From the NCBI RefSeq assembly GCF_024649945.1, contig NZ_JANKMS010000002.1, positions 1-64,000 on the forward strand: 64,000 nt of DNA, given 5' to 3'. The notes beneath the pieces are model-generated. The model was not told the origin of the DNA. It was given only the letters and a program-made list of their open reading frames with translations, and searched no databases. Of the stretch, positions 1-64,000 are shown in pieces (positions within the stretch are counted from its first letter, which is position 1; every line of letters starts with the position of its first letter). A program made the position numbers and the translations under genes. This DNA is from Flavobacterium panacis (lineage in GTDB: Bacteria > Bacteroidota > Bacteroidia > Flavobacteriales > Flavobacteriaceae).

Positions 1-77
1 AGATTTTAGATTTTAGATTTTAGATTTTAGATTTTAGATTTTAGATTTTAGATTTTAGATTTTAGATTTTAGATTTT
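1..77. repeat. Tandem period-7 repeat (AGATTTT)x11
   Basis: Eleven perfect head-to-tail copies of AGATTTT run from the left edge of the window, so the array may be longer. The block is followed directly by a small hairpin (78-102, arms CCAAAAA/TTTTTGG). A shortened copy of the whole arrangement occurs at 59802-59870. Copy number in such a repeat is likely to vary between strains. Confidence 0.95.
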
Positions 78-118
78 CCAAAAATCGCTTCGCTCTTTTT
101 GGAATTTGGGATTTAAAA
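78..118. repeat. Dispersed intergenic hairpin element, copy 1
   Basis: The arms CCAAAAA (78-84) and TTTTTGG (96-102) enclose an 11-nt loop. A tail reading GGAATTTGGGATTT follows. The same loop, arm and tail recur with few changes after the gene ending at 59803. This is a repeated non-coding element, possibly acting as a terminator; its function is not known. Confidence 0.7.
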
Positions 119-193
119 AAAATTGGAATTTATCTAAGTTAGCTTTACGATCTTAGCGGTTAAATTTATCCTCAAAAAAAGAATAATTTTGTT

Positions 194-223
194 TTTGTAA
201 AATAAGGAATAACCGTATTTTTG
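194..223 (+). promoter_or_regulatory. Probable yebC promoter
   Basis: TTTG at 194-197 and TATTTTTG at 216-223 are separated by 18 nt. This fits the Bacteroidota housekeeping promoter (TTTG, 17-19 nt, TAnnTTTG). The yebC start codon lies 24 nt downstream. Confidence 0.65.
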
Positions 224-246
224 CATCTCAAAACTTAAAATTAGAA

Positions 247-960
247 ATGGGAAGAGCATTCGAATTTAGAAAAGGAAGAAAAATGAAACGTTGGTCAGCA
301 ATGGCCAAAACATTTACCAGAATTGGTAAAGATATCGTAATGGCTGTTAAAGAAGGTGGACCAAACCCAGACGCTAATTCTAGATTAAGAGCTGTTATAC
401 AAAATGCGAAAGCGGCCAACATGCCAAAAGACAATGTGGAGCGCGCAATTAAAAATGCAAGTAATAAAGATACTGCCAACTATAAAGAAATTTTGTTTGA
501 AGGATACGCTCCTCACGGAATTGCAATCTTAATCGAAACGGCTTCTGACAACAACAACAGAACGGTAGCAAACATTCGTAGTTATTTCAACAAATGTAAC
601 GGAACAATGGGAACTCAGGGTTCTGTAGAATTTATGTTTGATCATACTTGCAACTTTAGAATTGCAAACAACGGACTTGATGCTGAAGAATTAGAATTAG
701 AATTAATTGATTTTGGTGCTGAAGAAGTTTTTGAAGATGAAGACGGAATCTTAATCTATGCTCCTTTTGGAAGCTTTGGTGCTTTACAAAAAGAATTAGA
801 AAACAGAGGCCTTGAAATTTTATCTTCTGGTTTTGAGCGTATTCCGCAAATCACAAAAGAATTAACGGAAGCTCAAATCGCTGATGTTGAGAAATTGATC
901 GAAAAAATCGAAGAAGATGATGATGTAATGAACGTTTATCATACTATGCAGGAATCATAG
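247..960 (+). CDS. yebC: YebC/PmpR (TACO1) family protein
   Basis: The 237-aa protein belongs to the YebC/PmpR family. Members were long annotated as transcriptional regulators; some are now linked to relief of ribosome stalling on proline-rich stretches. The N-terminal hallmark (MGRAFEFRKGRK, then a W-S-A-M-A-K-x-F-T-R-I-G-K block) and the central N-A-K-x-A-N-M-P-K-D-N segment near residue 60 are clear. The C-terminal third is acidic, as usual. Length matches the family. The ATG at 247 follows a good promoter, and the gene is monocistronic with a strong terminator. Confidence 0.95.
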   Translation: MGRAFEFRKGRKMKRWSAMAKTFTRIGKDIVMAVKEGGPNPDANSRLRAVIQNAKAANMPKDNVERAIKNASNKDTANYKEILFEGYAPHGIAILIETASDNNNRTVANIRSYFNKCNGTMGTQGSVEFMFDHTCNFRIANNGLDAEELELELIDFGAEEVFEDEDGILIYAPFGSFGALQKELENRGLEILSSGFERIPQITKELTEAQIADVEKLIEKIEEDDDVMNVYHTMQES

Positions 961-980
961 TTTTCTTCAAAATATATTTT

Positions 981-1013
981 AAAAGCTCTGGATTTTTCTG
1001 GAGCTTTTTTTTT
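981..1013 (+). terminator. Rho-independent terminator of yebC
   Basis: Stem AAAAGCTC (981-988) pairs with GAGCTTTT (1001-1008), followed by a T-run. It lies about 20 nt after the yebC stop. Confidence 0.85.
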
Positions 1014-1036
1014 ACCCTAAACACAAATTCTTAAAA

Positions 1037-1432
1037 ATGATAAATTCTTATTTTAGTAAATTTCAGAATGGAATATTTACTGTCCTCAAATTAGACGGCA
1101 AGCCATCTCTTTATTTTGGAGAAAACTCATGGTGGCTTTTAGACGATTGGGAAAATAATATTCTTAAAAACAATTATTTACAAGAAATAGAGCATTTAAA
1201 AATTGAATTTGAAAGTATACATAATGCATATAAAACGGAATATTCCGATTTAAAGAAAAGTAATTATCTTCCGAGTTTGTATATTGATTTTGATAATAAG
1301 GAACTTTATAGCAACTTTTTTGATCAGGCTCTAGAAAAAAGAACTATTGAGGGTTGGAAAGGAATTTTTATAGAAAATCAAAATCAGTTTTTAGAATTGA
1401 TTCCTGAAAATTGCAGGTATTGGAAAATATAA
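1037..1432 (+). CDS. Hypothetical protein, first gene of the immunity-like island
   Basis: 131 aa, soluble, no signal peptide, no family recognised. It is rich in aromatic and acidic residues (a WWLLDDWE patch near residue 33; NCRYW at the C-terminus). That composition, the size and the position at the head of a run of small immunity-like genes suggest a toxin-neutralising protein. This is inference from context only. It sits 24 nt after the yebC terminator and has no obvious Shine-Dalgarno sequence. Confidence 0.7.
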   Translation: MINSYFSKFQNGIFTVLKLDGKPSLYFGENSWWLLDDWENNILKNNYLQEIEHLKIEFESIHNAYKTEYSDLKKSNYLPSLYIDFDNKELYSNFFDQALEKRTIEGWKGIFIENQNQFLELIPENCRYWKI

Positions 1433-1544
1433 AACTTATATAGCTCCAAAACTTTTCTTGTTTCAATTTATTTTAGTTTCAGTTTCAAATAAAAAATTAT
1501 ATTTGCTGATATAAGAAATAAACTAATTTAAAATCTTTTTATTT

Positions 1545-1622
1545 ATGCAATCTTCCAAATTCATGAAATTTGCCGTAATAGCACTTGTAATTTTATTTAT
1601 CGTTATTAGTGTTATTAGCTAA
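1545..1622 (+). CDS. Possible 25-aa single-membrane-span peptide
   Basis: A short frame begins MQSSKFMKFAVIAL and continues as an almost wholly hydrophobic stretch (I, V, L, F) ending VISVIS. This would form one membrane helix. It stops exactly where a perfect 14-bp terminator stem starts, as expected for a real transcription unit. A diverged look-alike without a start codon sits before the terminator at 8978. It could be a small membrane peptide or chance. The surrounding 1433-1762 holds nothing else recognisable. Confidence 0.35.
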   Translation: MQSSKFMKFAVIALVILFIVISVIS

Positions 1623-1660
1623 AACAAAGCCTTCTAAATTTTGGAAGGCTTTGTTTTATT
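1621..1660 (+). terminator. Strong hairpin terminator
   Basis: A perfect 14-bp stem pairs 1621-1634 with 1644-1657 (AAAACAAAGCCTTC / its complement) around a 9-nt loop, with T-rich sequence on both sides. It would work in either direction. Confidence 0.85.
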
Positions 1661-1762
1661 GTGTATTTCTAAATGAAGAGGTTGATTTATTCCATAAAAC
1701 ATATTAAACAATTATAACTTCTAAATATATTCATACTTCTAAAATCGAAACAAAATCCCCAA

Positions 1763-2260
1763 ATGAAATTAATAGAAAACTTCTACTGCATACAATCTGT
1801 AAATTTCGAGGATGATACAGAGGGAATAAATTCGATCAAAACAGAATTGATAAGACCTTCAATCAGAATATTAGATGTAGAATATTCTGAAAAAAAGACC
1901 TTTACAAAACAATTAGTAGCTAACTCATCTACAGTTTCTAATGGAGATTTTACACCAGAAGAATTATTGTTTTTATCCAAAACATACGGATTCGAAATTG
2001 AAGAGCATGCTATCCATAAAGGATATTATCTAAGCGTTTTAAAAATCCATAAACTGTATGATTGTCCTGGTTATATCACCTTAATGGAATTGGATGGAAA
2101 AGAATATTTAAGGATTGATTTTCTTCGTTGGCAATTTGATTGTCAGCCCAGAGGAGCTGGAGAAGATATGTTAGGAGAAGATGTTACTTATATTCTTGGC
2201 ATTTGGGAATCTCCATTATTGACTGATGAAATTGTGGCTAAAATTAAGAGAAAAAGTTAA
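1763..2260 (+). CDS. Hypothetical protein of the immunity-like island
   Basis: 165 aa, soluble, no family recognised. It has a mildly acidic, mixed alpha/beta composition and a conserved-looking C-terminal half (LMELDGKEYLRIDFLRWQFD, then a G-A-G-E-D motif). It starts an apparent operon: the next genes follow after 17 nt and 3 nt. An immunity role is inferred only from its neighbours (a SUKH-3-like gene two genes downstream). Confidence 0.75.
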   Translation: MKLIENFYCIQSVNFEDDTEGINSIKTELIRPSIRILDVEYSEKKTFTKQLVANSSTVSNGDFTPEELLFLSKTYGFEIEEHAIHKGYYLSVLKIHKLYDCPGYITLMELDGKEYLRIDFLRWQFDCQPRGAGEDMLGEDVTYILGIWESPLLTDEIVAKIKRKS

Positions 2261-2277
2261 ATCGAATTCGTTCCATA

Positions 2278-2652
2278 ATGAGCAAAATCTCAATAATAAA
2301 AAAAATACAATTAGGAGTTCAGGCATTTCCTATTGAACATCCAGATGCTGAATTGTGTTTTAATTTTTATTGCGGAAATGGAGCGATAAAACATGAAGCA
2401 AGTATTTCACTAGAAAAATCTAATTTATTAGTTTCATTAATTGAAAGCGGTGCAATCTCAAATACTGATTTGATACAAAATACTGTCGATACATTACAAA
2501 ATTTAGAAGATCCAAATAGAGCATTTACATACAGATATCAAATTTATAACGCTAAAGAATGCAATAACGATTATCTCATAATTTTTGACATTACTGAATA
2601 TCGAGATTATTACAGCGGTTTTATATATGCAGTTTTACAAATAGAAAAGTAA
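2278..2652 (+). CDS. Hypothetical protein of the immunity-like island
   Basis: 124 aa, soluble and acidic, no family recognised. Beta-rich segments (ELCFNFYCGNGAIKHEASISL near residues 25-45; NDYLIIFDITEYRDYYSGFIY near the C-terminus) suggest a compact alpha/beta domain. It lies 17 nt after the preceding gene and 3 nt before the SUKH-3-like gene, so the three are probably co-transcribed. Confidence 0.75.
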   Translation: MSKISIIKKIQLGVQAFPIEHPDAELCFNFYCGNGAIKHEASISLEKSNLLVSLIESGAISNTDLIQNTVDTLQNLEDPNRAFTYRYQIYNAKECNNDYLIIFDITEYRDYYSGFIYAVLQIEK

Positions 2653-2655
2653 GTA

Positions 2656-3051
2656 TTGAAGTTTATGGACAAAAAAGAGTTATTTAGAACTACACTCATC
2701 AATGCAGGATGGTACGAAGGGAGAAGTATAAAAAGCGAAATTGAAAATACTCCTTTTTACAAAATACTTCCGCCAAAAATTCAAGATTTTTATTGCGAGT
2801 TTGGAGGTCTGACACTTCATGCTGAAAATATGCTGGAAACAATGATTATTTATATAGATCATTTTAATAACTCAAGAACTATAGAGTATTATAATTTAGA
2901 AACTTATAAAATAAATGATGAAATTGATTTCAAAAATGATGATCTTGAGTATTATTATTCAACATTGATTGGAACACAATTGTATTACGTTGCAACATTA
3001 ATCGAAAATAATACAGTCCATATGGATGAAATGGTAATTTTTACATCATAG
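2656..3051 (+). CDS. SUKH-3-like immunity protein
   Basis: 131 aa. The N-terminal AGWYEGRSI (about residues 17-25) followed by a PPKIQDFYCEFGGL segment is the signature I associate with the SUKH-3 branch of the SUKH (SMI1/KNR4-like) superfamily. These are cytoplasmic immunity proteins against polymorphic nuclease and other toxins. The start may be either MKFMDKKE or the internal Met at residue 4. It is followed at once by an orphan reading-frame tail (3054-3338) that may be what remains of the matching or a neighbouring toxin. Confidence 0.65.
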   Translation: MKFMDKKELFRTTLINAGWYEGRSIKSEIENTPFYKILPPKIQDFYCEFGGLTLHAENMLETMIIYIDHFNNSRTIEYYNLETYKINDEIDFKNDDLEYYYSTLIGTQLYYVATLIENNTVHMDEMVIFTS

Positions 3052-3053
3052 AT

Positions 3054-3338
3054 TTCATACCGCAATTTACTTGGGTTTCAGATAACGCTTTTGAAGCTCT
3101 TGTCAAAATAGTAATGGGCTCTGGGGGTATGTACATTTTAAACGAACACACGATGAAATGGATGCCTCCTCTTGGAAAAGAGCTACCTCATCCCTTGCCT
3201 ATTACTCCATTGTACAAAGATAATCCTTGGGGTTAATGGATAAATTACTTCAATGATTATTATTTAAATGAATTCAGAACCATGATCCAGTTAAAGGAAA
3301 TACTTTGGTTGTATATCCCTAATTCAAACACAAAATAA
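3054..3338 (+). pseudogene. Orphan C-terminal tail, possible toxin remnant
   Basis: No start codon is present, but the frame beginning TTC at 3054 reads as protein-like sequence. It contains HTMKWMPPLGKELPHPLP and ends LYKDNPWG at a TAA (3234-3236). The same frame then continues to 3338 (W-I-N-Y-F-N-D-Y-Y...). The proline-, aromatic- and NPWG-rich ending resembles the C-terminal tips of Rhs or polymorphic toxins. I infer a decayed 3' gene fragment left by recombination. It could be chance coding, but the composition differs from the random frames around it. Confidence 0.45.
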
Positions 3339-3357
3339 GATTCTCTTTCACTAAAAA

Positions 3358-4104
3358 ATGGAAATACTCAAAAAAATTGATGCTATAATTTCAGAAAACA
3401 TTGTTCTTAAAGAATTAAAATTTTCCCATCTATCATACATGAAAGATTACAATATTGGTATCTTTTATAGAGAAACAAAAAATAAATTTGATATTATAAG
3501 TTATGGGTTTGGATATGATCATAGAGATTTCGATCCTATAACAATTTCTAAAGAAAGCTTAAGATCATGGACTAGTTTTAAAACAATAGAAAATATTTTA
3601 TCTGCAATTTTTGCTAGTTCCGATAGTGATAATCATTTTAATAATGCGTACGAGTTTATCTTGTACAGAAAAGAAACTTTAACAAATAAAATGGGGCCAG
3701 TTATAAGTTCAGATAAAATTACAAAAGAATTATTGTACAAAAATGGCAAGCTATATCCTGAAAAAGTTGAAGAAGCTATAAATAATATTAATATTTCAAT
3801 TAAAGAACATCATCTACCTTTTTTTAATGAATTTGTCTGTATAAAAGATTTAAATGATAAAATTATAGAGAAATATGACTGGTTAGATTGGAGCAATTTC
3901 CTTTTTAAAGATTCTTACCTCAAAGCCATTATTATTATGAAGCTAAGTGATAATGATAAACAATATAAAAGTTTTACAACTATGTATAAAGCAAGAATTT
4001 ACAATTCGATTCAAGAAGGAAATACAGAGTTAATAAACTCTTACGAGAGATTCATAAAGGTAATGGAATTTTTAGATAGTGGTAAACACCTCAGTTCAAC
4101 ATAA
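3358..4104 (+). CDS. Hypothetical protein, paralogous family member A
   Basis: 248 aa, soluble, no named domain recognised. It is clearly related to the protein at 5252-6004: both have an N-terminal aromatic/beta region and a central LPFF/IPFW motif (about residue 155). That is followed by a LND/IND-x-I-I-x-K segment and a hydrophobic KAIIIMKL/KLIIMKL helix (about residue 193). The 6100-6795 protein shows a looser version. Several diverged copies within a few kb are typical of immunity-gene arrays. Function is not established. Confidence 0.75.
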   Translation: MEILKKIDAIISENIVLKELKFSHLSYMKDYNIGIFYRETKNKFDIISYGFGYDHRDFDPITISKESLRSWTSFKTIENILSAIFASSDSDNHFNNAYEFILYRKETLTNKMGPVISSDKITKELLYKNGKLYPEKVEEAINNINISIKEHHLPFFNEFVCIKDLNDKIIEKYDWLDWSNFLFKDSYLKAIIIMKLSDNDKQYKSFTTMYKARIYNSIQEGNTELINSYERFIKVMEFLDSGKHLSST

Positions 4105-4155
4105 GATCTAGGGCAAAACAAAAACCAGACTTCAAAATTCAACAAAACACTAAAA

Positions 4156-4521
4156 ATGAGCGAAATAACAGCTGAAAAAATCAAGAATTTTATTTTCGAT
4201 AAAGACAATGGCTTTTTAATAAAGTATCATAATAAAGAAGGTATCGATCTTGTTCTGTTAGACGAATTGTACGAGATTTTGGAAGAATTAAAAGAAGACT
4301 GGAAAAACAAAAAAGAAGTTCCAAAAGATATTTTATATTATTTGATAATGATAGTACCTGGTTTATATTGTGATTTAGAATTGTATAGAGGTGACGAAAT
4401 ACAACATTATACCTACGACGAAATGATTTACTATTTGAGCATTGCAATAGAAATGTGCTTAAATCCTAATCCCGATAACAATCCACACTTCAATACTCCT
4501 CTTAAAGAATTAGGAAATTAA
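4156..4521 (+). CDS. Small acidic hypothetical protein
   Basis: 121 aa, strongly acidic, mostly helical in appearance (LLDELYEILEELKEDWKNKK, about residues 33-52), no signal peptide. No family recognised, although the acidity and size fit an immunity protein for a basic toxin. It is 12 nt upstream of the next gene, so the two probably form one unit. Confidence 0.75.
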   Translation: MSEITAEKIKNFIFDKDNGFLIKYHNKEGIDLVLLDELYEILEELKEDWKNKKEVPKDILYYLIMIVPGLYCDLELYRGDEIQHYTYDEMIYYLSIAIEMCLNPNPDNNPHFNTPLKELGN

Positions 4522-4533
4522 AAAAATATACAG

Positions 4534-5079
4534 ATGATAAAAGTAGCTGAAAAAGATTGGGAGATTTTTCATAAAAATTTTCGAATGAACAGAGAGGAAT
4601 TATTACCTATATTTCCTTATCAAGCAAATTTTAAAGAGCTTAAACAATTGCTATTAGAGTCAAAAAGTAGTCCTGTCTTTAATAGAAGATTTAACGCAAT
4701 ATTGTGGAGATTTCCAATTTCTATGTCAGAAAGTGAGTTTATAGAATTATTACACTTTTTTTTATTAGAATATTGGCATCATGAGCATGAAGAAATTATT
4801 TCATCATTACAGAAATACTACAATAACGATAAAAATAGTATAAATTATTTAACCAAAATAATGAATGAATTACCCGATTTTTATAAGTATGATGAAGATC
4901 TTAAATATCCTTTTATTAGAAAAATCATTTATGCAATTGGAGCACAGCCTGAGCCTTATAATTTTGAAGCATTAGAAACTATTTCACAATCAGAAGATGA
5001 AGAAATAAAAGCTTTGGCGCTACATCAAATCGAAAAAAGAAAAAATCTTGGCAGATGGGAATCTGATAGTAAAAAGTGA
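4534..5079 (+). CDS. HEAT-like helical protein, possible immunity protein
   Basis: 181 aa, predicted all-helical. The C-terminal part (PFIRKIIYAIGAQPEP...LETISQSEDEEIKALALHQIEKR) has the spacing of a HEAT-type helical repeat, a fold used by several bacterial immunity proteins. The N-terminal half carries a W-R-F-P-I-S segment. It is co-directional with, and 12 nt after, the acidic gene upstream. The exact family is not recognised. Confidence 0.7.
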   Translation: MIKVAEKDWEIFHKNFRMNREELLPIFPYQANFKELKQLLLESKSSPVFNRRFNAILWRFPISMSESEFIELLHFFLLEYWHHEHEEIISSLQKYYNNDKNSINYLTKIMNELPDFYKYDEDLKYPFIRKIIYAIGAQPEPYNFEALETISQSEDEEIKALALHQIEKRKNLGRWESDSKK

Positions 5080-5146
5080 TTCTTTACTTCGATATAAAAA
5101 ACTAGATTTAACAGCTAAATTAAAAATATGGATAAAGCATTTATAA

Positions 5147-5248
5147 TTAACTAATTTGCCTGATAAAGTAAGTATTCAGAAGTATAAAAAAGATAAGTTT
5201 ATTAAGATTTATAGTAATGTTGTTGGAGTTTATCAAGCAGTAGAATAA
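5147..5248 (+). pseudogene. Orphan C-terminal tail, possible toxin remnant
   Basis: A frame with no start codon, open from 5147, reads LPDKVSIQKYKKDKFIK and then a hydrophobic/polar end terminating VYQAVE at TAA 5246-5248, four nt before the next ATG. Lysine-rich sequence with such an ending is common at the extreme C-terminus of nuclease-type toxins. As with the other two tails it lies directly upstream of an immunity-like gene. The short length leaves chance as an alternative. Confidence 0.35.
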
Positions 5249-5251
5249 AAA

Positions 5252-6004
5252 ATGGAAAATAGATATAAATACACAAGGTATAATGAAGAGGCTACGATTG
5301 AATACATTCGTAAATTCGTACTAGAATACAACCCGTTTTTAAAGGATTATTTATACGAAAACAGCTCTGAAAGTTTGTTTTTCTATCAAAACGACTCCAA
5401 TAGTAATAATTTTCTAAGCATTGGATATGTTGTAAAATATACAGGAGAAGTTTACAGGGGCGGATTTAATTGCTATACTAGTATTAGAATAGTAGAAAAT
5501 TTACTTAATAGTTTAATTGTTAAACATATAAATTCATTGGCAGATTTTTCAATAAAGTTTAGTGCGACAATTGATTTTAATAAATATACAGTATCTAATT
5601 TTGAGACAATATGGGATTCATTTAGACAATTCGATGGTTATGATTTATCTACAAACAAAGAAATGCTGGATAAATTATGCGAACATTATAAAGAAGTAAT
5701 TGAGCGTTATTTTATTCCTTTTTGGGAAAAATATAGTAATATACAATATATTAACGATGAAATAATCAACAAAGTTCCCGAAGAAGATTTAAATAATTAT
5801 ATATCAGATATGGGGAATTTCAAAAAATTAATTATAATGAAACTATGCTCAAATCCTGAATATAATAATTATAAAGATTATCTTAAGACCGTTGTTGAAA
5901 ATGCCCTTAAAGAAGATAAAAATAAATACAAGCCTTTTGCTGATTTATTTGAGGAATTGACTGAAATATTGGAAACTCAAAATAATTTTTCCAACCTACA
6001 TTAA
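5252..6004 (+). CDS. Hypothetical protein, paralogous family member B
   Basis: 250 aa, soluble, related to the 248-aa protein at 3358-4104 over its length. Shared features are the IPFWEKY motif near residue 157, the IND-E-I-I-N-K segment and the hydrophobic KLIIMKLCSNPEY helix near residue 193. The N-terminal third (YKYTRYNEEATIEYIRKFV) is diverged. Its start codon follows a toxin-tail-like fragment by 3 nt. An immunity role is plausible but inferred from context. Confidence 0.75.
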   Translation: MENRYKYTRYNEEATIEYIRKFVLEYNPFLKDYLYENSSESLFFYQNDSNSNNFLSIGYVVKYTGEVYRGGFNCYTSIRIVENLLNSLIVKHINSLADFSIKFSATIDFNKYTVSNFETIWDSFRQFDGYDLSTNKEMLDKLCEHYKEVIERYFIPFWEKYSNIQYINDEIINKVPEEDLNNYISDMGNFKKLIIMKLCSNPEYNNYKDYLKTVVENALKEDKNKYKPFADLFEELTEILETQNNFSNLH

Positions 6005-6099
6005 GTAGATTCCAGTATTGAAGAATAAAATTCTATAATCATAATATAACGAGCGTCACAAATACTGCAATTATGATATTATATCAATAAAATAATTCT

Positions 6100-6795
6100 A
6101 TGCCAGAAAACAATCTAAATGAACATGTCAAACTCATATTGTCTATAATAGAGCCTTTCTTTAACGACAATCAATTTGAACATAGAAGCCAGCCAGATTC
6201 ATCTTTATTTGTAAAACACATAGATAACACAGCCATTATTTGCGGTTTTAATTGGAAATCCGAAGGATATCATGAGTTCGGCTCCTATATGTGGCTACCA
6301 GACGTATCAAACAATATTTTAGACATCGGATTACCTAACATGGACTTGTCTTCATATCGAACGGGAGATTTTTTATTTTCCACTGTTAAATCACCAGGCA
6401 AAATTGATTACAACACGGAAAAGAATCCAATTCAAACTGACGAAGCATGTCATTTGTTTTGCAATAGTATTATTTCATTTTTGGAAAATATTGGATTTAA
6501 CTATTATAAAGAATGCGCCTATATTCCCAATATTCTTAAAAGAATGGATAATCTACAAGAAGCTGGAAGATTGTGGTCAGATATTTTAGCAAGCAATGGA
6601 CCAGAATATTTTTGGCAAGGATTGATTATTTCCAAATTATCTAATGATATTAATTTTTCAGAAAAAATGAAATACGTGGATAGTATCTATTATGATAAAC
6701 AATACGGATTGGATGAATGGATACCTTACTACGAAAGACTAAAAGAAAGACTGAAAATAATTGACCCCAAATACAACAACAGATTGCTTAATTGA
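6100..6795 (+). CDS. Hypothetical protein, distant member of the same paralogous family
   Basis: 231 aa, soluble. The architecture matches the 3358 and 5252 proteins: an aromatic N-terminal beta region, a central helix (FCNSIISFLENIGFNYYKE), then W-Q-G-L-I-I-S-K-L near residue 167 in the place of their I-I-I-M-K-L helix, and a charged C-terminus. Sequence identity is low, so the relationship is tentative. No catalytic motif is visible. Confidence 0.7.
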   Translation: MPENNLNEHVKLILSIIEPFFNDNQFEHRSQPDSSLFVKHIDNTAIICGFNWKSEGYHEFGSYMWLPDVSNNILDIGLPNMDLSSYRTGDFLFSTVKSPGKIDYNTEKNPIQTDEACHLFCNSIISFLENIGFNYYKECAYIPNILKRMDNLQEAGRLWSDILASNGPEYFWQGLIISKLSNDINFSEKMKYVDSIYYDKQYGLDEWIPYYERLKERLKIIDPKYNNRLLN

Positions 6796-6862
6796 AATTA
6801 GCATACGAAAGAATCGTGCCGTGGTAGGGAATTAAACTTTTGAAGATTATCAAAATATCAAT

Positions 6863-7648
6863 ATGGGACTTTTAACAATAGATGAATTGGCACAAAAATC
6901 ATTTCTAAAAGAAATTGATTATCCAGCAAAAATCGAAAAATACAAAACTACAGTTGACCTATATAGTGTTGCAGCAAGGTTATGGCATGACAATGAACAA
7001 ATTGCAATTTACGAATTATCTAAAAACAATATTAATAATACTAAACTTCGCTTCTTTAATTGTGGATGGTTAGACGAATATATTATAAATGGAAACAATA
7101 ATAGATTATTAGATTATGGATTAAGCCATGTTTGTTACACACTATTAAGTGATAATGAACCGTTAATAGAACGTTACTCAAAATTGACCTATACGAAAGA
7201 AAAAAATGCGGAATTAAGCATGAATGAAATGATTGAGCTAGGTGAATCGGCAATTTGGTGTAATACTTTACAATTATTTATGGCAAATGATCATAACGGA
7301 ATTGAAAGAAATTTAAATATTATCGAAACAAAGGGTTTAAAGAAACTCTCTAAAAAAGATTCTGGTTTCACAGATGATTATGAGTTTTACAAAGCTTTAT
7401 ATGATGGAAATAAATCAAAAATGGAAGATATTCTAGAAAAACTGACAACTCCAAAAATTCATAAAAAAAGAAATGACAGTCCTGTTTTAAGTCAATATGT
7501 ATCTCTACCTGCTTTAGGATATGCAAAATTAGCATGGAGAAAAGGCATAGAAGTAAATGTCGAAAGTAAACTATTACCTAAAGAGTTATTGCCTATCAAA
7601 CCTTTAGAAAAATATAAAATCCCTTACACTTTTTTAATTAATGGATAA
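6863..7648 (+). CDS. Imm49-like immunity protein
   Basis: 261 aa. The C-terminal block (SLPALGYAKLAWRKGIEV, near residues 213-230), followed by LLPKELLPIKPLEKY, matches my memory of the Imm49 family of polymorphic-toxin immunity proteins. The family is built of helices and ends in a short Y-x-I-P-Y-x-F-L tail, also seen here. Length fits. The gene is flanked downstream by another orphan toxin-like tail (7697-7870). Confidence 0.65.
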   Translation: MGLLTIDELAQKSFLKEIDYPAKIEKYKTTVDLYSVAARLWHDNEQIAIYELSKNNINNTKLRFFNCGWLDEYIINGNNNRLLDYGLSHVCYTLLSDNEPLIERYSKLTYTKEKNAELSMNEMIELGESAIWCNTLQLFMANDHNGIERNLNIIETKGLKKLSKKDSGFTDDYEFYKALYDGNKSKMEDILEKLTTPKIHKKRNDSPVLSQYVSLPALGYAKLAWRKGIEVNVESKLLPKELLPIKPLEKYKIPYTFLING

Positions 7649-7696
7649 ATTCTATTAAGATCTGACAAGATTTCTTGGTATAAAATCTATCCATAA

Positions 7697-7870
7697 GAGT
7701 TCCTTGGAACGTATTACGGAAAATTATTCGTACGGTATAAGGGAAGTATTAATGATCAGTCACAAATGATAGATAGTAAATTTGGATATGTAAATCCTAG
7801 TGCTGAATTTAATATGTTTTCAGGAAAAACAAATAGTAGTAATTTTTATAATTTTATTAAAATAAAATAA
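7697..7870 (+). pseudogene. Orphan C-terminal tail, possible toxin remnant
   Basis: A 57-codon open stretch without a start begins after an in-frame TAA (7694-7696). It reads GTYYGKLFVRYKGSINDQ, continues with FGYVNPSAEFNMFSG and ends FIKIK at TAA 7868-7870. It stops two nt before the ATG of the next gene. Its protein-like composition and its placement repeat the pattern seen at 3054 and 5147. I infer a decayed toxin 3' end. Confidence 0.45.
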
Positions 7871-7872
7871 TC

Positions 7873-8895
7873 ATGTACAGTTTAATCAATAATATAAAAG
7901 ATATCAAATCTATATCTATAAATGATATAAGAGAGTTATTTGTTTATAAAAACAATGAAATATATGATGGAACAAAACTTTTATATGTAGGAGGAAAATA
8001 TTTGTTTGCAAACAATTTAAATGAAGAATATTTTAATTATGGAGATAAAGTAAAAAAATTTTTATTTAAAAATAAAGATCAATTATTTCTTGAAGATTAC
8101 ATTGCAAATTCTTTAAATAATGAAGGAGTGATTCTTTTTAAAAATAAAGAAATTAACGAGAATATAGTTCAAGATTATTATTACTTAAACTTCAAAACAA
8201 ATGAAGAAATTTTACTTCTTAAAAAATATAACGGAAGTTTTATTCTAAATTATTCTGAGAATACAAAATCAATATTTACATCCAATAATAATCTTCTCTC
8301 TATATCTCTTTTATCTGGTGAATTGGATTGGGAATTAAATTTAGATGAAGAAATTTCAATTCTTCAGGCAAATGGTATACAAAAAATAGTTGGAATTTAT
8401 AATAATGTACTTTGGGTAAGTTGTACAAAAGCTTTATGGGGAATAGATATAAATACAGGTATAAAATTGTACGCATATACTAAACCTACTGAAATAGTAT
8501 ATAACAGTGGTGGAACATTAGATTTTTTTAGGGGTTATGACGGTTATATTGATGAAGAAAACAAAAAGATAATAGGTTTTGAGCATGAGACTTTTTATGA
8601 GTTAGATTTAACTGATTTAAGTTTAAAATATTGGATATTAACTTCAGAGTGTAACAAAATTGCAGCCTATGCACCTCATATTGGAAAGAAACTGTATACC
8701 GAAACATATGTATACTTTATTGATAACATCAACGGTAAAATAATAATTTTTAATAGAATAACTAAAAATTTTGATTGGATATATACTTTCCCCTCCGAAT
8801 CTTGCACAGGAATTTTAAATGATATTCAAATATCTAAAAACAAACTATATGTTTTAGATACTGGCGGGACCTTACATATTTTCAAAAAAAATTAA
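7873..8895 (+). CDS. Beta-propeller-like protein, last gene of the island
   Basis: 340 aa, no signal peptide. Repeating beta-strand units with endings such as LLSGELDWELNL, INTGIKLYAYTK and LYVLDTGGTLHIFKK have the spacing of PQQ/WD-type propeller blades. The middle carries the typical VLWVSCTKALWGID pattern. Cytoplasmic propeller proteins are known among immunity genes, but this one has no specific family assignment. It follows an orphan toxin-like tail and ends at a strong bidirectional terminator. Confidence 0.75.
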   Translation: MYSLINNIKDIKSISINDIRELFVYKNNEIYDGTKLLYVGGKYLFANNLNEEYFNYGDKVKKFLFKNKDQLFLEDYIANSLNNEGVILFKNKEINENIVQDYYYLNFKTNEEILLLKKYNGSFILNYSENTKSIFTSNNNLLSISLLSGELDWELNLDEEISILQANGIQKIVGIYNNVLWVSCTKALWGIDINTGIKLYAYTKPTEIVYNSGGTLDFFRGYDGYIDEENKKIIGFEHETFYELDLTDLSLKYWILTSECNKIAAYAPHIGKKLYTETYVYFIDNINGKIIIFNRITKNFDWIYTFPSESCTGILNDIQISKNKLYVLDTGGTLHIFKKN

Positions 8896-8977
8896 AAGAA
8901 TAAACCAATCTATACAAGATCCCCCATAACACTACTATTACTTCTATTTATAGTAATCAATGCATTAAGCTAAAAAC

Positions 8978-9008
8978 AAAAAACCTTCTGAAATTCAGAA
9001 GGTTTTTT
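8978..9008. terminator. Bidirectional terminator between convergent genes
   Basis: A perfect 15-bp stem pairs 8978-8992 with 8994-9008, with A-run and T-run on its two sides. It closes both the immunity-like island (+) and the LamG gene at 9024 (-). Confidence 0.9.
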
Positions 9009-9023
9009 ACAATTTTAAAGTTG

Positions 9024-9920
9024 TTACTTTTTCTCAGCAGTATTGATTACCTTAATCAAATAAGTTCCTTCTGGTAAATCGGTTAAGTTAGAAGCATCTG
9101 TTCCTATCAGTTTTTTACCTTGAGAGAAAACCTCAATGCTTTTTCCTGTTTTATTAATATCATTTGAAGCAGCAACTATTGGAGCCACAGTTTTTACAGG
9201 TGGAGCCACAGTTTTCTTTACCGTATTTGTAACTGGAGCAGATTGCGCTGAAGCAACTACAGTCGGTTTCGAACTATTATAAGCCTCTTTTACCTGTTCA
9301 TCTGTCATTGCAACACTGTACAATCTTAGATCATCAATATCAGCATTGATACTTGTTGAGGTGTTTAATTTTCCGATATTCAAAATGTAACCTTTTGCCG
9401 AGCGTTGAATTCCTTCGACAGTTTTTAAGAGCTCTCCATTACGATAAATTTTAGAAACATTTCCATCATAGGTAACACTATAAAAATACCAAGTTTCTTT
9501 CACAAGAGGTACAGAAACGACGATATTATTTGCATCTCCCCAACCTACTAAACTCAAGTCAGAACTACCAGAAACAGCTGGTTGCTGTATTAATCCGAAA
9601 TACTGACCGTTTACAGCCGTTCCATAACCTAAAATATAATTGGCTGCCGTTACAGCATTAAACTTTACCCAAACAGAAAAAGTTTTTGGTTTATTATCTT
9701 GTGGAAGATCTCCTACTACAGCCTGATATGCTTTATTAGTCAACCTCAAAGCGCTTTTTGGTGCTCCCATCCTGTCATTCACAAAAACCGGAGTTCCTAA
9801 AAAAGAAAGGGTATTATCTGCACTGTTTAAGTTTCCATTAAAAGTAAATTCCTGAACAGGATTTTGTGCATTGGTATTTAAAAAACTTACAAACATTAAA
9901 GCGAGTAATATTTTTTTCAT
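9024..9920 (-). CDS. Secreted LamG-domain protein with T9SS-like C-terminal domain (copy 1)
   Basis: 298 aa. An N-terminal Sec signal peptide (MKKILLALMFVSFLNTNAQ) precedes a concanavalin-like LamG domain (about residues 22-215) with the LamG ending DIDDLRLYSVAMTDEQVKEAY. A Thr/Ala/Val/Pro-rich linker follows. The last 40 residues (KSIEVFSQGKKLIG...LPEGTYLIKV) resemble a type A sorting domain of the type IX secretion system. I place the start at the ATG whose first base is 9920; an upstream TTG at 9962 lies inside a -7-like element. It is a paralogue of the gene at 10270 and is probably exported and surface-associated. Confidence 0.8.
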   Translation of the reverse strand: MKKILLALMFVSFLNTNAQNPVQEFTFNGNLNSADNTLSFLGTPVFVNDRMGAPKSALRLTNKAYQAVVGDLPQDNKPKTFSVWVKFNAVTAANYILGYGTAVNGQYFGLIQQPAVSGSSDLSLVGWGDANNIVVSVPLVKETWYFYSVTYDGNVSKIYRNGELLKTVEGIQRSAKGYILNIGKLNTSTSINADIDDLRLYSVAMTDEQVKEAYNSSKPTVVASAQSAPVTNTVKKTVAPPVKTVAPIVAASNDINKTGKSIEVFSQGKKLIGTDASNLTDLPEGTYLIKVINTAEKK

Positions 9921-10165
9921 AATTGTATATTTATCAGAATGTTCTCTTGGATTTAAAAACAAATTTTACTGGAATCAAACTTCATCAAACAATTCTTCCA
10001 ACTTTAATTTTGATTTACTTTTTTTATAAATTTTGTTAAAAATATAATTTTAATTCAGCACTAACAAGCAATTCCTACATACAAATAAAAGATTCTCACA
10101 AAATCAAAAACAAGGATATTACTTTCTTTCTGGCTAAATTCCTAAAACAAAATATACTTATAGTA

Positions 10166-10202
10166 CAAAAAGCCTTCTGATACTCTCAAAAGGCTTTTTT
10201 TA
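10166..10202 (-). terminator. Terminator of the LamG gene at 10270
   Basis: The stem AAAAGCCTT / AAGGCTTTT with a short loop is followed on the minus strand by a T-run. It lies about 70 nt after the stop at 10270. The rest of the 9921-10269 gap holds only promoter-like AT-rich sequence. Confidence 0.75.
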
Positions 10203-10269
10203 CTATTTCAAAAAATTCTATTGCTTACGCAACTTAAAAACTAATATTAAAAAAACTAAGTAAAAGCCA

Positions 10270-11190
10270 TTATTTTGAAGTAATCTTTTGAGCTGGTGAA
10301 CTTGTTACTTTTAATAAATAAGTTCCCTCTGGCAAATCATTAATATTCATTGCATTACTTCCTACTATTTTTTGTCCCTGAGAATACACTTCAATATTTT
10401 TAACAGAACCACTAACATCGCTAGAAGTGATGATTGTTCCGCTGCTAGCTTTAGCCGCTGTTTTTCCTTTTGGAGTGATACTTGTTTTAGACGTTTTTAA
10501 TTCCATAACTGGTGCTGCCGCCACAGAAACAACTGGTTTTCCGCTTTCGTACAATTCATTAACCTGTTCTGGAGTTAAAGCAACATTATAGATTTTTAAG
10601 TCATCTATATCTGCATTAATACCAATTGTAGTATTAATTTCTCCTAATCTAAAAATAGTTCCATTTGTGGCTCTTGTCATTCCTTCAAGATATTTCAACA
10701 ACTTTCCGTCGCGGTATATTCTTGAAGTTGTTCCCTCATAAGTAATTGTATAATTGTACCAAACATATTTTTCAAGAGGAGTAGATACAATTACATCGTT
10801 AGAAGCCCCCCAAGCCGCTAAACTCAAATCTGAATTAGAAGAAGATGTTCCTTGCTGCAATAAACCGCAATATTGAGCATTATACGCATTACCATAACCC
10901 CAAATATAATTGGCTTTAGATATATCATTGAATTTCACCCAAATACTAACCGTTCTGGCACTCTTACCTTGTGGCAGATTTTCGATAACAGCTTCTAAAG
11001 CTTTATTATTTAATCGCTGGGCTCCTCTAACATCTCCTGCCCTGTCGGCAACGAAATTATCAACTCCCATAAATGAAGTCGTATTGGCGGTATTATTTAA
11101 AGTACCATTAAAGTTAAATTCCTGAATCGGTGTTTGTGCAGTAACATTCAAATAACTTACAAACAAAACTGTGAGTAGTAATTTTTTCAT
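10270..11190 (-). CDS. Secreted LamG-domain protein with T9SS-like C-terminal domain (copy 2)
   Basis: 306 aa, same plan as the neighbour at 9024. It has a signal peptide (MKKLLLTVLFVSYLNVTAQ), a LamG-type domain ending DIDDLKIYNVALTPEQVNELY, a variable Ser/Thr/Ala/Lys linker, and a C-terminal sorting-like domain (KNIEVYSQGQKIVG...LPEGTYLLKV). The domain ends are well conserved between the two copies while the linkers are not, consistent with an old tandem duplication. Ligand unknown; the LamG fold often binds carbohydrate. Each gene has its own terminator. Confidence 0.8.
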   Translation of the reverse strand: MKKLLLTVLFVSYLNVTAQTPIQEFNFNGTLNNTANTTSFMGVDNFVADRAGDVRGAQRLNNKALEAVIENLPQGKSARTVSIWVKFNDISKANYIWGYGNAYNAQYCGLLQQGTSSSNSDLSLAAWGASNDVIVSTPLEKYVWYNYTITYEGTTSRIYRDGKLLKYLEGMTRATNGTIFRLGEINTTIGINADIDDLKIYNVALTPEQVNELYESGKPVVSVAAAPVMELKTSKTSITPKGKTAAKASSGTIITSSDVSGSVKNIEVYSQGQKIVGSNAMNINDLPEGTYLLKVTSSPAQKITSK

Positions 11191-11402
11191 AATAATAGAT
11201 TTTAGGGATTAAACAACTAAGGTTATTTTAACACTGCTAAACTAGATTATTATGAATGCGAAGGGAAATATTTCCGACAACTTACAGAAATACTCGTTAA
11301 AATAAACTTTTTCTCTCATTTTAATCGTTAAAAGCACATTTCAACACTTTCAACACTATTACTAAAATACTACACAAATTTTAATCAACTTAATAATTTC
11401 TC

Positions 11403-11416
11403 ACGTATAAATACGT
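11403..11416. other. Small hairpin of unknown role
   Basis: The sequence ACGTATAAATACGT forms a short inverted repeat in the gap between 11191 and 11517. It precedes the larger terminator hairpin. The remainder of this gap is AT-rich and holds no gene that I can see. Confidence 0.35.
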
Positions 11417-11460
11417 GTTTTTAACAAAATACTCAATAACTTTATTTTGAATAAAGCGCA

Positions 11461-11496
11461 TAAAAAAACTCCATTCGTAAATACGAATGGAGTTTG
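11461..11496 (-). terminator. Terminator of the CBS-like gene
   Basis: A perfect 14-bp stem (11466-11479 with 11482-11495) is followed on the minus strand by a run of seven T. It lies just after the stop of the gene at 11518. Confidence 0.9.
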
Positions 11497-11517
11497 ATAT
11501 TTAAAAAAGTAACTTAA

Positions 11518-12558
11518 TTACTTTACGAATTCAATTTTCTGAGCTTCTTCTTCGTTAACACTATCAAAGAAACCTTGTTCATTCATCCAGTCATCGCTAA
11601 ATACTTTACTCATGTAACGAGATCCGTGATCTGGGAAAATTGCAATAATATTGCTGTCTTTTGTAAATTCTCCTTCTTCAGCATATTGTTTAATAGCCTG
11701 CATTACTGCTCCCGAAGTATATCCAACAAATAAACCTTCTTTACGAGTGATTTCTCTTGCAGAATGAGCACTTTCTTCGTCGGTTACTTTCATGAATTTA
11801 TCAATAATATCAAAATCTGTAGCCGATGGAATCAAGTTTTTACCTAAACCTTCTATACGATAAGGGTAAATTTCTTTACTGTCGAATTCTTTTGTTTCGT
11901 GGTATTTTTTCAATACAGATCCAAAAGCATCCACTCCTAAGATTCTAATATTTGGATTTTTTTCTTTTAAGAATTTTGCAGTTCCTGAGATAGTTCCTCC
12001 TGTTCCGCTGCAAGCAACTAAGTGCGTAATTTGTCCTTTTGTTTGTTCCCAAATTTCTGGACCTGTAGTGTTGTAGTGAGCATCAATATTCAATTGGTTA
12101 AAATATTGATTGATGTAAACTGATCCTTTTGTTTCTTCGTGTAAACGTTTTGCTACATTATAGTATGATCTTTCATCATCTGCAGAAACGTGTGCCGGAC
12201 AGACATATACTTTGGCTCCTAAACTTCGCAGCATGTCAATTTTATCTTTAGATGATTTTGAACTTACTGCTAAAATACAATTGTAACCTTTAATAATGCT
12301 TACCATTGCTAAACTAAAACCTGTATTACCAGATGTTGTCTCGATAATGGTATCTCCTGGTGATAGAATTCCCCTTTTTTCGGCTTCTTCAATAATATAT
12401 AGTGCTATTCTATCTTTTGAGGAATGACCTGGGTTGAAAGCTTCTACCTTTGCGTAGAAATTCCCTTCTAACTCTTCGGTGATTTTATTTAGTTTAATAA
12501 GCGGGGTGTTACCTATTAACTCTAAAACATTATTATAAGCGGTTATTTCTTCTTTCAT
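11518..12558 (-). CDS. PLP-dependent cysteine synthase / cystathionine beta-synthase family enzyme
   Basis: 346 aa, fold type II PLP enzyme. The PLP lysine is K48 in [10 protein letters not shown], the phosphate/substrate loop TSGNTG is near residues 75-80, and a GTGGTISG loop lies near residue 180. It differs from the canonical cysteine synthase at 61590 (NPGGSVKDR) and lacks C-terminal CBS domains. It is probably a cystathionine beta-synthase- or cysteine synthase-like enzyme of sulfur amino-acid metabolism; the exact substrate is uncertain. I chose the ATG at 12558 because the longer frame adds 20 unconserved residues. Confidence 0.85.
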
Positions 12559-12629
12559 AAAAAAATAGTTAATCAAAGGCCTTTTTAAATTAACCTTGAT
12601 AGGTTGCAAATTTAACAAAAAAAATCTAA

Positions 12630-14690
12630 TTAGCTTTTAATTTTTTCTAAATCTAATAAAAAACTAAATTCTTTTGCTAAGTCTTTTAAAGCCTCAAAAC
12701 GTCCCGAAGCCCCGCCATGCCCTGCATCCATGTTGGTATCTAAAAACAAAAGTTTATTATTTGTTTTTAAATCTCTCAATTTCGCAACCCATTTAGCTGG
12801 CTCCCAATACTGTACCTGCGAATCATGCAATCCAGTAGAAACATACATATTAGGATATTCCTGCGCTTTTACGTTATCATAAGGTGAGTACGACAACATA
12901 TAATCGTAATATTTTTTATTGTTTGGGTTTCCCCACTCATCATACTCTCCTGTTGTAAGCGGAATACTGTCATCCAGCATCGTGGTAATTACGTCTACAA
13001 AAGGCACCTGAGCAATGACTCCGTTATACAATTCAGGAGCTTCATTTACAATAACTCCCATTAATAATCCACCAGCAGATCCTCCTTCTGCATATAAATG
13101 TTCAGGAGAAGTATACTTTTGGTCTATTACAAATTTAGAGCAATCAATGAAATCTGTAAAGGTATTTTTCTTTTTTAACAGTTTCCCGTCCTCATACCAT
13201 TGTCTTCCTAAATCCTCTCCTCCTCTAATATGCGCGATTGCATAAACAAATCCGCGATCAAGAAGCGATAATCTTGTTGAAGAAAAGTACGTATCCATCG
13301 TGATTCCGTAAGAACCGTAAGCATATAACAATAATGGATTTTTACCATTTTTCTCCAATCCTTTTCTATAAACCATCGAAATTGGCACTTTCACACCATC
13401 TCTTGCTTCTGCCCAAATACGTTCTTCTACGTAATTATTTTTATCAAATTTCCCACCTAAAACCTGTTGTTCTTTTAAGATTTCTTTGGTTTTAGTCTTC
13501 ATATTAAAATCAATCACAGAAGACGGTGTTGCCAATGATTGATAGCTGTAACGTAAAATATCAGTATCAAAATCGACATTAGTAGTTGTATAAGCATTGT
13601 ACGTTTCGCTGCCAAAAGGAAGATAATAATCAGGCTCATCACCCCAAGGCATGATTCTGATATGATTCAGTCCGTTTGAACGCTCTTCTACAACTAAATA
13701 ATTCTTAAATATTTCAATATCTTCCAACAAAACATCTTCTCTGTGTGGAATAAGATCAACCCAGTTTTTCTTTCCTGTTTTGTCTTCAGGCGTTTTCATT
13801 AATTTAAAATTCGTTGCTTTATCTTTATTGGTCAAAATATAAAACGAATCTTCATAATGAGAAATACTATATTCTAATCCGCGTACACGTGGTTGAAAAA
13901 CTGCAAATTCTCCATCAGGATTATTTGAATTCAAAATTCTGTATTCTGTTGTCAAAGTACTTCCTGAACCAATTACGATGTACTTTCTCGATTTTTCTTT
14001 ACTGATGGAAACATTAAAAGTATCATCTGTTTCATCAAAAACCAAAACATCTTTTTCAGATGCGGTATTTAATTTATGCTTAAAAACTTTATCTGCCCTT
14101 AAGGTAACTTGATCCTGTCTCACATAAAAAATAGTATTATTATCATTTGCCCAAACTGAAGCTCCTGTAACATTTTCTATTTTATCTGCTAAGATTTCAC
14201 CTGTTTCTAAGTTTTTTACTTGAATGGTATAAATCCTTCTACCTACAATATCTACTCCAAAACTGGCAAATTTATTATCTGGACTAATGCTTAAACCTCC
14301 TAATTTGAAGTAAGCATGTCCTTTTGCCATTTCATTACAATTAAAAAGAATTTCTTCTTCTGCAGAAAGACTTCCTTTTTTTCGAGCAAAAATTGGATAA
14401 TCCTGCCCTGTTTCGAAACGTGTAATGTAAAAATATCCGTTATAGAAATAAGGAACCGAAGAATCATCTTCTTTAATTCTTCCTTTCATTTCTTCAAACA
14501 AATTATCTTTTAAATTTTGAGTATGAGAAGTCATACTTTCATAGTAAGCGTTTTCCTGATTTAGGTAATCGATCACTTCTGAATTTTCGCGGTCATTCAG
14601 CCAAAAGTAGTTGTCAATCCTCGTTTCTTTATGTTTTTTTAATGTTTTTGGAATTATGTTAGCCTTTGGGGCCGATATATCATTTTGCAT
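12630..14690 (-). CDS. ptrB: Oligopeptidase B (prolyl oligopeptidase family S9A)
   Basis: 686 aa, full length for the family. The N-terminal half is a beta-propeller; the C-terminal half is an alpha/beta-hydrolase. The catalytic triad is visible: Ser in GGSAGG (about residue 535), Asp in [15 protein letters not shown] (about 620) and His in [10 protein letters not shown] (about 658). The residue context ([15 protein letters not shown] before the Ser) is that of oligopeptidase B, which cuts after basic residues in peptides. There is no signal peptide, so it is cytoplasmic or periplasmically leaked. The CBS-like gene follows 71 nt downstream on the same strand. Confidence 0.92.
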
Positions 14691-14722
14691 TTATTAAGCA
14701 TTAATTTTTAAATATGAAGACG

Positions 14723-14730
14723 CAAAAATA
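14723..14730 (-). promoter_or_regulatory. Probable -7 element of ptrB
   Basis: On the minus strand TATTTTTG matches TAnnTTTG, 33 nt upstream of the ptrB ATG. Confidence 0.5.
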
Positions 14731-14775
14731 GCACAAACCCAACAGAACAGAATTAATTTTTTCTTAAAATATTCT

Positions 14776-14806
14776 ATTGAATTCACATAGCAATATAGTA
14801 ATTTTG
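14776..14806 (+). promoter_or_regulatory. Probable promoter of the ybaB-family gene
   Basis: TAATTTTG at 14799-14806 matches TAnnTTTG, with TTG at 14776-14778 as a possible -33 element (20-nt spacer). The start codon is 28 nt downstream. Confidence 0.55.
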
Positions 14807-14834
14807 TCTGAAATAATTTAAAAAATCAAGAAAA

Positions 14835-15155
14835 ATGGATTTAATGGGAATGATGGGTAAACTTAAAGAAACCCAACAAAAAATTGAAGATACAAAAAAG
14901 CGTTTAGATACTGTTTTGATTGATGAACAAAGCGCTGACGGATTATTAAAAATCACCATTACTGCAAGCAGAAAAATAAAAACAATTTCTATAGACGATT
15001 CTTTATTAGAAGACAAAGAACAATTAGAAGATTACTTAATTGTGACTTTAAATAAAGCAATTGAAAAAGCTACAAATGTTAATGAAAGAGAATTAGATGC
15101 TGTAGCCAGAATGGATATGCCTTCTATTCCTGGAATGGATAATCTTTTTAAATAA
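14835..15155 (+). CDS. YbaB/EbfC family nucleoid-associated protein
   Basis: 106 aa, the usual size. The N-terminal helix ([24 protein letters not shown]) and the central strand pattern ([20 protein letters not shown]) are typical of this small dimeric DNA-binding protein, which forms a tweezer-like dimer on DNA. It is commonly found next to dnaX/recR but here stands alone. Convergent with the threonine aldolase gene, from which it is separated by a repeat-rich inverted structure. Confidence 0.88.
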
Positions 15156-15156
15156 G

Positions 15157-15298
15157 GAACAAAGGTTCAGAGGAACAAAGGGACAAAGGGACAAAGGGAC
15201 AAAGGGACAAAGGGACAAAGGCTTACTACATAATGGTAACCCTTTGTCCTTTTTTTAATCCTTTGTCCCTTTGTTCCTCTGCCCCTTTGAACCTCTGT
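15157..15298. repeat. Tandem GGGACAAA repeat forming a long inverted repeat
   Basis: The left arm (about 15157-15221) contains five successive GGGACAAA units. The right arm (about 15240-15298) contains the complementary units (TTTGTCC, TTTGTTCC, CCCTTTGAACC). Together they could fold into a long imperfect hairpin between convergent genes, acting as a bidirectional terminator or spacer. It belongs to a class of short-period repeats seen at other gene ends in this window. Confidence 0.85.
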
Positions 15299-16318
15299 CT
15301 AAAACTTCGAAAGTGTCTCTAGCACATAAGTATGCATCACTTCTTTGTAATCTAAATGTGTTACAATACGAAGTTTATTATGTCCTAAAGAACTTATTAG
15401 GATATTTTTTTGTTTTAATTTTTCGATTAATAATTGGTCGCTGTAACCTTCTGCCAGCGAAAAAATCAAAATATTAGTTTCTACAGGTTCTATAGATGCA
15501 ATCCAAGGTTTTGTACTTAGGATTTTTGCAATTTCTTTTGCTCTGCGATGATCTTCTGCCAATCTTTCTATATTATGTGCTAAAGCATACAATCCAGCTG
15601 CCGCTAAATATCCAACTTGACGCATTCCTCCGCCCAATATCTTCCTGATTCTCAACGCCCTGTGAATATCAGCTTTACTTCCAAGCAATACAGAACCAAT
15701 AGGAGCGCCTAATCCTTTAGACAAACAAACTGAAATAGTATCGAAAATAGCTCCAAATTCTCTAGGATTCTGTCTTTTAGCTACTAATGCATTCCATATT
15801 CTAGCGCCGTCCAAGTGAAACTTCAAATTATGAGCATCACAAACTTTTTTTATTTCTCTTAAATCTTCTAATTCATAACAAGCGCCACCACCTTTATTGG
15901 TTGTATTTTCCACACAAACCAAACTTGTTAGCGGACTATGGTAAAATTCTGGATCATTTATAGCCGCTTTTACTTGCGCAGCCGTTATCATTCCGCGGTT
16001 TCCATCTACTAAACAGCAAGAAACACCACTGTTAAAAGAAACTCCTCCTCCTTCATAATGATAAACGTGTGCATATTTATCAGCAATTAATTGTTCACCA
16101 GGCTGCGTATGCAGTTTAATTGCAGTCTGGTTTGCCATAGTTCCAGACGGAAAAAAAAGCCCAGCTTCCATACCAAAAAACTCTGCTGTTCTGTTTTCTA
16201 ATTCAATCACCGTTGGGTCCTGTTTGTATACATCGTCGCCGACATGGGCGTTAAACATATACTGCAGCATTTCATAAGTAGGCTTTGTTATGGTATCGCT
16301 GATTAAATTTATTTCCAT
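15299..16318 (-). CDS. ltaE: Low-specificity L-threonine aldolase
   Basis: 339 aa, fold type I PLP enzyme of the GLY1/LtaE family that cleaves threonine or allo-threonine to glycine and acetaldehyde. Clear motifs are GDDVYKQDPTV near residue 27, the FFPSGTMANQ segment, HLDGARIWNA (the PLP-contacting Asp) and the Schiff-base lysine in CLSKGLGAPIGS near residue 198. Length is typical. A minus-strand TAATTTTG at 16349-16356 is a likely -7 element. Convergent with the ybaB-family gene. Confidence 0.93.
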   Translation of the reverse strand: MEINLISDTITKPTYEMLQYMFNAHVGDDVYKQDPTVIELENRTAEFFGMEAGLFFPSGTMANQTAIKLHTQPGEQLIADKYAHVYHYEGGGVSFNSGVSCCLVDGNRGMITAAQVKAAINDPEFYHSPLTSLVCVENTTNKGGGACYELEDLREIKKVCDAHNLKFHLDGARIWNALVAKRQNPREFGAIFDTISVCLSKGLGAPIGSVLLGSKADIHRALRIRKILGGGMRQVGYLAAAGLYALAHNIERLAEDHRRAKEIAKILSTKPWIASIEPVETNILIFSLAEGYSDQLLIEKLKQKNILISSLGHNKLRIVTHLDYKEVMHTYVLETLSKF

Positions 16319-16348
16319 ATTCTAAAAACTATATCTTATTTTTGTATG

Positions 16349-16356
16349 CAAAATTA
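16349..16356 (-). promoter_or_regulatory. Probable -7 element of ltaE
   Basis: The minus strand reads TAATTTTG (TAnnTTTG), 31 nt upstream of the aldolase ATG. Confidence 0.5.
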
Positions 16357-16470
16357 CGTATTACAAATAGTTATTCTGAGCAAGTTTTAGTAAAATTTAA
16401 CTCGCTAGTTTCTATAGACCAAATTAACGTAATAATTCTAAAAAACATATAAAAACCTATTAATTAATTT

Positions 16471-17569
16471 ATGACAACAGCCGAACAAGTAAAAGGTATT
16501 GTGGAGCGCCTTGGTGCGTTGAGGAGGTATCTTTGACGTTGATGCCAAGCTAATCGAAATTGCCAACGAAGAAGAAAAAACATTTGCTCCTGACTTTTGG
16601 AACAACCCAAAAGAAGCAGAAAACATTGTAAAAAATCTTCGAAACAAGAAAAAATGGATTGAAGATTATGACAAAGCCGTTTCTCTAACAGATGAATTAC
16701 AGCTGGCGTATGATTTTTACAAAGAAGGAGAACTTTCAGTTGATGAATTAGATGAACAATACGATGCTGCACAATCGCACATCGAAAACATCGAATTCAA
16801 AAACATGCTTTCTGATGAAGGCGACAGTTTGAGTGCCGTAGTACAAATCACTGCTGGTGCCGGCGGAACTGAAAGTTGCGACTGGGCAGGAATGCTAATG
16901 CGTATGTACATGATGTGGGGAGAAAGTTATGGTTATAAAATCAAAGAACTTAACTTTCAAGAAGGTGACGTTGCTGGAATTAAAACCGTAACTTTAGAAT
17001 TCGAAGGAGATTATTCTTTTGGATATTTAAAAGGAGAAAACGGAGTTCACCGTTTAGTTCGTATTTCGCCTTTTGACAGTAACGCTAAACGTCATACTTC
17101 ATTCGTATCCGTTTACGTTTATCCGTTAGTTGATGATAGTATCGAAATCGACATTAATCCTGCCGACATCGAAATCACAACTTCTCGCTCGAGTGGTGCG
17201 GGTGGACAGAACGTAAATAAAGTGGAGACGAAAGTTCAGTTAGTGCACAAACCAACTGGAATTCAGATTCAATGTTCTGAAACTCGTTCTCAGCAAGACA
17301 ACAGACAGCGTGCTATGCAAATGCTTCGTTCTCAATTGTATGAAATCGAATTGAAGAAACAGCAAGCGCAACGTGCCGACATCGAAGCTGGAAAAATGAA
17401 AATCGAATGGGGTTCGCAAATTCGTAATTACGTAATGCAACCTTATAAATTAGTAAAAGATGTTCGCACAGGTTACGAAACCAGCGATGTAGATGGCGTA
17501 ATGAACGGAAATATCGATCCTTTCCTTAAAGCCTATCTGATGATGATGGGACAGAAAGAGGAAGAATAG
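16471..17569 (+). CDS. prfB: Peptide chain release factor 2, with programmed +1 frameshift
   Basis: Reading begins at the ATG at 16471 ([21 protein letters not shown]) and meets TGA at 16534-16536. A +1 shift at CTTTGAC brings translation into the long frame (GAC at 16535), giving about 365 aa. The shift site is canonical: AGGAGG (16522-16527), TAT, CTT, TGA, C. The GGQ motif (about residue 245) triggers peptidyl-tRNA hydrolysis and SPF (about residue 200) recognises UGA/UAA stops. Low RF2 favours the shift and so autoregulates synthesis. This is not a pseudogene. Confidence 0.97.
16522..16537 (+). promoter_or_regulatory. RF2 programmed frameshift signal
   Basis: AGGAGGTATCTTTGAC has an internal Shine-Dalgarno sequence three nt before the CTT slippery codon and the in-frame UGA. 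The layout equals that of the well-studied E. coli prfB site. Confidence 0.95.
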
Positions 17570-17573
17570 TATT

Positions 17574-17636
17574 CAGTCGCAGTTTACAGTCGCAGTCACA
17601 GTAACCTGAAACTTGAAACCTGAAACAAAAAACAAA
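17574..17636. repeat. Short-period intergenic repeat
   Basis: CAGTCGCAGTTTACAGTCGC-like units are followed by AACCTGAAACTTGAAACC-like units between prfB and msrB. Several period-7 to period-9 repetitions are visible, with no coding sense. Confidence 0.7.
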
Positions 17637-17641
17637 CAATT

Positions 17642-18088
17642 ATGATAAAATGGGCAGATGTAATTCATTTTACAAATAAGGGAAATCCAACTCCAGATAA
17701 AAGAGTGGAAAAAACGGATGAAGAATGGAAACAAATTCTAACTCCAGAAGAATTTCAGGTAACACGTTTAAAAGGAACCGAAAGATCTTTTAGCTCAGAA
17801 ATGTGCAGTTTATTTGAGCCAGGAATTTACGAATGTAAATGCTGCGGCACTTTATTATTTGATGCAAGCGAAAAATTTGAATCTGGAACAGGATGGCCAT
17901 CTTTTACACAACCTGTAAAAGAAAATGCGGTTGGATATCATGCTGACAGATCTCACGGAATGATTCGTGTTGAGGTAACATGTAATGTTTGCGACTCTCA
18001 TTTGGGACATATTTTCCCTGACGGTCCTCCACCAAGTGGTTTACGTTACTGCATTAACGCACTTTCTTTGACTAAAGTAAAAGAATAG
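17642..18088 (+). CDS. msrB: Peptide-methionine (R)-S-oxide reductase
   Basis: 148 aa, complete MsrB domain. Two CxxC pairs bind structural zinc (CKCCGTLLF near residue 62; CNVCDSHLGH near 118). The catalytic cysteine is in SGLRYCIN near residue 138, with the usual GTGWPSF and HIFPDGPPPSG motifs. It reduces methionine-R-sulfoxide in proteins. No signal peptide, so it is cytoplasmic. No msrA lies adjacent. Ends in a bidirectional terminator. Confidence 0.95.
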   Translation: MIKWADVIHFTNKGNPTPDKRVEKTDEEWKQILTPEEFQVTRLKGTERSFSSEMCSLFEPGIYECKCCGTLLFDASEKFESGTGWPSFTQPVKENAVGYHADRSHGMIRVEVTCNVCDSHLGHIFPDGPPPSGLRYCINALSLTKVKE

Positions 18089-18105
18089 TTTTCAAATTGT
18101 ACTAT

Positions 18106-18139
18106 AAAAAAACCAGAAGTTAGTTCTTCTGGTTTTTTG
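18106..18139. terminator. Bidirectional terminator, msrB and TetR-linked operon
   Basis: A 13-bp stem pairs 18107-18119 with 18126-18138, with A- and T-runs at its two ends, between convergent genes. Confidence 0.9.
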
Positions 18140-18142
18140 TTT

Positions 18143-18349
18143 TTATAAAGCTTCACATTCGAAACCAATTACCTTCATTAGAAAAGTTACTTTTTCGATA
18201 ATATCATCTTTACATTCAAATCGCAAAATATTATCACAATCTTCGAGATCAAAATTCCATTTCGAATTCGGAAATAACTTATTAAGCTTAGGAGCAATTT
18301 TCTTTATTTTAGAAATACTGTCAACATTCGTTTTAAATACAAAAACCAT
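18143..18349 (-). CDS. Small hypothetical protein, ferredoxin-like fold suspected
   Basis: 68 aa, last gene of the TetR-linked operon and 5 nt after the DUF3817 gene. The pattern MVFVFKTNV...SKWNFDLEDCDNILRFEC...KVTFLMKVIGFECEAL has the beta-alpha-beta-beta-alpha-beta rhythm of small metal-binding or HMA-like domains. There is no CxxC; its three cysteines are scattered. Function is not known. Confidence 0.75.
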   Translation of the reverse strand: MVFVFKTNVDSISKIKKIAPKLNKLFPNSKWNFDLEDCDNILRFECKDDIIEKVTFLMKVIGFECEAL

Positions 18350-18354
18350 AATTA

Positions 18355-18666
18355 TCAGGTATTGATTTTACTTAAGATTTTAGAATCGATATAAAAAGTT
18401 CCAAAAGGAACTATACATGCCAGAAGTACTTTCCAAGTAGTCTCTTTAAATTTCCAATTCTGCTCTACTCCTACACTCAAAGTATTAAAAATAAAAAGTA
18501 GAAATAAAGCACCATGAATAGTTCCAACGGGTCTTGTTAAAAATGGCATTTCAAAAATGTATTTTAGAGGCATCGCAATAAAAAACAAAATCAAAAGTGA
18601 TGTTCCTTCTAAAAATCCAATAATTCGTAAACGCCCAGTGTTAGTTTGAAGTAAATTTTTCATCAT
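18355..18666 (-). CDS. DUF3817 membrane protein
   Basis: 103 aa with three predicted membrane segments and the G-x-L-E-G-T-S-L-L / RPVGTIHGALF pattern of DUF3817 (YdzA-like) proteins. Function of the family is unknown. Its ATG overlaps the stop codon of the upstream gene by one base, which indicates translational coupling within the operon. Confidence 0.85.
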   Translation of the reverse strand: MMKNLLQTNTGRLRIIGFLEGTSLLILFFIAMPLKYIFEMPFLTRPVGTIHGALFLLFIFNTLSVGVEQNWKFKETTWKVLLACIVPFGTFYIDSKILSKINT

Positions 18667-19124
18667 TATCTTAAATAAGGTCGGTTAGCAAATGGTGAGA
18701 ATGGCCATGGAATAGCAATAAAAATGATAATTAAAGCAATTGAAAACCAAACTAACATGGTTTTAAATTTTTGTTTATCAGAAAGTCTTCTTTTGGCTAA
18801 AGCAGAACCAATTGTAATAAAAACAACCGCAATAAGCATTAAAACAACATGAATAAGTCCGAAGAAAAGGGTATCCATATTCTGAATTCCATCTTTAAAA
18901 TTTCTCCAGAAATATTTCACGATTGGACTTTGCACATAAACCAATATTCCAAAAAGGAGCTGAATATGTGCAATAGTTGCTGTCCAATGTCGGACGAGAT
19001 TATCTTTCTTCGTAAAAGAAAGTTGAGAAGAATACCCTTTGTAAGCAATGTAAATCGAATAGATTAAGCTTACCAATACGAGCCATCGCATAAAAGAATG
19101 GCCAATTAAAATAGATTGATGCAT
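18666..19124 (-). CDS. Four-helix membrane protein, cytochrome b-like
   Basis: About 152 aa with four membrane helices. Conserved-looking histidines near helix ends (MHQSILIGHSF, VRHW, AHIQLLFG, GLIHVVLM) and the IAIPWPFSPFANRP ending match small proteins often annotated 'cytochrome B' in Bacteroidota. Haem binding is not proven. I chose the ATG at 19124. An upstream TTG lies inside the -7 element (19146-19153), so it cannot be the start of the mRNA's reading frame. Confidence 0.75.
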   Translation of the reverse strand: MHQSILIGHSFMRWLVLVSLIYSIYIAYKGYSSQLSFTKKDNLVRHWTATIAHIQLLFGILVYVQSPIVKYFWRNFKDGIQNMDTLFFGLIHVVLMLIAVVFITIGSALAKRRLSDKQKFKTMLVWFSIALIIIFIAIPWPFSPFANRPYLR

Positions 19125-19145
19125 TGTTTTTTGATTTAGACAATG

Positions 19146-19153
19146 CAAATGTA
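19146..19153 (-). promoter_or_regulatory. Probable -7 element of the TetR-controlled operon
   Basis: The minus strand reads TACATTTG (TAnnTTTG). The palindromic operator begins 7 nt further upstream and would cover the spacer and -33 region. Confidence 0.6.
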
Positions 19154-19157
19154 TTTA

Positions 19158-19183
19158 AAAAACATACTAATTAGTATGTTTTT
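19158..19183. promoter_or_regulatory. Probable TetR operator O1
   Basis: The core AACATACTAATTAGTATGTT (19161-19180) is a perfect 20-bp palindrome, extended to 26 bp by flanking A and T. It lies between the tetR stop and the promoter of the membrane-protein operon. Its inner 14 bp recur exactly at 19790-19803. Confidence 0.85.
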
Positions 19184-19193
19184 GATGATAATT

Positions 19194-19784
19194 TTATTTC
19201 AAATCATTCAAATACCTCTTAAACTCCTGTAGATAAACACCATAAGCCGTTTTATCATTTTGAAGTTTTCCAAAATTTCTTATTCCCCAATAGCCTGATA
19301 AAATAAAAAGTGCGACTTGCTCTGCCACAACATCTTTTCGAATTAAACCTTTTTCCTGTCCTTTTTCAATAGCATTTACAATCGTTTCTTTCCATTGCTT
19401 TACCAATTCTGCCAAAGCTTCACTAAATTTAGTATTCCATGGGGCCATTTCTTGTGTTAGATTTCCAACTGGACAGCCATATTTTACATCTAAAAAAGGA
19501 TCTTCAAGCAATAGATACGAAATCATATTATAAAAATCATCAATCGGATTTTGAGAATTCTCTGTTGGTTTTATAAAATCATTCAACATCGTAGGCTTCA
19601 AAATCTCTTCAATAATGGCAATTCCCATATCATCTTTAGTTTTAAAATGGTAATAAAATGCCCCTTTTGTTACTTTGGTTGTAGCAATAATTTCATCAAT
19701 ACTTGTGGTTTGATATCCTTTTGTATAAATCAACTCAAATGCTTTTTGAAGAATTGTAAGTCGTGTATTGGCTGCTTTTGACAT
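19194..19784 (-). CDS. TetR/AcrR family transcriptional regulator
   Basis: 196 aa. The N-terminal helix-turn-helix (ILQKAFELIYTKGYQTTSIDEIIATTKVTKGAFYYHFKTKDDM, about residues 10-52) is typical TetR. The ligand-binding C-terminal domain contains YGCPVGNLTQEMA, seen in NemR/YxaF-like members. Matching palindromes lie just upstream of its own ATG and upstream of the three-gene membrane operon that follows, so it most likely represses both. The inducer is unknown. Confidence 0.92.
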   Translation of the reverse strand: MSKAANTRLTILQKAFELIYTKGYQTTSIDEIIATTKVTKGAFYYHFKTKDDMGIAIIEEILKPTMLNDFIKPTENSQNPIDDFYNMISYLLLEDPFLDVKYGCPVGNLTQEMAPWNTKFSEALAELVKQWKETIVNAIEKGQEKGLIRKDVVAEQVALFILSGYWGIRNFGKLQNDKTAYGVYLQEFKRYLNDLK

Positions 19785-19789
19785 AAAAA

Positions 19790-19803
19790 ATACTAATTAG
19801 TAT
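19790..19803. promoter_or_regulatory. Probable TetR operator O2 (autoregulation)
   Basis: ATACTAATTAGTAT is a perfect 14-bp palindrome beginning 5 nt upstream of the tetR start codon. It sits downstream of a TTAATTTG -7-like element (19810-19817), a position suited to blocking initiation. Confidence 0.8.
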
Positions 19804-19947
19804 GAAGAACAAATTAAAGAAAATAATTTCAATTAAAACTTTTAGAAACTAATCTCAAGAGACTAATCATAATATAAAACTACTTTCTTTTATTTCAATT
19901 GATTTTGTAAATTAGCCAACACTATTTTATAAAATCAATACTATATC

Positions 19948-21576
19948 ATGGATTTAAACTTCAATAAAAACGAAGATCACAATAAATTACTTCTTTCAGA
20001 ACTAAAACAAAAATTTGCCAAAGTTAAATTAGGCGGAGGCGAAAAAAGAATCGAAAAACTACATGCCGAAGGTAAAATGACAGCTCGTGAAAGAATTGCT
20101 TATTTATTGGATGAAAATTCAAAAAGTATTGAAATTGGTGGTTTTGCTGGTGAGGGAATGTATCCAGAACACGGTGGATGTCCTTCGGGAGGTGTTGTGG
20201 TGAAAATTGGCTACATCAAAGGAAAACAATGTATTGTTGTCGCTAATGATGCTACCGTAAAAGCCGGAGCTTGGTTCCCGATTACAGGAAAGAAAAACCT
20301 TCGTGCGCAAGAAATTGCGATGGAAAATAGACTTCCGATTATTTATCTTGTAGACAGCGCGGGAGTTTATCTACCAATGCAGGATGAAATTTTCCCAGAT
20401 AAAGAACATTTCGGACGTATTTTTAGAAACAACGCTCAAATGAGCAGTATGGGAATTACTCAAATTGCTGCCGTTATGGGAAGCTGTGTTGCTGGCGGCG
20501 CTTATCTTCCAATTATGAGCGACGAAGCTTTAATCGTTGATAAAACAGGAAGTATTTTCCTTGCTGGAAGTTATTTAGTTAAAGCCGCAATTGGAGAAAC
20601 TATCGACAATGAAACGTTAGGTGGCGCGACAACACATTGCGAAATTTCAGGCGTTACCGATTATAAAGCAAAAGATGATAAAGATGCTTTAGACAAAATC
20701 AAAAATATTGTAGATAAAATTGGTGATTTTGATAAAGCAGGCTACAGCCGAATCAAATCTGAAAAACCAGCTTTAGAACCTAATGACATTTACGGAATTC
20801 TTCCAAAAGCCAGAAGCGAACAATATGATATGATGGAAATCATCAAACGTTTGGTCGATAATTCAGAATTTGAAGCTTATAAAGATGGTTACGGACAATC
20901 TTTAATTACTGGTTATGCCAGAATGGATGGCTGGGCTGTCGGAATTGTTGCCAATCAAAGAAAAGTAGTAAAAACCAAAAAAGGCGAAATGCAGTTTGGT
21001 GGTGTTATTTATTCTGACAGCGCCGATAAAGCCACTCGTTTTATTGCTAATTGTAATCAGAAAAAAATTCCGTTAGTATTTTTGCAAGATGTTACAGGAT
21101 TTATGGTCGGTTCAAAATCGGAACATGGTGGCATTATTAAAGACGGAGCTAAAATGGTAAATGCTTTGAGTAATTCGGTTGTTCCTAAATTTACGGTTAT
21201 TGTCGGAAATTCTTATGGCGCAGGAAATTATGCCATGTGTGGAAAAGCGTATGACCCTAGATTAATATTTGCTTGGCCAAGCGCAGAACTTGCCGTAATG
21301 GGCGGAACTCAAGCTGCAAAAGTATTGGCACAAATTGAAGCTTCTTCACTTAAAGCGAAAGGAGAAAAAGTAGATGAAGCCAAAGAAACAGAATTATTCA
21401 ATAAAATAAAAGCACGTTATGATGAGCAGACTTCTCCTTATTATGCTGCAGCCAGAATTTGGACAGATGCCATCATTGATCCTTTAGACACTAGAACATG
21501 GATCTCAATGGGAATCGAAGCTGCCAACCACGCTCCTATTCAAAAACCATTTAATTTGGGTGTCATTCAGGTATAA
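19948..21576 (+). CDS. Acyl-CoA carboxylase beta subunit (carboxyltransferase)
   Basis: 542 aa, full-length biotin-dependent carboxyltransferase of the methylcrotonyl-/propionyl-CoA carboxylase beta group. The N-terminal KMTARERIAYLLDE, the crotonase-type oxyanion motifs (GSCVAGGAYLP near residue 185; GNSYGAGNYAMCGKAYDPR near 425) and WPSAELAVMGG are all present. The sequence around GFAGEGMYPEHGG and its length suggest MccB-like leucine degradation, but no alpha subunit or acyl-CoA dehydrogenase is adjacent, so the substrate is uncertain. Confidence 0.88.
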   Translation: MDLNFNKNEDHNKLLLSELKQKFAKVKLGGGEKRIEKLHAEGKMTARERIAYLLDENSKSIEIGGFAGEGMYPEHGGCPSGGVVVKIGYIKGKQCIVVANDATVKAGAWFPITGKKNLRAQEIAMENRLPIIYLVDSAGVYLPMQDEIFPDKEHFGRIFRNNAQMSSMGITQIAAVMGSCVAGGAYLPIMSDEALIVDKTGSIFLAGSYLVKAAIGETIDNETLGGATTHCEISGVTDYKAKDDKDALDKIKNIVDKIGDFDKAGYSRIKSEKPALEPNDIYGILPKARSEQYDMMEIIKRLVDNSEFEAYKDGYGQSLITGYARMDGWAVGIVANQRKVVKTKKGEMQFGGVIYSDSADKATRFIANCNQKKIPLVFLQDVTGFMVGSKSEHGGIIKDGAKMVNALSNSVVPKFTVIVGNSYGAGNYAMCGKAYDPRLIFAWPSAELAVMGGTQAAKVLAQIEASSLKAKGEKVDEAKETELFNKIKARYDEQTSPYYAAARIWTDAIIDPLDTRTWISMGIEAANHAPIQKPFNLGVIQV

Positions 21577-21698
21577 CGATTTAGGAATTCTCAACAATAC
21601 GTTAAATAAAAAGCAAAAAACTTATTTTCAAGGTGTTAAAAATAAATATCTGATCAAAAATTAGTAACTTAGTATATAATTTTTAATCACACAACATC

Positions 21699-22121
21699 AT
21701 GGAAAATGTAAAAAGTTTGAATAAATGGGCGAATTCGCACACTTATTTACCAGTGGATTTAGTACGTATTGTTTTGGGTGGATTTTTATTTATGAAAGGC
21801 GTCTCGTTTGTCACCAATATTCAATACCTGCATGATTTGATTTCCCCAATTGATAAGTTTGGAGGAGGTATGTTTATGCTGCATTACATTGCTCCTGCTC
21901 ATATGATTGGTGGTATAATGATTATTTTCGGATTATTGACCCGATGGGCAGTTGCAGCTCAGTTACCTATTCTTTTTGGTGCAGTTCTCGTGAATTTTAT
22001 GGGAAAAATGCACTCAGAGAGTTTACTTTTAGCCGTAATTGTTCTACTAGTCTGTATCTTCTTCTTATTTTATGGAAGCGGCAAACATTCTGCCGATTAT
22101 TACTTCAAAATGCAACAATAA
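21699..22121 (+). CDS. DoxX family membrane protein
   Basis: 140 aa with four membrane helices. The first helix reads LVRIVLGGFLFMKGV, as in DoxX/DoxD-like proteins. A hydrophobic IAPAHMIGGIMIIFGLLTRW segment and a basic C-terminus follow. Role unknown; some relatives take part in redox or membrane-integrity functions. It has its own terminator. Confidence 0.85.
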   Translation: MENVKSLNKWANSHTYLPVDLVRIVLGGFLFMKGVSFVTNIQYLHDLISPIDKFGGGMFMLHYIAPAHMIGGIMIIFGLLTRWAVAAQLPILFGAVLVNFMGKMHSESLLLAVIVLLVCIFFLFYGSGKHSADYYFKMQQ

Positions 22122-22129
22122 ACCTTATA

Positions 22130-22170
22130 AATCCTCAGCTTTTTTTTATAAAAAACTGAGGATTGTTTTT
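22130..22170 (+). terminator. Terminator of the DoxX gene
   Basis: Stem AATCCTCAG (22130-22138) pairs with CTGAGGATT (22156-22164), followed by a T-rich stretch. Confidence 0.8.
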
Positions 22171-22230
22171 GTTTGTTAATTAATTCTATAAAATTTCATT
22201 AATTGTGTTTTATGACTTAAATTCGCCGAC

Positions 22231-22578
22231 ATGAATTGGATTCGTAAAACCGTTATTTTTATTGCACTTTTGATTGCAGGTTTGTTTGCTTATCAGGCGG
22301 ACCAAGCTTCTGTGCATATAACTGAAACGCAAAAAACGGATACTAATTTCTGTAAAGAAACAGGAGATTCTCTAGCTTTTATTCAGCCACAGGGAAACTA
22401 TCAATTTGCAGCAAACATCAAAACGAATCCTATTGGAATAATAAGATGTTTTGATACGCTTTTACCACTTATTCCACAGCATCAGACCGTTACAACTTCT
22501 ACAGGATATACTAAACTATTTACAACTCAAAGTAAAAAGGTTTTAGTCATACTCTACGCATTCCATTTTTTCTGGTAA
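22231..22578 (+). CDS. Hypothetical membrane-anchored protein
   Basis: 115 aa. One N-terminal membrane helix or signal anchor (TVIFIALLIAGLFAYQA) is followed by a polar domain and ends in a second hydrophobic patch (VLVILYAFHFFW). Two cysteines lie in the exported part. No family recognised. The start at the ATG gives a basic residue pair before the helix (inside-positive). Confidence 0.6.
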   Translation: MNWIRKTVIFIALLIAGLFAYQADQASVHITETQKTDTNFCKETGDSLAFIQPQGNYQFAANIKTNPIGIIRCFDTLLPLIPQHQTVTTSTGYTKLFTTQSKKVLVILYAFHFFW

Positions 22579-22682
22579 ATAAAATTTGATTTCCGATCGA
22601 AGATTTATTCTTCTACTCAATTAAAGCCGTTTTCTAACCGAAAACTGGTTTACATCATTTTATTTATTTCATTAAAAACATC

Positions 22683-23159
22683 ATGGAAACTACTACCACA
22701 ATTATGGGAATTGTGATTTTAATTATTGTCGCAATTCCAGTATATTTTTCTGCACGTTCTTCAAAAGCGAGTAAGACAAGAATTTTAAATATTAAGAAAA
22801 GATTCAATCCAAATCATCCGGAAGAGTTTGATTTGACAGAATCTATCAACAATAAGACTTTAACAATTGATCAGAAAAACAATAAGTTCATTTTGATGAA
22901 TTTCAATCCAAATCAACAAGAATCAATATATGTGGATTTAAATACAATTGCTTCCTGCAAATTAATCCCAACAACAGATGCTGCTTCTGATACTATTATC
23001 AAAATTGATTTTGAATTTCAGGAAAAAGGAACATCAAAAAATATAACAATTCCATTCTATGATTTTGATGATGACCGCATTAAACAAATAAGCGTTTATC
23101 AAGATCATCAGTTTGCAAAAAAATGGCTTAAAATCATCCAAGATTCTATTTCACGTTAA
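22683..23159 (+). CDS. Hypothetical protein with N-terminal membrane anchor
   Basis: 158 aa. A single N-terminal helix (IMGIVILIIVAIPVYFSA) is followed by a soluble domain of alternating strands. This includes a segment around residues 60-95 (TLTIDQKNNKFILMNF...SIYVDLNTIASCKLI) with a PH-like rhythm. No family recognised. It ends in a clear terminator. Confidence 0.7.
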   Translation: METTTTIMGIVILIIVAIPVYFSARSSKASKTRILNIKKRFNPNHPEEFDLTESINNKTLTIDQKNNKFILMNFNPNQQESIYVDLNTIASCKLIPTTDAASDTIIKIDFEFQEKGTSKNITIPFYDFDDDRIKQISVYQDHQFAKKWLKIIQDSISR

Positions 23160-23174
23160 TTATTTAATTCATTT

Positions 23175-23207
23175 AAAGAGACTCATTTTTTGGGTCTCTT
23201 TTTTTTA
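23175..23207 (+). terminator. Terminator after the 158-aa membrane-anchored protein
   Basis: Stem AAAGAGAC / GTCTCTTT with a 10-nt loop, followed by eight T. Confidence 0.85.
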
Positions 23208-23309
23208 CGAGTTATATGATATTTTCTTTTGAGTACAACAAGCTAGACAAGAAATAAAACAAAACGGATTCCATATTCTATTCTTTCATATTGCATAGCT
23301 AATTTTTTA

Positions 23310-23367
23310 TCAACTTATTTTATTTTAAGTATTTTGTATTTTAAAACCTATTTCCCTAATAAGTTGA
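23310..23367. repeat. Inverted repeat in the gap after the DUF2235 gene
   Basis: TCAACTTATT (23310-23319) and AATAAGTTGA (23358-23367) are perfect 10-bp arms with a 38-nt spacer. No gene is seen in 23208-23426. Role unknown. Confidence 0.5.
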
Positions 23368-23426
23368 AATAAAATCGGCTTTCAATAGCTTTGATTAATT
23401 CTCACATGCTGGACTTGATCAGGAAT

Positions 23427-24803
23427 TTATAATATTCTTCGCTTCCTGTCTTTCGTTGGTTCCATTCCAATAGAACCATTATCAGCCGACCAATGCAGGT
23501 ATTTGTTACGAAGTTCTCTTAAATCTTTTTGCTCTTGTAGCTCTTGTTGGTAGGCATTATATCCGTTATCTCCAGCCTTAACTCCTTTATACTTTGCATG
23601 AATGTCACCATACCATTTAAAATCGTAAGGTTTTCCATCGCCAAAAACATATTTGCGCAAACGCTTTTTTACCCGCATAAGCAATGCATCCTTAGAAATA
23701 TTATATTTTTTTATTTCTAACTTTTCTATGTTAAAAGGTACTTTTTGTGTTGCTATGGCCGATTCTGCCATAAAATGCAATGGAATATAGCTGTAAGTAT
23801 TTTTTAATTCCCTTATGCCTTTAAGTTCGTGCTTAGGACCGAAGAAAGAAATTTTTAACTGATCATCAAGATACCAAGATTCCGCAATTAGCTTTTCTGA
23901 AAGTTTATGAAGCACTTCTTTAAAATCTTTCTCAATAATCCCAACCGTTTCAATGCCATTGTTGTAACTACCTCCTATGTCTGAGTGTACGCCTGGAAAC
24001 ACTTTCTCTTTTCCTACCATAGTTTTGGTAAGCGAAAAATTATTACGGTGTTCATCTTTTGCAATAAAATGCATTACAGTATTTGCTTTAGACAAATTAT
24101 TCAATGGCAACTCAGTTTTGTCATTATCAAAATTAGGTTTTGCACTTGCCAATGCTGAGTAAGATGAAACTGTATCAAAAAGCCCTAAAAAACGAACTTT
24201 TATCAGACTAACTTTTATGTTATTTTTTGCTAGATAATATCCCAAATATCCTGCTTTGTTTTTTTGATTGACAGACAGCGGGTATGCTTTTTTACTGATT
24301 TCATCTAGAAAAACTCTTGCAGCTGCTGCGCCACGACTAAAACCAAAAGTATCCAAATAGAGTACAGGTACTTCTTTATTCTTGCTTTCTTTTTTGACTG
24401 TTATAGCCAGCTTTTCACAACCTTCTTTTACTTTCCCTAAAATACCTGTATCTCCAGTACCAAAACCAGCACCTAATAGTTCATCACTTTTCTCTTTTAC
24501 TGTACCGATTCCATCAACGTATACCGCTAAATTATCTGGATACGCATCATGAAGTCTTGCTACATTAGACCAAGCATTATAATAACTACTACTTTCATGA
24601 TCTCTACCATATTTTCTATAAGCCTCCGCTGAAATTTCTTCTTCAGGCGTCAACTTTTCACCCCTTGCCCTCTTGTCATAATATTCCTTGGCCTTGGTGT
24701 TGTTTTTATTATTGTTAGTTCCATCAAAAAAAACTCCGATGGTTAAATCTTGTGTTTCATCTTCTTTTTCAGGTGATGTATAATCTCCAAATGCAATACT
24801 CAT
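23427..24803 (-). CDS. DUF2235 phospholipase-like protein, probable T6SS effector (Tle1-like)
   Basis: 458 aa. The N-terminal VFFDGTNNN segment (about residues 24-32), the nucleophile elbow GFSRGAAAAR (Ser about residue 156) and the GVHSDIGGSY motif define the DUF2235 alpha/beta-hydrolase family, which includes T6SS lipase effectors of the Tle1 type. It is last in a VgrG cassette and lies 2 nt after a DUF2931 gene, the likely immunity protein. No signal peptide, as expected for a VgrG-delivered effector. The ATG at 24803 is preferred over an upstream TTG. A deleted second copy persists at 25920-26045. Confidence 0.87.
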   Translation of the reverse strand: MSIAFGDYTSPEKEDETQDLTIGVFFDGTNNNKNNTKAKEYYDKRARGEKLTPEEEISAEAYRKYGRDHESSSYYNAWSNVARLHDAYPDNLAVYVDGIGTVKEKSDELLGAGFGTGDTGILGKVKEGCEKLAITVKKESKNKEVPVLYLDTFGFSRGAAAARVFLDEISKKAYPLSVNQKNKAGYLGYYLAKNNIKVSLIKVRFLGLFDTVSSYSALASAKPNFDNDKTELPLNNLSKANTVMHFIAKDEHRNNFSLTKTMVGKEKVFPGVHSDIGGSYNNGIETVGIIEKDFKEVLHKLSEKLIAESWYLDDQLKISFFGPKHELKGIRELKNTYSYIPLHFMAESAIATQKVPFNIEKLEIKKYNISKDALLMRVKKRLRKYVFGDGKPYDFKWYGDIHAKYKGVKAGDNGYNAYQQELQEQKDLRELRNKYLHWSADNGSIGMEPTKDRKRRIL

Positions 24804-24805
24804 AA

Positions 24806-25933
24806 TCAATTTAATTTACCTGTTCTCGTTACTTTTTCTTTTATCGGATATTGTTTACCTGCTTGTTCAATATACAAATCAGTAACTCGTTCTGACTTAT
24901 TTTCAATATCAGGATCAATTTTTACGATCATTTCAGTAGGCTTGTTTTTATCAATATGCTCCTTAAACAATTTCCTGATTTCGTTTTTATCAAAATCCAT
25001 AGGGAATTCATCATATCCGCTTATTTCAAGATACTTTGCCCAATAGTTTTTATCTTGGGTAAAAGCAATCCTGGATACAAACTCTTGTTCTTTTTTGCCG
25101 TTTATAACCGACCAGAAAATTTGAAATGCACAAGGGATTGCCCTATGCTTTTGGTCAATTGGTCTGTCGAAAGGGTCCTCAAATTCTCCGTTGGACATCT
25201 TAATGTATAATCTGCTGATTTTACTTCCTTCCGGCAATATGACTTTTGGCTTCCATAAGTATTTTTCCCTGTAGGTTTCATAAGCTTCTGCTGGCGGATA
25301 ACCATTTTGTTTTATATATTCTCTTAAATCTTTAGAAATTGTACCATCATACGTTAGCATATCCTTGGCATAATTTTTTTCAAACATATACTTTTCCTCT
25401 TCGGTAATCAGTTTGGGATCTAAAGTCGTCTCATGAGCTTGAAACCTTGCAACTTCAATCTGTTTGTCTGTTCCTGCAACCCAAACCACCACCATTCCTT
25501 TTGGACCAAGTCCAATGTTTATACAGTCATATGGTTCTATTTCAGCATCCGATCCTCTTTTAGAATAATAGCCTTCATCAAAAAGCTGCTGTATTTTTTC
25601 GACAGGGAGTTTCCATTCTCCCGTATAAAATTTATCGTCTACATAAGACAACCATGTCATATCCAGCCTTTCGGGCACTGGAGCTTTGATATTCGAGTCA
25701 CTTATACTGCGTCCCCATCCAGCATTACTAAAACCTCCCATCTGACTAAAAAAATAACCACCTGCTGCTCCCGTGTAAACTTCAACTGGATATTCTTTTG
25801 GGGCTGAAATATGTGCAGACCATTCGTATTCTTTTTTCATATATGAATTCGCTATTATTATTACTACAGTCATCACTGTTATTATGATGAAACCTAATAA
25901 AATGTTATATTTTTTGATACTATTTTTTCTCAC
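24806..25933 (-). CDS. DUF2931 membrane-anchored protein, probable immunity protein (copy 1)
   Basis: 375 aa. An N-terminal signal anchor (KKYNILLGFIIITVMTVVIIIA) is followed by the DUF2931 pattern (YEWSAHISAPKEYPVEVYTG, GGFSNAGWG, WLSYVDDKFYTGEWKLP). The periplasmic location suits neutralisation of a lipase effector, and the gene lies directly upstream of the DUF2235 effector. It starts with GTG at 25933, and is about 90% identical to copy 2 by eye except for residues 180-210 and the last 40. Role inferred from context. Confidence 0.82.
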   Translation of the reverse strand: MRKNSIKKYNILLGFIIITVMTVVIIIANSYMKKEYEWSAHISAPKEYPVEVYTGAAGGYFFSQMGGFSNAGWGRSISDSNIKAPVPERLDMTWLSYVDDKFYTGEWKLPVEKIQQLFDEGYYSKRGSDAEIEPYDCINIGLGPKGMVVVWVAGTDKQIEVARFQAHETTLDPKLITEEEKYMFEKNYAKDMLTYDGTISKDLREYIKQNGYPPAEAYETYREKYLWKPKVILPEGSKISRLYIKMSNGEFEDPFDRPIDQKHRAIPCAFQIFWSVINGKKEQEFVSRIAFTQDKNYWAKYLEISGYDEFPMDFDKNEIRKLFKEHIDKNKPTEMIVKIDPDIENKSERVTDLYIEQAGKQYPIKEKVTRTGKLN

Positions 25934-26045
25934 CCCTAATTGTTGTTTCTATTATTAATGACTTCATAAAAAAAACTCCTATGATTAAATCATCTGTTTT
26001 TGTTACTTTCTTAGGCGGCGTATAATCTCCAAATACTATACTCAT
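25920..26045 (-). pseudogene. Remnant of a second DUF2235 effector gene (first 26 codons)
   Basis: On the minus strand, ATG at 26045 starts MSIVFGDYTPPKKVTKTDDL, then IIGVFF. It aligns residue for residue with the first 26 residues of the intact DUF2235 protein (MSIAFGDYTSPEKEDETQDL, TIGVFF). It then departs into unrelated codons and ends at TAG 25920-25922, inside the start of copy 1 of the DUF2931 gene. Its 2-nt spacing after DUF2931 copy 2 equals that of the intact pair. The effector body has been deleted. Confidence 0.9.
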
Positions 26046-26047
26046 AA

Positions 26048-27175
26048 TCAATTTAATTTACCTGAATCTTGACAGACTTGATTCAAATTGTACTTTTGTC
26101 CTCCTTGCTCTACATAAAAATCAGTTACCCAACTATTATCTGTTTTCTTAGTCGGATCTATTTTTATAATCATTTCTGTAGGTTTGTTTTTATCAATATG
26201 CTCTTTAAACAATTTCCTGATTTCGTTTTTATCAAAATCCATAGAAAATTCATCATATCCGTTTATTTCAAGATACTTTGCCCAATAGTTTTGATCTTGG
26301 GTAAAAGCAATCCTGGATACAAACTCTTGTTCTTTTTTGCCGTTTATAACCGACCAGAAAATTTGAAATGCGCAAGGGATTGCCCTATGCTTTTGGTCAA
26401 TTGGTCTGTCGAAAGGGTCTTCAAATTCTCCGTTGGACATCTTAATGTATAATCTGCTGATTTTACTTCCTTTCGGCAATATGACTTTTGGCTTCCATAA
26501 GTATTTTTCCCTATAGCCTTCATAAGCTTCTGCCGGCGGATAACCATTTTGGCTTATGTATTCTCTTAATTCTTGGGATATAACATGATTATTTTCCAGC
26601 CTATGCGTACTATAACCCTTCCTGAACATATACTTTTCATCTTCCGTAATCAGTTTAGGATCTAAAGTAGTCTCATGAGCCTGAAATCTTGCGACTTCAA
26701 CCTGTTTGTCTGTTCCTGCACCCCAAACCACTACCATTCCTTTGGGACCGAGTCCAATGTTTATACAGTTATAAGGTTCTGTTTCAGCATCCGATCCTCT
26801 TTTAGAATAATAGCCTTCATCAAAAAGCTGCTGTATTTTTTCGACAGGGAGTTTCCATTCTCCCGTATAAAATTTATCGTCTACATAGGAAAGCCATGTC
26901 ATATCCAACCTTTCAGGCACTGGAGCTTTGATATCCGAGTCACTTATACTGCGTCCCCATCCAGCATTACTAAAACCTCCCATCTGACTAAAAAAATAAC
27001 CTCCTACTGCTCCCGTATAAACTTCAACTGGATATTCTTTTGGGGCTGAAATATGTGCAGACCATTCGTATTCTTTTTTCATATATGAATTCGCTATTAT
27101 TATTACTACAGTCATCACTGTTATTATGATGAAACCTAATAAAATGTTATATTTTTTGATACTATTTTTTCTCAC
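26048..27175 (-). CDS. DUF2931 membrane-anchored protein, probable immunity protein (copy 2)
   Basis: 375 aa, tandem duplicate of the gene at 24806 with the same GTG start, signal anchor and DUF2931 motifs. It differs mainly around residues 180-210 (FRKGYSTHRLENNHVISQELREY) and in its C-terminal tail (VTDFYVEQGGQKYNLNQVCQDSGKLN). Those patches may set effector specificity. Its own effector partner survives only as the remnant at 25920-26045, so it is now an orphan immunity gene. Confidence 0.82.
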   Translation of the reverse strand: MRKNSIKKYNILLGFIIITVMTVVIIIANSYMKKEYEWSAHISAPKEYPVEVYTGAVGGYFFSQMGGFSNAGWGRSISDSDIKAPVPERLDMTWLSYVDDKFYTGEWKLPVEKIQQLFDEGYYSKRGSDAETEPYNCINIGLGPKGMVVVWGAGTDKQVEVARFQAHETTLDPKLITEDEKYMFRKGYSTHRLENNHVISQELREYISQNGYPPAEAYEGYREKYLWKPKVILPKGSKISRLYIKMSNGEFEDPFDRPIDQKHRAIPCAFQIFWSVINGKKEQEFVSRIAFTQDQNYWAKYLEINGYDEFSMDFDKNEIRKLFKEHIDKNKPTEMIIKIDPTKKTDNSWVTDFYVEQGGQKYNLNQVCQDSGKLN

Positions 27176-27191
27176 CCCTAATTGTTGTTTA

Positions 27192-27368
27192 TTATTGTTT
27201 TTCTTTGCCGTGAGCTATTATTTTTTTCCCAGAAATTAAGTTCAAATCTCCTTTTGTAGCTTCAAAATTCAATTTACTGGCATTCTTTTCAAGTCTACCT
27301 CTAACAATCAATTGATAATTTTCTATCACTTTTATTTCAATGTTTTTTGCTCGTTTTGTAATTCCCAT
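27192..27368 (-). CDS. Small protein between vgrG and the effector cassette
   Basis: 58 aa, starting MGITKRAKNIEIKVIENYQL and containing LNFEATKGDLNLISGKKIIAHG. The latter resembles one turn of the beta-helix at the VgrG C-terminus. It starts 11 nt after the vgrG stop and ends 16 nt before the first DUF2931 gene, so it is part of the operon. A spike-adaptor or chaperone-like role for loading effectors is possible. No known family is recognised. Confidence 0.7.
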   Translation of the reverse strand: MGITKRAKNIEIKVIENYQLIVRGRLEKNASKLNFEATKGDLNLISGKKIIAHGKEKQ

Positions 27369-27379
27369 AATTTTAAAAA

Positions 27380-29227
27380 TTAAAAAAGATTAGAATTTTC
27401 GCTAGTATTAATACGAACCTGTTTACCGCTTTGCAGAGTCATATTTTCTTTATTACTATAGAGACTTGCTTCTGAAGCCACTTCATTTGAAGTATCTGAA
27501 ATACGACTAAAATCTTTATCAGCCAATTCGGTTCTATTATCTGAGCGCTCCATAATATTTCCCTCTGCATTTATAAAAATGTCATTTCCTACTTCTTGAG
27601 TCATATTATTATCCGCAATCATATCAATATCTATCCCTGCTTTTATCGTAATACTTTCGCTCGCCTCAAAAACAATATTTTTAGCGCGTATAGTTACCGT
27701 TTCAGGAGAAGTAACATTAATGTTTTTTCCTTCTTCATCAAGCTGAATTTCATTCCCGCTAGGATCAGAAAGCCAGATACCTACTTTTTCAATAAACTTA
27801 AATAACATTCCAAATCGAAGTTTCCATCCTTTTATACTGTTGTCCTTTGTAAAAAAATCCGATTTTTCCTTTCTACTCGTCATGGTTCCTATTACAATAG
27901 GCAGTTCGGCATTATTGCCCTGAAAATCTACAAAAACAGTATCGCCTATTTCTGGGATAATATGGGAGCCTCTGGCATCGCCTCCATACTGCTGCATTAA
28001 GGGAATATAAGGAGTGGTTTCGCCTTTGGCTTCCTGCCAGGGCATCTGCACCTGCACGGCACTGAGTCCGCCAGGATCTGCGTTTGCCTTTACAACAGCA
28101 GTCTGGCTCTGGCAGTAGGGCACTAAATCGGGATCTGTTTCTGATGAAAATACAGAATTGTTAAAATTTATGGCTGTAAACTCATTTTCGTAGCCTCCGC
28201 CATCATCGCAAATATGCCTGATTCGGGTTACCCTATAAGAGCTTTCCAGCTGCAGATCGACACCGCTTACCGTTACCTTGTTTCCTATAGTAATGCCCGG
28301 AACATCGCTGGAAGCGGTAACTTCCATCAGACGGCTTAGCACTGCCCGCATTTTATTTTTTGTGTATTCTTCTGAAACTGTCCTCAAGTGGCCGCCCACA
28401 GGGTTCTGGTTGAGCTGCATTACGGTTTCTTTATTAAAGACCTTATTGCCTTTATTTAAGAAATTCTGCTGGAATCCATCGGTTTCTTTTCGGTAGCTTA
28501 AGGTCTCGTCTTTTCGGTATTCCCCTTCCCGATTGTCATTTTCTATGGTCTTGAACATGGCGGGAATCAATTTCATGGTGTAGTTAAAATCCTGCATGTT
28601 TACCCCATACACCAATTTAGGCTGTCTGCCAACTCCGCCCGGAGTGCCAAAAACTGTAGTGCGTCCGTTATAATAAAACCACTGTCCGTTTCTTTTGGCC
28701 AGACGGTTCAAAAAGCTGAAACAGCTTTCGTTATACTGCACCGTATAAGGTAGGCTATCTCTGTAGAATGGCCTCACATCCATATCAATGTCAAAACCTT
28801 CTTTTACTTTGTTTACAATATCTGCAAGAGGCATATCGATAAAGGAATTGCACTCGGGACCATTTTCTAAAACTATGGTCGAACTATGGCCTTTTATGAC
28901 AATGGTTTCTTCCATGTCTTTAATGCGGGATTTCTGCAGCTCGACTTCGGTTACAACACCATAAAACTGCATGGTGTAATCGTTGAGGTCGGCTCCGGCC
29001 ATAAGGTCTTCAAGTCCGTCTATAGGTTTTATTTCAATGCTTATCTTTTCGCCATAGAGCTGCTGCGAAAAAGGCATAACGCTTCTTAATTCTTCTACCA
29101 ATAAATCTTGCCTTACCTGAAATGAAAAGCTATGATGATCGTGAATGGTCTGGATTATCTCCAATCCGCTGAAATTTGAAATTCGGATTCCGCCAACTTT
29201 AATGGTGGTAACTGTCTGTAATGCCAT
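27380..29227 (-). CDS. vgrG: Type VI secretion system tip protein VgrG
   Basis: 615 aa. The N-terminal gp27-like part includes LPYTVQYNESCFSFLNRLAKRNGQWFYY (about residues 160-190). An OB/gp5-like domain (SAVQVQMPWQEAKGETTPYIPL...PEIGDTVFVDFQGNNAELPIVIG, about 395-465) and a C-terminal beta-helix of repeated V/I-x-I-x-A strands follow. It forms the T6SS puncturing spike and carries cargo encoded downstream. Its central part looks noticeably richer in G+C than the flanks. No other T6SS structural genes lie in the window, so this is an orphan vgrG cassette. Confidence 0.95.
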   Translation of the reverse strand: MALQTVTTIKVGGIRISNFSGLEIIQTIHDHHSFSFQVRQDLLVEELRSVMPFSQQLYGEKISIEIKPIDGLEDLMAGADLNDYTMQFYGVVTEVELQKSRIKDMEETIVIKGHSSTIVLENGPECNSFIDMPLADIVNKVKEGFDIDMDVRPFYRDSLPYTVQYNESCFSFLNRLAKRNGQWFYYNGRTTVFGTPGGVGRQPKLVYGVNMQDFNYTMKLIPAMFKTIENDNREGEYRKDETLSYRKETDGFQQNFLNKGNKVFNKETVMQLNQNPVGGHLRTVSEEYTKNKMRAVLSRLMEVTASSDVPGITIGNKVTVSGVDLQLESSYRVTRIRHICDDGGGYENEFTAINFNNSVFSSETDPDLVPYCQSQTAVVKANADPGGLSAVQVQMPWQEAKGETTPYIPLMQQYGGDARGSHIIPEIGDTVFVDFQGNNAELPIVIGTMTSRKEKSDFFTKDNSIKGWKLRFGMLFKFIEKVGIWLSDPSGNEIQLDEEGKNINVTSPETVTIRAKNIVFEASESITIKAGIDIDMIADNNMTQEVGNDIFINAEGNIMERSDNRTELADKDFSRISDTSNEVASEASLYSNKENMTLQSGKQVRINTSENSNLF

Positions 29228-29353
29228 ATTTATAAAGTTTTTTTACTATTACATAGTTGTAAATATATCATTGTAAAAGCCTCAGAATGGTCCATAAAAA
29301 TCATTTTTACACCATAATAAGGTATTTTAGAACAGAAACAAACAAGAAAAAAT

Positions 29354-29367
29354 GCTCAAATTTGAGC
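29354..29367. other. Perfect 14-bp palindrome upstream of hemN
   Basis: GCTCAAATTTGAGC is followed by a T-run. It may be a weak terminator or an operator. It lies 20 bp before the FNR-like box of hemN. Confidence 0.4.
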
Positions 29368-29387
29368 CTCCTTTTTTTGTCTTTTAC

Positions 29388-29401
29388 ATGATATTTGTCA
29401 T
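29388..29401 (+). promoter_or_regulatory. FNR-like box of hemN
   Basis: ATGATATTTGTCAT lies exactly 22 nt upstream of the -7 element TAATTTTG. It matches the boxes at 37007 and 39511 in sequence and spacing, so the Crp/Fnr regulator at 39664 is the likely activator. Confidence 0.75.
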
Positions 29402-29423
29402 TTTATCTCGGTCATTGAAGTTT

Positions 29424-29431
29424 TAATTTTG
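29424..29431 (+). promoter_or_regulatory. -7 element of hemN
   Basis: TAATTTTG matches TAnnTTTG and is 21 nt before the chosen ATG at 29453. Confidence 0.65.
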
Positions 29432-29452
29432 ATGAAAACTAAATTCGTCGTT

Positions 29453-30817
29453 ATGAAAATTTCTTTGACTCAGAAGTACAATGTCCCAGGTCCTAGATAT
29501 ACTAGCTATCCGACAGTTCCGTATTGGAATGAAGCTGATTTCACATCAGAAAAATGGATCACAACTTTACAAAAATCATTCACAGAAAGTAATTCAAAGA
29601 ACGGAATCAGTTTATATATTCATCTTCCATTCTGCGAAAGCATGTGTACTTTCTGCGGATGCAATAAACGTATTACCAAAAATCATTCTGTAGAAGAAAA
29701 ATACATTGACGCTGTTCTTAAAGAGTGGAAAATGTATTGTGATTTACTTCCTGAAAAACTGGTAATCAAAGAAATTCATTTAGGCGGGGGAACTCCAACT
29801 TTCTTTTCAAAAGAAAATCTGGAGCATCTTATCAATGGGATTTTCAAAAATGCTGTAAAAGCAGAAAACCATGAATTTAGTTTTGAAGGACACCCTAATA
29901 ATACTACTTACGAGCAACTTAAAAAATTATATGAACTAGGTTTTCGTCGTGTAAGTTTTGGTGTTCAGGATTATTCGGCTACAGTTCAAAAAGCAATAAA
30001 CAGAATTCAGCCTTTTCATAATGTTGCCAAAGTGACTTTTTGGGCAAAAGAAATTGGTTATACTTCTATTGGTCATGATATTATTTTTGGCCTTCCTTTT
30101 CAAACCATCGAAGACGTCATTGATACAGTCGAAAAAACAAACTCATTAAAACCAGATCGTTTAGCTTTTTATAGTTATGCACATGTTCCCTGGATAAAAG
30201 GAAACGGACAAAGAGGTTTTAATGATGAAAATCTTCCAAAAGATGCTGAAAAAAGAAAATTATACGAAACAGGTAAAAAAATGCTGATTCAGAATGGTTA
30301 CCATGAAATTGGTATGGATCATTTTGCCTTAGCAGACGACAGTTTGTACAAAGCTGCTCATAACGGTAAACTGCACAGAAACTTTATGGGTTACAGTGCT
30401 TCTAAAACACAGGTTATGATTGGTTTGGGAGTTTCTTCCATTAGTGACAGCTGGTATAGTTTTGCTCAAAATACTAAAAATCTGGAAGAATATTATGAGA
30501 TTTTAGAATCTAATGAGCTTCCTGTTGTTAAAGGTCATATTTTGAATGATGAAGACTTAATCATCAGAAAACACATTTTAAATTTAACCTGCGAGTTGGA
30601 AACTTCATGGACTGCAGAATCTTTAAATTTTGCTGAACTTCCTGAAGTTTTAATTGCTTTAAATGAAATCGAAAATGATCATTTGATTGTGATTGAAAAT
30701 AACAAAATCAAGATTACAGAAGAAGGAAGACCTTTTGTACGCAACATTTGTATGGCTTTCGATTTACATCTAAAAAGAAAGTCACCGGAAACAAATCTGT
30801 TTTCGATGACTGTATAA
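29453..30817 (+). CDS. hemN: Oxygen-independent coproporphyrinogen III oxidase
   Basis: 454 aa, radical SAM enzyme converting coproporphyrinogen III to protoporphyrinogen IX without oxygen, for haem synthesis under low oxygen. The cluster motif PFCESMCTFCGC (CxxxCxxC, about residues 56-67) is followed by LGGGTPTF, SFGVQDY and a HemN C-terminal domain. The PGPRYTSYPTVPYW N-terminus is typical of true HemN rather than HemW. The ATG at 29453 is chosen; an earlier TTG overlaps the -7 box. An FNR-like box upstream fits its microaerobic role beside the cco genes. Confidence 0.95.
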   Translation: MKISLTQKYNVPGPRYTSYPTVPYWNEADFTSEKWITTLQKSFTESNSKNGISLYIHLPFCESMCTFCGCNKRITKNHSVEEKYIDAVLKEWKMYCDLLPEKLVIKEIHLGGGTPTFFSKENLEHLINGIFKNAVKAENHEFSFEGHPNNTTYEQLKKLYELGFRRVSFGVQDYSATVQKAINRIQPFHNVAKVTFWAKEIGYTSIGHDIIFGLPFQTIEDVIDTVEKTNSLKPDRLAFYSYAHVPWIKGNGQRGFNDENLPKDAEKRKLYETGKKMLIQNGYHEIGMDHFALADDSLYKAAHNGKLHRNFMGYSASKTQVMIGLGVSSISDSWYSFAQNTKNLEEYYEILESNELPVVKGHILNDEDLIIRKHILNLTCELETSWTAESLNFAELPEVLIALNEIENDHLIVIENNKIKITEEGRPFVRNICMAFDLHLKRKSPETNLFSMTV

Positions 30818-30842
30818 AATCTTTTAAAATATATTTTATTTT

Positions 30843-31544
30843 TTAATGGCAGTTTGGAGTTTGTTGCACAAATAAACTCATATTGGAAGGAGAAATATAA
30901 GGAATTCCTAATCCTAATCCGCGAAGGATAAATAAAACTCCAATTATTACCGCTACATAAGGGATTGCCTTTTGAATTTTATTTCGAAATGGCAATTTCA
31001 ATAGCGTATTGACATACACTACAACTGTCATTAACGGAATAGTTCCAATTCCGAATAAAAGCATATACAAAACGCCATAACCAGCACTTTGCATCGCAAT
31101 TGCTCCAAATAAAGCAACATAAACCATTCCGCAAGGAAGAAAACCATTTAAAAGACCAATTGTAAAAAGAGATTTGTAACTCTTGTTTTTAAACTGGCTT
31201 CCAAGGTTTGATTTTATTTTTGAAATGATTTTGTAAACAGGTTTAGAAAAATTGTACTGAGCAAATTTCTTTTCCGGAATCAAAACCACAATAATCATGA
31301 TTATACCAATAATTATTGACATTTTTTGCTGTAATCCAGCCAGAAAAAAACCTCTTCCTAATAAACCAAAAATCAATCCGATCGTACCATAAGCAGTCAA
31401 TCGACCGAAATGATAGGTCATAATCTGCGTTACCCTTTTGGCTTCATTTTGCCTGTTTACTGGAAGCATCATGGCAATGGGTCCGCACATTCCAACGCAA
31501 TGCAGACTACTAATTAAACCTAAAAAGAAAGCTGAGAATAACAT
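30843..31544 (-). CDS. TauE/SafE (UreH-like) family membrane protein of the cco cluster
   Basis: 233 aa, six membrane segments. The N-terminal FLGLISSLHCVGMCGPIAMML motif (with the conserved HCxGMC) and NGFLPCGMVYVAL are typical of the sulfite-exporter-like family that follows ccoH in Bacteroidota and Proteobacteria. A role in metal or cytochrome oxidase assembly is suspected. It starts 5 nt after the stop of ccoH, at the end of the operon. Confidence 0.88.
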   Translation of the reverse strand: MLFSAFFLGLISSLHCVGMCGPIAMMLPVNRQNEAKRVTQIMTYHFGRLTAYGTIGLIFGLLGRGFFLAGLQQKMSIIIGIIMIIVVLIPEKKFAQYNFSKPVYKIISKIKSNLGSQFKNKSYKSLFTIGLLNGFLPCGMVYVALFGAIAMQSAGYGVLYMLLFGIGTIPLMTVVVYVNTLLKLPFRNKIQKAIPYVAVIIGVLFILRGLGLGIPYISPSNMSLFVQQTPNCH

Positions 31545-31549
31545 GGTGT

Positions 31550-31999
31550 TTAGTTTACGTAAATAACTTCTTTAGTGAGGTATTTTTTGCCTTCATATTG
31601 CCATTCCATATTCACATCCCAACGTCCTTTTACTAATTTTTTCTGCGGAATAATAATTTCTGAATTGGTTAAAGCAATCTGAGTATTGAAATCAAATTTC
31701 TTGTTTGAAGGTCTGTACAATTGAATATTTCCTTTTACTTTATCACTTTCAAATCCTGCAGGAAAAATTACTGCTACACCATTTTCCGTATACTTGATTG
31801 AAGGTTTATGCTGTAAATCGTGAGCATTCTGAATTCGAGCCATTTCTTCCTGAAAGTGCGTATCGTGTTTGTAATATTCTTCTACAACCAAATCATTATC
31901 GTATTTAGAGTTTGATTGCACTTCAAAAACAAAGTATAAAATAAATGTCATAAACAATCCAAATGCAATGACTATTCCTGTTCCCCAATTAATTTTCAT
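31550..31999 (-). CDS. ccoH: FixH/CcoH family cytochrome oxidase assembly protein
   Basis: 149 aa. One N-terminal membrane helix (TGIVIAFGLFMTFILYFVFEV) precedes a periplasmic domain containing EEMARIQNAHDL and a C-terminal KGRWDVNMEWQYEGKKY, as in FixH. The protein helps assemble cbb3 oxidase. It lies between ccoG and the TauE/SafE-like gene. Confidence 0.9.
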   Translation of the reverse strand: MKINWGTGIVIAFGLFMTFILYFVFEVQSNSKYDNDLVVEEYYKHDTHFQEEMARIQNAHDLQHKPSIKYTENGVAVIFPAGFESDKVKGNIQLYRPSNKKFDFNTQIALTNSEIIIPQKKLVKGRWDVNMEWQYEGKKYLTKEVIYVN

Positions 32000-32011
32000 G
32001 ATAATTATATT

Positions 32012-33430
32012 TTAATTAAAACTTCGTGGTCCTAAGAAATTTGTAGTTGTTGTTTCCAGGAGTTCAGAACCGTTATAAACTCCGATTTTTACTTTTGTTT
32101 TATCACTTTCCAATAAAACTTCATCTATTTCGATAAATAGTGTTCCTTGAGAAATTCCTTCTTTTACAACTTTAAAATGTCTTTTTCCAACATTTTTAAT
32201 TTCTCCTTTTTGATCGATCAATTCGAAATGAATATCGTTGTAATCTTTCATCGTTTTGTTTACAATTTTATAGGTGTAAACATTACTGATTTTTTCTCCG
32301 TTATGCTGAAACAACTGACCAGGTAAACGCAAAATAACAGCCTGAAGATCAGTTCTCAAAAACAGCATTCCAACAAAAATACTCAATAAAATAAAGAGAA
32401 CAGCCGAATATCCTTTCATTCTTGCCGTGAACTTAAAAGGTTCTTTTTTCGCAATTTCATCTTCAGAAGCATAACGAATCAAACCTTTTGGCAAACCTAC
32501 CGATTCCATGATATGATCACATTCGTCGATACAAGCTGTACAATTTGTACATTCTAATTGCGTTCCGTTTCTAATATCAATTCCCATTGGACAGACGTGT
32601 ACACATTGAAGACAATCTATACAATCTCCTTTTCCAGTTAAAGCACGATCTTCTTTTTTATTGAATTTAGCACGTCCTTCTTCTTTTTCACCACGAACAA
32701 AATCGTACGCAACATTGATTGATTTGTTATCTAAAAGAACACCTTGTAATCTTCCGTAAGGGCAGGCAATAATACAAACTTGTTCACGAAACCATACAAA
32801 AACAAAGTAGAAAACACCTGTAAAAATAAGTAGTGCAATAAAATTACTAGCTTGTGCAATTGGACCTTGTTCAATCATTAAGAACAAAGAATCACTTCCA
32901 ACCAAATAAGCCAGAAAAACATTGGCAATAAGAAAAGAAATTAAAAAGAAAATAGTCCATTTGGTTAGTCTTTTTCTAATTTTTTCAGCATTCCATTCTT
33001 GTCTTGCTAAACGAGATTGCGCTCCGCGGTCTCCATCAATCCAATATTCAATTCGACGGAAAACCATTTCAAGAAAAATAGTCTGCGGACAAATCCAGCC
33101 GCAAAATATTCGTCCAAAAACAACTGTAAACAAGAGTATAAATACAACTCCAATAAGCATTGAAATTACAAAGAGATAAAAATCCTGTGGCCAAAAAGGG
33201 AATCCAAAAATATTAAATCGACGTTCTAAAATATTGAACATCATAAATTGGTTTCCATTTATTTTGATAAACGGATTTATAAATAAGATTGCCAATAAAA
33301 CATAACTGACAATTTTGCGGTAATCGTAAAATTTACCAGACGGTTTTTTGGGAAAAATAAATTTCCGTTTACCACCTTCATCTATCGTTCCAATGGTATC
33401 TCTAAAAGCTTCGTCTGGTAAATTTGACAT
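32012..33430 (-). CDS. ccoG: Cytochrome c oxidase accessory protein CcoG
   Basis: 472 aa. Five membrane segments and the FixG pattern are clear: CGWICPQTIF, IACPYGRLQG, and a double [4Fe-4S] ferredoxin region (CIDCLQCVHVCPMGIDIR, CTNCTACIDECDHIM, about residues 265-305). A C-terminal periplasmic Ig-like domain follows. CcoG is thought to handle copper reduction in cbb3 oxidase maturation. Part of the cco operon. Confidence 0.95.
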   Translation of the reverse strand: MSNLPDEAFRDTIGTIDEGGKRKFIFPKKPSGKFYDYRKIVSYVLLAILFINPFIKINGNQFMMFNILERRFNIFGFPFWPQDFYLFVISMLIGVVFILLFTVVFGRIFCGWICPQTIFLEMVFRRIEYWIDGDRGAQSRLARQEWNAEKIRKRLTKWTIFFLISFLIANVFLAYLVGSDSLFLMIEQGPIAQASNFIALLIFTGVFYFVFVWFREQVCIIACPYGRLQGVLLDNKSINVAYDFVRGEKEEGRAKFNKKEDRALTGKGDCIDCLQCVHVCPMGIDIRNGTQLECTNCTACIDECDHIMESVGLPKGLIRYASEDEIAKKEPFKFTARMKGYSAVLFILLSIFVGMLFLRTDLQAVILRLPGQLFQHNGEKISNVYTYKIVNKTMKDYNDIHFELIDQKGEIKNVGKRHFKVVKEGISQGTLFIEIDEVLLESDKTKVKIGVYNGSELLETTTTNFLGPRSFN

Positions 33431-33464
33431 GGTATTCTATTTTATTTTTTTAACTTTTGTGGTA

Positions 33465-34376
33465 TTATTTTGCTGGGGCAGCATCAGTTGCAGGAGCACT
33501 TTCATCTACCCAAACTTCACCTTCTGCTTCTTTTGGATCTTTTGGATTACTTCCTTGTAAAGACAGAATATAACTAGCAACTTTTTGTATTTCTTTTGGT
33601 TTTAGGGTTCCTTTCCAAGCAATCATCCCTTTACCATCTCTACCTCCATTTGTAATGGTATGGAATATCTCTTTAATTCCTCCTCCTAAAATCCATTTAT
33701 TATCAGTAAGGTTTGGTCCAATCTGTCCTCCCGCATCGGCACGGTGACAAGCTGCACAATTGGTTGTAAAGATTGTTTTACCTTCATCTAAACTTGGTGC
33801 ATCTGTTAGTAAAACAACTGTTTTTTCATCCATTAAATCTGGTGCTGTTTTCATGTATTCTGCAACATCAATTTTTGCCTGAGCCAATTCTTTTTTCAAC
33901 TCCATTTCTTGATCATCTGCGCCTAAAACATCGTAACGAACTACATAGATAACTCCGAAAATGATACAGATGTAGAATAAATACACCCACCATGGTGGTA
34001 AATTATTATCCAACTCTTTGATTCCGTCATAATCATGATCCATCAACAACTCACCTTCTTTTTCAATTGGCGCAGTTTGAGTCAATTTATGCATTAGGTT
34101 TTTAAACCAGGTACTTTCTTTGAAGCTTAAACTTTCTTCAAGTGCTTTTTGCGCTTTTTCTTCTGGTGATAATAATTCATGCATTACACGATTAACAGCA
34201 CTAAGCGTAATTTCAATTGCAATAAGTATAAAAAGAAAGACAAACAAGAAAAGCGATATCATTGGATATTTTATGAAAGCCGGCTTATCGCCTGAGTCTA
34301 CAAAATATTCCATCAAAGCGAATACAGTAAAAAATATCACTGGTACCCTAACATATACTGGGAAAAACTTTTTCAT
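33465..34376 (-). CDS. ccoP: cbb3-type cytochrome c oxidase subunit CcoP (single haem)
   Basis: 303 aa. Two N-terminal membrane helices (first from residue 9, second about residues 40-58), a third near residue 130 after PPWWVYLFYICIIFG, and one C-type haem site CAACH (about residue 208). Proteobacterial CcoP carries two haems; the single site here is typical of Bacteroidota. The C-terminus is Ala/Pro/Glu-rich. It passes electrons to CcoO in the periplasm. Confidence 0.93.
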   Translation of the reverse strand: MKKFFPVYVRVPVIFFTVFALMEYFVDSGDKPAFIKYPMISLFLFVFLFILIAIEITLSAVNRVMHELLSPEEKAQKALEESLSFKESTWFKNLMHKLTQTAPIEKEGELLMDHDYDGIKELDNNLPPWWVYLFYICIIFGVIYVVRYDVLGADDQEMELKKELAQAKIDVAEYMKTAPDLMDEKTVVLLTDAPSLDEGKTIFTTNCAACHRADAGGQIGPNLTDNKWILGGGIKEIFHTITNGGRDGKGMIAWKGTLKPKEIQKVASYILSLQGSNPKDPKEAEGEVWVDESAPATDAAPAK

Positions 34377-34378
34377 TT

Positions 34379-34573
34379 TTATTTGTCTTTTGAAGTTATA
34401 ATAAGTCCTTCATCTAAAGGTATACTACTCATTTCCTGAATTTTTTCTTTTCTGTAAGAGAACACCCAAAAGCCTAATCCTACAAAGAATAAAAAGAAAA
34501 TCAAGAGGGAAAGAATCGGGTAAATTTCTATACCCGATATGGTTTCCATATTGTGTTTTATTTGTTCAAACAT
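34379..34573 (-). CDS. ccoQ: CcoQ-like small subunit of cbb3 oxidase
   Basis: 64 aa with one membrane helix (IYPILSLLIFFLFFVGLGFWVFSY) and a charged C-terminus. Size and position between ccoNO and ccoP identify it as the CcoQ-type stabilising subunit, despite low sequence conservation of that family. Confidence 0.85.
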   Translation of the reverse strand: MFEQIKHNMETISGIEIYPILSLLIFFLFFVGLGFWVFSYRKEKIQEMSSIPLDEGLIITSKDK

Positions 34574-34580
34574 AATGCTG

Positions 34581-36764
34581 TTATTTAGTTTCTTTTACTT
34601 TAATATCAGTACCAAGTCTTTGAATATAAGCAATCAGCGCCACGATTTCTCTTTCATTCATCGGAATGAATTTCTCTCCTTTTGCTGCAGCTTTTTTACG
34701 ACTGTCTTCATAACTTTTCACAAAGTCAGGATCACTTTCTAAACTTTTTTCGATCTTAACCGCTTGTTCTCTTAAAGTTCTTTGTGCATTAGCAACATCT
34801 TCTGGAGAATATGGCACACCTAATGAAATCATTGCCTGCATTTTTTTCTGTGTCAATGAAATATCCATCGGTTTGTTATCGAACAACCATTTGTAACCTG
34901 GCATAATTGATCCCGCAGATGTACTTTGTGGATTCCACATGTGGTTAAAATGCCAGTTATCATTATACTTACCTCCAACTCTTAACAAATCAGGTCCTGT
35001 ACGTTTTGATCCCCACAAGAATGGATGATCGTAAACAAACTCCCCTGCTTTCGCCTGAACTCCGTAACGTTCAACCTCACTTCTAAATGGACGAACTGAT
35101 TGAGAGTGACAACCAACACATCCTTCTCTAATGTATAAATCACGTCCTTCTAATTCTAATGGCGTATATGGTTTTACGCTTGAAATTGTTGGAATATTTG
35201 ATTTTACCATAATTGTTGGTACAATCTGAATAATACCTCCAATTAAGATTGCGATTGTAGCCAAAATGGTTAACTGAATTGGTTTTCTTTCTAACCAAGA
35301 GTGGAATTTTTCTCCTCTTACTCTTCCACTGCTTATTCTTTGTAAAGCAGGTGCTTGAGCCAATTCATCTTCTACTGGTGCACCAGCTCTAACTGTCATT
35401 ATAATATTATACACTAATGTCAGCATCCCAATTAAATACAGAGATCCACCGATGGCTCTCATCCAGTACATTGGCATAATAGCTGTTACTGTTTCTAGGA
35501 AGTTACCATAAGTTAACGTTCCGTCTGGGTTAAATTGTTTCCACATAGAAGCTTGTTGAAAACCAGCTACATATAAAGGAATTGTATATACGATAATACC
35601 TAAAGTTCCAATCCAGAAATGGAAGTTTGCCAATTTCTTAGAGAATAATTCTGATTTTGTCATTCTTGGAATTAACCAATAAATAATACCAAATGACATG
35701 AAACCATTCCAAGCTAAAGCTCCAACGTGCACGTGTGCTACGATCCAGTCCGTATAGTGCGCGATAGCATTTACATTTTTAAGAGATAGCATTGGCCCTT
35801 CAAAAGTTGCCATACCATAACCTGTAATTGCCACTACGAAGAATTTTAAAACTGGTTCTTCACGAACTTTATCCCAAGCTCCTCTTAATGTTAGAAGACC
35901 GTTGATCATACCTCCCCAAGATGGAGCAATTAACATTACCGAAAACGCAACTCCTAAATTCTGAGCCCAGTTTGGTAAAGCAGAATACAATAAGTGGTGT
36001 GGTCCTGCCCAGATATAGATAAAAATTAATGACCAGAAGTGAATAATAGATAATCTATAAGAGTAAACAGGTCTGTTTGCAATTTTAGGAACGAAATAGT
36101 ACATTAATCCTAAGAACGGAGTTGTCAAGAAAAATGCCACTGCATTGTGTCCGTACCACCATTGTACCAACGCATCCTGAACACCTGCGTAAACAGAATA
36201 ACTTTTTAAAGCTGAAACCGGAATTTCAATATTGTTAAAGATATGTAGTACCGCTACTGTAACAAATGTTGCAAGATAAAACCAGATTGCAACATACAAG
36301 TGACGCTCTCTACGACGCAGCATGGTTCCAATCATATTGATTCCCATAACTACCCAAATCAAGGCGATTGCAATGTCAATTGGCCACTCTAGTTCTGCAT
36401 ATTCTTTAGAAGAAGTATAACCTAACGGAAGTGTAATCGCTGCTGCAACAATAATTAACTGCCATCCCCAGAAATGAAGATTACTTAAAAAATCACTAAA
36501 CATTCTGGCTTTTAGCAATCTTTGCAGCGAGTAGTACATACCGGCAAAAAAGGCATTACCTACAAAGGCAAAAATAACTGCATTGGTGTGTAATGGTCTT
36601 AAACGGCCGTAACTAAGCCACGAGATCCCATCTGTCATGTTGGGAAAAAGGTACATTACCGCAAGGGTAAGCCCCACTAACATACCCACAACTCCAAAGA
36701 GTATTGTGGCGTAAATGAATTTTTTTACAATTTTGTTGTCGTAATAAAACTGTTCCATTTCCAT
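34581..36764 (-). CDS. ccoNO: Fused cbb3 oxidase subunits I and II (CcoN-CcoO)
   Basis: 727 aa. The first ~480 residues form CcoN with the haem and copper ligands (RPLHTNAVIFAFVGN, WWYGHNAVAFFLT, GPHHLLY, HVHVGALAWNG). After a linker the rest is CcoO, with one membrane helix and the C-type haem site CVGCHSQSVRPF (about residue 545). In most bacteria these are separate genes; the fusion is usual in Flavobacteriia. This is the catalytic core of the high-affinity terminal oxidase. Confidence 0.96.
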   Translation of the reverse strand: MEMEQFYYDNKIVKKFIYATILFGVVGMLVGLTLAVMYLFPNMTDGISWLSYGRLRPLHTNAVIFAFVGNAFFAGMYYSLQRLLKARMFSDFLSNLHFWGWQLIIVAAAITLPLGYTSSKEYAELEWPIDIAIALIWVVMGINMIGTMLRRRERHLYVAIWFYLATFVTVAVLHIFNNIEIPVSALKSYSVYAGVQDALVQWWYGHNAVAFFLTTPFLGLMYYFVPKIANRPVYSYRLSIIHFWSLIFIYIWAGPHHLLYSALPNWAQNLGVAFSVMLIAPSWGGMINGLLTLRGAWDKVREEPVLKFFVVAITGYGMATFEGPMLSLKNVNAIAHYTDWIVAHVHVGALAWNGFMSFGIIYWLIPRMTKSELFSKKLANFHFWIGTLGIIVYTIPLYVAGFQQASMWKQFNPDGTLTYGNFLETVTAIMPMYWMRAIGGSLYLIGMLTLVYNIIMTVRAGAPVEDELAQAPALQRISSGRVRGEKFHSWLERKPIQLTILATIAILIGGIIQIVPTIMVKSNIPTISSVKPYTPLELEGRDLYIREGCVGCHSQSVRPFRSEVERYGVQAKAGEFVYDHPFLWGSKRTGPDLLRVGGKYNDNWHFNHMWNPQSTSAGSIMPGYKWLFDNKPMDISLTQKKMQAMISLGVPYSPEDVANAQRTLREQAVKIEKSLESDPDFVKSYEDSRKKAAAKGEKFIPMNEREIVALIAYIQRLGTDIKVKETK

Positions 36765-36766
36765 AA

Positions 36767-36958
36767 TTATACTTGTTTTTCTTCGATTGGTGAATTATTA
36801 TTTTGGGAAATAATTTTGGTCTCATCGTCAAAAAGAATTCTGACTGAAGGTGTATAATCGTCGTCGTACTGGCCAGATTTGACAGCAATAATGAAAGCAA
36901 TAAAGAAACAAATTGCTACGAAAATACTTACTGAAATTAAAAGATAAATAACACTCAT
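36767..36958 (-). CDS. ccoS: CcoS cbb3 oxidase maturation protein
   Basis: 63 aa with one N-terminal membrane helix (IYLLISVSIFVAICFFIAFI) and the CcoS signature (KSGQYDDDYTPSVRILFDD). It is needed for cofactor insertion into cbb3 oxidase. First gene of the operon and 2 nt upstream of ccoNO. Preceded by a -7 element and an FNR-like box. Confidence 0.92.
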   Translation of the reverse strand: MSVIYLLISVSIFVAICFFIAFIIAVKSGQYDDDYTPSVRILFDDETKIISQNNNSPIEEKQV

Positions 36959-36976
36959 ACCGTAAATTTATGTTAA

Positions 36977-36984
36977 CAAAATTA
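36977..36984 (-). promoter_or_regulatory. -7 element of the cco operon
   Basis: The minus strand reads TAATTTTG (TAnnTTTG), 18 nt upstream of the ccoS start. Confidence 0.65.
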
Positions 36985-37006
36985 CTAGGTGATTGGCGTT
37001 TAAAAT

Positions 37007-37020
37007 ATGATAATTATCAT
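37007..37020 (-). promoter_or_regulatory. FNR-like box of the cco operon
   Basis: ATGATAATTATCAT is a perfect palindrome with the half-sites TGAT and ATCA of the FNR consensus. It lies exactly 22 nt upstream of the -7 element, which places its centre near -41, typical for class II activation. Confidence 0.82.
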
Positions 37021-37072
37021 GCTCAGAGAAGAATAATAAAAATAAAAAAAATATCTTTTGAATTATTTAAAA

Positions 37073-39460
37073 TTAATCTAAATTACTCTTACTGAAATAG
37101 TTAGACATAATCGTTACAAAACTTACTATCGTAATTGTACTCAATGGCATAATGATCGCAGCAACCAACGGAAGGAGGTTTCCTGTAACAGCAAATGCTA
37201 GTCCAACAACGTTGTAGAGCAACGATAAAGTAAAACTCATCTTGATAATAGAAATTGCCTTATGAGAAAGCTTTAAAAAGTAATTCAAGCGTGAAAATTC
37301 AGAAGCATCTAAAATAGCATCACAAGCTGGAGAAAAGACATTAACATTCTCAGAAATCGAAATCCCGACATTGCTTTGTGCTAATGCTCCAGCATCGTTT
37401 AAACCATCTCCAACCATCATCACATTTTTACCTCTTTCCTGAAGTTTCTTAATATACTCAAGCTTTTGTTCAGGTTTTTGATTGAATATTAATTCTGTAT
37501 TTTCAGGTAAAATAGCTTCTAAATTTGTCCTTTCTCCATCATTATCCCCAGAGAGCACTTTGATTTCGTACTCTTTACTCAGTGTCAAAAAAAGATTCTC
37601 TAAGCCTTCCCTATATTGATTCTGAAAAGTATATTTTCCAAAGTAAACCCCATCTATTTTAATATGTAAAGCAGTTTTTTCAATTTCAGAACCATCTGCG
37701 ACTATATTATCTACAAATTGTCCAGAACCAATTCTAATTTCTTCACCTTCAATAACTGCTAAAATCCCTTTTCCCGTAATTTCCTGAAAATCTTCAACAT
37801 TAAGGCGTTTGGTTTCTGGAAGAAAATCATAGAGCATTCTACTTAAAGGATGGTTTGATCCTCTCAAAACATTTTTAACCAATATGATATCAAAATCAGA
37901 AAGAGCATTTCCTTCATACTGTATATTCGATTTTTTATTCGTTGTAATTGTTCCTGTTTTATCAAAAACAATCGTATCTACTTTTGCGAGCTGTTCTATT
38001 ACAATAGCGTTTTTTAAGTAAAATTTCTTTTTCCCTAGAATTCTCAAAATATTACCAAAAGTAAATGGAGCTGTAAGTGCCAAAGCACAAGGACAAGCTA
38101 CAATTAAAACTGCTGTAAAAACATTAAAAGCAATATTGGCATCTATAGAAATCCAATAACCAAAACCAGCAAATGCAATTAGCATTAATATGGGGGTAAA
38201 ATAACGGCTTATTGCATCTGTTATGGTTTTGTGTTTTTGATCTACTTTTTTCTGAAAAATTTCGTTGCTCCACAATTGCGTTAGATAACTTTGAGAAACA
38301 GAATGTAAAACTTCCATTTCAATAACTTTTCCTATTTGTTTTCCTCCAGCAAACACTTTATCACCAGATTTTTTAGTGATAGGAACTGCTTCACCCGTTA
38401 CAAAACTATAATCGATTTCGGCACTCTCGCTGATTAAAATTCCATCAACTGGAATAAGTTCTTGGTTTCTAATCAATAAACGATCGCCTTTTACAACATC
38501 GTAAATAGCAACATTATCTTCTGAAGTATCTTTATTGATTTTGGTAACTGCAATTGGAAAATACGATTTAAAATCTCTTTCGAAACTTAAAAAACTATAG
38601 GTTTTAATTTGAAACATCTTACCAAGGAGCATAAAGAATACTAAACTTGCCAAACTATCAAAAAAACCAGGTCCGTGATCCATTAGCATATCATACGAAC
38701 TACGAATAAACATTACAATAATTCCTAAAGCAATTGGAATATCGATATTTAACATTCTCGTTCTAATGCTATGATAAGCAGAAACATAATATCCGCTTGC
38801 TGAATATAAGAAACTTGGCAATGCCAAAAGGAAAATCAACAATCTGAAAAAGGGTTTGTAACTGTCCAGCCAGAATTCTTTCATTTCAAAATATTCCGGA
38901 AATGAAAGCAACATTATATTTCCAAAACAAAAAAAGGCAACACCAAGTTTGTATGTAAGACTTCTGTCTACTTTTGTTTTTCCTGTTTCATAATTTTCTA
39001 AGCTGATGTACGGTTCATAACCAATAGAACTTAGCAAATAAACAATTTCTTTTAAAGAAACAGTATCCGAATTAAAAGTTATTCGAACTTTCTTTTCATG
39101 AAAATTAACTTGTGAAATGCTGATTCCTGGTTGAAGACGATTTAAATTCTCCAAAATCCAAATACATGAACTGCAGTGAATGTGCGGAATACTTAAAGAA
39201 ACGATTGCTGTATTTCCTTCCTGAAATTCTAAAACTTTAGAAAGTATCGCTTCGTTCTCTAAAAAATCATATTTTCCTTTGATGTCTTGCGGAGTGGCAC
39301 CGGGCGACTTTTCAAAATCATAATAAGAGGTTAAGTCGTTAACGCTGAAAATTTCGTAAACCGTTTTACAGCCTGTACAACAAAACTTCTTATCATCAAA
39401 CTCAATTTCTTCATTTTGTTCAATAGATAAACCACAATGAAAACAACTTTGCTCCCTCAT
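37073..39460 (-). CDS. ccoI: Copper-transporting P-type ATPase CcoI
   Basis: 795 aa. The N-terminal cysteine-rich domain (CFHCG, CCTGCKTVYE) is followed by a heavy-metal-associated domain with HIHCSSCIW (about residues 93-101). Next come the membrane core with CPCAL (about 455), the phosphorylation motif DKTGTIT (about 500) and GDGLNDAGAL. This combination defines CcoI/FixI, the exporter that supplies copper to cbb3 oxidase. The ATG at 39460 gives the family-typical MREQSCFHCG start. It has its own FNR-like box. Confidence 0.95.
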   Translation of the reverse strand: MREQSCFHCGLSIEQNEEIEFDDKKFCCTGCKTVYEIFSVNDLTSYYDFEKSPGATPQDIKGKYDFLENEAILSKVLEFQEGNTAIVSLSIPHIHCSSCIWILENLNRLQPGISISQVNFHEKKVRITFNSDTVSLKEIVYLLSSIGYEPYISLENYETGKTKVDRSLTYKLGVAFFCFGNIMLLSFPEYFEMKEFWLDSYKPFFRLLIFLLALPSFLYSASGYYVSAYHSIRTRMLNIDIPIALGIIVMFIRSSYDMLMDHGPGFFDSLASLVFFMLLGKMFQIKTYSFLSFERDFKSYFPIAVTKINKDTSEDNVAIYDVVKGDRLLIRNQELIPVDGILISESAEIDYSFVTGEAVPITKKSGDKVFAGGKQIGKVIEMEVLHSVSQSYLTQLWSNEIFQKKVDQKHKTITDAISRYFTPILMLIAFAGFGYWISIDANIAFNVFTAVLIVACPCALALTAPFTFGNILRILGKKKFYLKNAIVIEQLAKVDTIVFDKTGTITTNKKSNIQYEGNALSDFDIILVKNVLRGSNHPLSRMLYDFLPETKRLNVEDFQEITGKGILAVIEGEEIRIGSGQFVDNIVADGSEIEKTALHIKIDGVYFGKYTFQNQYREGLENLFLTLSKEYEIKVLSGDNDGERTNLEAILPENTELIFNQKPEQKLEYIKKLQERGKNVMMVGDGLNDAGALAQSNVGISISENVNVFSPACDAILDASEFSRLNYFLKLSHKAISIIKMSFTLSLLYNVVGLAFAVTGNLLPLVAAIIMPLSTITIVSFVTIMSNYFSKSNLD

Positions 39461-39480
39461 AAACTTGTTTTTATTTGTCG

Positions 39481-39488
39481 CAAATTTC
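39481..39488 (-). promoter_or_regulatory. -7-like element of ccoI
   Basis: The minus strand reads GAAATTTG, one mismatch from TAnnTTTG, exactly 22 nt downstream of the FNR-like box. Confidence 0.5.
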
Positions 39489-39510
39489 CAATTAAAGCAC
39501 AATTATTAAG

Positions 39511-39524
39511 ATGATAATTGTCAT
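39511..39524 (-). promoter_or_regulatory. FNR-like box of ccoI
   Basis: ATGATAATTGTCAT differs at one position from the perfect palindrome at 37007. Its centre is about -41 from the predicted ccoI start site. It lies in the divergent ccoI-fnr gap but far from the fnr promoter. Confidence 0.78.
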
Positions 39525-39637
39525 GTTCTATTGAAATTGAGTTCTAAATTTAATAAAATTTAAACTGTCAAATTAATGTAAATTCTTATTTATAATAATT
39601 TTACCATCTAATAATGCCGAAAAGTCTTAAATATGCT

Positions 39638-39645
39638 TAATTTTG
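39638..39645 (+). promoter_or_regulatory. -7 element of the Crp/Fnr gene
   Basis: TAATTTTG (TAnnTTTG) lies 18 nt before the ATG at 39664. A TTG inside it is the only longer start and can be dismissed. No FNR-like box lies at the -41 position, so strong self-activation is not indicated. Confidence 0.6.
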
Positions 39646-39663
39646 CACCAAACAACTATTGTC

Positions 39664-40347
39664 ATGAATAAATGTGATCAATGCATTGTACGCCAGCTAA
39701 GCTCATTAAAAGCCCTTAACAAAGAAGAAGTTATAAAATTAGCCAGCAGCAAAACCACTTACAAAATTAAAAAAGGTGAAGCCATTTTTGAAGAAGGCGA
39801 AGTAACCAATGGTGTTTTTTGTGTAAAAGATGGTGTTGGTAAACTTTCAAAATTGAGTGCAAACGGAAAAGACCAGATCGTAAAACTGGTAAAATCTGGA
39901 GAACTTCTCGGACAACGTTCTATGATTAGCAACGAGCCTGCAAACTTAACAGCAAAGGCTATTGCAGACATGGAAGTTTGTTTTATTCCTAAAACAGAAA
40001 TCATTAATTTCTTTAACACCAACAATCAGTTTTCATTAAACATGATGCAGTCTGTTTGCGAAGATTTGAAAGAGTCTGAAAATGAAAAGATTGCTTTGGT
40101 TCAGAAAACGGTTAAACAAAGACTAGCAGAAACTCTACTTCAATTGCATGAAGCTTTTGGAGAAGATACCGACAAAACGCTTAAAGTTCAACTAACCAGA
40201 GAAGAACTTGCCGGAATTATTGGTACTGCAACAGAAAGCTGTATCCGTTTATTATCTGATTTTAATAAATTAGGATTAATCGAATTAGTTGGTAAAAAAA
40301 TTATGCTTAAAGACGTTCGAGCTTTAAAGAAATTAGCCGATAACTAG
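39664..40347 (+). CDS. Crp/Fnr family transcriptional regulator
   Basis: 227 aa. A cyclic-nucleotide-binding-like N-terminal domain (KKGEAIFEEGEVTNGVFCVKDG) is followed by a long dimer helix and a winged helix (TREELAGIIGTATESCIRLLSDF, about residues 174-196). The recognition helix has E-x3-R, fitting a TGA-containing half-site. Four cysteines near residues 4, 7, 53 and 106 could ligate an iron-sulfur cluster, as in FNR-type oxygen sensors, though spacing differs from E. coli FNR. It is divergent from ccoI and is the likely activator of cco, ccoI and hemN. Confidence 0.9.
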   Translation: MNKCDQCIVRQLSSLKALNKEEVIKLASSKTTYKIKKGEAIFEEGEVTNGVFCVKDGVGKLSKLSANGKDQIVKLVKSGELLGQRSMISNEPANLTAKAIADMEVCFIPKTEIINFFNTNNQFSLNMMQSVCEDLKESENEKIALVQKTVKQRLAETLLQLHEAFGEDTDKTLKVQLTREELAGIIGTATESCIRLLSDFNKLGLIELVGKKIMLKDVRALKKLADN

Positions 40348-41114
40348 AGTTTTTTAGCCTCGTTCCAGAAAACATCCATTTCTGTAAGTGTCATATCCAT
40401 TAACGGTTTACCCAATTCGTTTGCTTTACTTTCAAGGTATTGAAAGCGTTTAATGAATTTTTTATTGGTTCTTTCTAAAGCATCTTCTGGATTTACATTT
40501 AAAAATCTCGCGTAGTTAATCATAGAAAACAAAACATCTCCGAATTCATCTTCGATTTTGTCCTGATTTCCAGATTGTACTTCGTCTTGTAATTCTTGTA
40601 ATTCTTCTTGTACTTTATCCCAAACTTGATGAGGTTCTTCCCAGTCAAAACCTACGCCTTTTACTTTATCCTGAATTCTGCTTGCTTTAACTAATGCAGG
40701 AAGACTTCTCGGAACGCCTTCTAAAACAGACTTTTTACCTTCTTTCAGTTTTAGTTTTTCCCAGTTTTGTTTGACTTCCTCTTCGTTTTCCACTTTTACA
40801 TCTCCATAAATATGAGGATGACGGTGAATTAGTTTTTCACAGATTTCATTACAAACATCGGCAATATCAAAATCGTTAGTCTCGCTTCCTATTTTAGCAT
40901 AAAAAACGATATGCAAAAGCAAATCTCCCACTTCTTTTTTAACTTCATTTAAATCGTTATCCAGAATAGCATCACCCAATTCATACGTTTCTTCGATTGT
41001 TAAATGTCTCAAGGTCTGTAGGGTTTGTTTTTTATCCCACGGACATTGTTCACGAAGTTCATCCATGATATTTAATAATCTTTCAAATGCTTTTAACTGG
41101 TTTTCTCTATTCAT
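40344..41114 (-). CDS. mazG: Nucleoside triphosphate pyrophosphohydrolase MazG
   Basis: 256 aa with two MazG domains. The first contains ECPWDKKQTLQTLRHLTIEETYE and the E-x-x-D metal motif (KKEVGDLLLH); the second has the EEFGD-like DKIEDEFGDVLFS. It hydrolyses NTPs to NMP and PPi, limiting aberrant nucleotides. The ATG at 41114 is chosen; the longer frame adds 18 unconserved residues. Its stop and that of the convergent fnr-type gene share the 4-bp palindrome CTAG. Confidence 0.93.
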   Translation of the reverse strand: MNRENQLKAFERLLNIMDELREQCPWDKKQTLQTLRHLTIEETYELGDAILDNDLNEVKKEVGDLLLHIVFYAKIGSETNDFDIADVCNEICEKLIHRHPHIYGDVKVENEEEVKQNWEKLKLKEGKKSVLEGVPRSLPALVKASRIQDKVKGVGFDWEEPHQVWDKVQEELQELQDEVQSGNQDKIEDEFGDVLFSMINYARFLNVNPEDALERTNKKFIKRFQYLESKANELGKPLMDMTLTEMDVFWNEAKKL

Positions 41115-41151
41115 TTTAAAGTTCTTTAAATTTAAACTCGATCCTGTAAAA

Positions 41152-41188
41152 TTAAAAAATCCTGTCAAGAAAACATCTTAACAGGATA
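41152..41188 (-). terminator. Terminator of the DUF5606 gene
   Basis: On the minus strand, stem ATCCTGTTAAGA / TCTTGACAGGAT (one mismatch) is followed by a T-run. Confidence 0.75.
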
Positions 41189-41212
41189 TTATATATTTAA
41201 AAAGAAATGTTT

Positions 41213-41701
41213 TTATTCTTCTTCTTTTTTAGCTTTTGCTTTTTTTGCAGCTGGAGCTTTTTTAGGTTTTTCAGCAACAACTGGAGCTTCTTCTTTTGGT
41301 TCTTCAACAGCAGGAGCTAAATCAGTAACTAAACCTTTTGCTTGAAGTGTGTTGTACCAGTTTAATACTTTTTTAATATCAGATGGATAAACTCTTTCTT
41401 CATCATAATCTGGAAGAATTTGTTTGAAATAAGCTGCTAAAGTAGCATTGTCTTCTTTATGAGAAATAGCCTGACCTTTGTTTTCTTTAACGGCAATTTG
41501 CTGCATTACTTCAGTTAATGGTTTTTCACCTTCATAAGTGTAAATCGAAATTTCAGACAATAAACTTACATTGCTTTTTAGATTTACAGTAATCTTCTTC
41601 CCATCAATTAATGATTCTGCCACAAAACCTGTACGAGTTTGTACTTTTAATTCGTATAAACCTGGTTTTCCTGAAATGGCTAAAATTTTCGTTAAATTCA
41701 T
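41213..41701 (-). CDS. DUF5606 domain protein
   Basis: 162 aa. The N-terminal NLTKILAISGKPGLYELKVQTRTGFVAESLIDGK block is the DUF5606 signature, a family conserved in Bacteroidota. A helical segment around residues 85-120 follows (YFKQILPDYDEERVYPSDIKKVLNWYN), and then a low-complexity Ala/Lys/Glu/Pro tail. Function unknown. It sits 60 nt downstream of def on the same strand, and the two may be co-transcribed with mazG. Confidence 0.88.
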   Translation of the reverse strand: MNLTKILAISGKPGLYELKVQTRTGFVAESLIDGKKITVNLKSNVSLLSEISIYTYEGEKPLTEVMQQIAVKENKGQAISHKEDNATLAAYFKQILPDYDEERVYPSDIKKVLNWYNTLQAKGLVTDLAPAVEEPKEEAPVVAEKPKKAPAAKKAKAKKEEE

Positions 41702-41761
41702 TTTTATTAAAATTAGTATTAAGAATTTGCTTTATTTTTTGTTTCTAAATCATTAGAAATT

Positions 41762-42352
41762 TTATCTTCCCTTTTTTGCTGCAAAAAACTTCATTCTATA
41801 CTCCTGAAACGTTTTTCCTTCAGTAATATTTTTCAGTTTCTTTTGGATCAATCGTTTTTTAAGAGACGAAATTTTATCTGTAAATAAAATTCCCTCAATA
41901 TGATCGTACTCGTGCTGAATAACTCTCGCTATCAATCCGTCGAATACTTCTGTTTTCATTACAAAATCCTCTTCACAATACTCGATTGTAACCGTTGGTT
42001 TTCTGTAAACATCTTCACGCACATCTGGAATACTCAAACATCCTTCATTAAAACCCCACTCTTCTCCTTCTTCTTTTACAATCTTAGCATTAATGAAAGT
42101 CTTTTTAAAACCTTTCAAATCTTTTTGTTCATCTGAAGGCAAGTCTTCATCATCACTAAAAGGTGTTGTATCAATAACAAACAAACGAATTGGTAGTCCA
42201 ACCTGCGGTGCGGCAAGTCCAACTCCGTACGCATTATACATAGTCTCGTACATATTTGCGATCGTTTCTTTTAGGTTTGGATATTCTGGCGTAACGTCCT
42301 GCCCTACTTTTCTTAAAACAGGATCACCGTATCCTACAATTGGTAAAATCAT
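41762..42352 (-). CDS. def: Peptide deformylase
   Basis: 196 aa. All three motifs are present: GVGLAAPQVG (about residues 43-52), EGCLSIP with the metal-binding Cys (about 103-109), and QHEYDHIEG with the metal-binding His pair (about 145-153). It removes the N-formyl group from nascent proteins. In many Flavobacterium genomes def sits near ruvX, which here lies about 4 kb away. Confidence 0.96.
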   Translation of the reverse strand: MILPIVGYGDPVLRKVGQDVTPEYPNLKETIANMYETMYNAYGVGLAAPQVGLPIRLFVIDTTPFSDDEDLPSDEQKDLKGFKKTFINAKIVKEEGEEWGFNEGCLSIPDVREDVYRKPTVTIEYCEEDFVMKTEVFDGLIARVIQHEYDHIEGILFTDKISSLKKRLIQKKLKNITEGKTFQEYRMKFFAAKKGR

Positions 42353-42543
42353 TTGTTTTTATTTTTGTTTTTATGTGCTGCAAAAACAGAATTAAAGTTC
42401 TGATATTTCAGCTGGCAAAAATAGTAAAAAATAGTCAATGAATAATTCGAATACTATTTTATTTCCCCGATGCCAAAAATCTCAGCTATAATTATGCCAA
42501 AATCACTGCTACAATTCTTATCTTTGATTGTAAACTTTACTTT

Positions 42544-44766
42544 ATGATTGACAAAATTTCAAAATTTACCAACAGCACCTCTTTTTTCAACGCCTCAAAA
42601 GTAACTATTGCCGCTGTTGTTCCTGTTTTGGTTTTAAATTTTTTAGGTCATTTTGAAATTGGATTCACTATTGCTTTAGGTGCTTTTTATACTTATCCGA
42701 GTGATATTCCGAGTTCTCTTAGTCATAAGATTAAAGGATTAATCGCGGCTTCTTTTATCGTTTCGGGAGTAAATCTTTTAGTAAATCTTGTTTATCCCTA
42801 TCCTTTTCTTTTTTATATCTTTTTAGGTTTTCTGTTGTTTTTATGTTCCATGATTTCGGTTTACGGACAAAGAGCAACTTTAATTTCTTTTTCGGCTTTA
42901 TTATCTATTTCTCTTTCTTTTGGACATTTACACGAAGGATGGGAAGCTTTTCAATATTCAGGTTTTATTTTTGTTGGAGGAATTCTCTACTTAATCGTAT
43001 CTCTGATCTTTCATTTTGTACAACCTTATAAATATGTAGAATTACAAATTACTGAAGGCATTAAACTTACTGCCAAGTATTTAAAACTAAGAGGAGATTT
43101 ATGGAGTCCCGAAGCCAATAGAAAAGCCATTATTGAAAAACAACTTGCCATTCAGGTTGATCTGAATCTGATACACGAAGATTTAAGAAAATCATTAATC
43201 GGAAATCAGAACTCCTCAGGAATTACAAGCCAGAACCGAAAAATGCTTTTGGTTTTTATCACTTTGGTTGAAATTCAGGAATTAGCACTTTATACTTCTT
43301 TTGACCATAGTAAACTTCACGAAAAATTTGCCAAACATCCAAATGTTTTACGAACCTATCAAAATGTGGCTTACAAACTAGCTTCAACTCTTAAGAAACT
43401 TTCAAAAAATGTACGTCATATCAGCGTTTATGTAGACAAACAGGATTTAAAAAACGAATTGGACGCTCTGGAATTTGCTATTTTTGATTATGAAAAAACA
43501 TTAGGAAAAGAAGAAGCTGCCGAAGGCGTCCTGATGTTGACCAATATGCTGAAATATGCTAAAAATCAGGTTGGAAAAATAAAAACCATTCAGCGTGCAC
43601 TTTCTTTGGCAATGCAATCCTATAAATTAAAGGACAAAGACAAAGAACTGGAGAAGTTCTTAACGCCGCAATATTATCCGTTGCGAACTTTAATCGAGAA
43701 TCTAAGTTATTCTTCATCCATTTTCAGGCATTCGATACGATTAACCATTACGATTTTGATTGGATTTTTCCTTGGTCAGATTCTACCTTTTCAAAACGTC
43801 TATTGGATTCTGTTAACCATCGTTGTAATCATGCGACCTGGTTATGGTTTAACAAAAGAGCGCTCTTACAACAGAATGTTCGGAACTGTCTTAGGAGGAA
43901 TTCTTGCTTTCGGAATCGTATCTATTATTCAAAACCACGTAGCTCTCAGTATTTTTTCTATAATCTGTATGCTAGTAGGAATTTCGTTTACACAAATCAA
44001 TTACAAAATCAGCGCAACTTTTGTTACGATGTATGTTGTTTTTATTTACGGAATTCTAACTCCCGATATCAATGAAGTGATTCAGTACAGAATATTAGAT
44101 TCACTTGCTGGAGCAGTTTTAGCGTTTATTGCCAATCAATTCTTGTGGCCGGCTTGGGAATTTATCAATACACCCATTCATATTGAAAATTCAATTCGTG
44201 CCAACAGAACATATTTAAAAGAAATTGCTGATTTTTATAATCAAAAAGGAGAAGTTCCGACTTCTTATAGATTAGCCAGAAAAAATGCTTTTGTAGAAAT
44301 TGGTAATTTGATGACTTCTTTCCAGCGCATGATGCAGGAACCAAAATCGAAGCAAAAAACAATGCCATTGGTTAATAAATTAGTCGTATTAAATCATTCT
44401 TTATTATCGGCTTTAGCGTCACTTTCAACTTATATACAGTCGCATCAGACTACGTCTGCATCAGAATCTTTTAATTATATCATTAAAACGATTTTAGCCA
44501 ATTTAGACCATTCTATTGCCGTTTTAAGAAATGAAACCATTCTCACAGATACTTTTTTTGAAAAAGAAGATGTAACCCTGCAATTTGAAGAATTAAAACG
44601 AAAAAACTTTTCCAGACTTGCTGCAGACGATGATTTAGACAAAGAGACACGTCAGGCAAAAATGCAGGAAGCGTCAATGGTTATCGAGCAATTAATTTGG
44701 ATGAGTAACCTTGCCGAAAAAATACTTAAAAACACAACCGACCTAAAAGCAACAAATCCAGATTAA
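42544..44766 (+). CDS. FUSC/YccS-type inner membrane protein
   Basis: 740 aa with two blocks of membrane helices (about residues 20-160 and 395-545) separated by a long cytoplasmic helical region, and a helical C-terminal domain. This is the YccS/FUSC architecture. The second block starts LTITILIGFFLGQILPFQNVYWILLTIVVIMRPGYGLT, the family hallmark. A role in efflux of aromatic acids or other small molecules is suspected from relatives. Confidence 0.88.
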   Translation: MIDKISKFTNSTSFFNASKVTIAAVVPVLVLNFLGHFEIGFTIALGAFYTYPSDIPSSLSHKIKGLIAASFIVSGVNLLVNLVYPYPFLFYIFLGFLLFLCSMISVYGQRATLISFSALLSISLSFGHLHEGWEAFQYSGFIFVGGILYLIVSLIFHFVQPYKYVELQITEGIKLTAKYLKLRGDLWSPEANRKAIIEKQLAIQVDLNLIHEDLRKSLIGNQNSSGITSQNRKMLLVFITLVEIQELALYTSFDHSKLHEKFAKHPNVLRTYQNVAYKLASTLKKLSKNVRHISVYVDKQDLKNELDALEFAIFDYEKTLGKEEAAEGVLMLTNMLKYAKNQVGKIKTIQRALSLAMQSYKLKDKDKELEKFLTPQYYPLRTLIENLSYSSSIFRHSIRLTITILIGFFLGQILPFQNVYWILLTIVVIMRPGYGLTKERSYNRMFGTVLGGILAFGIVSIIQNHVALSIFSIICMLVGISFTQINYKISATFVTMYVVFIYGILTPDINEVIQYRILDSLAGAVLAFIANQFLWPAWEFINTPIHIENSIRANRTYLKEIADFYNQKGEVPTSYRLARKNAFVEIGNLMTSFQRMMQEPKSKQKTMPLVNKLVVLNHSLLSALASLSTYIQSHQTTSASESFNYIIKTILANLDHSIAVLRNETILTDTFFEKEDVTLQFEELKRKNFSRLAADDDLDKETRQAKMQEASMVIEQLIWMSNLAEKILKNTTDLKATNPD

Positions 44767-44788
44767 TTCATCTGGATTTGTTTTTTTA
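44753..44788 (+). terminator. Terminator of the FUSC gene
   Basis: Stem CAAATCCAGA (44753-44762) pairs with TCTGGATTTG (44771-44780), followed by seven T. The left arm overlaps the last codons of the gene. Confidence 0.85.
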
Positions 44789-44802
44789 TATTGACAAGAA
44801 GT

Positions 44803-46296
44803 TTATTTAATCTTTAAAACTTCCGCTGTATGTTTTCTAAGCTCTGCTAAAAGCTCTGGTTTATCATTTAAAGTTTGACCATAAGAAGGAATCATTGTTT
44901 TTAATTTTGCTTCCCATTCTGGCGTTTTAATTTGATTTGCAAAACATCTACCAATCAAATCAACCATAATTCCAACAGCTGTAGAAGCTCCTGGAGAAGC
45001 ACCTAATAAAACAGCCAAAGTTCCATCATGAGTATTGATCACTTCTGTTCCAAATTCTAAAACTCCACCCTCTTTTTCATCTTTTTTAATAACCTGAACA
45101 CGTTGCCCCGCTTTTTCTAATTTCCAGTCTTTAGAACGTGCACTTGGCAAATATTCACGTAAAGCTTTCATTCTGTCTTTTGGAGACTGACGAACCTGCT
45201 CAATTAAATATTTTGTCAAAGGAATATTGTGGTATCCAGCAGCTAACATCGGAATTAAGTTATTAGCCTTAATTGACATTGGCAAATCAAGGTAAGAACC
45301 GTTTTTTAAGAAACGAGTTGAAAACCCTGCAAATGGACCAAAAAGAAGTGCTTTTTCTCCATCAATTACACGAGTATCTATATGAGGAACAGACATTGGA
45401 GGAGCTCCAACACTTGCTTTTCCGTAAACTTTTGCTGCGTGTTTTGCAATAATTTCAGGGTTTGTACATTTTAACCATTGTCCACTTACTGGAAAACCTC
45501 CGTAACCATTTCCTTCTGGTACGTTTGCTTTTTCTAATAAAGGTAAAGAACCTCCACCAGCACCAATAAATACAAATTTAGTATAGGCTTTACGTTTTTG
45601 TCCAGTAGACAAATCTGTAATTTTTATTCTCCAAGATTTATCTTCACGTTGTCTTAGTTTTTTAACTTCATGGTTAAAATACAAATTAACGCCATCTAAT
45701 TTCTCTAAGTAATTGAACATACTTCTGGTTAAAGCACCAAAATTTACATCGGTACCAATTTCCATATGTGTTGCTGCCAGTTTTTCGTCAGCATTACGAC
45801 CTTCCATCACTAATGGCATCCATTTTTGCAACTGATCAAAATCAGTACTGAAAGTCATTTCTGCAAAGATTGGATTGCTTTGAAGAATTTCAAATCTCTT
45901 TTTTAAATAATCAACGTTTTTATCACCCCACACAAAACTCATATGAGGAACGCTTTTAATAAAATTATCTGGAGAAGGAACTTTATTTTCCTGCACTAAG
46001 TAAGACCAAAACTGTCGAGAAATCTCAAATGATTCTGCAATACTTATTGCTTTTTTAGGATCTATACTGCCGTCTGCCTTTTCTGGAGTATAATTTAATT
46101 CACAAAAAGCAGAGTGTCCAGTTCCGGCATTGTTCCAAGCATCGGAGCTTTCTGCTGCGGCAACATCTAATCTTTCGTAAATTTCAATTTTTATATCTGG
46201 TTGTAATTCTTTCAAAATTACTCCAAGAGTGGCACTCATTATTCCAGCGCCAATGAGTACTACATCACTATTTGAACGTATGGTTTCGTCAGGCAT
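44803..46296 (-). CDS. mqo: Malate:quinone oxidoreductase
   Basis: 497 aa, FAD-dependent membrane-associated enzyme that oxidises malate to oxaloacetate and passes electrons to quinone. The N-terminal Rossmann motif DVVLIGAGIMSATLG (about residues 11-25), the Mqo blocks WNNAGTGHSAFCELNYTP, MEIGTDVNFGALTR and LLGASPGASTAVGIM are complete. The ATG at 46296 is chosen because the upstream candidates lie close to the -7 box. Links the TCA cycle to the respiratory chain. Confidence 0.96.
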   Translation of the reverse strand: MPDETIRSNSDVVLIGAGIMSATLGVILKELQPDIKIEIYERLDVAAAESSDAWNNAGTGHSAFCELNYTPEKADGSIDPKKAISIAESFEISRQFWSYLVQENKVPSPDNFIKSVPHMSFVWGDKNVDYLKKRFEILQSNPIFAEMTFSTDFDQLQKWMPLVMEGRNADEKLAATHMEIGTDVNFGALTRSMFNYLEKLDGVNLYFNHEVKKLRQREDKSWRIKITDLSTGQKRKAYTKFVFIGAGGGSLPLLEKANVPEGNGYGGFPVSGQWLKCTNPEIIAKHAAKVYGKASVGAPPMSVPHIDTRVIDGEKALLFGPFAGFSTRFLKNGSYLDLPMSIKANNLIPMLAAGYHNIPLTKYLIEQVRQSPKDRMKALREYLPSARSKDWKLEKAGQRVQVIKKDEKEGGVLEFGTEVINTHDGTLAVLLGASPGASTAVGIMVDLIGRCFANQIKTPEWEAKLKTMIPSYGQTLNDKPELLAELRKHTAEVLKIK

Positions 46297-46318
46297 AACA
46301 GTATTTTTATTTAAAGTG

Positions 46319-46326
46319 CAAAGGTA
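46319..46326 (-). promoter_or_regulatory. -7 element of mqo
   Basis: The minus strand reads TACCTTTG (TAnnTTTG), 22 nt upstream of the chosen ATG. Confidence 0.6.
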
Positions 46327-46422
46327 CTTTTTTAATTGCAAAAAAAAACTAATTTTTACAGGATAAAAGTTAGGATTTTCTAAAAACCATTAAATTATAA
46401 ACAAAAAATACGTCGAACAGTG

Positions 46423-46836
46423 TTATTTTTTTGAAGAAAGATAATCTTGAAGCATAATTGTAGCCGAAATTTCGTCTATCAAACCTTTATTCTGACGCTG
46501 CTTTTTATTTAACCCACTGTCGATCATGGTTTGGAATGCCATTTTTGAAGTAAAACGCTCATCAACTCTGATCACTTTCATTTCCGGAAAAACATTCGAA
46601 AAATGGGTTGCAAAACCATTAATTACAGAAGCACTTTCTGAAGGCTGCCCGTTCATCTGTTTTGGTTCACCAATTAAAACTGCTTCTACCTTTTCTTTGA
46701 CAAAATAATCTTTTAAAAAATCAATTAAAGTATGTGTTGGAATTGTAGTTAAACCTGAAGCAATAATCTGCATTTCGTCTGTAACTGCTATTCCTGTACG
46801 TTTTTGTCCGTAATCTATAGAGAGAATTCTTGGCAT
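46423..46836 (-). CDS. ruvX: Holliday junction resolvase-like / pre-16S rRNA nuclease YqgF
   Basis: 137 aa, RNase H-like fold. The first catalytic Asp lies in SIDYGQKRTGIAV (D7), the second acidic residue in VDERFTSKMAF (about residue 97) and the last in LIDEISATIMLQDYL (about 118-130). The family processes the 5' end of 16S rRNA and was once proposed as a resolvase. Standard length. Confidence 0.93.
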   Translation of the reverse strand: MPRILSIDYGQKRTGIAVTDEMQIIASGLTTIPTHTLIDFLKDYFVKEKVEAVLIGEPKQMNGQPSESASVINGFATHFSNVFPEMKVIRVDERFTSKMAFQTMIDSGLNKKQRQNKGLIDEISATIMLQDYLSSKK

Positions 46837-46955
46837 AATTTAATTTTTAACAAAAGTAAAAATTTTAATGCTTCTATTGGATTTTAATACAAAACAAATG
46901 TCTTTTACTGGTATAAAAAAAACTTTTATCTCCATTTAAAGATATATCCAAAAAA

Positions 46956-46963
46956 TATTTTTG
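46956..46963 (+). promoter_or_regulatory. -7 element of the LtaS-like gene
   Basis: TATTTTTG (TAnnTTTG) lies 40 nt before a GTG start codon. Confidence 0.5.
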
Positions 46964-47003
46964 CGCAGAAAATTCACCCGAATTCAATCTATCAGTCGCA
47001 TAA

Positions 47004-48875
47004 GTGAGTAATTACAAAAAGAACTTAATTTTATTTCTAAAAAGATTCATTTTAATTATTGCAGTCTATCAAATCTGCAGAATCCTGTTTTATTTTGTCA
47101 ATAGTGAATCATTTAGCAATTTAAGCACAACAGTATTTGCAGGTGGTTTGCTTTTTGACATTGCTGCGGTTTCCTATATTAATATCCCTTTTTTAATTGC
47201 ACATCTTATTCCTGGTAATTTCAAATACAATATTAGGCATCAGAAGATTGTACTTTTGCTATTTTATATTGTGAATCTTACTTTTATCGCAACCAACTTC
47301 ATTGACATTATTTATTATCGTTTTACTGGTCGAAGAAGCACTTTTTCAATGATTACAGCAAACGGAATGGAGCATGACGCTATAAGACTCATTCCTTCTT
47401 TTTTAACAGAATTCTGGTATATCGCATTTCTCTTTTTAGTAACAGGTTTTATTTTATGGAAGCTACTTCCAAAAGTAAACCGCACAATAAAAATCAAAAG
47501 ATTATCCCAAAAAGATTACCTACAAAAGATTGTTCTTATTGTTATTTCAATTTTTGTAATTCTTTTAATGATTCGTGGAGGAATACAAAAGAAGCCCATT
47601 AAAATTGTCGACGGAATGAAATATGGGAACTTAAACACCTCGGCTTTGGTACTCAATACACCTTTTACCATTCTAAAAACTGCCTTTAAGAAAAAAGAAC
47701 TAGAAAAAGTCAATTATTATAATGAAACAGAATTAAACTCAATCTTTAATCCTGTCTTATCACTAAATCCTAAAGCACATTGCAACAAAAAAAATGTGGT
47801 CATCATTATTTTAGAGAGTTTTGGCAACGAAAACATTCAATGTGGTCAAACTCCTTTTTTGGATTCATTAATTACCAAATCGCATTATTTTAAAAATGCC
47901 TTTGCCAATGGAAAAGTCTCTATTGATGCAGTTCCATCAACAATATCTAGTATTCCCAGCTTAATGAATAACTCATTTATCACTTCAGGATATGCACTAA
48001 ATAAAACAAAAAGTCTTCCGCAGATACTAAAAGAAGAAGGTTACAATACTTCCTTTTTTCATGGTGCTTTTAACGGAAGCCAAAATTTTGACCAATACTG
48101 TAGAGTTGCCGGTTTTGATGAATATTACGGAAAAGATGAATATTTCGGAACTCCAGCATTTGATGAGAAATGGGGCGTTTTTGATGAAGAGTTTTTACAT
48201 TTTTTTGCTTCTAAGTTAACCGCATTCAAACAACCATTCTTTAGTACTTTATTTACTATATCTTCTCATAACCCTTATATAATCCCTGAAAAGTATAAAG
48301 GAAAATTCCCAAAAGGAAACACGGAAATTCAGGAAAGTATAGCTTACACTGATTATTCTCTACGCAAGTTTTTCAAAACAATACAAAAAGAAAATTGGTA
48401 TAAAAACACTCTTTTTGTCATAACGGCAGACCACACTTCTTCAAGCGGAACCAGAGATATAGACAAAACAAATATTGGAAAATTTAGAATTCCAATACTT
48501 TTTTTAGATCCTTCAAATCAAGAATTCAATGTTACTGACGAAAAAAACTTCCAGCAAATTGATATCATGCCAAGCATTTTGGATTACTTAAATGTAAAAG
48601 CCAACATTGTTAGTTTTGGAAAAAGCTACACTTCAAAAGAAAACTTCGTAGTTTATTACCTTCAAGGAACATATCATTGCATTATAGACGATTACTATCT
48701 TGCTTATAGTAACAACCAAACCATTGGACTTTATAATTGGAAAAAAGATCTCCATTTAAAAACTAACTTAATGGATATTGATAAGCCGAAAACAAAAGAA
48801 CTAGAACGTTTCCTGAAAGCCTACATTCAGTCCTTTAACAATAGAGTAATAGACAATCAATTAGTCGTAAATTAA
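47004..48875 (+). CDS. LtaS-like sulfatase/phosphoglycerol transferase membrane protein
   Basis: 623 aa. Five N-terminal membrane helices (to about residue 195) are followed by an extracytoplasmic sulfatase-fold domain with KNVVIIILESFGNEN (about residues 260-275, first metal site), the nucleophile region VSIDAVPSTISSIPS, and VITADHTSSSG (about 472, metal site). It starts with GTG. The layout is that of LtaS/MdoB-type enzymes that transfer phospho-head-groups onto envelope glycans or lipids. Substrate unknown in Bacteroidota. Confidence 0.9.
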   Translation: MSNYKKNLILFLKRFILIIAVYQICRILFYFVNSESFSNLSTTVFAGGLLFDIAAVSYINIPFLIAHLIPGNFKYNIRHQKIVLLLFYIVNLTFIATNFIDIIYYRFTGRRSTFSMITANGMEHDAIRLIPSFLTEFWYIAFLFLVTGFILWKLLPKVNRTIKIKRLSQKDYLQKIVLIVISIFVILLMIRGGIQKKPIKIVDGMKYGNLNTSALVLNTPFTILKTAFKKKELEKVNYYNETELNSIFNPVLSLNPKAHCNKKNVVIIILESFGNENIQCGQTPFLDSLITKSHYFKNAFANGKVSIDAVPSTISSIPSLMNNSFITSGYALNKTKSLPQILKEEGYNTSFFHGAFNGSQNFDQYCRVAGFDEYYGKDEYFGTPAFDEKWGVFDEEFLHFFASKLTAFKQPFFSTLFTISSHNPYIIPEKYKGKFPKGNTEIQESIAYTDYSLRKFFKTIQKENWYKNTLFVITADHTSSSGTRDIDKTNIGKFRIPILFLDPSNQEFNVTDEKNFQQIDIMPSILDYLNVKANIVSFGKSYTSKENFVVYYLQGTYHCIIDDYYLAYSNNQTIGLYNWKKDLHLKTNLMDIDKPKTKELERFLKAYIQSFNNRVIDNQLVVN

Positions 48876-48909
48876 AAAAATCCGCCCCGAAAAAATTCAA
48901 GACGGATTC
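48874..48909 (-). terminator. Terminator of the PAS gene
   Basis: On the minus strand AATCCGTC pairs with GGGCGGATT (one G-U pair), followed by seven T. It follows the stop at 48945. Confidence 0.7.
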
Positions 48910-48944
48910 TATCCAAATATTCAAACCTAAAAAATAACTCAAAT

Positions 48945-49574
48945 TTATCTTCCGAACAATCGACCAAAAAAGCCTCTGTGCTCTTCCTCTTCTCCATCCT
49001 CTTCTTCAACATAATTAGCAAATTTAGATTGTGCTTTTTCATGTTCGAAAATCAACTCCTTAATATATTCAACGTAACTTCTCTTCTTTTCTTCCAAAAA
49101 TCCGATTAAGTACTTTTCACTAAATTCAACTCCGCTTGCCGCTTCGATTTGCAAAAGCTTTTTGTACAAAGGTTCAATATGCATTGCAATTACTTCTTGA
49201 GGAACAGATTGTCTTCTTGCGAAATAATTCACAATGACATCATTTTCGTCACGTGCAATTTCAAAATCGGTAATTACCCAATAGTATCTTCCAGATTTTG
49301 CCAGATTTTTGACAACAGCATGAAAGTTTTTTCCCTGTTTTAAATTTTCCCAAAGCACTTTAAAAATAACTTTTGGCATATCAGGGTGACGTATAATATT
49401 ATGCGGCTGCCCCATTAATTCGTAATCTTCATAACCACAAACATCAACAAAAACCTCGTTGGCATATTCGATAATGCCAAATGCATTTGTTTTACTCATA
49501 ATAACCTGCGTTTTATCCCAAGTTACCTCTTTGTCAATGATGACTCTGTTCTGAAGTTGATTTTCTTGATTCAT
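48945..49574 (-). CDS. PAS-domain protein, Aer-like
   Basis: 209 aa. One PAS domain (about residues 15-125) with the NAFGIIEYANEVFVDVCGYEDYELMGQPHNIIRHPDMP signature common to aerotaxis-type PAS sensors, then a helical region and an acidic C-terminus. There is no kinase, HAMP or methyl-accepting domain, so its output must come from a partner. It may sense redox state or oxygen through a bound cofactor. Confidence 0.85.
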   Translation of the reverse strand: MNQENQLQNRVIIDKEVTWDKTQVIMSKTNAFGIIEYANEVFVDVCGYEDYELMGQPHNIIRHPDMPKVIFKVLWENLKQGKNFHAVVKNLAKSGRYYWVITDFEIARDENDVIVNYFARRQSVPQEVIAMHIEPLYKKLLQIEAASGVEFSEKYLIGFLEEKKRSYVEYIKELIFEHEKAQSKFANYVEEEDGEEEEHRGFFGRLFGR

Positions 49575-49793
49575 ATTTTACTGCTTATATGATTAATGTA
49601 TTGAATGGAATGTTTTTCAATGATGCGAAATTAGAGAGAAGAAAAAATAGAAAATCTGACTTTTGTCATATTTTGACATAAAAAAAACTTATAGAGATAA
49701 TTAAAGCAAAAATTAGCTTATTCATGATTTTTGCTATTTTACAAATAAGAAACAAAAAGTTAAACCTGTAACATTTTCAAGTCGTTTTGCTTT

Positions 49794-49822
49794 TTTGCAT
49801 TTCTTCAAATACCTTATCTTTG
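49794..49822 (+). promoter_or_regulatory. Promoter of dapD
   Basis: TTTG (49794-49797), 17 nt, TATCTTTG (49815-49822): a near-ideal Bacteroidota promoter, 17 nt before the ATG. Confidence 0.75.
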
Positions 49823-49838
49823 CCAAAAATTTAAACAT

Positions 49839-50654
49839 ATGAATTCTTTACAGACTATAATTGAACAAGCTTGGGAAAACAGAGCTTTACTACAAGAAAC
49901 TACAACAACAGATGCCATTAGAGAAGTAATCGAATTGGTAGACGCAGGAAAACTACGTGTTGCTGAACCAGTTGGTGACAAATGGCAAGTAAACGAATGG
50001 GTTAAGAAAGCGGTTGTAATGTATTTCCCAATTCAAAAAATGGAAACATGGGAATCTGGTATTTTCGAATATCACGATAAAATGTTACTTAAAAGAGATT
50101 ATGCTGCAAAAGGAATTCGTGTGGTACCAAATGCTGTTGCTCGTTACGGTGCTTATATCTCAAGCGGTGTTATCTTAATGCCAAGTTATGTAAATATTGG
50201 TGCTTATGTTGACGAAGGAACTATGGTTGACACATGGGCAACTGTTGGAAGCTGTGCACAAATTGGTAAAAATGTTCACTTAAGTGGTGGTGTTGGTATT
50301 GGTGGTGTTCTTGAGCCATTACAAGCTGCTCCTGTTATTATTGAAGATGGTGCTTTCATCGGATCTCGTTGTATCGTTGTTGAAGGTGTTCACGTTGGTA
50401 AAGAAGCCGTTCTTGGAGCAAACGTATGTTTAACAGCATCTACTAAAATTATTGACGTTACAGGTGATGAACCAGTTGAAATGAAAGGTTTCGTTCCTGC
50501 TCGTTCAGTAGTTATTCCTGGAAGCTATACTAAAAAATTCGCTGCCGGAGAATATCAGGTTCCTTGTGCATTAATCATTGGTACTCGTAAACCATCTACA
50601 GACTTAAAAACTTCATTAAACAATGCGCTTCGCGAATACGACGTTGCTGTATAA
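49839..50654 (+). CDS. dapD: Tetrahydrodipicolinate N-succinyltransferase
   Basis: 271 aa, hexapeptide-repeat acyltransferase of the lysine/diaminopimelate pathway. The left-handed beta-helix repeats run from about residue 95 to 230, with conserved PNAVARYGAYIS, GAYVDEGTMVDTWATVGSCAQIG and GGVLEPLQAAPVIIEDGAFIGS. The C-terminal strand domain ends in FVPARSVVIPGS and the usual tail. Length and motifs are complete. Ends at a strong terminator. Confidence 0.97.
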   Translation: MNSLQTIIEQAWENRALLQETTTTDAIREVIELVDAGKLRVAEPVGDKWQVNEWVKKAVVMYFPIQKMETWESGIFEYHDKMLLKRDYAAKGIRVVPNAVARYGAYISSGVILMPSYVNIGAYVDEGTMVDTWATVGSCAQIGKNVHLSGGVGIGGVLEPLQAAPVIIEDGAFIGSRCIVVEGVHVGKEAVLGANVCLTASTKIIDVTGDEPVEMKGFVPARSVVIPGSYTKKFAAGEYQVPCALIIGTRKPSTDLKTSLNNALREYDVAV

Positions 50655-50673
50655 GGTTTAAAAGCTAAATATT

Positions 50674-50722
50674 AAAAATCCAAATTCCAATTGATTATGA
50701 TATTGGAATTTGGATTTTTTTT
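50674..50722 (+). terminator. Terminator of dapD
   Basis: A perfect 18-bp stem pairs 50674-50691 with 50702-50719 around a 10-nt loop and is followed by T. Confidence 0.9.
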
Positions 50723-50760
50723 GCTTCAATTTGTAGTCCGTTAACACAACACTATTTTAG

Positions 50761-51825
50761 ATGAAGATACTTGTCATTCAACAAAAAATGATCGGAGATG
50801 TTCTAGTCAGCAGTATTATTTGCAATAATCTTAGAACTGCTTATCCAGACGCACAAATTGATTATCTGGTTTATGCTTCAACAACACCAGTTTTGGAAGT
50901 AAATTCAAGTATAGATAATATCATTTTGTTTGAAGAAAAACATAGAAAAAGCAAAAAAGAACTTCTAAAATTAGGACTGCAACTTCGAAAAGAAAATTAC
51001 GACTTACTAATTGATGCTTATTCAAAATTAGAAAGCTGGATTTTGGTTTTATTAAGTAATGCCAAAAGAAAAATTTCATACAAAAAACCAGGAAGAACCT
51101 TTTTATATACTGATAATGTTCCGTTTGAACCTTTTCCTAAAACTAATTTAGGATTAGCAATTGAAAGAAGACTTTCGTTACTAGAACCACTGCATCTTAA
51201 AACAGCAATTGATCCTATTCCTAAATTGTTTGTTTCTGAAAAAGAAAATCAAGATGCTATAGCTTTATTTGAAAAACATCAAGTTAGAAAAGACCGAAAA
51301 ACAATCATGATCAGCCTTTTGGGAAGCGAAAAACTTAAAACCTACCCTTTAGAATTTATGTCAAAAGTGGTTGATTATGTTGCAGACAATGCTGATGTAA
51401 ATATCCTTTTTAATTATTTCCCAAAACAATTAGAAGAAGCCAAAACGGTTTTTAATGCTTGTAAACCATCTACTCAAAATAAAATTTACTTTGATTTATT
51501 AGGAGGTGATTTAAGGTCGTTTATTGGTTTAGTAAATCAATGCGATGCTATTATCGGGAATGATGGTGGTGCAATAAATATGGCAAAAGCATTAGAAAAA
51601 CCTTCTTTTATCATTTTTTCTCCATGGATTGAAAAGAAAATCTGGGCTACATTTGAAGACGGAATTCATCATCTTTCTGTACACCTAAAAGATTATCGTC
51701 CGGCTTTGTTTGAAAACAAAACAGAAAAAATGCTAAAAAAAGAATCTCTGGATTTGTATGAAAAATTCCTACCTGAGTTTTTTGAAGATAAAATCAAATC
51801 ATTCTTAGATCAAAACGGTTTTTAA
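50761..51825 (+). CDS. Glycosyltransferase family 9 (heptosyltransferase-like)
   Basis: 354 aa, GT-B fold. The N-terminal QQKMIGDVLVSSIICNNLRTAYP and the C-terminal nucleotide-sugar site IGLVNQCDAIIGNDGGAINMAKAL (about residues 258-281) are typical of ADP-heptose:LPS heptosyltransferases. Overlap of function with lipid A-core building is likely. It is 10 nt upstream of a GT2 gene, so the two form an operon for core or surface glycan assembly. Confidence 0.9.
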   Translation: MKILVIQQKMIGDVLVSSIICNNLRTAYPDAQIDYLVYASTTPVLEVNSSIDNIILFEEKHRKSKKELLKLGLQLRKENYDLLIDAYSKLESWILVLLSNAKRKISYKKPGRTFLYTDNVPFEPFPKTNLGLAIERRLSLLEPLHLKTAIDPIPKLFVSEKENQDAIALFEKHQVRKDRKTIMISLLGSEKLKTYPLEFMSKVVDYVADNADVNILFNYFPKQLEEAKTVFNACKPSTQNKIYFDLLGGDLRSFIGLVNQCDAIIGNDGGAINMAKALEKPSFIIFSPWIEKKIWATFEDGIHHLSVHLKDYRPALFENKTEKMLKKESLDLYEKFLPEFFEDKIKSFLDQNGF

Positions 51826-51835
51826 TTAAGTCTCA

Positions 51836-52618
51836 ATGGTTTCTTCAGAAAAACAGCTTTTAACGGCCTTGATCATTACGCACAATGAAGAGCAAAACAT
51901 TCGTTCTGTTTTGGAAAATCTTTCATTTGCAGACGAAATTATCGTTGTAGATTCTTTTAGTTCTGACCAGACATTTGAGATTGCCTCTTCTTTTGAAAAT
52001 GTTAGAGCTGTACAGCACGTTTTTGAAAACTTTGCCACACAGCGCAATTTTGCCTTAAGCTTGGCTTCAAATCCTTGGATTCTTTTTATAGACGCCGACG
52101 AACGATTGACTTCTGAACTTGAAAAAGAAATCGAGCTCGTAATCAATCAAAACAATAATATTGCTGCTTATTTCATGTACCGCACTTTTATGTTTAACAC
52201 TAAAAGATTGCGTTTTAGCGGCTGGCAAACTGATAAGATTATTCGATTATTCAAAAAAGAAAATGCTTTTTACAATCATGAAAAAATCGTTCATGAAAAA
52301 CTGATTATAGACGGAGAAACCGGAAAACTACGAAACAAGTTGATTCATTTTTCTTATTCTTCTTTTGCTGACTATAAACAAAAAATGATTTTTTACGGAA
52401 AATTAAAAGCGCAGGAAGAATTGGCCAAAAACACAAATCCGAATTTCTTTCATTTTTATATTCGTCCGGTTTATCAATTTATAAATCAATATTTAATTCG
52501 TTTTGGATTTCTTGATGGTAGAGCCGGTTTGATAATTTGTTATCTAAATGCTTTGAGTGTTGCAGTTCGTTTTCAGGAACTAAAAAAAATCAAAACACTG
52601 CAACAACAAACCTGTTAA
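51836..52618 (+). CDS. Glycosyltransferase family 2 (WaaE/KdtX-like)
   Basis: 260 aa, GT-A fold. ALIITHNEEQNIRSVLENL, IIVVDSFSSDQT and the metal-binding D-A-D in ILFIDADERLT (about residues 83-93) are clear. The pattern ATQRNFALSLA and the C-terminal FYIRPVYQFINQYLIRFGFLDG segment match the WaaE/KdtX group that adds sugars to the LPS inner core. Co-transcribed with the GT9 gene. Confidence 0.9.
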   Translation: MVSSEKQLLTALIITHNEEQNIRSVLENLSFADEIIVVDSFSSDQTFEIASSFENVRAVQHVFENFATQRNFALSLASNPWILFIDADERLTSELEKEIELVINQNNNIAAYFMYRTFMFNTKRLRFSGWQTDKIIRLFKKENAFYNHEKIVHEKLIIDGETGKLRNKLIHFSYSSFADYKQKMIFYGKLKAQEELAKNTNPNFFHFYIRPVYQFINQYLIRFGFLDGRAGLIICYLNALSVAVRFQELKKIKTLQQQTC

Positions 52619-52627
52619 ACCTGATTT

Positions 52628-53398
52628 TTAAGATTTTTTCCAGAATTTTAGTTTTTTCTTCAGCCTTTTCTTTTTTGCAAAACTTTCCTGAAAATCTACT
52701 GTTGCCTGCCACATTTTTTCAAAAATTTCAGCTTCACTTTTACCCTTGTAGTATTTCGAATATTCGTTACTCATTACAGCAACCATTTCTTTTTTAGGCG
52801 TTAAACGACTGAAATTGTTCATTCTTTGCTCAAAATTCATGTCATCATGAAAATTCATTCGATTTAAATCAACCAAAAAGAATGCATATTGATCATTATC
52901 CATTTTCTTTATCAGCGTATTTCCCGGTGAATGATCTAAAAATTCAATACCTTTTTCATGAAGATCAAAGCAAAACTTACTAAACTGTCTCAGAATGTTA
53001 TCATGATCTGGATAGCCTGGAATTTCGACTAATTCTCTATATGTTAATTCCGTTACTAAATGCTCGCTTACATAGTAACTATCTCTTAAACCAATAAAAT
53101 TGAAATTTTCAAGGAATGCAATTGGTTCTGGTGTTCCAATGCCTTTTTCAAGTAAAATTGTAGCGTACTCAAAAGAACGTCTTGCTTTTGACTTTCTAAA
53201 ATATTTGTAAGCAACCTTGTTTACGATATTCGGAATCTTGAATGATTTGATGTTAATGGTTTTTCCATTCAAATCAAACAATTTAATTTTATTACGATCT
53301 CCATTTCCAAAAAGTTCACCTGAAGAATTAAAATCACTTATAATTTGCGCTATATAATTCTGGTCCTGTTTAAATTTTTCGCTGATTTTTAATGGCAT
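52628..53398 (-). CDS. LPS kinase (WaaP/Kdo kinase-like) protein
   Basis: 256 aa with a small protein-kinase-like fold. GIEFLDHSPGNTLIKK (catalytic D-x4-N, about residues 163-171) and FFLVDLNRMNF (metal-binding Asp) define the lipopolysaccharide kinase family. It probably phosphorylates a core sugar, fitting the neighbouring glycosyltransferases. The ATG at 53398 is chosen because the upstream TTG lies in a TATTTTTG -7 element. Confidence 0.85.
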   Translation of the reverse strand: MPLKISEKFKQDQNYIAQIISDFNSSGELFGNGDRNKIKLFDLNGKTINIKSFKIPNIVNKVAYKYFRKSKARRSFEYATILLEKGIGTPEPIAFLENFNFIGLRDSYYVSEHLVTELTYRELVEIPGYPDHDNILRQFSKFCFDLHEKGIEFLDHSPGNTLIKKMDNDQYAFFLVDLNRMNFHDDMNFEQRMNNFSRLTPKKEMVAVMSNEYSKYYKGKSEAEIFEKMWQATVDFQESFAKKKRLKKKLKFWKKS

Positions 53399-53425
53399 AA
53401 TAAATATCTGTGGTTTTTTAAAGTT

Positions 53426-53433
53426 CAAAAATA
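53426..53433 (-). promoter_or_regulatory. -7 element of the LPS kinase gene
   Basis: The minus strand reads TATTTTTG (TAnnTTTG), 27 nt before the chosen start codon. Confidence 0.55.
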
Positions 53434-53495
53434 ACTAAATGCTTCGATACAATAATAAAAACATTGATTTAATTATATATATAGTATTTTTCTTA

Positions 53496-53503
53496 TATTT
53501 TTG
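53496..53503 (+). promoter_or_regulatory. -7 element of the GT4 gene
   Basis: TATTTTTG (TAnnTTTG) lies 19 nt before the ATG at 53523. Confidence 0.55.
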
Positions 53504-53522
53504 TAAAAGTTAAATTTTAGAA

Positions 53523-54623
53523 ATGAAAATATTAAACGTTACATCAATAACTGAATTAAGAGGTGGCGATGCTCAAATGTACACCGTTTACAAACTCCTT
53601 AGTAAGGAAGCTGATATTAAACAATACATCTTATGTCCAGAAGATTCGATTCTTGCTTCAATTTGTAAAAATGATAATGCAAATTTTTTTACTTATAAAA
53701 AAAATCGATTAAAACTATTCAATTTAGCGCAATCAATTATCAAAATTTGCAAAACCGAATCCATAAAAATCCTTCATATTCACGACTCATCTGCCTTAAA
53801 TGCTGCTTTGATTGCCTTAAAGTTTTTAGATAAATCAATCTCTTTAATATTAAGTAGAAAAAGAAATAATAAAATCAAGGATAAATTTCTAAATAGATAC
53901 AAATATTCGCATCCACGAATTCAAAAAATTATTTGTGTATCAAAAGCTGTAGAAGCTATTTTTGATAAAATAATTGCAGATCAAACCAGATTAGAAACCA
54001 TTTACGATGCCATAGATGTTGAAAAATTTGCGCAAAAAAAGAGTCAAAATCTTTTACACAAGGAATTTAATTTTTCCGACGATACAAAAATAATTGGTAA
54101 TATTTCTGGTCTTACCAATCAAAAAGACATCTATACTTTTATTGACAGTGCTAAAAAAATCAAAGCTAAAAACAAGAAATCCTACCCAATAAAATTCATT
54201 GTAATTGGTGATGGGCCATTAAAGAAAGATTTGATTAATTATACCATCACAAATGGGTTAGAAAATGATCTTTTTTTTACTGGTTTTAGAAACACAATCG
54301 ATTTACTACCTGAATTTGATGTGTTTTTATCCACTTCAATCACAGAAGGGCTCCCTTTGACTATCTATGAAGCTTTTGCTTCAAAAATCCCTGTTGTATC
54401 AACCAAAGCAGGCGGAATACCTGAAGTTATTACAGATTGGGAAACAGGATTTCTGGCATCTTTTAAAGATTCCGAAACCTTATCTGAAAGGGTAATAACA
54501 ATCTTAGAAGATTCTGCCCTACAAGAAAATCTAAAAGCAAACTCCTTTAAATTAGTTAAAGAAAATCACGACCTCGATATCATGAAAAGAAATTATTATA
54601 CTTTTTACAAAAGCATATCTTAA
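53523..54623 (+). CDS. Glycosyltransferase family 4
   Basis: 366 aa, GT-B fold. The C-terminal half has the GT4 pattern: IGNISGLTNQKDIYTFIDSA (about residues 191-210), FIVIGDGPLKKDL, DVFLSTSITEGLPLTIYEAFASKIPVVSTKAGGIPEVI with the E-x7-E motif (about 263-300). N-terminal residues carry the T-x-x-R-G-G-D-A-Q-M acceptor segment. Likely part of surface-glycan synthesis. Its stop and that of the convergent neighbour overlap within the palindrome TTAA. Confidence 0.9.
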   Translation: MKILNVTSITELRGGDAQMYTVYKLLSKEADIKQYILCPEDSILASICKNDNANFFTYKKNRLKLFNLAQSIIKICKTESIKILHIHDSSALNAALIALKFLDKSISLILSRKRNNKIKDKFLNRYKYSHPRIQKIICVSKAVEAIFDKIIADQTRLETIYDAIDVEKFAQKKSQNLLHKEFNFSDDTKIIGNISGLTNQKDIYTFIDSAKKIKAKNKKSYPIKFIVIGDGPLKKDLINYTITNGLENDLFFTGFRNTIDLLPEFDVFLSTSITEGLPLTIYEAFASKIPVVSTKAGGIPEVITDWETGFLASFKDSETLSERVITILEDSALQENLKANSFKLVKENHDLDIMKRNYYTFYKSIS

Positions 54624-55405
54624 TACTGATCAATTATAGGTTTCCAAAAATGGATTACTTTCGGTTTATTAATTGCATGACAACCAAACGGAAGCTCGTT
54701 GTTTGTTAATTTCATCGCCAGATTAGGTTTTCTGTCCATTGCAAAATAAACTGCTTCTTTATAATCGGGAATTTTAAAATTAGGATCAAAATCAATTGCT
54801 TTCAGAGACCAGAAAACATCTTCTATAGCGTATATTTTCTTTTCTTTTGCATTTAAAGTTTCTGTAATAAAGTCTTGCTGATTTTTTGTAATAGCATAAT
54901 GCGAAGCAACTTTACGCAATGAAAAACCACCGTTTCCAACTTTAAAGAATGTTTGCTCACGTTCATTTTTCTTTTTAGATCGAAACAATCTCGCTACTTT
55001 ATTAAAAATATTCATTCCAAAAGAATCGGTAGAGGTAGCGATCCAAGGCGCTCCGATGTAATCGTATCCTTTTTGACACCATTTTAATAGATCATCTCTA
55101 AAAACAAAGGCATCCAACTGATAAATTAAAATATACTCAGAATCTAAAAAGCTTTCATAAAAAACGGGTGACAATAACAATTCATTATAACCATTTATGG
55201 TGGCAAAATAATGTTTAGCGAAACTTTTGAAAGTTAGATTTTCAAATTGGTCTGAAAGATAAGAACAGTTTAAACCTTCCGGATGTACAATTACAATTTC
55301 ATAATCTTTTAAGATTTTGCAACATTGCAAAAATGATTTTTCTTCAAGTTCTCCAAAATATTCCTTGTAAACAGGAATGATTACTTTCGCTATTTTTTTA
55401 TTCAT
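54620..55405 (-). CDS. DUF5672 domain protein (putative glycosyltransferase)
   Basis: 261 aa. The segment ILIYQLDAFVFRDDLLKWCQKGYDYIGAPW (about residues 90-120) and FKVGNGGFSLRK (about 155-166) are the hallmarks of DUF5672, a GT-A-like family in glycan clusters. The L-D-x-F could act in place of the DxD motif. No signal peptide. Placed tail to tail with a GT4 gene. Confidence 0.85.
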   Translation of the reverse strand: MNKKIAKVIIPVYKEYFGELEEKSFLQCCKILKDYEIVIVHPEGLNCSYLSDQFENLTFKSFAKHYFATINGYNELLLSPVFYESFLDSEYILIYQLDAFVFRDDLLKWCQKGYDYIGAPWIATSTDSFGMNIFNKVARLFRSKKKNEREQTFFKVGNGGFSLRKVASHYAITKNQQDFITETLNAKEKKIYAIEDVFWSLKAIDFDPNFKIPDYKEAVYFAMDRKPNLAMKLTNNELPFGCHAINKPKVIHFWKPIIDQY

Positions 55406-55669
55406 GTGGCATTTTAAAAATTAATTCTGTTTTCCGAAATACAATTGACATAAAAAAATGATTGTCAATTACAGTTCATTTTTCCTGATATTCTAACTTT
55501 AACCGCAAAAATAATCTTATAAATTACAAAACCTTGTTTATTGTAAATTAAATTTACATTTTTTAGTAATTAAACTTTTTTCCTTGAAAACTCATTAAAA
55601 CAGACTCAAATAATTCTAAGCAAAGAAATGAATAATTAAAAAACATTAAATCTTTCGGAGTTTGATTAT

Positions 55670-55677
55670 TATCTTTG
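55670..55677 (+). promoter_or_regulatory. -7 element of tsaC
   Basis: TATCTTTG (TAnnTTTG) lies 20 nt before the ATG at 55698. Confidence 0.6.
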
Positions 55678-55697
55678 TCGAAATTAAAGTTTTTTTC

Positions 55698-56267
55698 ATG
55701 GAAAATATCAATCAGGAGGTTATCAACGCTTACGAAGTCATTAAAGAAGGAGGTATCATTCTTTATCCTACCGACACGGTTTGGGGAATTGGTTGTGATG
55801 CTACAAATGCAGAAGCTGTTGCTAAAATCTATAAATTAAAACAACGTGCAGAAACTCAAAGTATGATTGTTTTGATGAATGGTGAAAAAATGATGTATAA
55901 TGTTTTTAAAAACATTCCTGAAGTTGCTTGGCAAATTTGGGATTTATCAGACAAGCCAACAACTTTAATTTTAGATGATCCTAGAAACGTTGCACCAAAT
56001 ATTATTGCAGCAGACAAATCTCTGGGAGTTCGATTAGTAAAAGAGCCTTTTTGTTACAAATTAATGGAAAGAATGAAAAAACCTTTAGTTTCAACTTCGG
56101 CTAATATTTCTGGACAGCCTACTCCGATTGCCTTTAAAGACATTAGTCCAGAAATCGTAAATGGTGTTGATTATGTTGTTAAATTGAATCAAGACAAGAT
56201 TAACGGAAAATCTTCTACGATTATTAAATTGACTAATGATTCACAAGTAAAAGTGATTCGTAAATAA
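55698..56267 (+). CDS. tsaC: Threonylcarbamoyl-AMP synthase (TsaC/Sua5/YciO family)
   Basis: 189 aa, YrdC-fold enzyme making threonylcarbamoyl-AMP for the t6A37 modification of ANN-decoding tRNAs. GGIILYPTDTVWGIGCDATN (about residues 18-37), KLKQRAETQSMIVLM and STSANISGQPTP are all present. There is no Sua5 C-terminal domain. I placed the start at 55698, immediately after the -7 element; the longer frame would begin upstream of the transcription start. Confidence 0.93.
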   Translation: MENINQEVINAYEVIKEGGIILYPTDTVWGIGCDATNAEAVAKIYKLKQRAETQSMIVLMNGEKMMYNVFKNIPEVAWQIWDLSDKPTTLILDDPRNVAPNIIAADKSLGVRLVKEPFCYKLMERMKKPLVSTSANISGQPTPIAFKDISPEIVNGVDYVVKLNQDKINGKSSTIIKLTNDSQVKVIRK

Positions 56268-56336
56268 TTTTAGATTTCAGAGTTTAGATTTTAGATTAAA
56301 TTTAAACTCTGAAAACTTAGCATCTTAACTTCTCAG
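56268..56336. repeat. Repeat-rich intergenic hairpin
   Basis: TCAGAGTTTA ... TAAACTCTGA arms enclose AGATTTTAGATT (the period-7 unit also seen at 1-77). They are followed by period-9 CTTAGCATCTTAACTTC-like units. It lies between convergent genes and may serve as a bidirectional terminator. Confidence 0.7.
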
Positions 56337-56348
56337 AATCTTAGCAAC

Positions 56349-57473
56349 TTAAATTGTTTTCAAACTCTCAATAAGCCAATCGATATCTTCTTTGGTATTA
56401 TAATGGCTAAACGAAATTCTAAGATTAGGAAGTTTTAAATCGGCTTCAGAAAGCATTTCGTTCAAAACATGTGAAGGCTTAATACTTCCCGATTGACAAG
56501 CACTTCCTCTTGAAACTGCAATTCCTTTCATATCTAAACTAAACAACAACATGGATGTTTTATCTGATGAAAAAGGTAAAATAATATTAATTATATTATA
56601 GAAATCTTCTTTCTTTCCGTTAATTCTAAAATCAGGAAAATGAATTTCTAACTGTTCAATAAGATAATTTTTTACGTTAGAAATATAAGCTCTTTCCTCA
56701 TTCAGATTTTCATAAGAAATAGTCAAAGCTTTAGCCATTCCCGCAATTTGATGAACTGCTTCGGTTCCTGCACGAAGTCCTTTTTCTTGTTCTCCACCAA
56801 AAAGCAATGGTTGTATTCCTGAATTTTTTCTAACAAAAGCAAAACCAATTCCTTTTGGTCCGTGAAATTTATGCGCACTCGCCAGAATAAAGTCAACAGG
56901 AGTCTTTTGTAGATCAATTTCTGTTTTTCCGATAGACTGAACCGTATCTGAATGAAACAAGGCGTTATATTGCTTGCAAATAAGTCCAACACGATCCAGA
57001 TCTAAAATTGTTCCGGTTTCGTTATTTACATGCATCAAACTTACTAATGTCTTTTTTTCTTCAGCCAATAAATTTGATAAATGTGTCAAATCAAGACTTC
57101 CGTCCGAATTCACATTTACATAATCAACTTGGATTTTATATTCTTCTTGAAGTGCCCAAACTGTATGCAAAACTGCATGATGTTCAATTTTAGAAGTAAT
57201 AATTCGTTCTACTTTCAAATCTTCCACTGCAGATCGCAGAATCCAGTTATCGGCTTCTGTACCTCCCGATGTAAAAATAATCTCCTGAGCAGTACAATTT
57301 AAGTGTTTGGCAATACTCTTTCTTGAAAGTTCTATTATCGTTTTACTATTCCGTCCAAAACTATGTGTTGACGACGGATTACCAAAATCCTCCAGCATTA
57401 CTTTAGTCATTTCCTGAATTACTTCAGGACGCATTGCTGTTGTTGAGGCATTATCTAGATATACTTTTTTCAT
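56349..57473 (-). CDS. Cysteine desulfurase (NifS/IscS-like)
   Basis: 374 aa, fold type I PLP enzyme. MKKVYLDNASTTAMRPEV at the N-terminus, TSGGTEADNW, the PLP lysine in SAHKFHGPKGIGF (about residue 199) and the active-site cysteine in SRGSACQSG (about residue 325) are clear. It takes sulfur from cysteine for Fe-S clusters or thio-modifications. The ATG at 57473 gives the conserved start. No isc or suf partner lies adjacent. Confidence 0.93.
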   Translation of the reverse strand: MKKVYLDNASTTAMRPEVIQEMTKVMLEDFGNPSSTHSFGRNSKTIIELSRKSIAKHLNCTAQEIIFTSGGTEADNWILRSAVEDLKVERIITSKIEHHAVLHTVWALQEEYKIQVDYVNVNSDGSLDLTHLSNLLAEEKKTLVSLMHVNNETGTILDLDRVGLICKQYNALFHSDTVQSIGKTEIDLQKTPVDFILASAHKFHGPKGIGFAFVRKNSGIQPLLFGGEQEKGLRAGTEAVHQIAGMAKALTISYENLNEERAYISNVKNYLIEQLEIHFPDFRINGKKEDFYNIINIILPFSSDKTSMLLFSLDMKGIAVSRGSACQSGSIKPSHVLNEMLSEADLKLPNLRISFSHYNTKEDIDWLIESLKTI

Positions 57474-57534
57474 TACTGCAAAGTTAACAAATATCAATTG
57501 TCAAATGTTCAATATCATTTGCCATTTTTTTCAC

Positions 57535-57542
57535 TATTTTTG
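57535..57542 (+). promoter_or_regulatory. -7 element of the duplicated-domain lipoprotein
   Basis: TATTTTTG (TAnnTTTG) lies 19 nt before the ATG at 57562. Confidence 0.55.
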
Positions 57543-57561
57543 ACCCAAATAAATTTTTACA

Positions 57562-58545
57562 ATGAAAAAATACGCTTTTATTATATTATTTATCCTGTTT
57601 CTGAATGGATGTGATGACGGAGATTTAACCGTAGACACAATAGACTTTGAAAGTGTTACAACCTCTCAGGCCTGTGATACGACAAACACTTTAATCTACA
57701 AATTAAAAGATCAGGAAGCTCTTTTACTGCAAATGCCTTCTGGTTCAATTATTAACGACAATAAAAAATATGACTACGTAATTGACTCGAAAGGAAACGG
57801 ACAGTATCGAGTGGTATACAGAGCTTATGACGGAACAGTTGCTACAACTAATATCTGTGGTATTATTCCTCCAAGCACTCCTAAAGTAACACAAGAATGG
57901 CTTGGAAAAGACGGTGTTATACATATCGAATCTACACAGATAGATAAAACAAATACAACAGATGATGGTACCAGAATAACCGGCTACAGTCACAGTATTG
58001 TATTTCAAAATATAACATTTGCAAAACCATCTGGAGATCAGACTCAGGCGAAGTATGTATTTGGATCTTTCCAAACCACAGTAACTCCTGCCGATTTTAC
58101 ATTTAGAACTAATCCAAACGGAACGATTTATGAATGTGGAAATTTTAAGAAAATATACAATTACAATAATTCATTCTATCTATCAATTGAAGATGTCGAT
58201 CCTGAATTATTTGAAAATGTAGTAACTCCAGCAAATCAACCAAGAACTAGATTGATTGAAGAAACTAAGAATAAGGTTTTTTATAAAACAGTAAAAACGG
58301 GTACTGGTTCTTTTTCCGAATCTTACATCTGTACTCCAACCGCAACTCCTGTAGTTGATCAAACTTGGACAGGGCAACTTGGGGTGGCTAGTGTGTCTGG
58401 TATTATCGAAGTTTCTACTACTCTTACTGCAAAAACTTATACCCACACCATCGTACTTAAAAATGTAATTTTACAAAGAGACAATAGTACTTTTAAACTA
58501 GGAAGCCGTTTTACTTTAGGTGCTATTGAAAGAACTGTAAATTAA
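57562..58545 (+). CDS. Lipoprotein with an internal duplication
   Basis: 327 aa. The signal peptide ends in the lipobox LNGC (about residues 14-17); C-D-D-G-D follows, an acidic patch matching the Bacteroidota lipoprotein export signal, so surface display is likely. After this the protein has two similar units of ~150 residues. Each contains a P-x-x-x-Q-x-W-x-G-x-x-G-V motif (TQEWLGKDGVIHIES; DQTWTGQLGVASVSG), then Y-x-H-x-I-V-x-x-N and a terminal G-S-x-x-T segment. No known family. Confidence 0.85.
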   Translation: MKKYAFIILFILFLNGCDDGDLTVDTIDFESVTTSQACDTTNTLIYKLKDQEALLLQMPSGSIINDNKKYDYVIDSKGNGQYRVVYRAYDGTVATTNICGIIPPSTPKVTQEWLGKDGVIHIESTQIDKTNTTDDGTRITGYSHSIVFQNITFAKPSGDQTQAKYVFGSFQTTVTPADFTFRTNPNGTIYECGNFKKIYNYNNSFYLSIEDVDPELFENVVTPANQPRTRLIEETKNKVFYKTVKTGTGSFSESYICTPTATPVVDQTWTGQLGVASVSGIIEVSTTLTAKTYTHTIVLKNVILQRDNSTFKLGSRFTLGAIERTVN

Positions 58546-58580
58546 AAAAGACAAATAATAGAACAACAATTAATTCTTAC

Positions 58581-58645
58581 AAAAAACGTCTGTTTTTCTA
58601 AGCTGATTTTAACACTAAATCAGATCGAAAAACAGACGTTTTTTT
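58581..58645. terminator. Bidirectional double-stem terminator
   Basis: The outer stem (AACGTCTGTTTTTC, with its complement near 58627-58641) encloses an inner stem CTGATTT/AAATCAG. It separates two convergent genes and has A- and T-runs on its flanks. Confidence 0.85.
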
Positions 58646-58684
58646 ATGCTCAAAAAAGAACATTTTAAAGCAAGTTTATTTTGT

Positions 58685-59236
58685 TTATTTATTGTTTTGT
58701 CTAAAATAAACTTCTGTTGCACCAAGACCATATTTTTGATAATTGGCATCCTGAAAATCTATTCCGTCATATCGGCCTAGCAAAAAATCTAATTCCGCTT
58801 TTAAAATTCCTTCGCCAACACCGTGAATAAAAACGATTTTCGGAATACGGTTTCTGATCGCAAATTCAATGTGTCTTTTCGCCGTTTCGGTTTGCAAAGT
58901 CAAAATATCAAAATTAGACATCCCTCTTTTATTTGGAACCAATTTTTCGATGTGTAAATCGAATTCTGGAACTCCAACATCGCGTTTATCTTTCTTTTCT
59001 TTGACAAAACTTCTCGGTTTTGGTCCCGTTTTTTCTTTTGAAATTTCATCTAAATCAAATCTTTTAATAGAATTCATTAAATTACTGGCATCTTGAACCT
59101 TAAGCAATTCATTGACAAAAAATGTCATCATAAATCCATCTGTAGTTTCTATTAAAACTTCATTGTTTTTGACCGAAACAACTGTTCCGTTTATGGCTTC
59201 GTCAAGAACCGAAACCTTATCTCCTTTTGCCAGCAT
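58685..59236 (-). CDS. DUF2027/Smr domain protein
   Basis: 183 aa. A short beta-rich N-terminal part (MLAKGDKVSVLDEAINGTVVSV) is followed by a basic linker and a C-terminal Smr domain with DLHIEKLV and the active-like IVFIHGVGEGILKAEL (about residues 142-157). Smr domains are endonucleases or nucleic-acid binders, related to the MutS2 tail. It is a shortened form of the DUF2027 protein family of Bacteroidota. Preceded by a 57-aa membrane protein gene, one nt apart. Confidence 0.88.
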   Translation of the reverse strand: MLAKGDKVSVLDEAINGTVVSVKNNEVLIETTDGFMMTFFVNELLKVQDASNLMNSIKRFDLDEISKEKTGPKPRSFVKEKKDKRDVGVPEFDLHIEKLVPNKRGMSNFDILTLQTETAKRHIEFAIRNRIPKIVFIHGVGEGILKAELDFLLGRYDGIDFQDANYQKYGLGATEVYFRQNNK

Positions 59237-59237
59237 C

Positions 59238-59411
59238 CTACTCTTCTTTATCGTTATTTTTACTTGGTGTTTTAGCGCTCAACTGCATCATCCCAAACAT
59301 GAAAACTACAATTGCAATAATCATGATGTATATATTTTTTTCTTCTGAAACCTGCTCATAAAACGCAACCGAAATCGCAAGAATCATTATTATAATTTTA
59401 AAAGCCTTCAT
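59238..59411 (-). CDS. Small two-helix membrane protein
   Basis: 57 aa starting MKAFKIIIMILAISVAFYEQ. Two hydrophobic helices (residues 4-18 and 28-44, IYIMIIAIVVFMFGMM) flank a short acidic loop, and the C-terminus is charged. It is one nt upstream of the Smr gene, so the two are co-transcribed and probably translated together. No family is recognised. Confidence 0.8.
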   Translation of the reverse strand: MKAFKIIIMILAISVAFYEQVSEEKNIYIMIIAIVVFMFGMMQLSAKTPSKNNDKEE

Positions 59412-59518
59412 TAATTTTAAAGTTTAAAAAGTCAAAAGTATAAAACTTTCAAATATCACTTCTATTCTACTTCAAACGTTTGTCATATTTTTTTAGTAAA
59501 ATTGCAAAAAGAATTATC

Positions 59519-59803
59519 ATGACTTTAGAGAAATACATGATCCCATGTTTATTCAAAACCATCTTTGGTTTCGAGTGTCTGGGCTGTGGTTTTCAGAGGT
59601 CTTTATTCTTACTTTTTCAGGGGCAGTTTTTAGCCGCTTTCAAAATGTATCCAGCCATATATTCTTGTCTTTTACTCTTCACTTTTATAGCATTTCATTA
59701 TTTAGACAAATCCAAAAATTACAAGAAATTAATTTGGAGAATGGCAATTATAAATCTCTTTTTTATGCTTGGAGGTTATTACTTCAAACACTTTTATTTT
59801 TAG
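59519..59803 (+). CDS. DUF2752 membrane protein
   Basis: 94 aa. The CLFKTIFGFECLGCGFQRSLFLLFQGQ segment (about residues 10-36) is the DUF2752 hallmark (cysteine-rich loop with P-x-C-x-x-x-x-x-G-x-x-C-x-G-C-G-x-x-R). Two or three membrane helices follow. Function unknown. The ATG at 59519 is preferred over an upstream TTG. The stop codon is followed at once by a copy of the AGATTTT repeat element. Confidence 0.85.
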   Translation: MTLEKYMIPCLFKTIFGFECLGCGFQRSLFLLFQGQFLAAFKMYPAIYSCLLLFTFIAFHYLDKSKNYKKLIWRMAIINLFFMLGGYYFKHFYF

Positions 59804-59870
59804 ATTTTAGATTTTCTAAAAAATCGTTTCGCTCTTTTTTGGAATTTGGGATTTAAAAAATTGGACTCGA
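59802..59870. repeat. Dispersed intergenic hairpin element, copy 2
   Basis: Two AGATTTT units are followed by the hairpin loop (TCGTTTCGCTC) with A/T arms and the GGAATTTGGGATTT tail. Units, loop and tail match the element at 1-118. It sits between convergent genes. Confidence 0.8.
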
Positions 59871-59904
59871 GCGATAGCGAACAGGCGAAGCAATTTCAAA
59901 CAAC

Positions 59905-60606
59905 TTATCTCTTTATCTGATTCAAAATATCGTTCATCATTTCAATTTGAACTTTCTGAATTTCGATTAATTCTTGTTGCTGGTGCATAATCAAATGATC
60001 AATTTTATCGTGAATCATTCTAATTTCTAATTCTGATTTTAGATTAATCATATAATCTTTTTTAGCACGGTTTCGGTCTTTTTCTTCTTGACGATTTTGA
60101 CTCATCATAATCACTGGCGCTTGCAAAGCCGCAACACAGGAAAGAATCAAATTTAGAAGAATAAAAGGATAGGGATCAAAACCTTTGTTTAAAAAAATGT
60201 AAACATTCGAACCAATCCAGATTGTAATAAATACGACAAACGAAATAATAAACGTCCAACTTCCACCAAAATCGGCGACTTTATCGGCTACTCTTTGCCC
60301 TAAATTGCGTGTTTCTTCTTCATCTTCCACAATGCTAACAATCGATTTATCTTCTTTTAATGAAGAAATCACATTTTTCTCCATTGCCGTAAGTGCCCCG
60401 ATTTCTGTCGAAAGATAGTTTGAAATATATTTTTGACGGTAAACATTTAATTCGTTAACTGCAATACAATCGTCATCATTAAAATCAGGAAATTCCTTTT
60501 TAATTAAACCCAAAATTGGATCATGAATCGATTTGCCACAGATTTTTTCGTTTTCAGCAAAAGATAGCCCTGAAATTGCACTTTTAAATGTCTGGTTGTT
60601 TTTCAT
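59905..60606 (-). CDS. DUF1003 membrane protein
   Basis: 233 aa. DUF1003 signature: two membrane helices (FGGSWTFIISFVVFITIWIGSNVYIF and FDPYPFILLNLILSCVAALQAPVIMMSQNRQ, about residues 115-170), flanked by charged helices. The N-terminal 90 residues are a separate soluble region. It is conserved in Bacteroidota and elsewhere, and its function is unknown. Confidence 0.88.
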   Translation of the reverse strand: MKNNQTFKSAISGLSFAENEKICGKSIHDPILGLIKKEFPDFNDDDCIAVNELNVYRQKYISNYLSTEIGALTAMEKNVISSLKEDKSIVSIVEDEEETRNLGQRVADKVADFGGSWTFIISFVVFITIWIGSNVYIFLNKGFDPYPFILLNLILSCVAALQAPVIMMSQNRQEEKDRNRAKKDYMINLKSELEIRMIHDKIDHLIMHQQQELIEIQKVQIEMMNDILNQIKR

Positions 60607-60796
60607 TTTTATTTGTTTTGAAAGCTAATTTACGTAATTAACTTCTTAAGAATAGCATAAAAAAGAACTGTTTCTGATTCGTTTTTTATCACAAATGAGG
60701 TTTTCTACAGAAAATTTCTTTAGTTAAATCGTGACTGTATTTCCAAAAAACGCCTTACTTTTAACGTTCCAAAATTATTCATTCATTTTTACCATT

Positions 60797-61588
60797 GTGA
60801 CAAAAGACACTATCATACAAAACATAAAGGCTTTAAAGAGTCATTCACATATAAATTACGGTATTAAAACCAAAACAGAAGACTTTACGGAAAAGCTTTT
60901 TTATACTCTTTTTGATTCAAATGCTTCTCTTGATGAAAGTATTGATGAATTAGAAATACGCTTTAAAGAAATTGCGGTTTTAGCTTGCAAAAAACCTCAA
61001 AATTTATGCGAATCCATTTGGGACAGATTTCTTGAAAAACTTCCAGGTGTTTTAGAAAAACTAAATCAGGATGCAGAATATATCTTAGAAAATGATCCAG
61101 CTTCAAACAGCATTGACGAAGTATATTTAGCTTATCCCGGTTTTTACGCCATCGCTATTTACAGATTAAGTCACGAATTGTACAATTTAGATTTACTTCT
61201 TTTCTCTCGACTAATGAGCGAATATGCGCATAGAATTACTGGAACTGATATTCATGCCGGAGCCGATATTGCCTCTCCGTTTTTTATTGATCACGCAACT
61301 GGAATCGTAATTGGAGAAACTACTGTGATCAAAAAACATGTAAAAATTTATCAAGGTGTTACGCTTGGTGCATTGAGTGTAAGCAAAGAGATGAAAAATG
61401 CAAAAAGACACCCAACAGTCGAAGCAAATGTCTGTATTTATGCTAATGCAACCATTTTAGGAGGTGAAACTATAATAGGTAAAAACAGTATTGTTGGGGG
61501 AAATGCCTGGGTTACGAAATCTATTCCTGAAGATTCGATCGTTTTAAATACCACTACAACTGAAGTTAAAATAAAAGAAAAAAAATAA
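60797..61588 (+). CDS. cysE: Serine O-acetyltransferase
   Basis: 263 aa from the GTG at 60797, left-handed beta-helix acetyltransferase that makes O-acetylserine. HRITGTDIHAGADIASPFFIDHATGIVIGETTVI (about residues 146-180), GVTLGALSV and KRHPTVEANVCIYANATILGGETIIG are the CysE motifs. A longer frame from a GTG at 60731 is possible, but it adds 22 hydrophobic residues overlapping a -7-like TACTTTTA. It is followed after one nt by the cysteine synthase gene. Confidence 0.9.
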   Translation: MTKDTIIQNIKALKSHSHINYGIKTKTEDFTEKLFYTLFDSNASLDESIDELEIRFKEIAVLACKKPQNLCESIWDRFLEKLPGVLEKLNQDAEYILENDPASNSIDEVYLAYPGFYAIAIYRLSHELYNLDLLLFSRLMSEYAHRITGTDIHAGADIASPFFIDHATGIVIGETTVIKKHVKIYQGVTLGALSVSKEMKNAKRHPTVEANVCIYANATILGGETIIGKNSIVGGNAWVTKSIPEDSIVLNTTTTEVKIKEKK

Positions 61589-61589
61589 A

Positions 61590-62477
61590 ATGGGTCCACA
61601 GAAATTATTAAACCTGATTGGAAACACTCCTTTGATGGAAACCGTCAATTTGGTTCAAAATAAAAATGTAAAACTACTGCTTAAGCTTGAAGGAAACAAT
61701 CCTGGCGGAAGCGTAAAAGACAGAGCTGCATACAACATGATCGCTGCTGCTCTGGAAAGAGGCGATATTAAAAAAGGGGACAAACTAATTGAAGCAACCA
61801 GCGGAAATACCGGAATTGCATTGGCCATGATTGCACAATTATTTGGCATTGAAATCGAATTGGTTTTACCTGAAGATTCTACAAAGGAAAGAACTCAAAC
61901 CATGCGTGCTTATGGCGCTACGGTTATTTTAACGCCAGCTAGCGAAGGAATTATCGGTTCTCGTGATTATGCTGACAAAAAAGTGGCTCAAGGCGGTTAT
62001 TTGATGTTAAATCAGTTTGCTAATGATGATAACTGGAAAGCACATTACAAAACAACCGGACCTGAAATATGGAATGATACGGAAGGAACTGTTACCCATT
62101 TTGTTTCGGCAATGGGAACAACCGGAACGATTATCGGAACTTCGACTTATTTAAAAGAAAAAAATCCAAATATTCAGATCGTTGGAGCACAGCCAAGTGA
62201 CGGTTCTCAGATTCCTGGAATCCGTAAATGGCCACAAGAATATCTTCCTAAAATTTTTGATGCTTCTAAAGTGGACACTGTTATTGACGTAAGCGAAGAA
62301 GAAGCACGTGCAATGACTAAAAGACTAGCTCTAGAAGAAGGCGTTTTTGCAGGAATGAGCAGCGGCGGTTCTGTTGCCGTAGCCTTAAAAATCGCCGAAA
62401 AATTAGAATCAGGAGTCGTAGTTGCCGTAATCTGCGACAGAGGAGACAGGTATTTGTCTTCGGATTTATTTGACTAA
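61590..62477 (+). CDS. cysM: Cysteine synthase B
   Basis: 295 aa, PLP enzyme joining O-acetylserine and sulfide or thiosulfate to cysteine. The PLP lysine is K43 in NPGGSVKDR; TSGNTGIALAM is at about residues 70-80, and GTTGTIIGTS near 170. The insertion pattern (KWPQEYLPKIF) suggests CysM rather than CysK. Forms an operon with cysE, linking both steps of cysteine synthesis. Confidence 0.93.
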   Translation: MGPQKLLNLIGNTPLMETVNLVQNKNVKLLLKLEGNNPGGSVKDRAAYNMIAAALERGDIKKGDKLIEATSGNTGIALAMIAQLFGIEIELVLPEDSTKERTQTMRAYGATVILTPASEGIIGSRDYADKKVAQGGYLMLNQFANDDNWKAHYKTTGPEIWNDTEGTVTHFVSAMGTTGTIIGTSTYLKEKNPNIQIVGAQPSDGSQIPGIRKWPQEYLPKIFDASKVDTVIDVSEEEARAMTKRLALEEGVFAGMSSGGSVAVALKIAEKLESGVVVAVICDRGDRYLSSDLFD

Positions 62478-62483
62478 TTAAAA

Positions 62484-62572
62484 AAGGTACTAAGCTACTA
62501 AGATACTAAGGTTCTAAGGTTTTGGAAACTTAAAAAACTTAGCTACTTAGCACCTCACAACCTTAGAAGCTA
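62484..62572. repeat. Short-period intergenic repeat between cysM and the aldo/keto reductase
   Basis: The left arm AAGGTACTAAGCTACTAAG and related units are matched by the right arm ACTTAGCTACTTAGCACC, a series of period-8 to period-9 units that could fold on themselves. It resembles the tail of the 56268 repeat. Confidence 0.75.
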
Positions 62573-62579
62573 AAAAAAA

Positions 62580-63566
62580 ATGAACTACAGAAAACTAGGA
62601 AAAACAAACTTTAATATCTCTGAAATCTCACTTGGTACTTGGCAGGTTGGAGGAAAATGGGGATCGGGTTTTGATGATAAAACTGCTGATGAACTTTTGA
62701 ACACAGCGATAGACAATGGGGTAAACTTCATTGATACAGCAGACGTTTATGAAAATGGATTAAGCGAAACTGCAGTTGGACGTGTCGTTCGTTCGAGATC
62801 TGAACGTATTTTTGTAGCTACAAAATGCGGACGTCAAATTAATCCGCATGTAAATGAAGGATATACACCGAAAGTACTTCAAAAATTTGTGGAAGACAGT
62901 TTAAAAAGAACTGGTTTAGAAACTTTAGATTTAATTCAGTTACACTGTCCGCCAACCGAAGTATATTATCGTCCAGAAATTTTTGAACTTTTTGATCGTT
63001 TAAAAGAGCAAGGAAAAATCCTTAACCTTGGTGTAAGTGTCGAAAAAGTTGAAGAAGCTTTAAAAGCGATTGAGTACGATAATGTAACAACGGTTCAGAT
63101 TATATTCAATTTATTTCGTCAGCGCCCGTCTGAATTGTTTTTCGCTGAAGCGAAGAAAAAAGACATCGGAATTATTGCAAGAGTTCCTTTAGCAAGCGGA
63201 CTTTTAACGGGTACATTCAGCGAAAAAACAACTTTTGCCCCTCAAGATCACCGTAACTTCAATCGTAACGGAGAAGCTTTTGATAAAGGAGAAACTTTTT
63301 CAGGAATCGATTATGACCTTGGACTAAAAGCAGTTGAAGCTTTAAAAGCATTATTTCCAGGATCAGAAAATCTGGCTCCAATTGCATTACAATGGATTTT
63401 AAGTTTTAACGAAATAAGCTGTATTATTCCAGGTGCTTCAAAAGTAAGCCATGTATTATCGAATTTATCCGTTTATGATACTCCACAATTAACTGCTGAA
63501 CAAATTTCGGCAATGAATAAAATCTACAACGATTACATCAAACCTTCTGTTCATCAACTTTGGTAA
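62580..63566 (+). CDS. Aldo/keto reductase
   Basis: 328 aa, NADPH-dependent oxidoreductase. GVNFIDTADVYENG provides Asp and Tyr of the catalytic tetrad (about residues 49-60). The Lys is in VATKCGR (about 83) and the His in QLHCPP (about 120). The NADPH-binding C-terminal part (ISCIIPGASKVSHV, about 280-293) is complete. Substrate unknown. It looks like a member of the YajO/YhdN-like group. Confidence 0.9.
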   Translation: MNYRKLGKTNFNISEISLGTWQVGGKWGSGFDDKTADELLNTAIDNGVNFIDTADVYENGLSETAVGRVVRSRSERIFVATKCGRQINPHVNEGYTPKVLQKFVEDSLKRTGLETLDLIQLHCPPTEVYYRPEIFELFDRLKEQGKILNLGVSVEKVEEALKAIEYDNVTTVQIIFNLFRQRPSELFFAEAKKKDIGIIARVPLASGLLTGTFSEKTTFAPQDHRNFNRNGEAFDKGETFSGIDYDLGLKAVEALKALFPGSENLAPIALQWILSFNEISCIIPGASKVSHVLSNLSVYDTPQLTAEQISAMNKIYNDYIKPSVHQLW

Positions 63567-63617
63567 TAATACCATTTAGGCATGCAAATAATATTTTTAA
63601 GTTTTTTCTCTCATAAT

Positions 63618-63642
63618 CACGCAACCATTTATGGTTTATTGC
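63618..63642. other. Inverted repeat upstream of the terminal lipoprotein
   Basis: AACCATTTATGGTT is a perfect 14-bp palindrome about 40 nt before the ATG at 63678. It may be an operator; no partner site is seen. Confidence 0.4.
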
Positions 63643-63677
63643 ATCTAGTTATAAAATACTAACCAATAAACCGTAAT

Positions 63678-64000
63678 TATGAAAAAGTTATCCTTTTTTC
63701 TGCTAACAATCTGCATGACTATTACTTCCTGCAGTAAAGACGAAAGCTCGCGAGAAGAAGAACAAGCAAGGCTTGACAAAATGTCTGATGAACTTATTGA
63801 ATATTCTCAAGTCAATTCCAAAACCTGTACTAATCCAGCAGATTGGGACATCCTAAAATATGGTGAAAGTGCTTGTTCAGGCTTCTACATTTATAACAAA
63901 AGTGTAGATGCCGCTGTTTTTAAAAAGAAAGTCGATAGCTATCGCGAAGCCAGAAGTAAGTTTGACGCTAAATGGGGTGTTTATTACGACGCTTACCCGT
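63678..64000 (+). CDS. Lipoprotein, partial at the window edge
   Basis: The first 107 codons of a lipoprotein are visible; the gene runs off the right end. A signal peptide (MKKLSFFLLTICMTIT) ends in the lipobox TSC, followed by SKDESS, an acidic lipoprotein export signal. Beyond that come a helical charged region and paired cysteines (KTCTNPADW, ESACSGFY). No family is recognised. Confidence 0.8.

Follow-up and report, generated by a model that had tools for sequence, protein, structure and literature searches.

At class II FNR promoters of E. coli, which serve low-oxygen respiration targets, the activator is centred at -41.5. The Fnr encoded in the stretch of Flavobacterium panacis DNA analysed here (64,000 nt, hereafter the window) resembles the E. 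coli protein in domain order and has equivalents of C20, C23 and C122 and of E209 and R213. It differs in having no cysteine at the C29 position, in an additional Cys53 and in an isoleucine at the S212 equivalent; the window box is ATGAT-N4-ATCAT versus TTGAT-N4-ATCAA, and the -7 element TAnnTTTG belongs to a different primary sigma factor. The FnrL, Anr and FixK systems of Proteobacteria have a box and a cysteine arrangement unlike those of the window Fnr, and none of them is known to us to have a ccoI-fnr pair divergent from one common box; their core targets (fixNOQP, hemN) overlap with those of the window, as far as the available parts of that literature go. Fnr of Bacillus subtilis and B. 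cereus shows that a cluster ligand is replaceable, using three Cys plus Asp according to the accessible part of the source (PMC3520743), but its cysteines are C-terminal, while the window Fnr has its CxxC at the N-terminus and two further cysteines in the beta-roll. The closest solved sequence is Porphyromonas gingivalis Crp/Fnr 2gau (E 1.3e-27), whose match begins at residue 17 and thus leaves out the CxxC at the N-terminus. No report of the box, the spacing or the cysteine pattern in Bacteroidota was found in the open-access literature, represented mostly by titles and the beginnings of abstracts.

Three near-palindromes (ATGAYANNTRTCAT) lie in the window upstream of hemN, ccoS-ccoNO and ccoI. 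A preliminary description of this DNA had placed them at 29388, 37007 and 39511, with one 22-nt gap to the -7 element and a Crp/Fnr gene beside ccoI, and all of this was recovered. The hemN box (ATGATATTTGTCAT, 29388-29401, + strand, predicted to cover -48 to -35) is separated by 22 nt from the -7 element TAATTTTG (29424-29431, +), with a predicted +1 near 29436. For hemN itself (oxygen-independent coproporphyrinogen III oxidase, 29453-30817, +; TIGR00538 above cut-off) the inferred start is ATG 29453, preferred because ATG 29432 precedes the predicted +1. On the minus strand, the cco operon box, a perfect palindrome (ATGATAATTATCAT, 37007-37020), stands at the same 22 nt from a second TAATTTTG (36977-36984). 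Its first downstream gene is ccoS (FixS, 63 aa; 36767-36958), followed on the same strand by ccoNO (fused cbb3 oxidase subunits I/II, 34581-36764), ccoP (FixP_N and cytochrome c domains, 33465-34376), ccoG (FixG-type ferredoxin, 32012-33430), ccoH (FixH, 31550-31999) and a DsbD_2 family membrane protein that closes the cluster (30843-31544). The third box (ATGACAATTATCAT, 39511-39524, -) lies 22 nt from a degenerate -7 element, GAAATTTG (39481-39488, -), with one mismatch to TAnnTTTG, and precedes a P-type ATPase of the metal-transport family (37073-39460, -), named ccoI from its neighbourhood. Divergent from ccoI is fnr, a Crp/Fnr regulator of 227 aa (39664-40347, +), with a -7-like TAATTTTG at 39638-39645 (+).

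In F. psychrophilum the sigma-A -7 box is located at -12 to -5, as stated in the accessible part of that study (PMC9723704), so a gap of 22 nt puts the box centre at -41.5. By this arithmetic the window boxes would occupy the class II activator position, in line with the earlier estimate of about -41. The -33 consensus TTG has a known spacing to the -7 element, and at this 19-nt position TTG is absent from 62 distinct ccoN and 70 distinct hemN promoters; the weak or absent upstream core element typical of class II promoters is thus found at both genes.

The arrangement exceeds chance expectation in this genome. Three exact boxes are present in the window, whereas 300 first-order random sequences contain 0.04 on average, and the rough probability that all three would stand at one common distance from their -7 elements, two of them exact and one with a single mismatch, is 8e-7. 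We rejected the box alone as a regulon finder, since under loose matching it is enriched neither in the window (31 matches with <=2 mismatches versus 22.7 expected, 31 being reached by 5 of 100 shuffles) nor in the whole genome (<=1 mismatch, 86 forward versus 88 control matches). The genome-wide scan for box, 22 nt and TAnnTTTG proposed in the preliminary description did reveal enrichment, with 23 sites at <=2 mismatches versus 3 in a reversed-pattern control, and 100 versus 47 at <=3 mismatches (strands summed).

A scan of 61 Flavobacterium genomes, in which gaps of 8-38 nt were allowed and the matches of one genome (G003) were left out of the table, gave a gap of 22 in 104 of the 150 exact matches among those listed; the other gaps include 21 (8 matches), 23 (4) and 24 (1). 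When 12 genomes were listed again, counting by hand gave gap 22 in 24 of 39 matches. The box, the 22-nt gap and the -7 element are all exact in 80/80 ccoN loci (the best 80 of 327) and in 73/73 hemN loci, hemN being scored in those of 80 loci where the gene and 200 nt upstream lay within the locus. The ccoI box is kept in all 80 relatives (best 80 of 327, comprising Flavobacterium, other Flavobacteriaceae and one [Flexibacter]), exactly in 76 and with one mismatch in 4, and its gap is 22 at 45 of these 80 loci and 23 at the other 35. All these loci are related, and the counts do not represent independent events. The 22-nt spacing described at first is invariant at hemN and ccoN in the loci examined, and ccoI has 22 or 23 in relatives; given also the gaps of 21, 23 and 24 in the genus, we rejected a strict rule for every gene.

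Across 198 Bacteroidota genomes the gap-22 arrangement goes together with an fnr gene next to ccoI. Of the 20 genomes with gap 22, 19 carry Fnr (called at E <= 1e-40), G067 being the only one without it, versus 13 of 178 without gap 22 (Fisher exact test, p = 4e-17); these 13 genomes carry Fnr and no exact gap-22 site. Within the genus, a gap-22 site exists in one genome that has no Fnr orthologue (G037, 89% complete), another without an orthologue (G039) shows matches at gaps other than 22, and G016 has Fnr and no box match. The box might instead be owned by a second Fnr-like paralog of the CxxC-x4-C type (G000:C3:130303), or by several Crp/Fnr proteins jointly. Such a paralog is encoded in the window's genome, has the canonical cysteine set and carries a similar helix, E-Q-A-I-R in the own-genome copy (L240). 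Still, 18 of the 20 genus genomes in which Fnr is the sole Crp/Fnr match (E <= 1e-10) keep gap-22 sites, and the box sits between ccoI and fnr in the 17 loci inspected (L139-L155), which makes ownership by the paralog or by several proteins quite unlikely.

The window Fnr contains PF00027 (cNMP-binding beta-roll) and PF13545 (Crp-type HTH), both above cut-off, whereas NF008365 (NCBIfam Fnr), though its best match, scores 82 bits, below the cut-off of 228. C4, C7, C53 and C106 are kept in 110/110 Flavobacterium homologues and in 28/29 phylum-wide. The third N-terminal cysteine, equivalent to Cys29, is absent from all 110 Flavobacterium homologues, and its position is S, T or N in those 28 of the phylum-wide homologues that have CxxC; Cys53 is invariant, and it never occurs in one protein together with the third N-terminal cysteine that the paralogs have. 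The recognition helix (E191-S-C-I-R195 in the window) is ExxIR, not ExxSR, in 110/110 Flavobacterium and 29/29 phylum-wide homologues, and the half-site is ATGAT, not TTGAT. Judged by its cysteine set, by the ExxSR helix with TTGAT half-site and by the NF008365 cut-off, the protein is not an orthodox FNR; it looks like an unusual version of one, different in one cluster cysteine and the recognition helix. The absence of Cys29 with an invariant Cys53, and the ExxIR helix with ATGAT, are new here. From the CRP fold, Cys53 and Cys106 presumably lie on neighbouring strands; confidence in the AlphaFold model is low (pLDDT 74.9, pTM 0.46). Structure comparison returned mainly cyclic-nucleotide-binding domains and 2gau among the 50 matches listed, from which FNR structures (5cvr and others), matched by sequence, are absent. 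A Flavobacteriales Crp/Fnr homologue, not necessarily this Fnr, was predicted to sense carbon, as far as the available part of that paper tells (PMC8510549).

It is conceivable, if unlikely, that the regulator senses another signal (nitric oxide, redox, a nucleotide) and that low oxygen acts indirectly, as might be suggested by the missing orthodox Cys29 ligand and by targets such as nirK, narK-like and nrfH genes. However, the core targets are the cbb3 oxidase and hemN, and the near-complete retention of the four cysteines across the phylum likewise speaks for an oxygen sensor.

Eight genome sites have <=1 mismatch, and the genes downstream of them are hemN, ccoS, ccoI, nirK and genes for TrhP-like U32, YceI, FabH-like and PTPS/QueD-like proteins, the last (named by eye) 253 nt from its site; hemH is among the genes following 2-mismatch sites. 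Targets in this genome or in relatives include nirK, hemH, narK-like, nrfH and [NiFe] hydrogenase genes. Among 40 gap-22 or gap-23 sites hand-picked from the matches listed so as to avoid the cco locus (one of them, L174, is nevertheless ccoN), a clear target is wanting at six (L163, L175, L185, L188, L192, L194). Two of 20 small-ORF loci (L263, L264) lack a local alignment. Taken with the genome enrichment, the genus-wide spacing and the co-occurrence with fnr, these downstream genes support the earlier proposal of a microaerobic regulon with its own promoter grammar, and the three respiration genes of the window probably belong to a conserved control circuit responsive to low oxygen.

The same boxes could be read as Fur-type operators of iron-responsive genes, since the letters of ATGATAATTATCAT resemble a Fur box, namely overlapping GATAAT units. 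A Fur operator is a longer, 19-bp symmetrical palindrome, while around the 14-mer the 5' flank is variable and a conserved run of T forms the 3' flank, which may mean that symmetry does not extend beyond the box. The fixed -41.5 centre, an activator position, the co-occurrence with Fnr and targets named for respiration and haem rather than iron uptake also argue against Fur, and we consider this reading very improbable. As far as the accessible part of the F. psychrophilum study goes, oxygen limitation induces the cbb3 oxidase and haem enzymes, and genes induced by hypoxia also rise under iron scarcity (PMC9723704). The latter would favour Fur; it is not obviously expected of a cluster-dependent activator and counts against the Fnr explanation.

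In 16 of 17 relatives examined, a single box lies between divergent ccoI (21-23 nt to its -7 element) and fnr (8-12 nt), the two genes being divergent in 17/17 of these loci; among the matches listed with gaps of 8-13 nt, 23 of 28 are located 15-33 nt before fnr. The geometry described earlier (about -41) is right, and in much of the genus fnr itself has a second, short-gap geometry. One box at two distances implies, from geometry alone, that ccoI may be activated and fnr repressed. In the window's clade the box lies ~95 nt farther from fnr and the short-gap arrangement is lost; in the window it is absent, as the nearest box ends 113 nt before the fnr -7 element. An exact palindrome before fnr is missing from 13 of 14 distant orthologues (L211-L224, 35-42% identity), so the putative autoregulatory box is seen only in the genus and near relatives. 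A shared ccoI-fnr box serving two promoters is new here.

We are confident, though short of certain, of the following overall explanation, in which the boxes are predicted operators of Fnr for class II activation at low oxygen. Under low oxygen Fnr, probably through a [4Fe-4S] cluster on C4, C7, C106 and C53, would bind ATGAT-N4-ATCAT and, centred at -41.5, contact RNA polymerase and compensate for the missing -33 TTG. This would switch on the cbb3 oxidase (ccoS-ccoNO and following genes), the metal-loading ATPase ccoI and oxygen-independent haem synthesis through hemN, plus hemH elsewhere in the genome, and, depending on the genome, also denitrification and other low-oxygen genes. In much of the genus a dimer on the ccoI box, 8-12 nt from the fnr -7 element, would cover -33, leaving fnr repressed; with the greater distance in the window's clade this repression may have been lost. 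A bolder proposal, to which we give even chances, is that these proteins form a distinct Bacteroidota class of oxygen sensors in which Cys53 of the beta-roll has taken over as fourth [4Fe-4S] ligand from Cys29, which in FNR sits in the N-terminal loop, with an ExxIR helix, an ATGAT half-site and a ccoI-fnr palindrome acting as a two-way switch set only by distance to the -7 element (21-23 nt activates, 8-12 nt represses).

Bacteroidota are major bacteria of soil, water and gut, and their oxygen control is little described in the open-access literature. Their primary sigma factor recognises another kind of promoter, and our data suggest that the E. coli class II geometry holds despite this. The box-gap rule is genus-wide and testable; it predicts low-oxygen genes, including nirK, narK-like and nrfH genes, and also picks out one small, unnamed membrane protein. 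The swapped cysteines amount to a natural experiment on ligand relocation in an iron-sulfur sensor, and with the shared ccoI-fnr box it should be simple to test whether the choice between activation and repression may depend on distance alone.

The three Fnr-like boxes (ATGAT-N4-ATCAT) that the preliminary description placed at 29388 (hemN), 37007 (cco operon) and 39511 (ccoI) are there by direct sequence check, on the forward strand for hemN and on the reverse strand for the ccoS-ccoNO operon and ccoI, and at all three exactly 22 nt separate the box from the Bacteroidota -7 element TAnnTTTG, which at ccoI reads GAAATTTG, one mismatch away. A chance origin of the boxes and their common gap is unlikely, since the 64 kb contain 3 exact boxes where first-order random sequence averages 0.04, and the rough probability of the shared gap is 8e-7. 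Taken by itself the box is not conspicuous, either in the window at ≤2 mismatches (31 versus 22.7 expected) or in the whole Flavobacterium genome (5.96 Mb, 37 contigs) at ≤1 mismatch (86 versus 88 for the control): the signal is the joint pattern of box, gap and -7 element. In the hemN frame the first ATG (29432) directly follows the -7 element, ahead of the predicted +1; the second ATG, at 29453, is the likely start, and hemN of relatives starts similarly, 17–23 nt past the -7 element.

The joint pattern is enriched genome-wide over its reversed control, with 23 sites versus 3 at ≤2 mismatches and 50 forward plus 50 reverse versus 23 plus 24 at ≤3. The control count of 3 implies that some of the 23 sites are chance matches. 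Eight sites have ≤1 mismatch; three precede hemN, ccoS and ccoI, and others lie before a TrhP-like U32 gene (196 bits, under the cut-off for TrhP, 534), a YceI gene (next to which lies a similar gene whose site has two mismatches), nirK (TIGR02376, over cut-off) and a FabH-like gene (under cut-off), or 253 nt from a PTPS/QueD-like gene named by eye. Among the sites with two mismatches are those of hemH (over cut-off) and another Crp-like regulator gene, while no gene was found downstream of sites L026 and L035. A second Crp-like regulator gene follows a TTGACATTTGTCAA box with gap 22 at L028 (G000:C11:767517-767560); this may be a cascade, or the site may have orthodox FNR specificity.

Across the genus, an exact box 8–38 nt from an exact -7 element is present in 56 of 61 genomes, versus 5 control matches in total (hand sum). 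Among the 150 matches listed, the gap is 22 in 104, 21 in 8, 23 in 4, 24 in 1 and 8–10 in 24; in twelve genomes listed again it is 22 in 24 of 39 matches (hand count). Gap 22 accounts for 19 of 25 matches in other genera of the family and 5 of 22 outside it. We also compared the best 80 of 327 ccoI loci, from Flavobacterium, Flavobacteriaceae and one [Flexibacter]. Here ccoN in 80/80 and hemN in 73/73 of the loci scored are preceded by a box and a -7 element that are both exact and 22 nt apart, with a spacer that varies (positions 17–22) except for a T-run directly after the box. At ccoI the box is found in all 80 (76 exact), the gap is 22 in 45 and 23 in 35, and the -7 element is degenerate.

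FNR and CRP occupy -41.5 at class II promoters, and TTG is the -33 consensus. None of the distinct promoters, 62 for ccoN and 70 for hemN, has TTG at the 19-nt position, as would be expected of an activator replacing the -33 element. The sigma-A -7 box TAnnTTTG of F. psychrophilum is placed at -12 to -5 (PMC9723704), so by arithmetic a 22-nt gap puts our box at -48 to -35, centre -41.5, in keeping with the earlier estimate of about -41; a gonococcal FNR site is given at 41.5 (PMC1802743). Oxygen limitation is described as strongly inducing the cbb3 oxidase and haem-synthesis enzymes in F. psychrophilum, where hypoxia genes also respond to iron scarcity (PMC9723704), which is no simple consequence of an iron-sulfur activator.

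The Crp/Fnr gene noted beside ccoI is fnr (39664–40347, forward strand), divergent from ccoI. An Fnr orthologue (E below 1e-60) occurs in 55 of 61 genus genomes (hand count), and the pattern at some gap was matched in 54/55 Fnr-bearing versus 2/6 Fnr-less genomes (p = 1.4e-4). Among 198 Bacteroidota genomes 20 carry a gap-22 site, and Fnr (E ≤ 1e-40) is encoded by 19 of these 20 versus 13 of the 178 others (p = 4e-17, the species not being independent); the co-occurrence extends beyond the window's class, to three genomes of a single family (f21). A paralog is not needed for gap-22 sites, because 18 of the 20 genus genomes in which Fnr is the sole Crp/Fnr match (E ≤ 1e-10) keep one.

In 17 loci with Fnr 67–72% identical (L139–L155) ccoI and fnr always diverge, with starts 101–113 nt apart and a box between them (15 exact; one mismatch in L139 and L141). 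Toward fnr this box lies 8–12 nt from a -7 element in 17/17 (one mismatch in L147), and toward ccoI 21–23 nt from a -7-like element (≤1 mismatch) in all but L150. Of the 28 genus matches listed with gap 8–13, 23 sit 15–33 nt ahead of fnr on its strand, and at least 31 of the 55 genomes with Fnr have the short gap at fnr (8 added from the genomes listed again, compared by hand). A dimer there would be centred near -27 to -31 and cover the -33 element, from which we infer that Fnr may repress its own gene. In the window's clade (L126–L137) the starts are 194–205 nt apart and the box begins 141–153 nt ahead of fnr (140–154 nt in 79 of the best 80 ccoI loci, 56 in one); ccoI retains its site and the short gap at fnr is lost. 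Neither a box within 260 nt nor a ccoI gene is present at locus L138.

Forty genus sites with gap 22 or 23 were hand-picked to avoid the cco locus. Downstream lie nine hemN, seven copies of a small single-span protein (41–45 aa), three NarK-like transporters (one scored: 188 bits, under the cut-off of 311.7, the gene being cut by the locus end), two U32/TrhP-like and two DUF465 genes (one of the latter scored), two cytochrome-c-like proteins and one further c-type protein (by eye), one each of nirK, NrfH, [NiFe] hydrogenase small subunit, TrhO and a globin (Pfam), all over cut-off, one YceI-like protein (by eye), one CBS protein and, despite the selection, one ccoN; six sites have no clear target downstream. 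The small membrane protein, mostly 41–47 aa (L245–L262, e.g. G007:C25:132603-132728), has no Pfam match, is present in 20 of 61 genus genomes and has no match in the window's genome. The full pattern (≤2 mismatches) stands 16–44 nt ahead of it in 17 of 18 aligned loci, and it probably works in low-oxygen respiration. Boxes precede the TrhP-like gene of L018 (oxygen-independent tRNA uridine hydroxylase, under cut-off; gap 22) and, in another genome, TrhO of L158 (oxygen-dependent, over cut-off; gap 23), which suggests that tRNA modification may be under oxygen control. At L194 (G025:C37:16000-17513) a gap-22 box some 3 kb distant from fnr precedes a 478-aa protein without NCBIfam match.

In Fnr itself C4, C7 and C106 align with C20, C23 and C122 of E. 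coli FNR. These three, C53, C132 and C193 are invariant in 110/110 Flavobacterium homologues, none of which has a third N-terminal cysteine. Phylum-wide, 28 of 29 homologues (window included) combine CxxC, C53 and C106 and have S, T or N in place of C29; the exception, L223, lacks all three features, and C132 and C193 are not conserved in this set. Genus paralogs have CxxC-x4-C and C106 with Phe at 53 (15/20) or lack CxxC-x4-C, C106 and C53 (5/20). These patterns indicate that the third N-terminal cysteine and C53 are mutually exclusive in the examined set, each cysteine-bearing group having four candidate ligands. C53, whose counterpart in E. coli FNR is Ala70, is the probable fourth ligand; such replacement is possible, since B. 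subtilis Fnr is reported to use three Cys and one Asp (PMC3520743). A second Fnr-like protein of the window's genome, L240 (G000:C3:130303), has the canonical CxxC-x4-C plus C106 set. The recognition helix reads E-S-C-I-R in Fnr versus E-T-I-S-R in E. coli FNR, whose Ser212 reads the first T of TTGAT; its equivalent in Fnr is Ile, and the half-site starts with A.

Most likely, the circuit operates as FNR does at class II promoters, but it departs from orthodox FNR in the fourth cysteine, the recognition helix and the box. The type of circuit is well known; the form it takes here is unusual.
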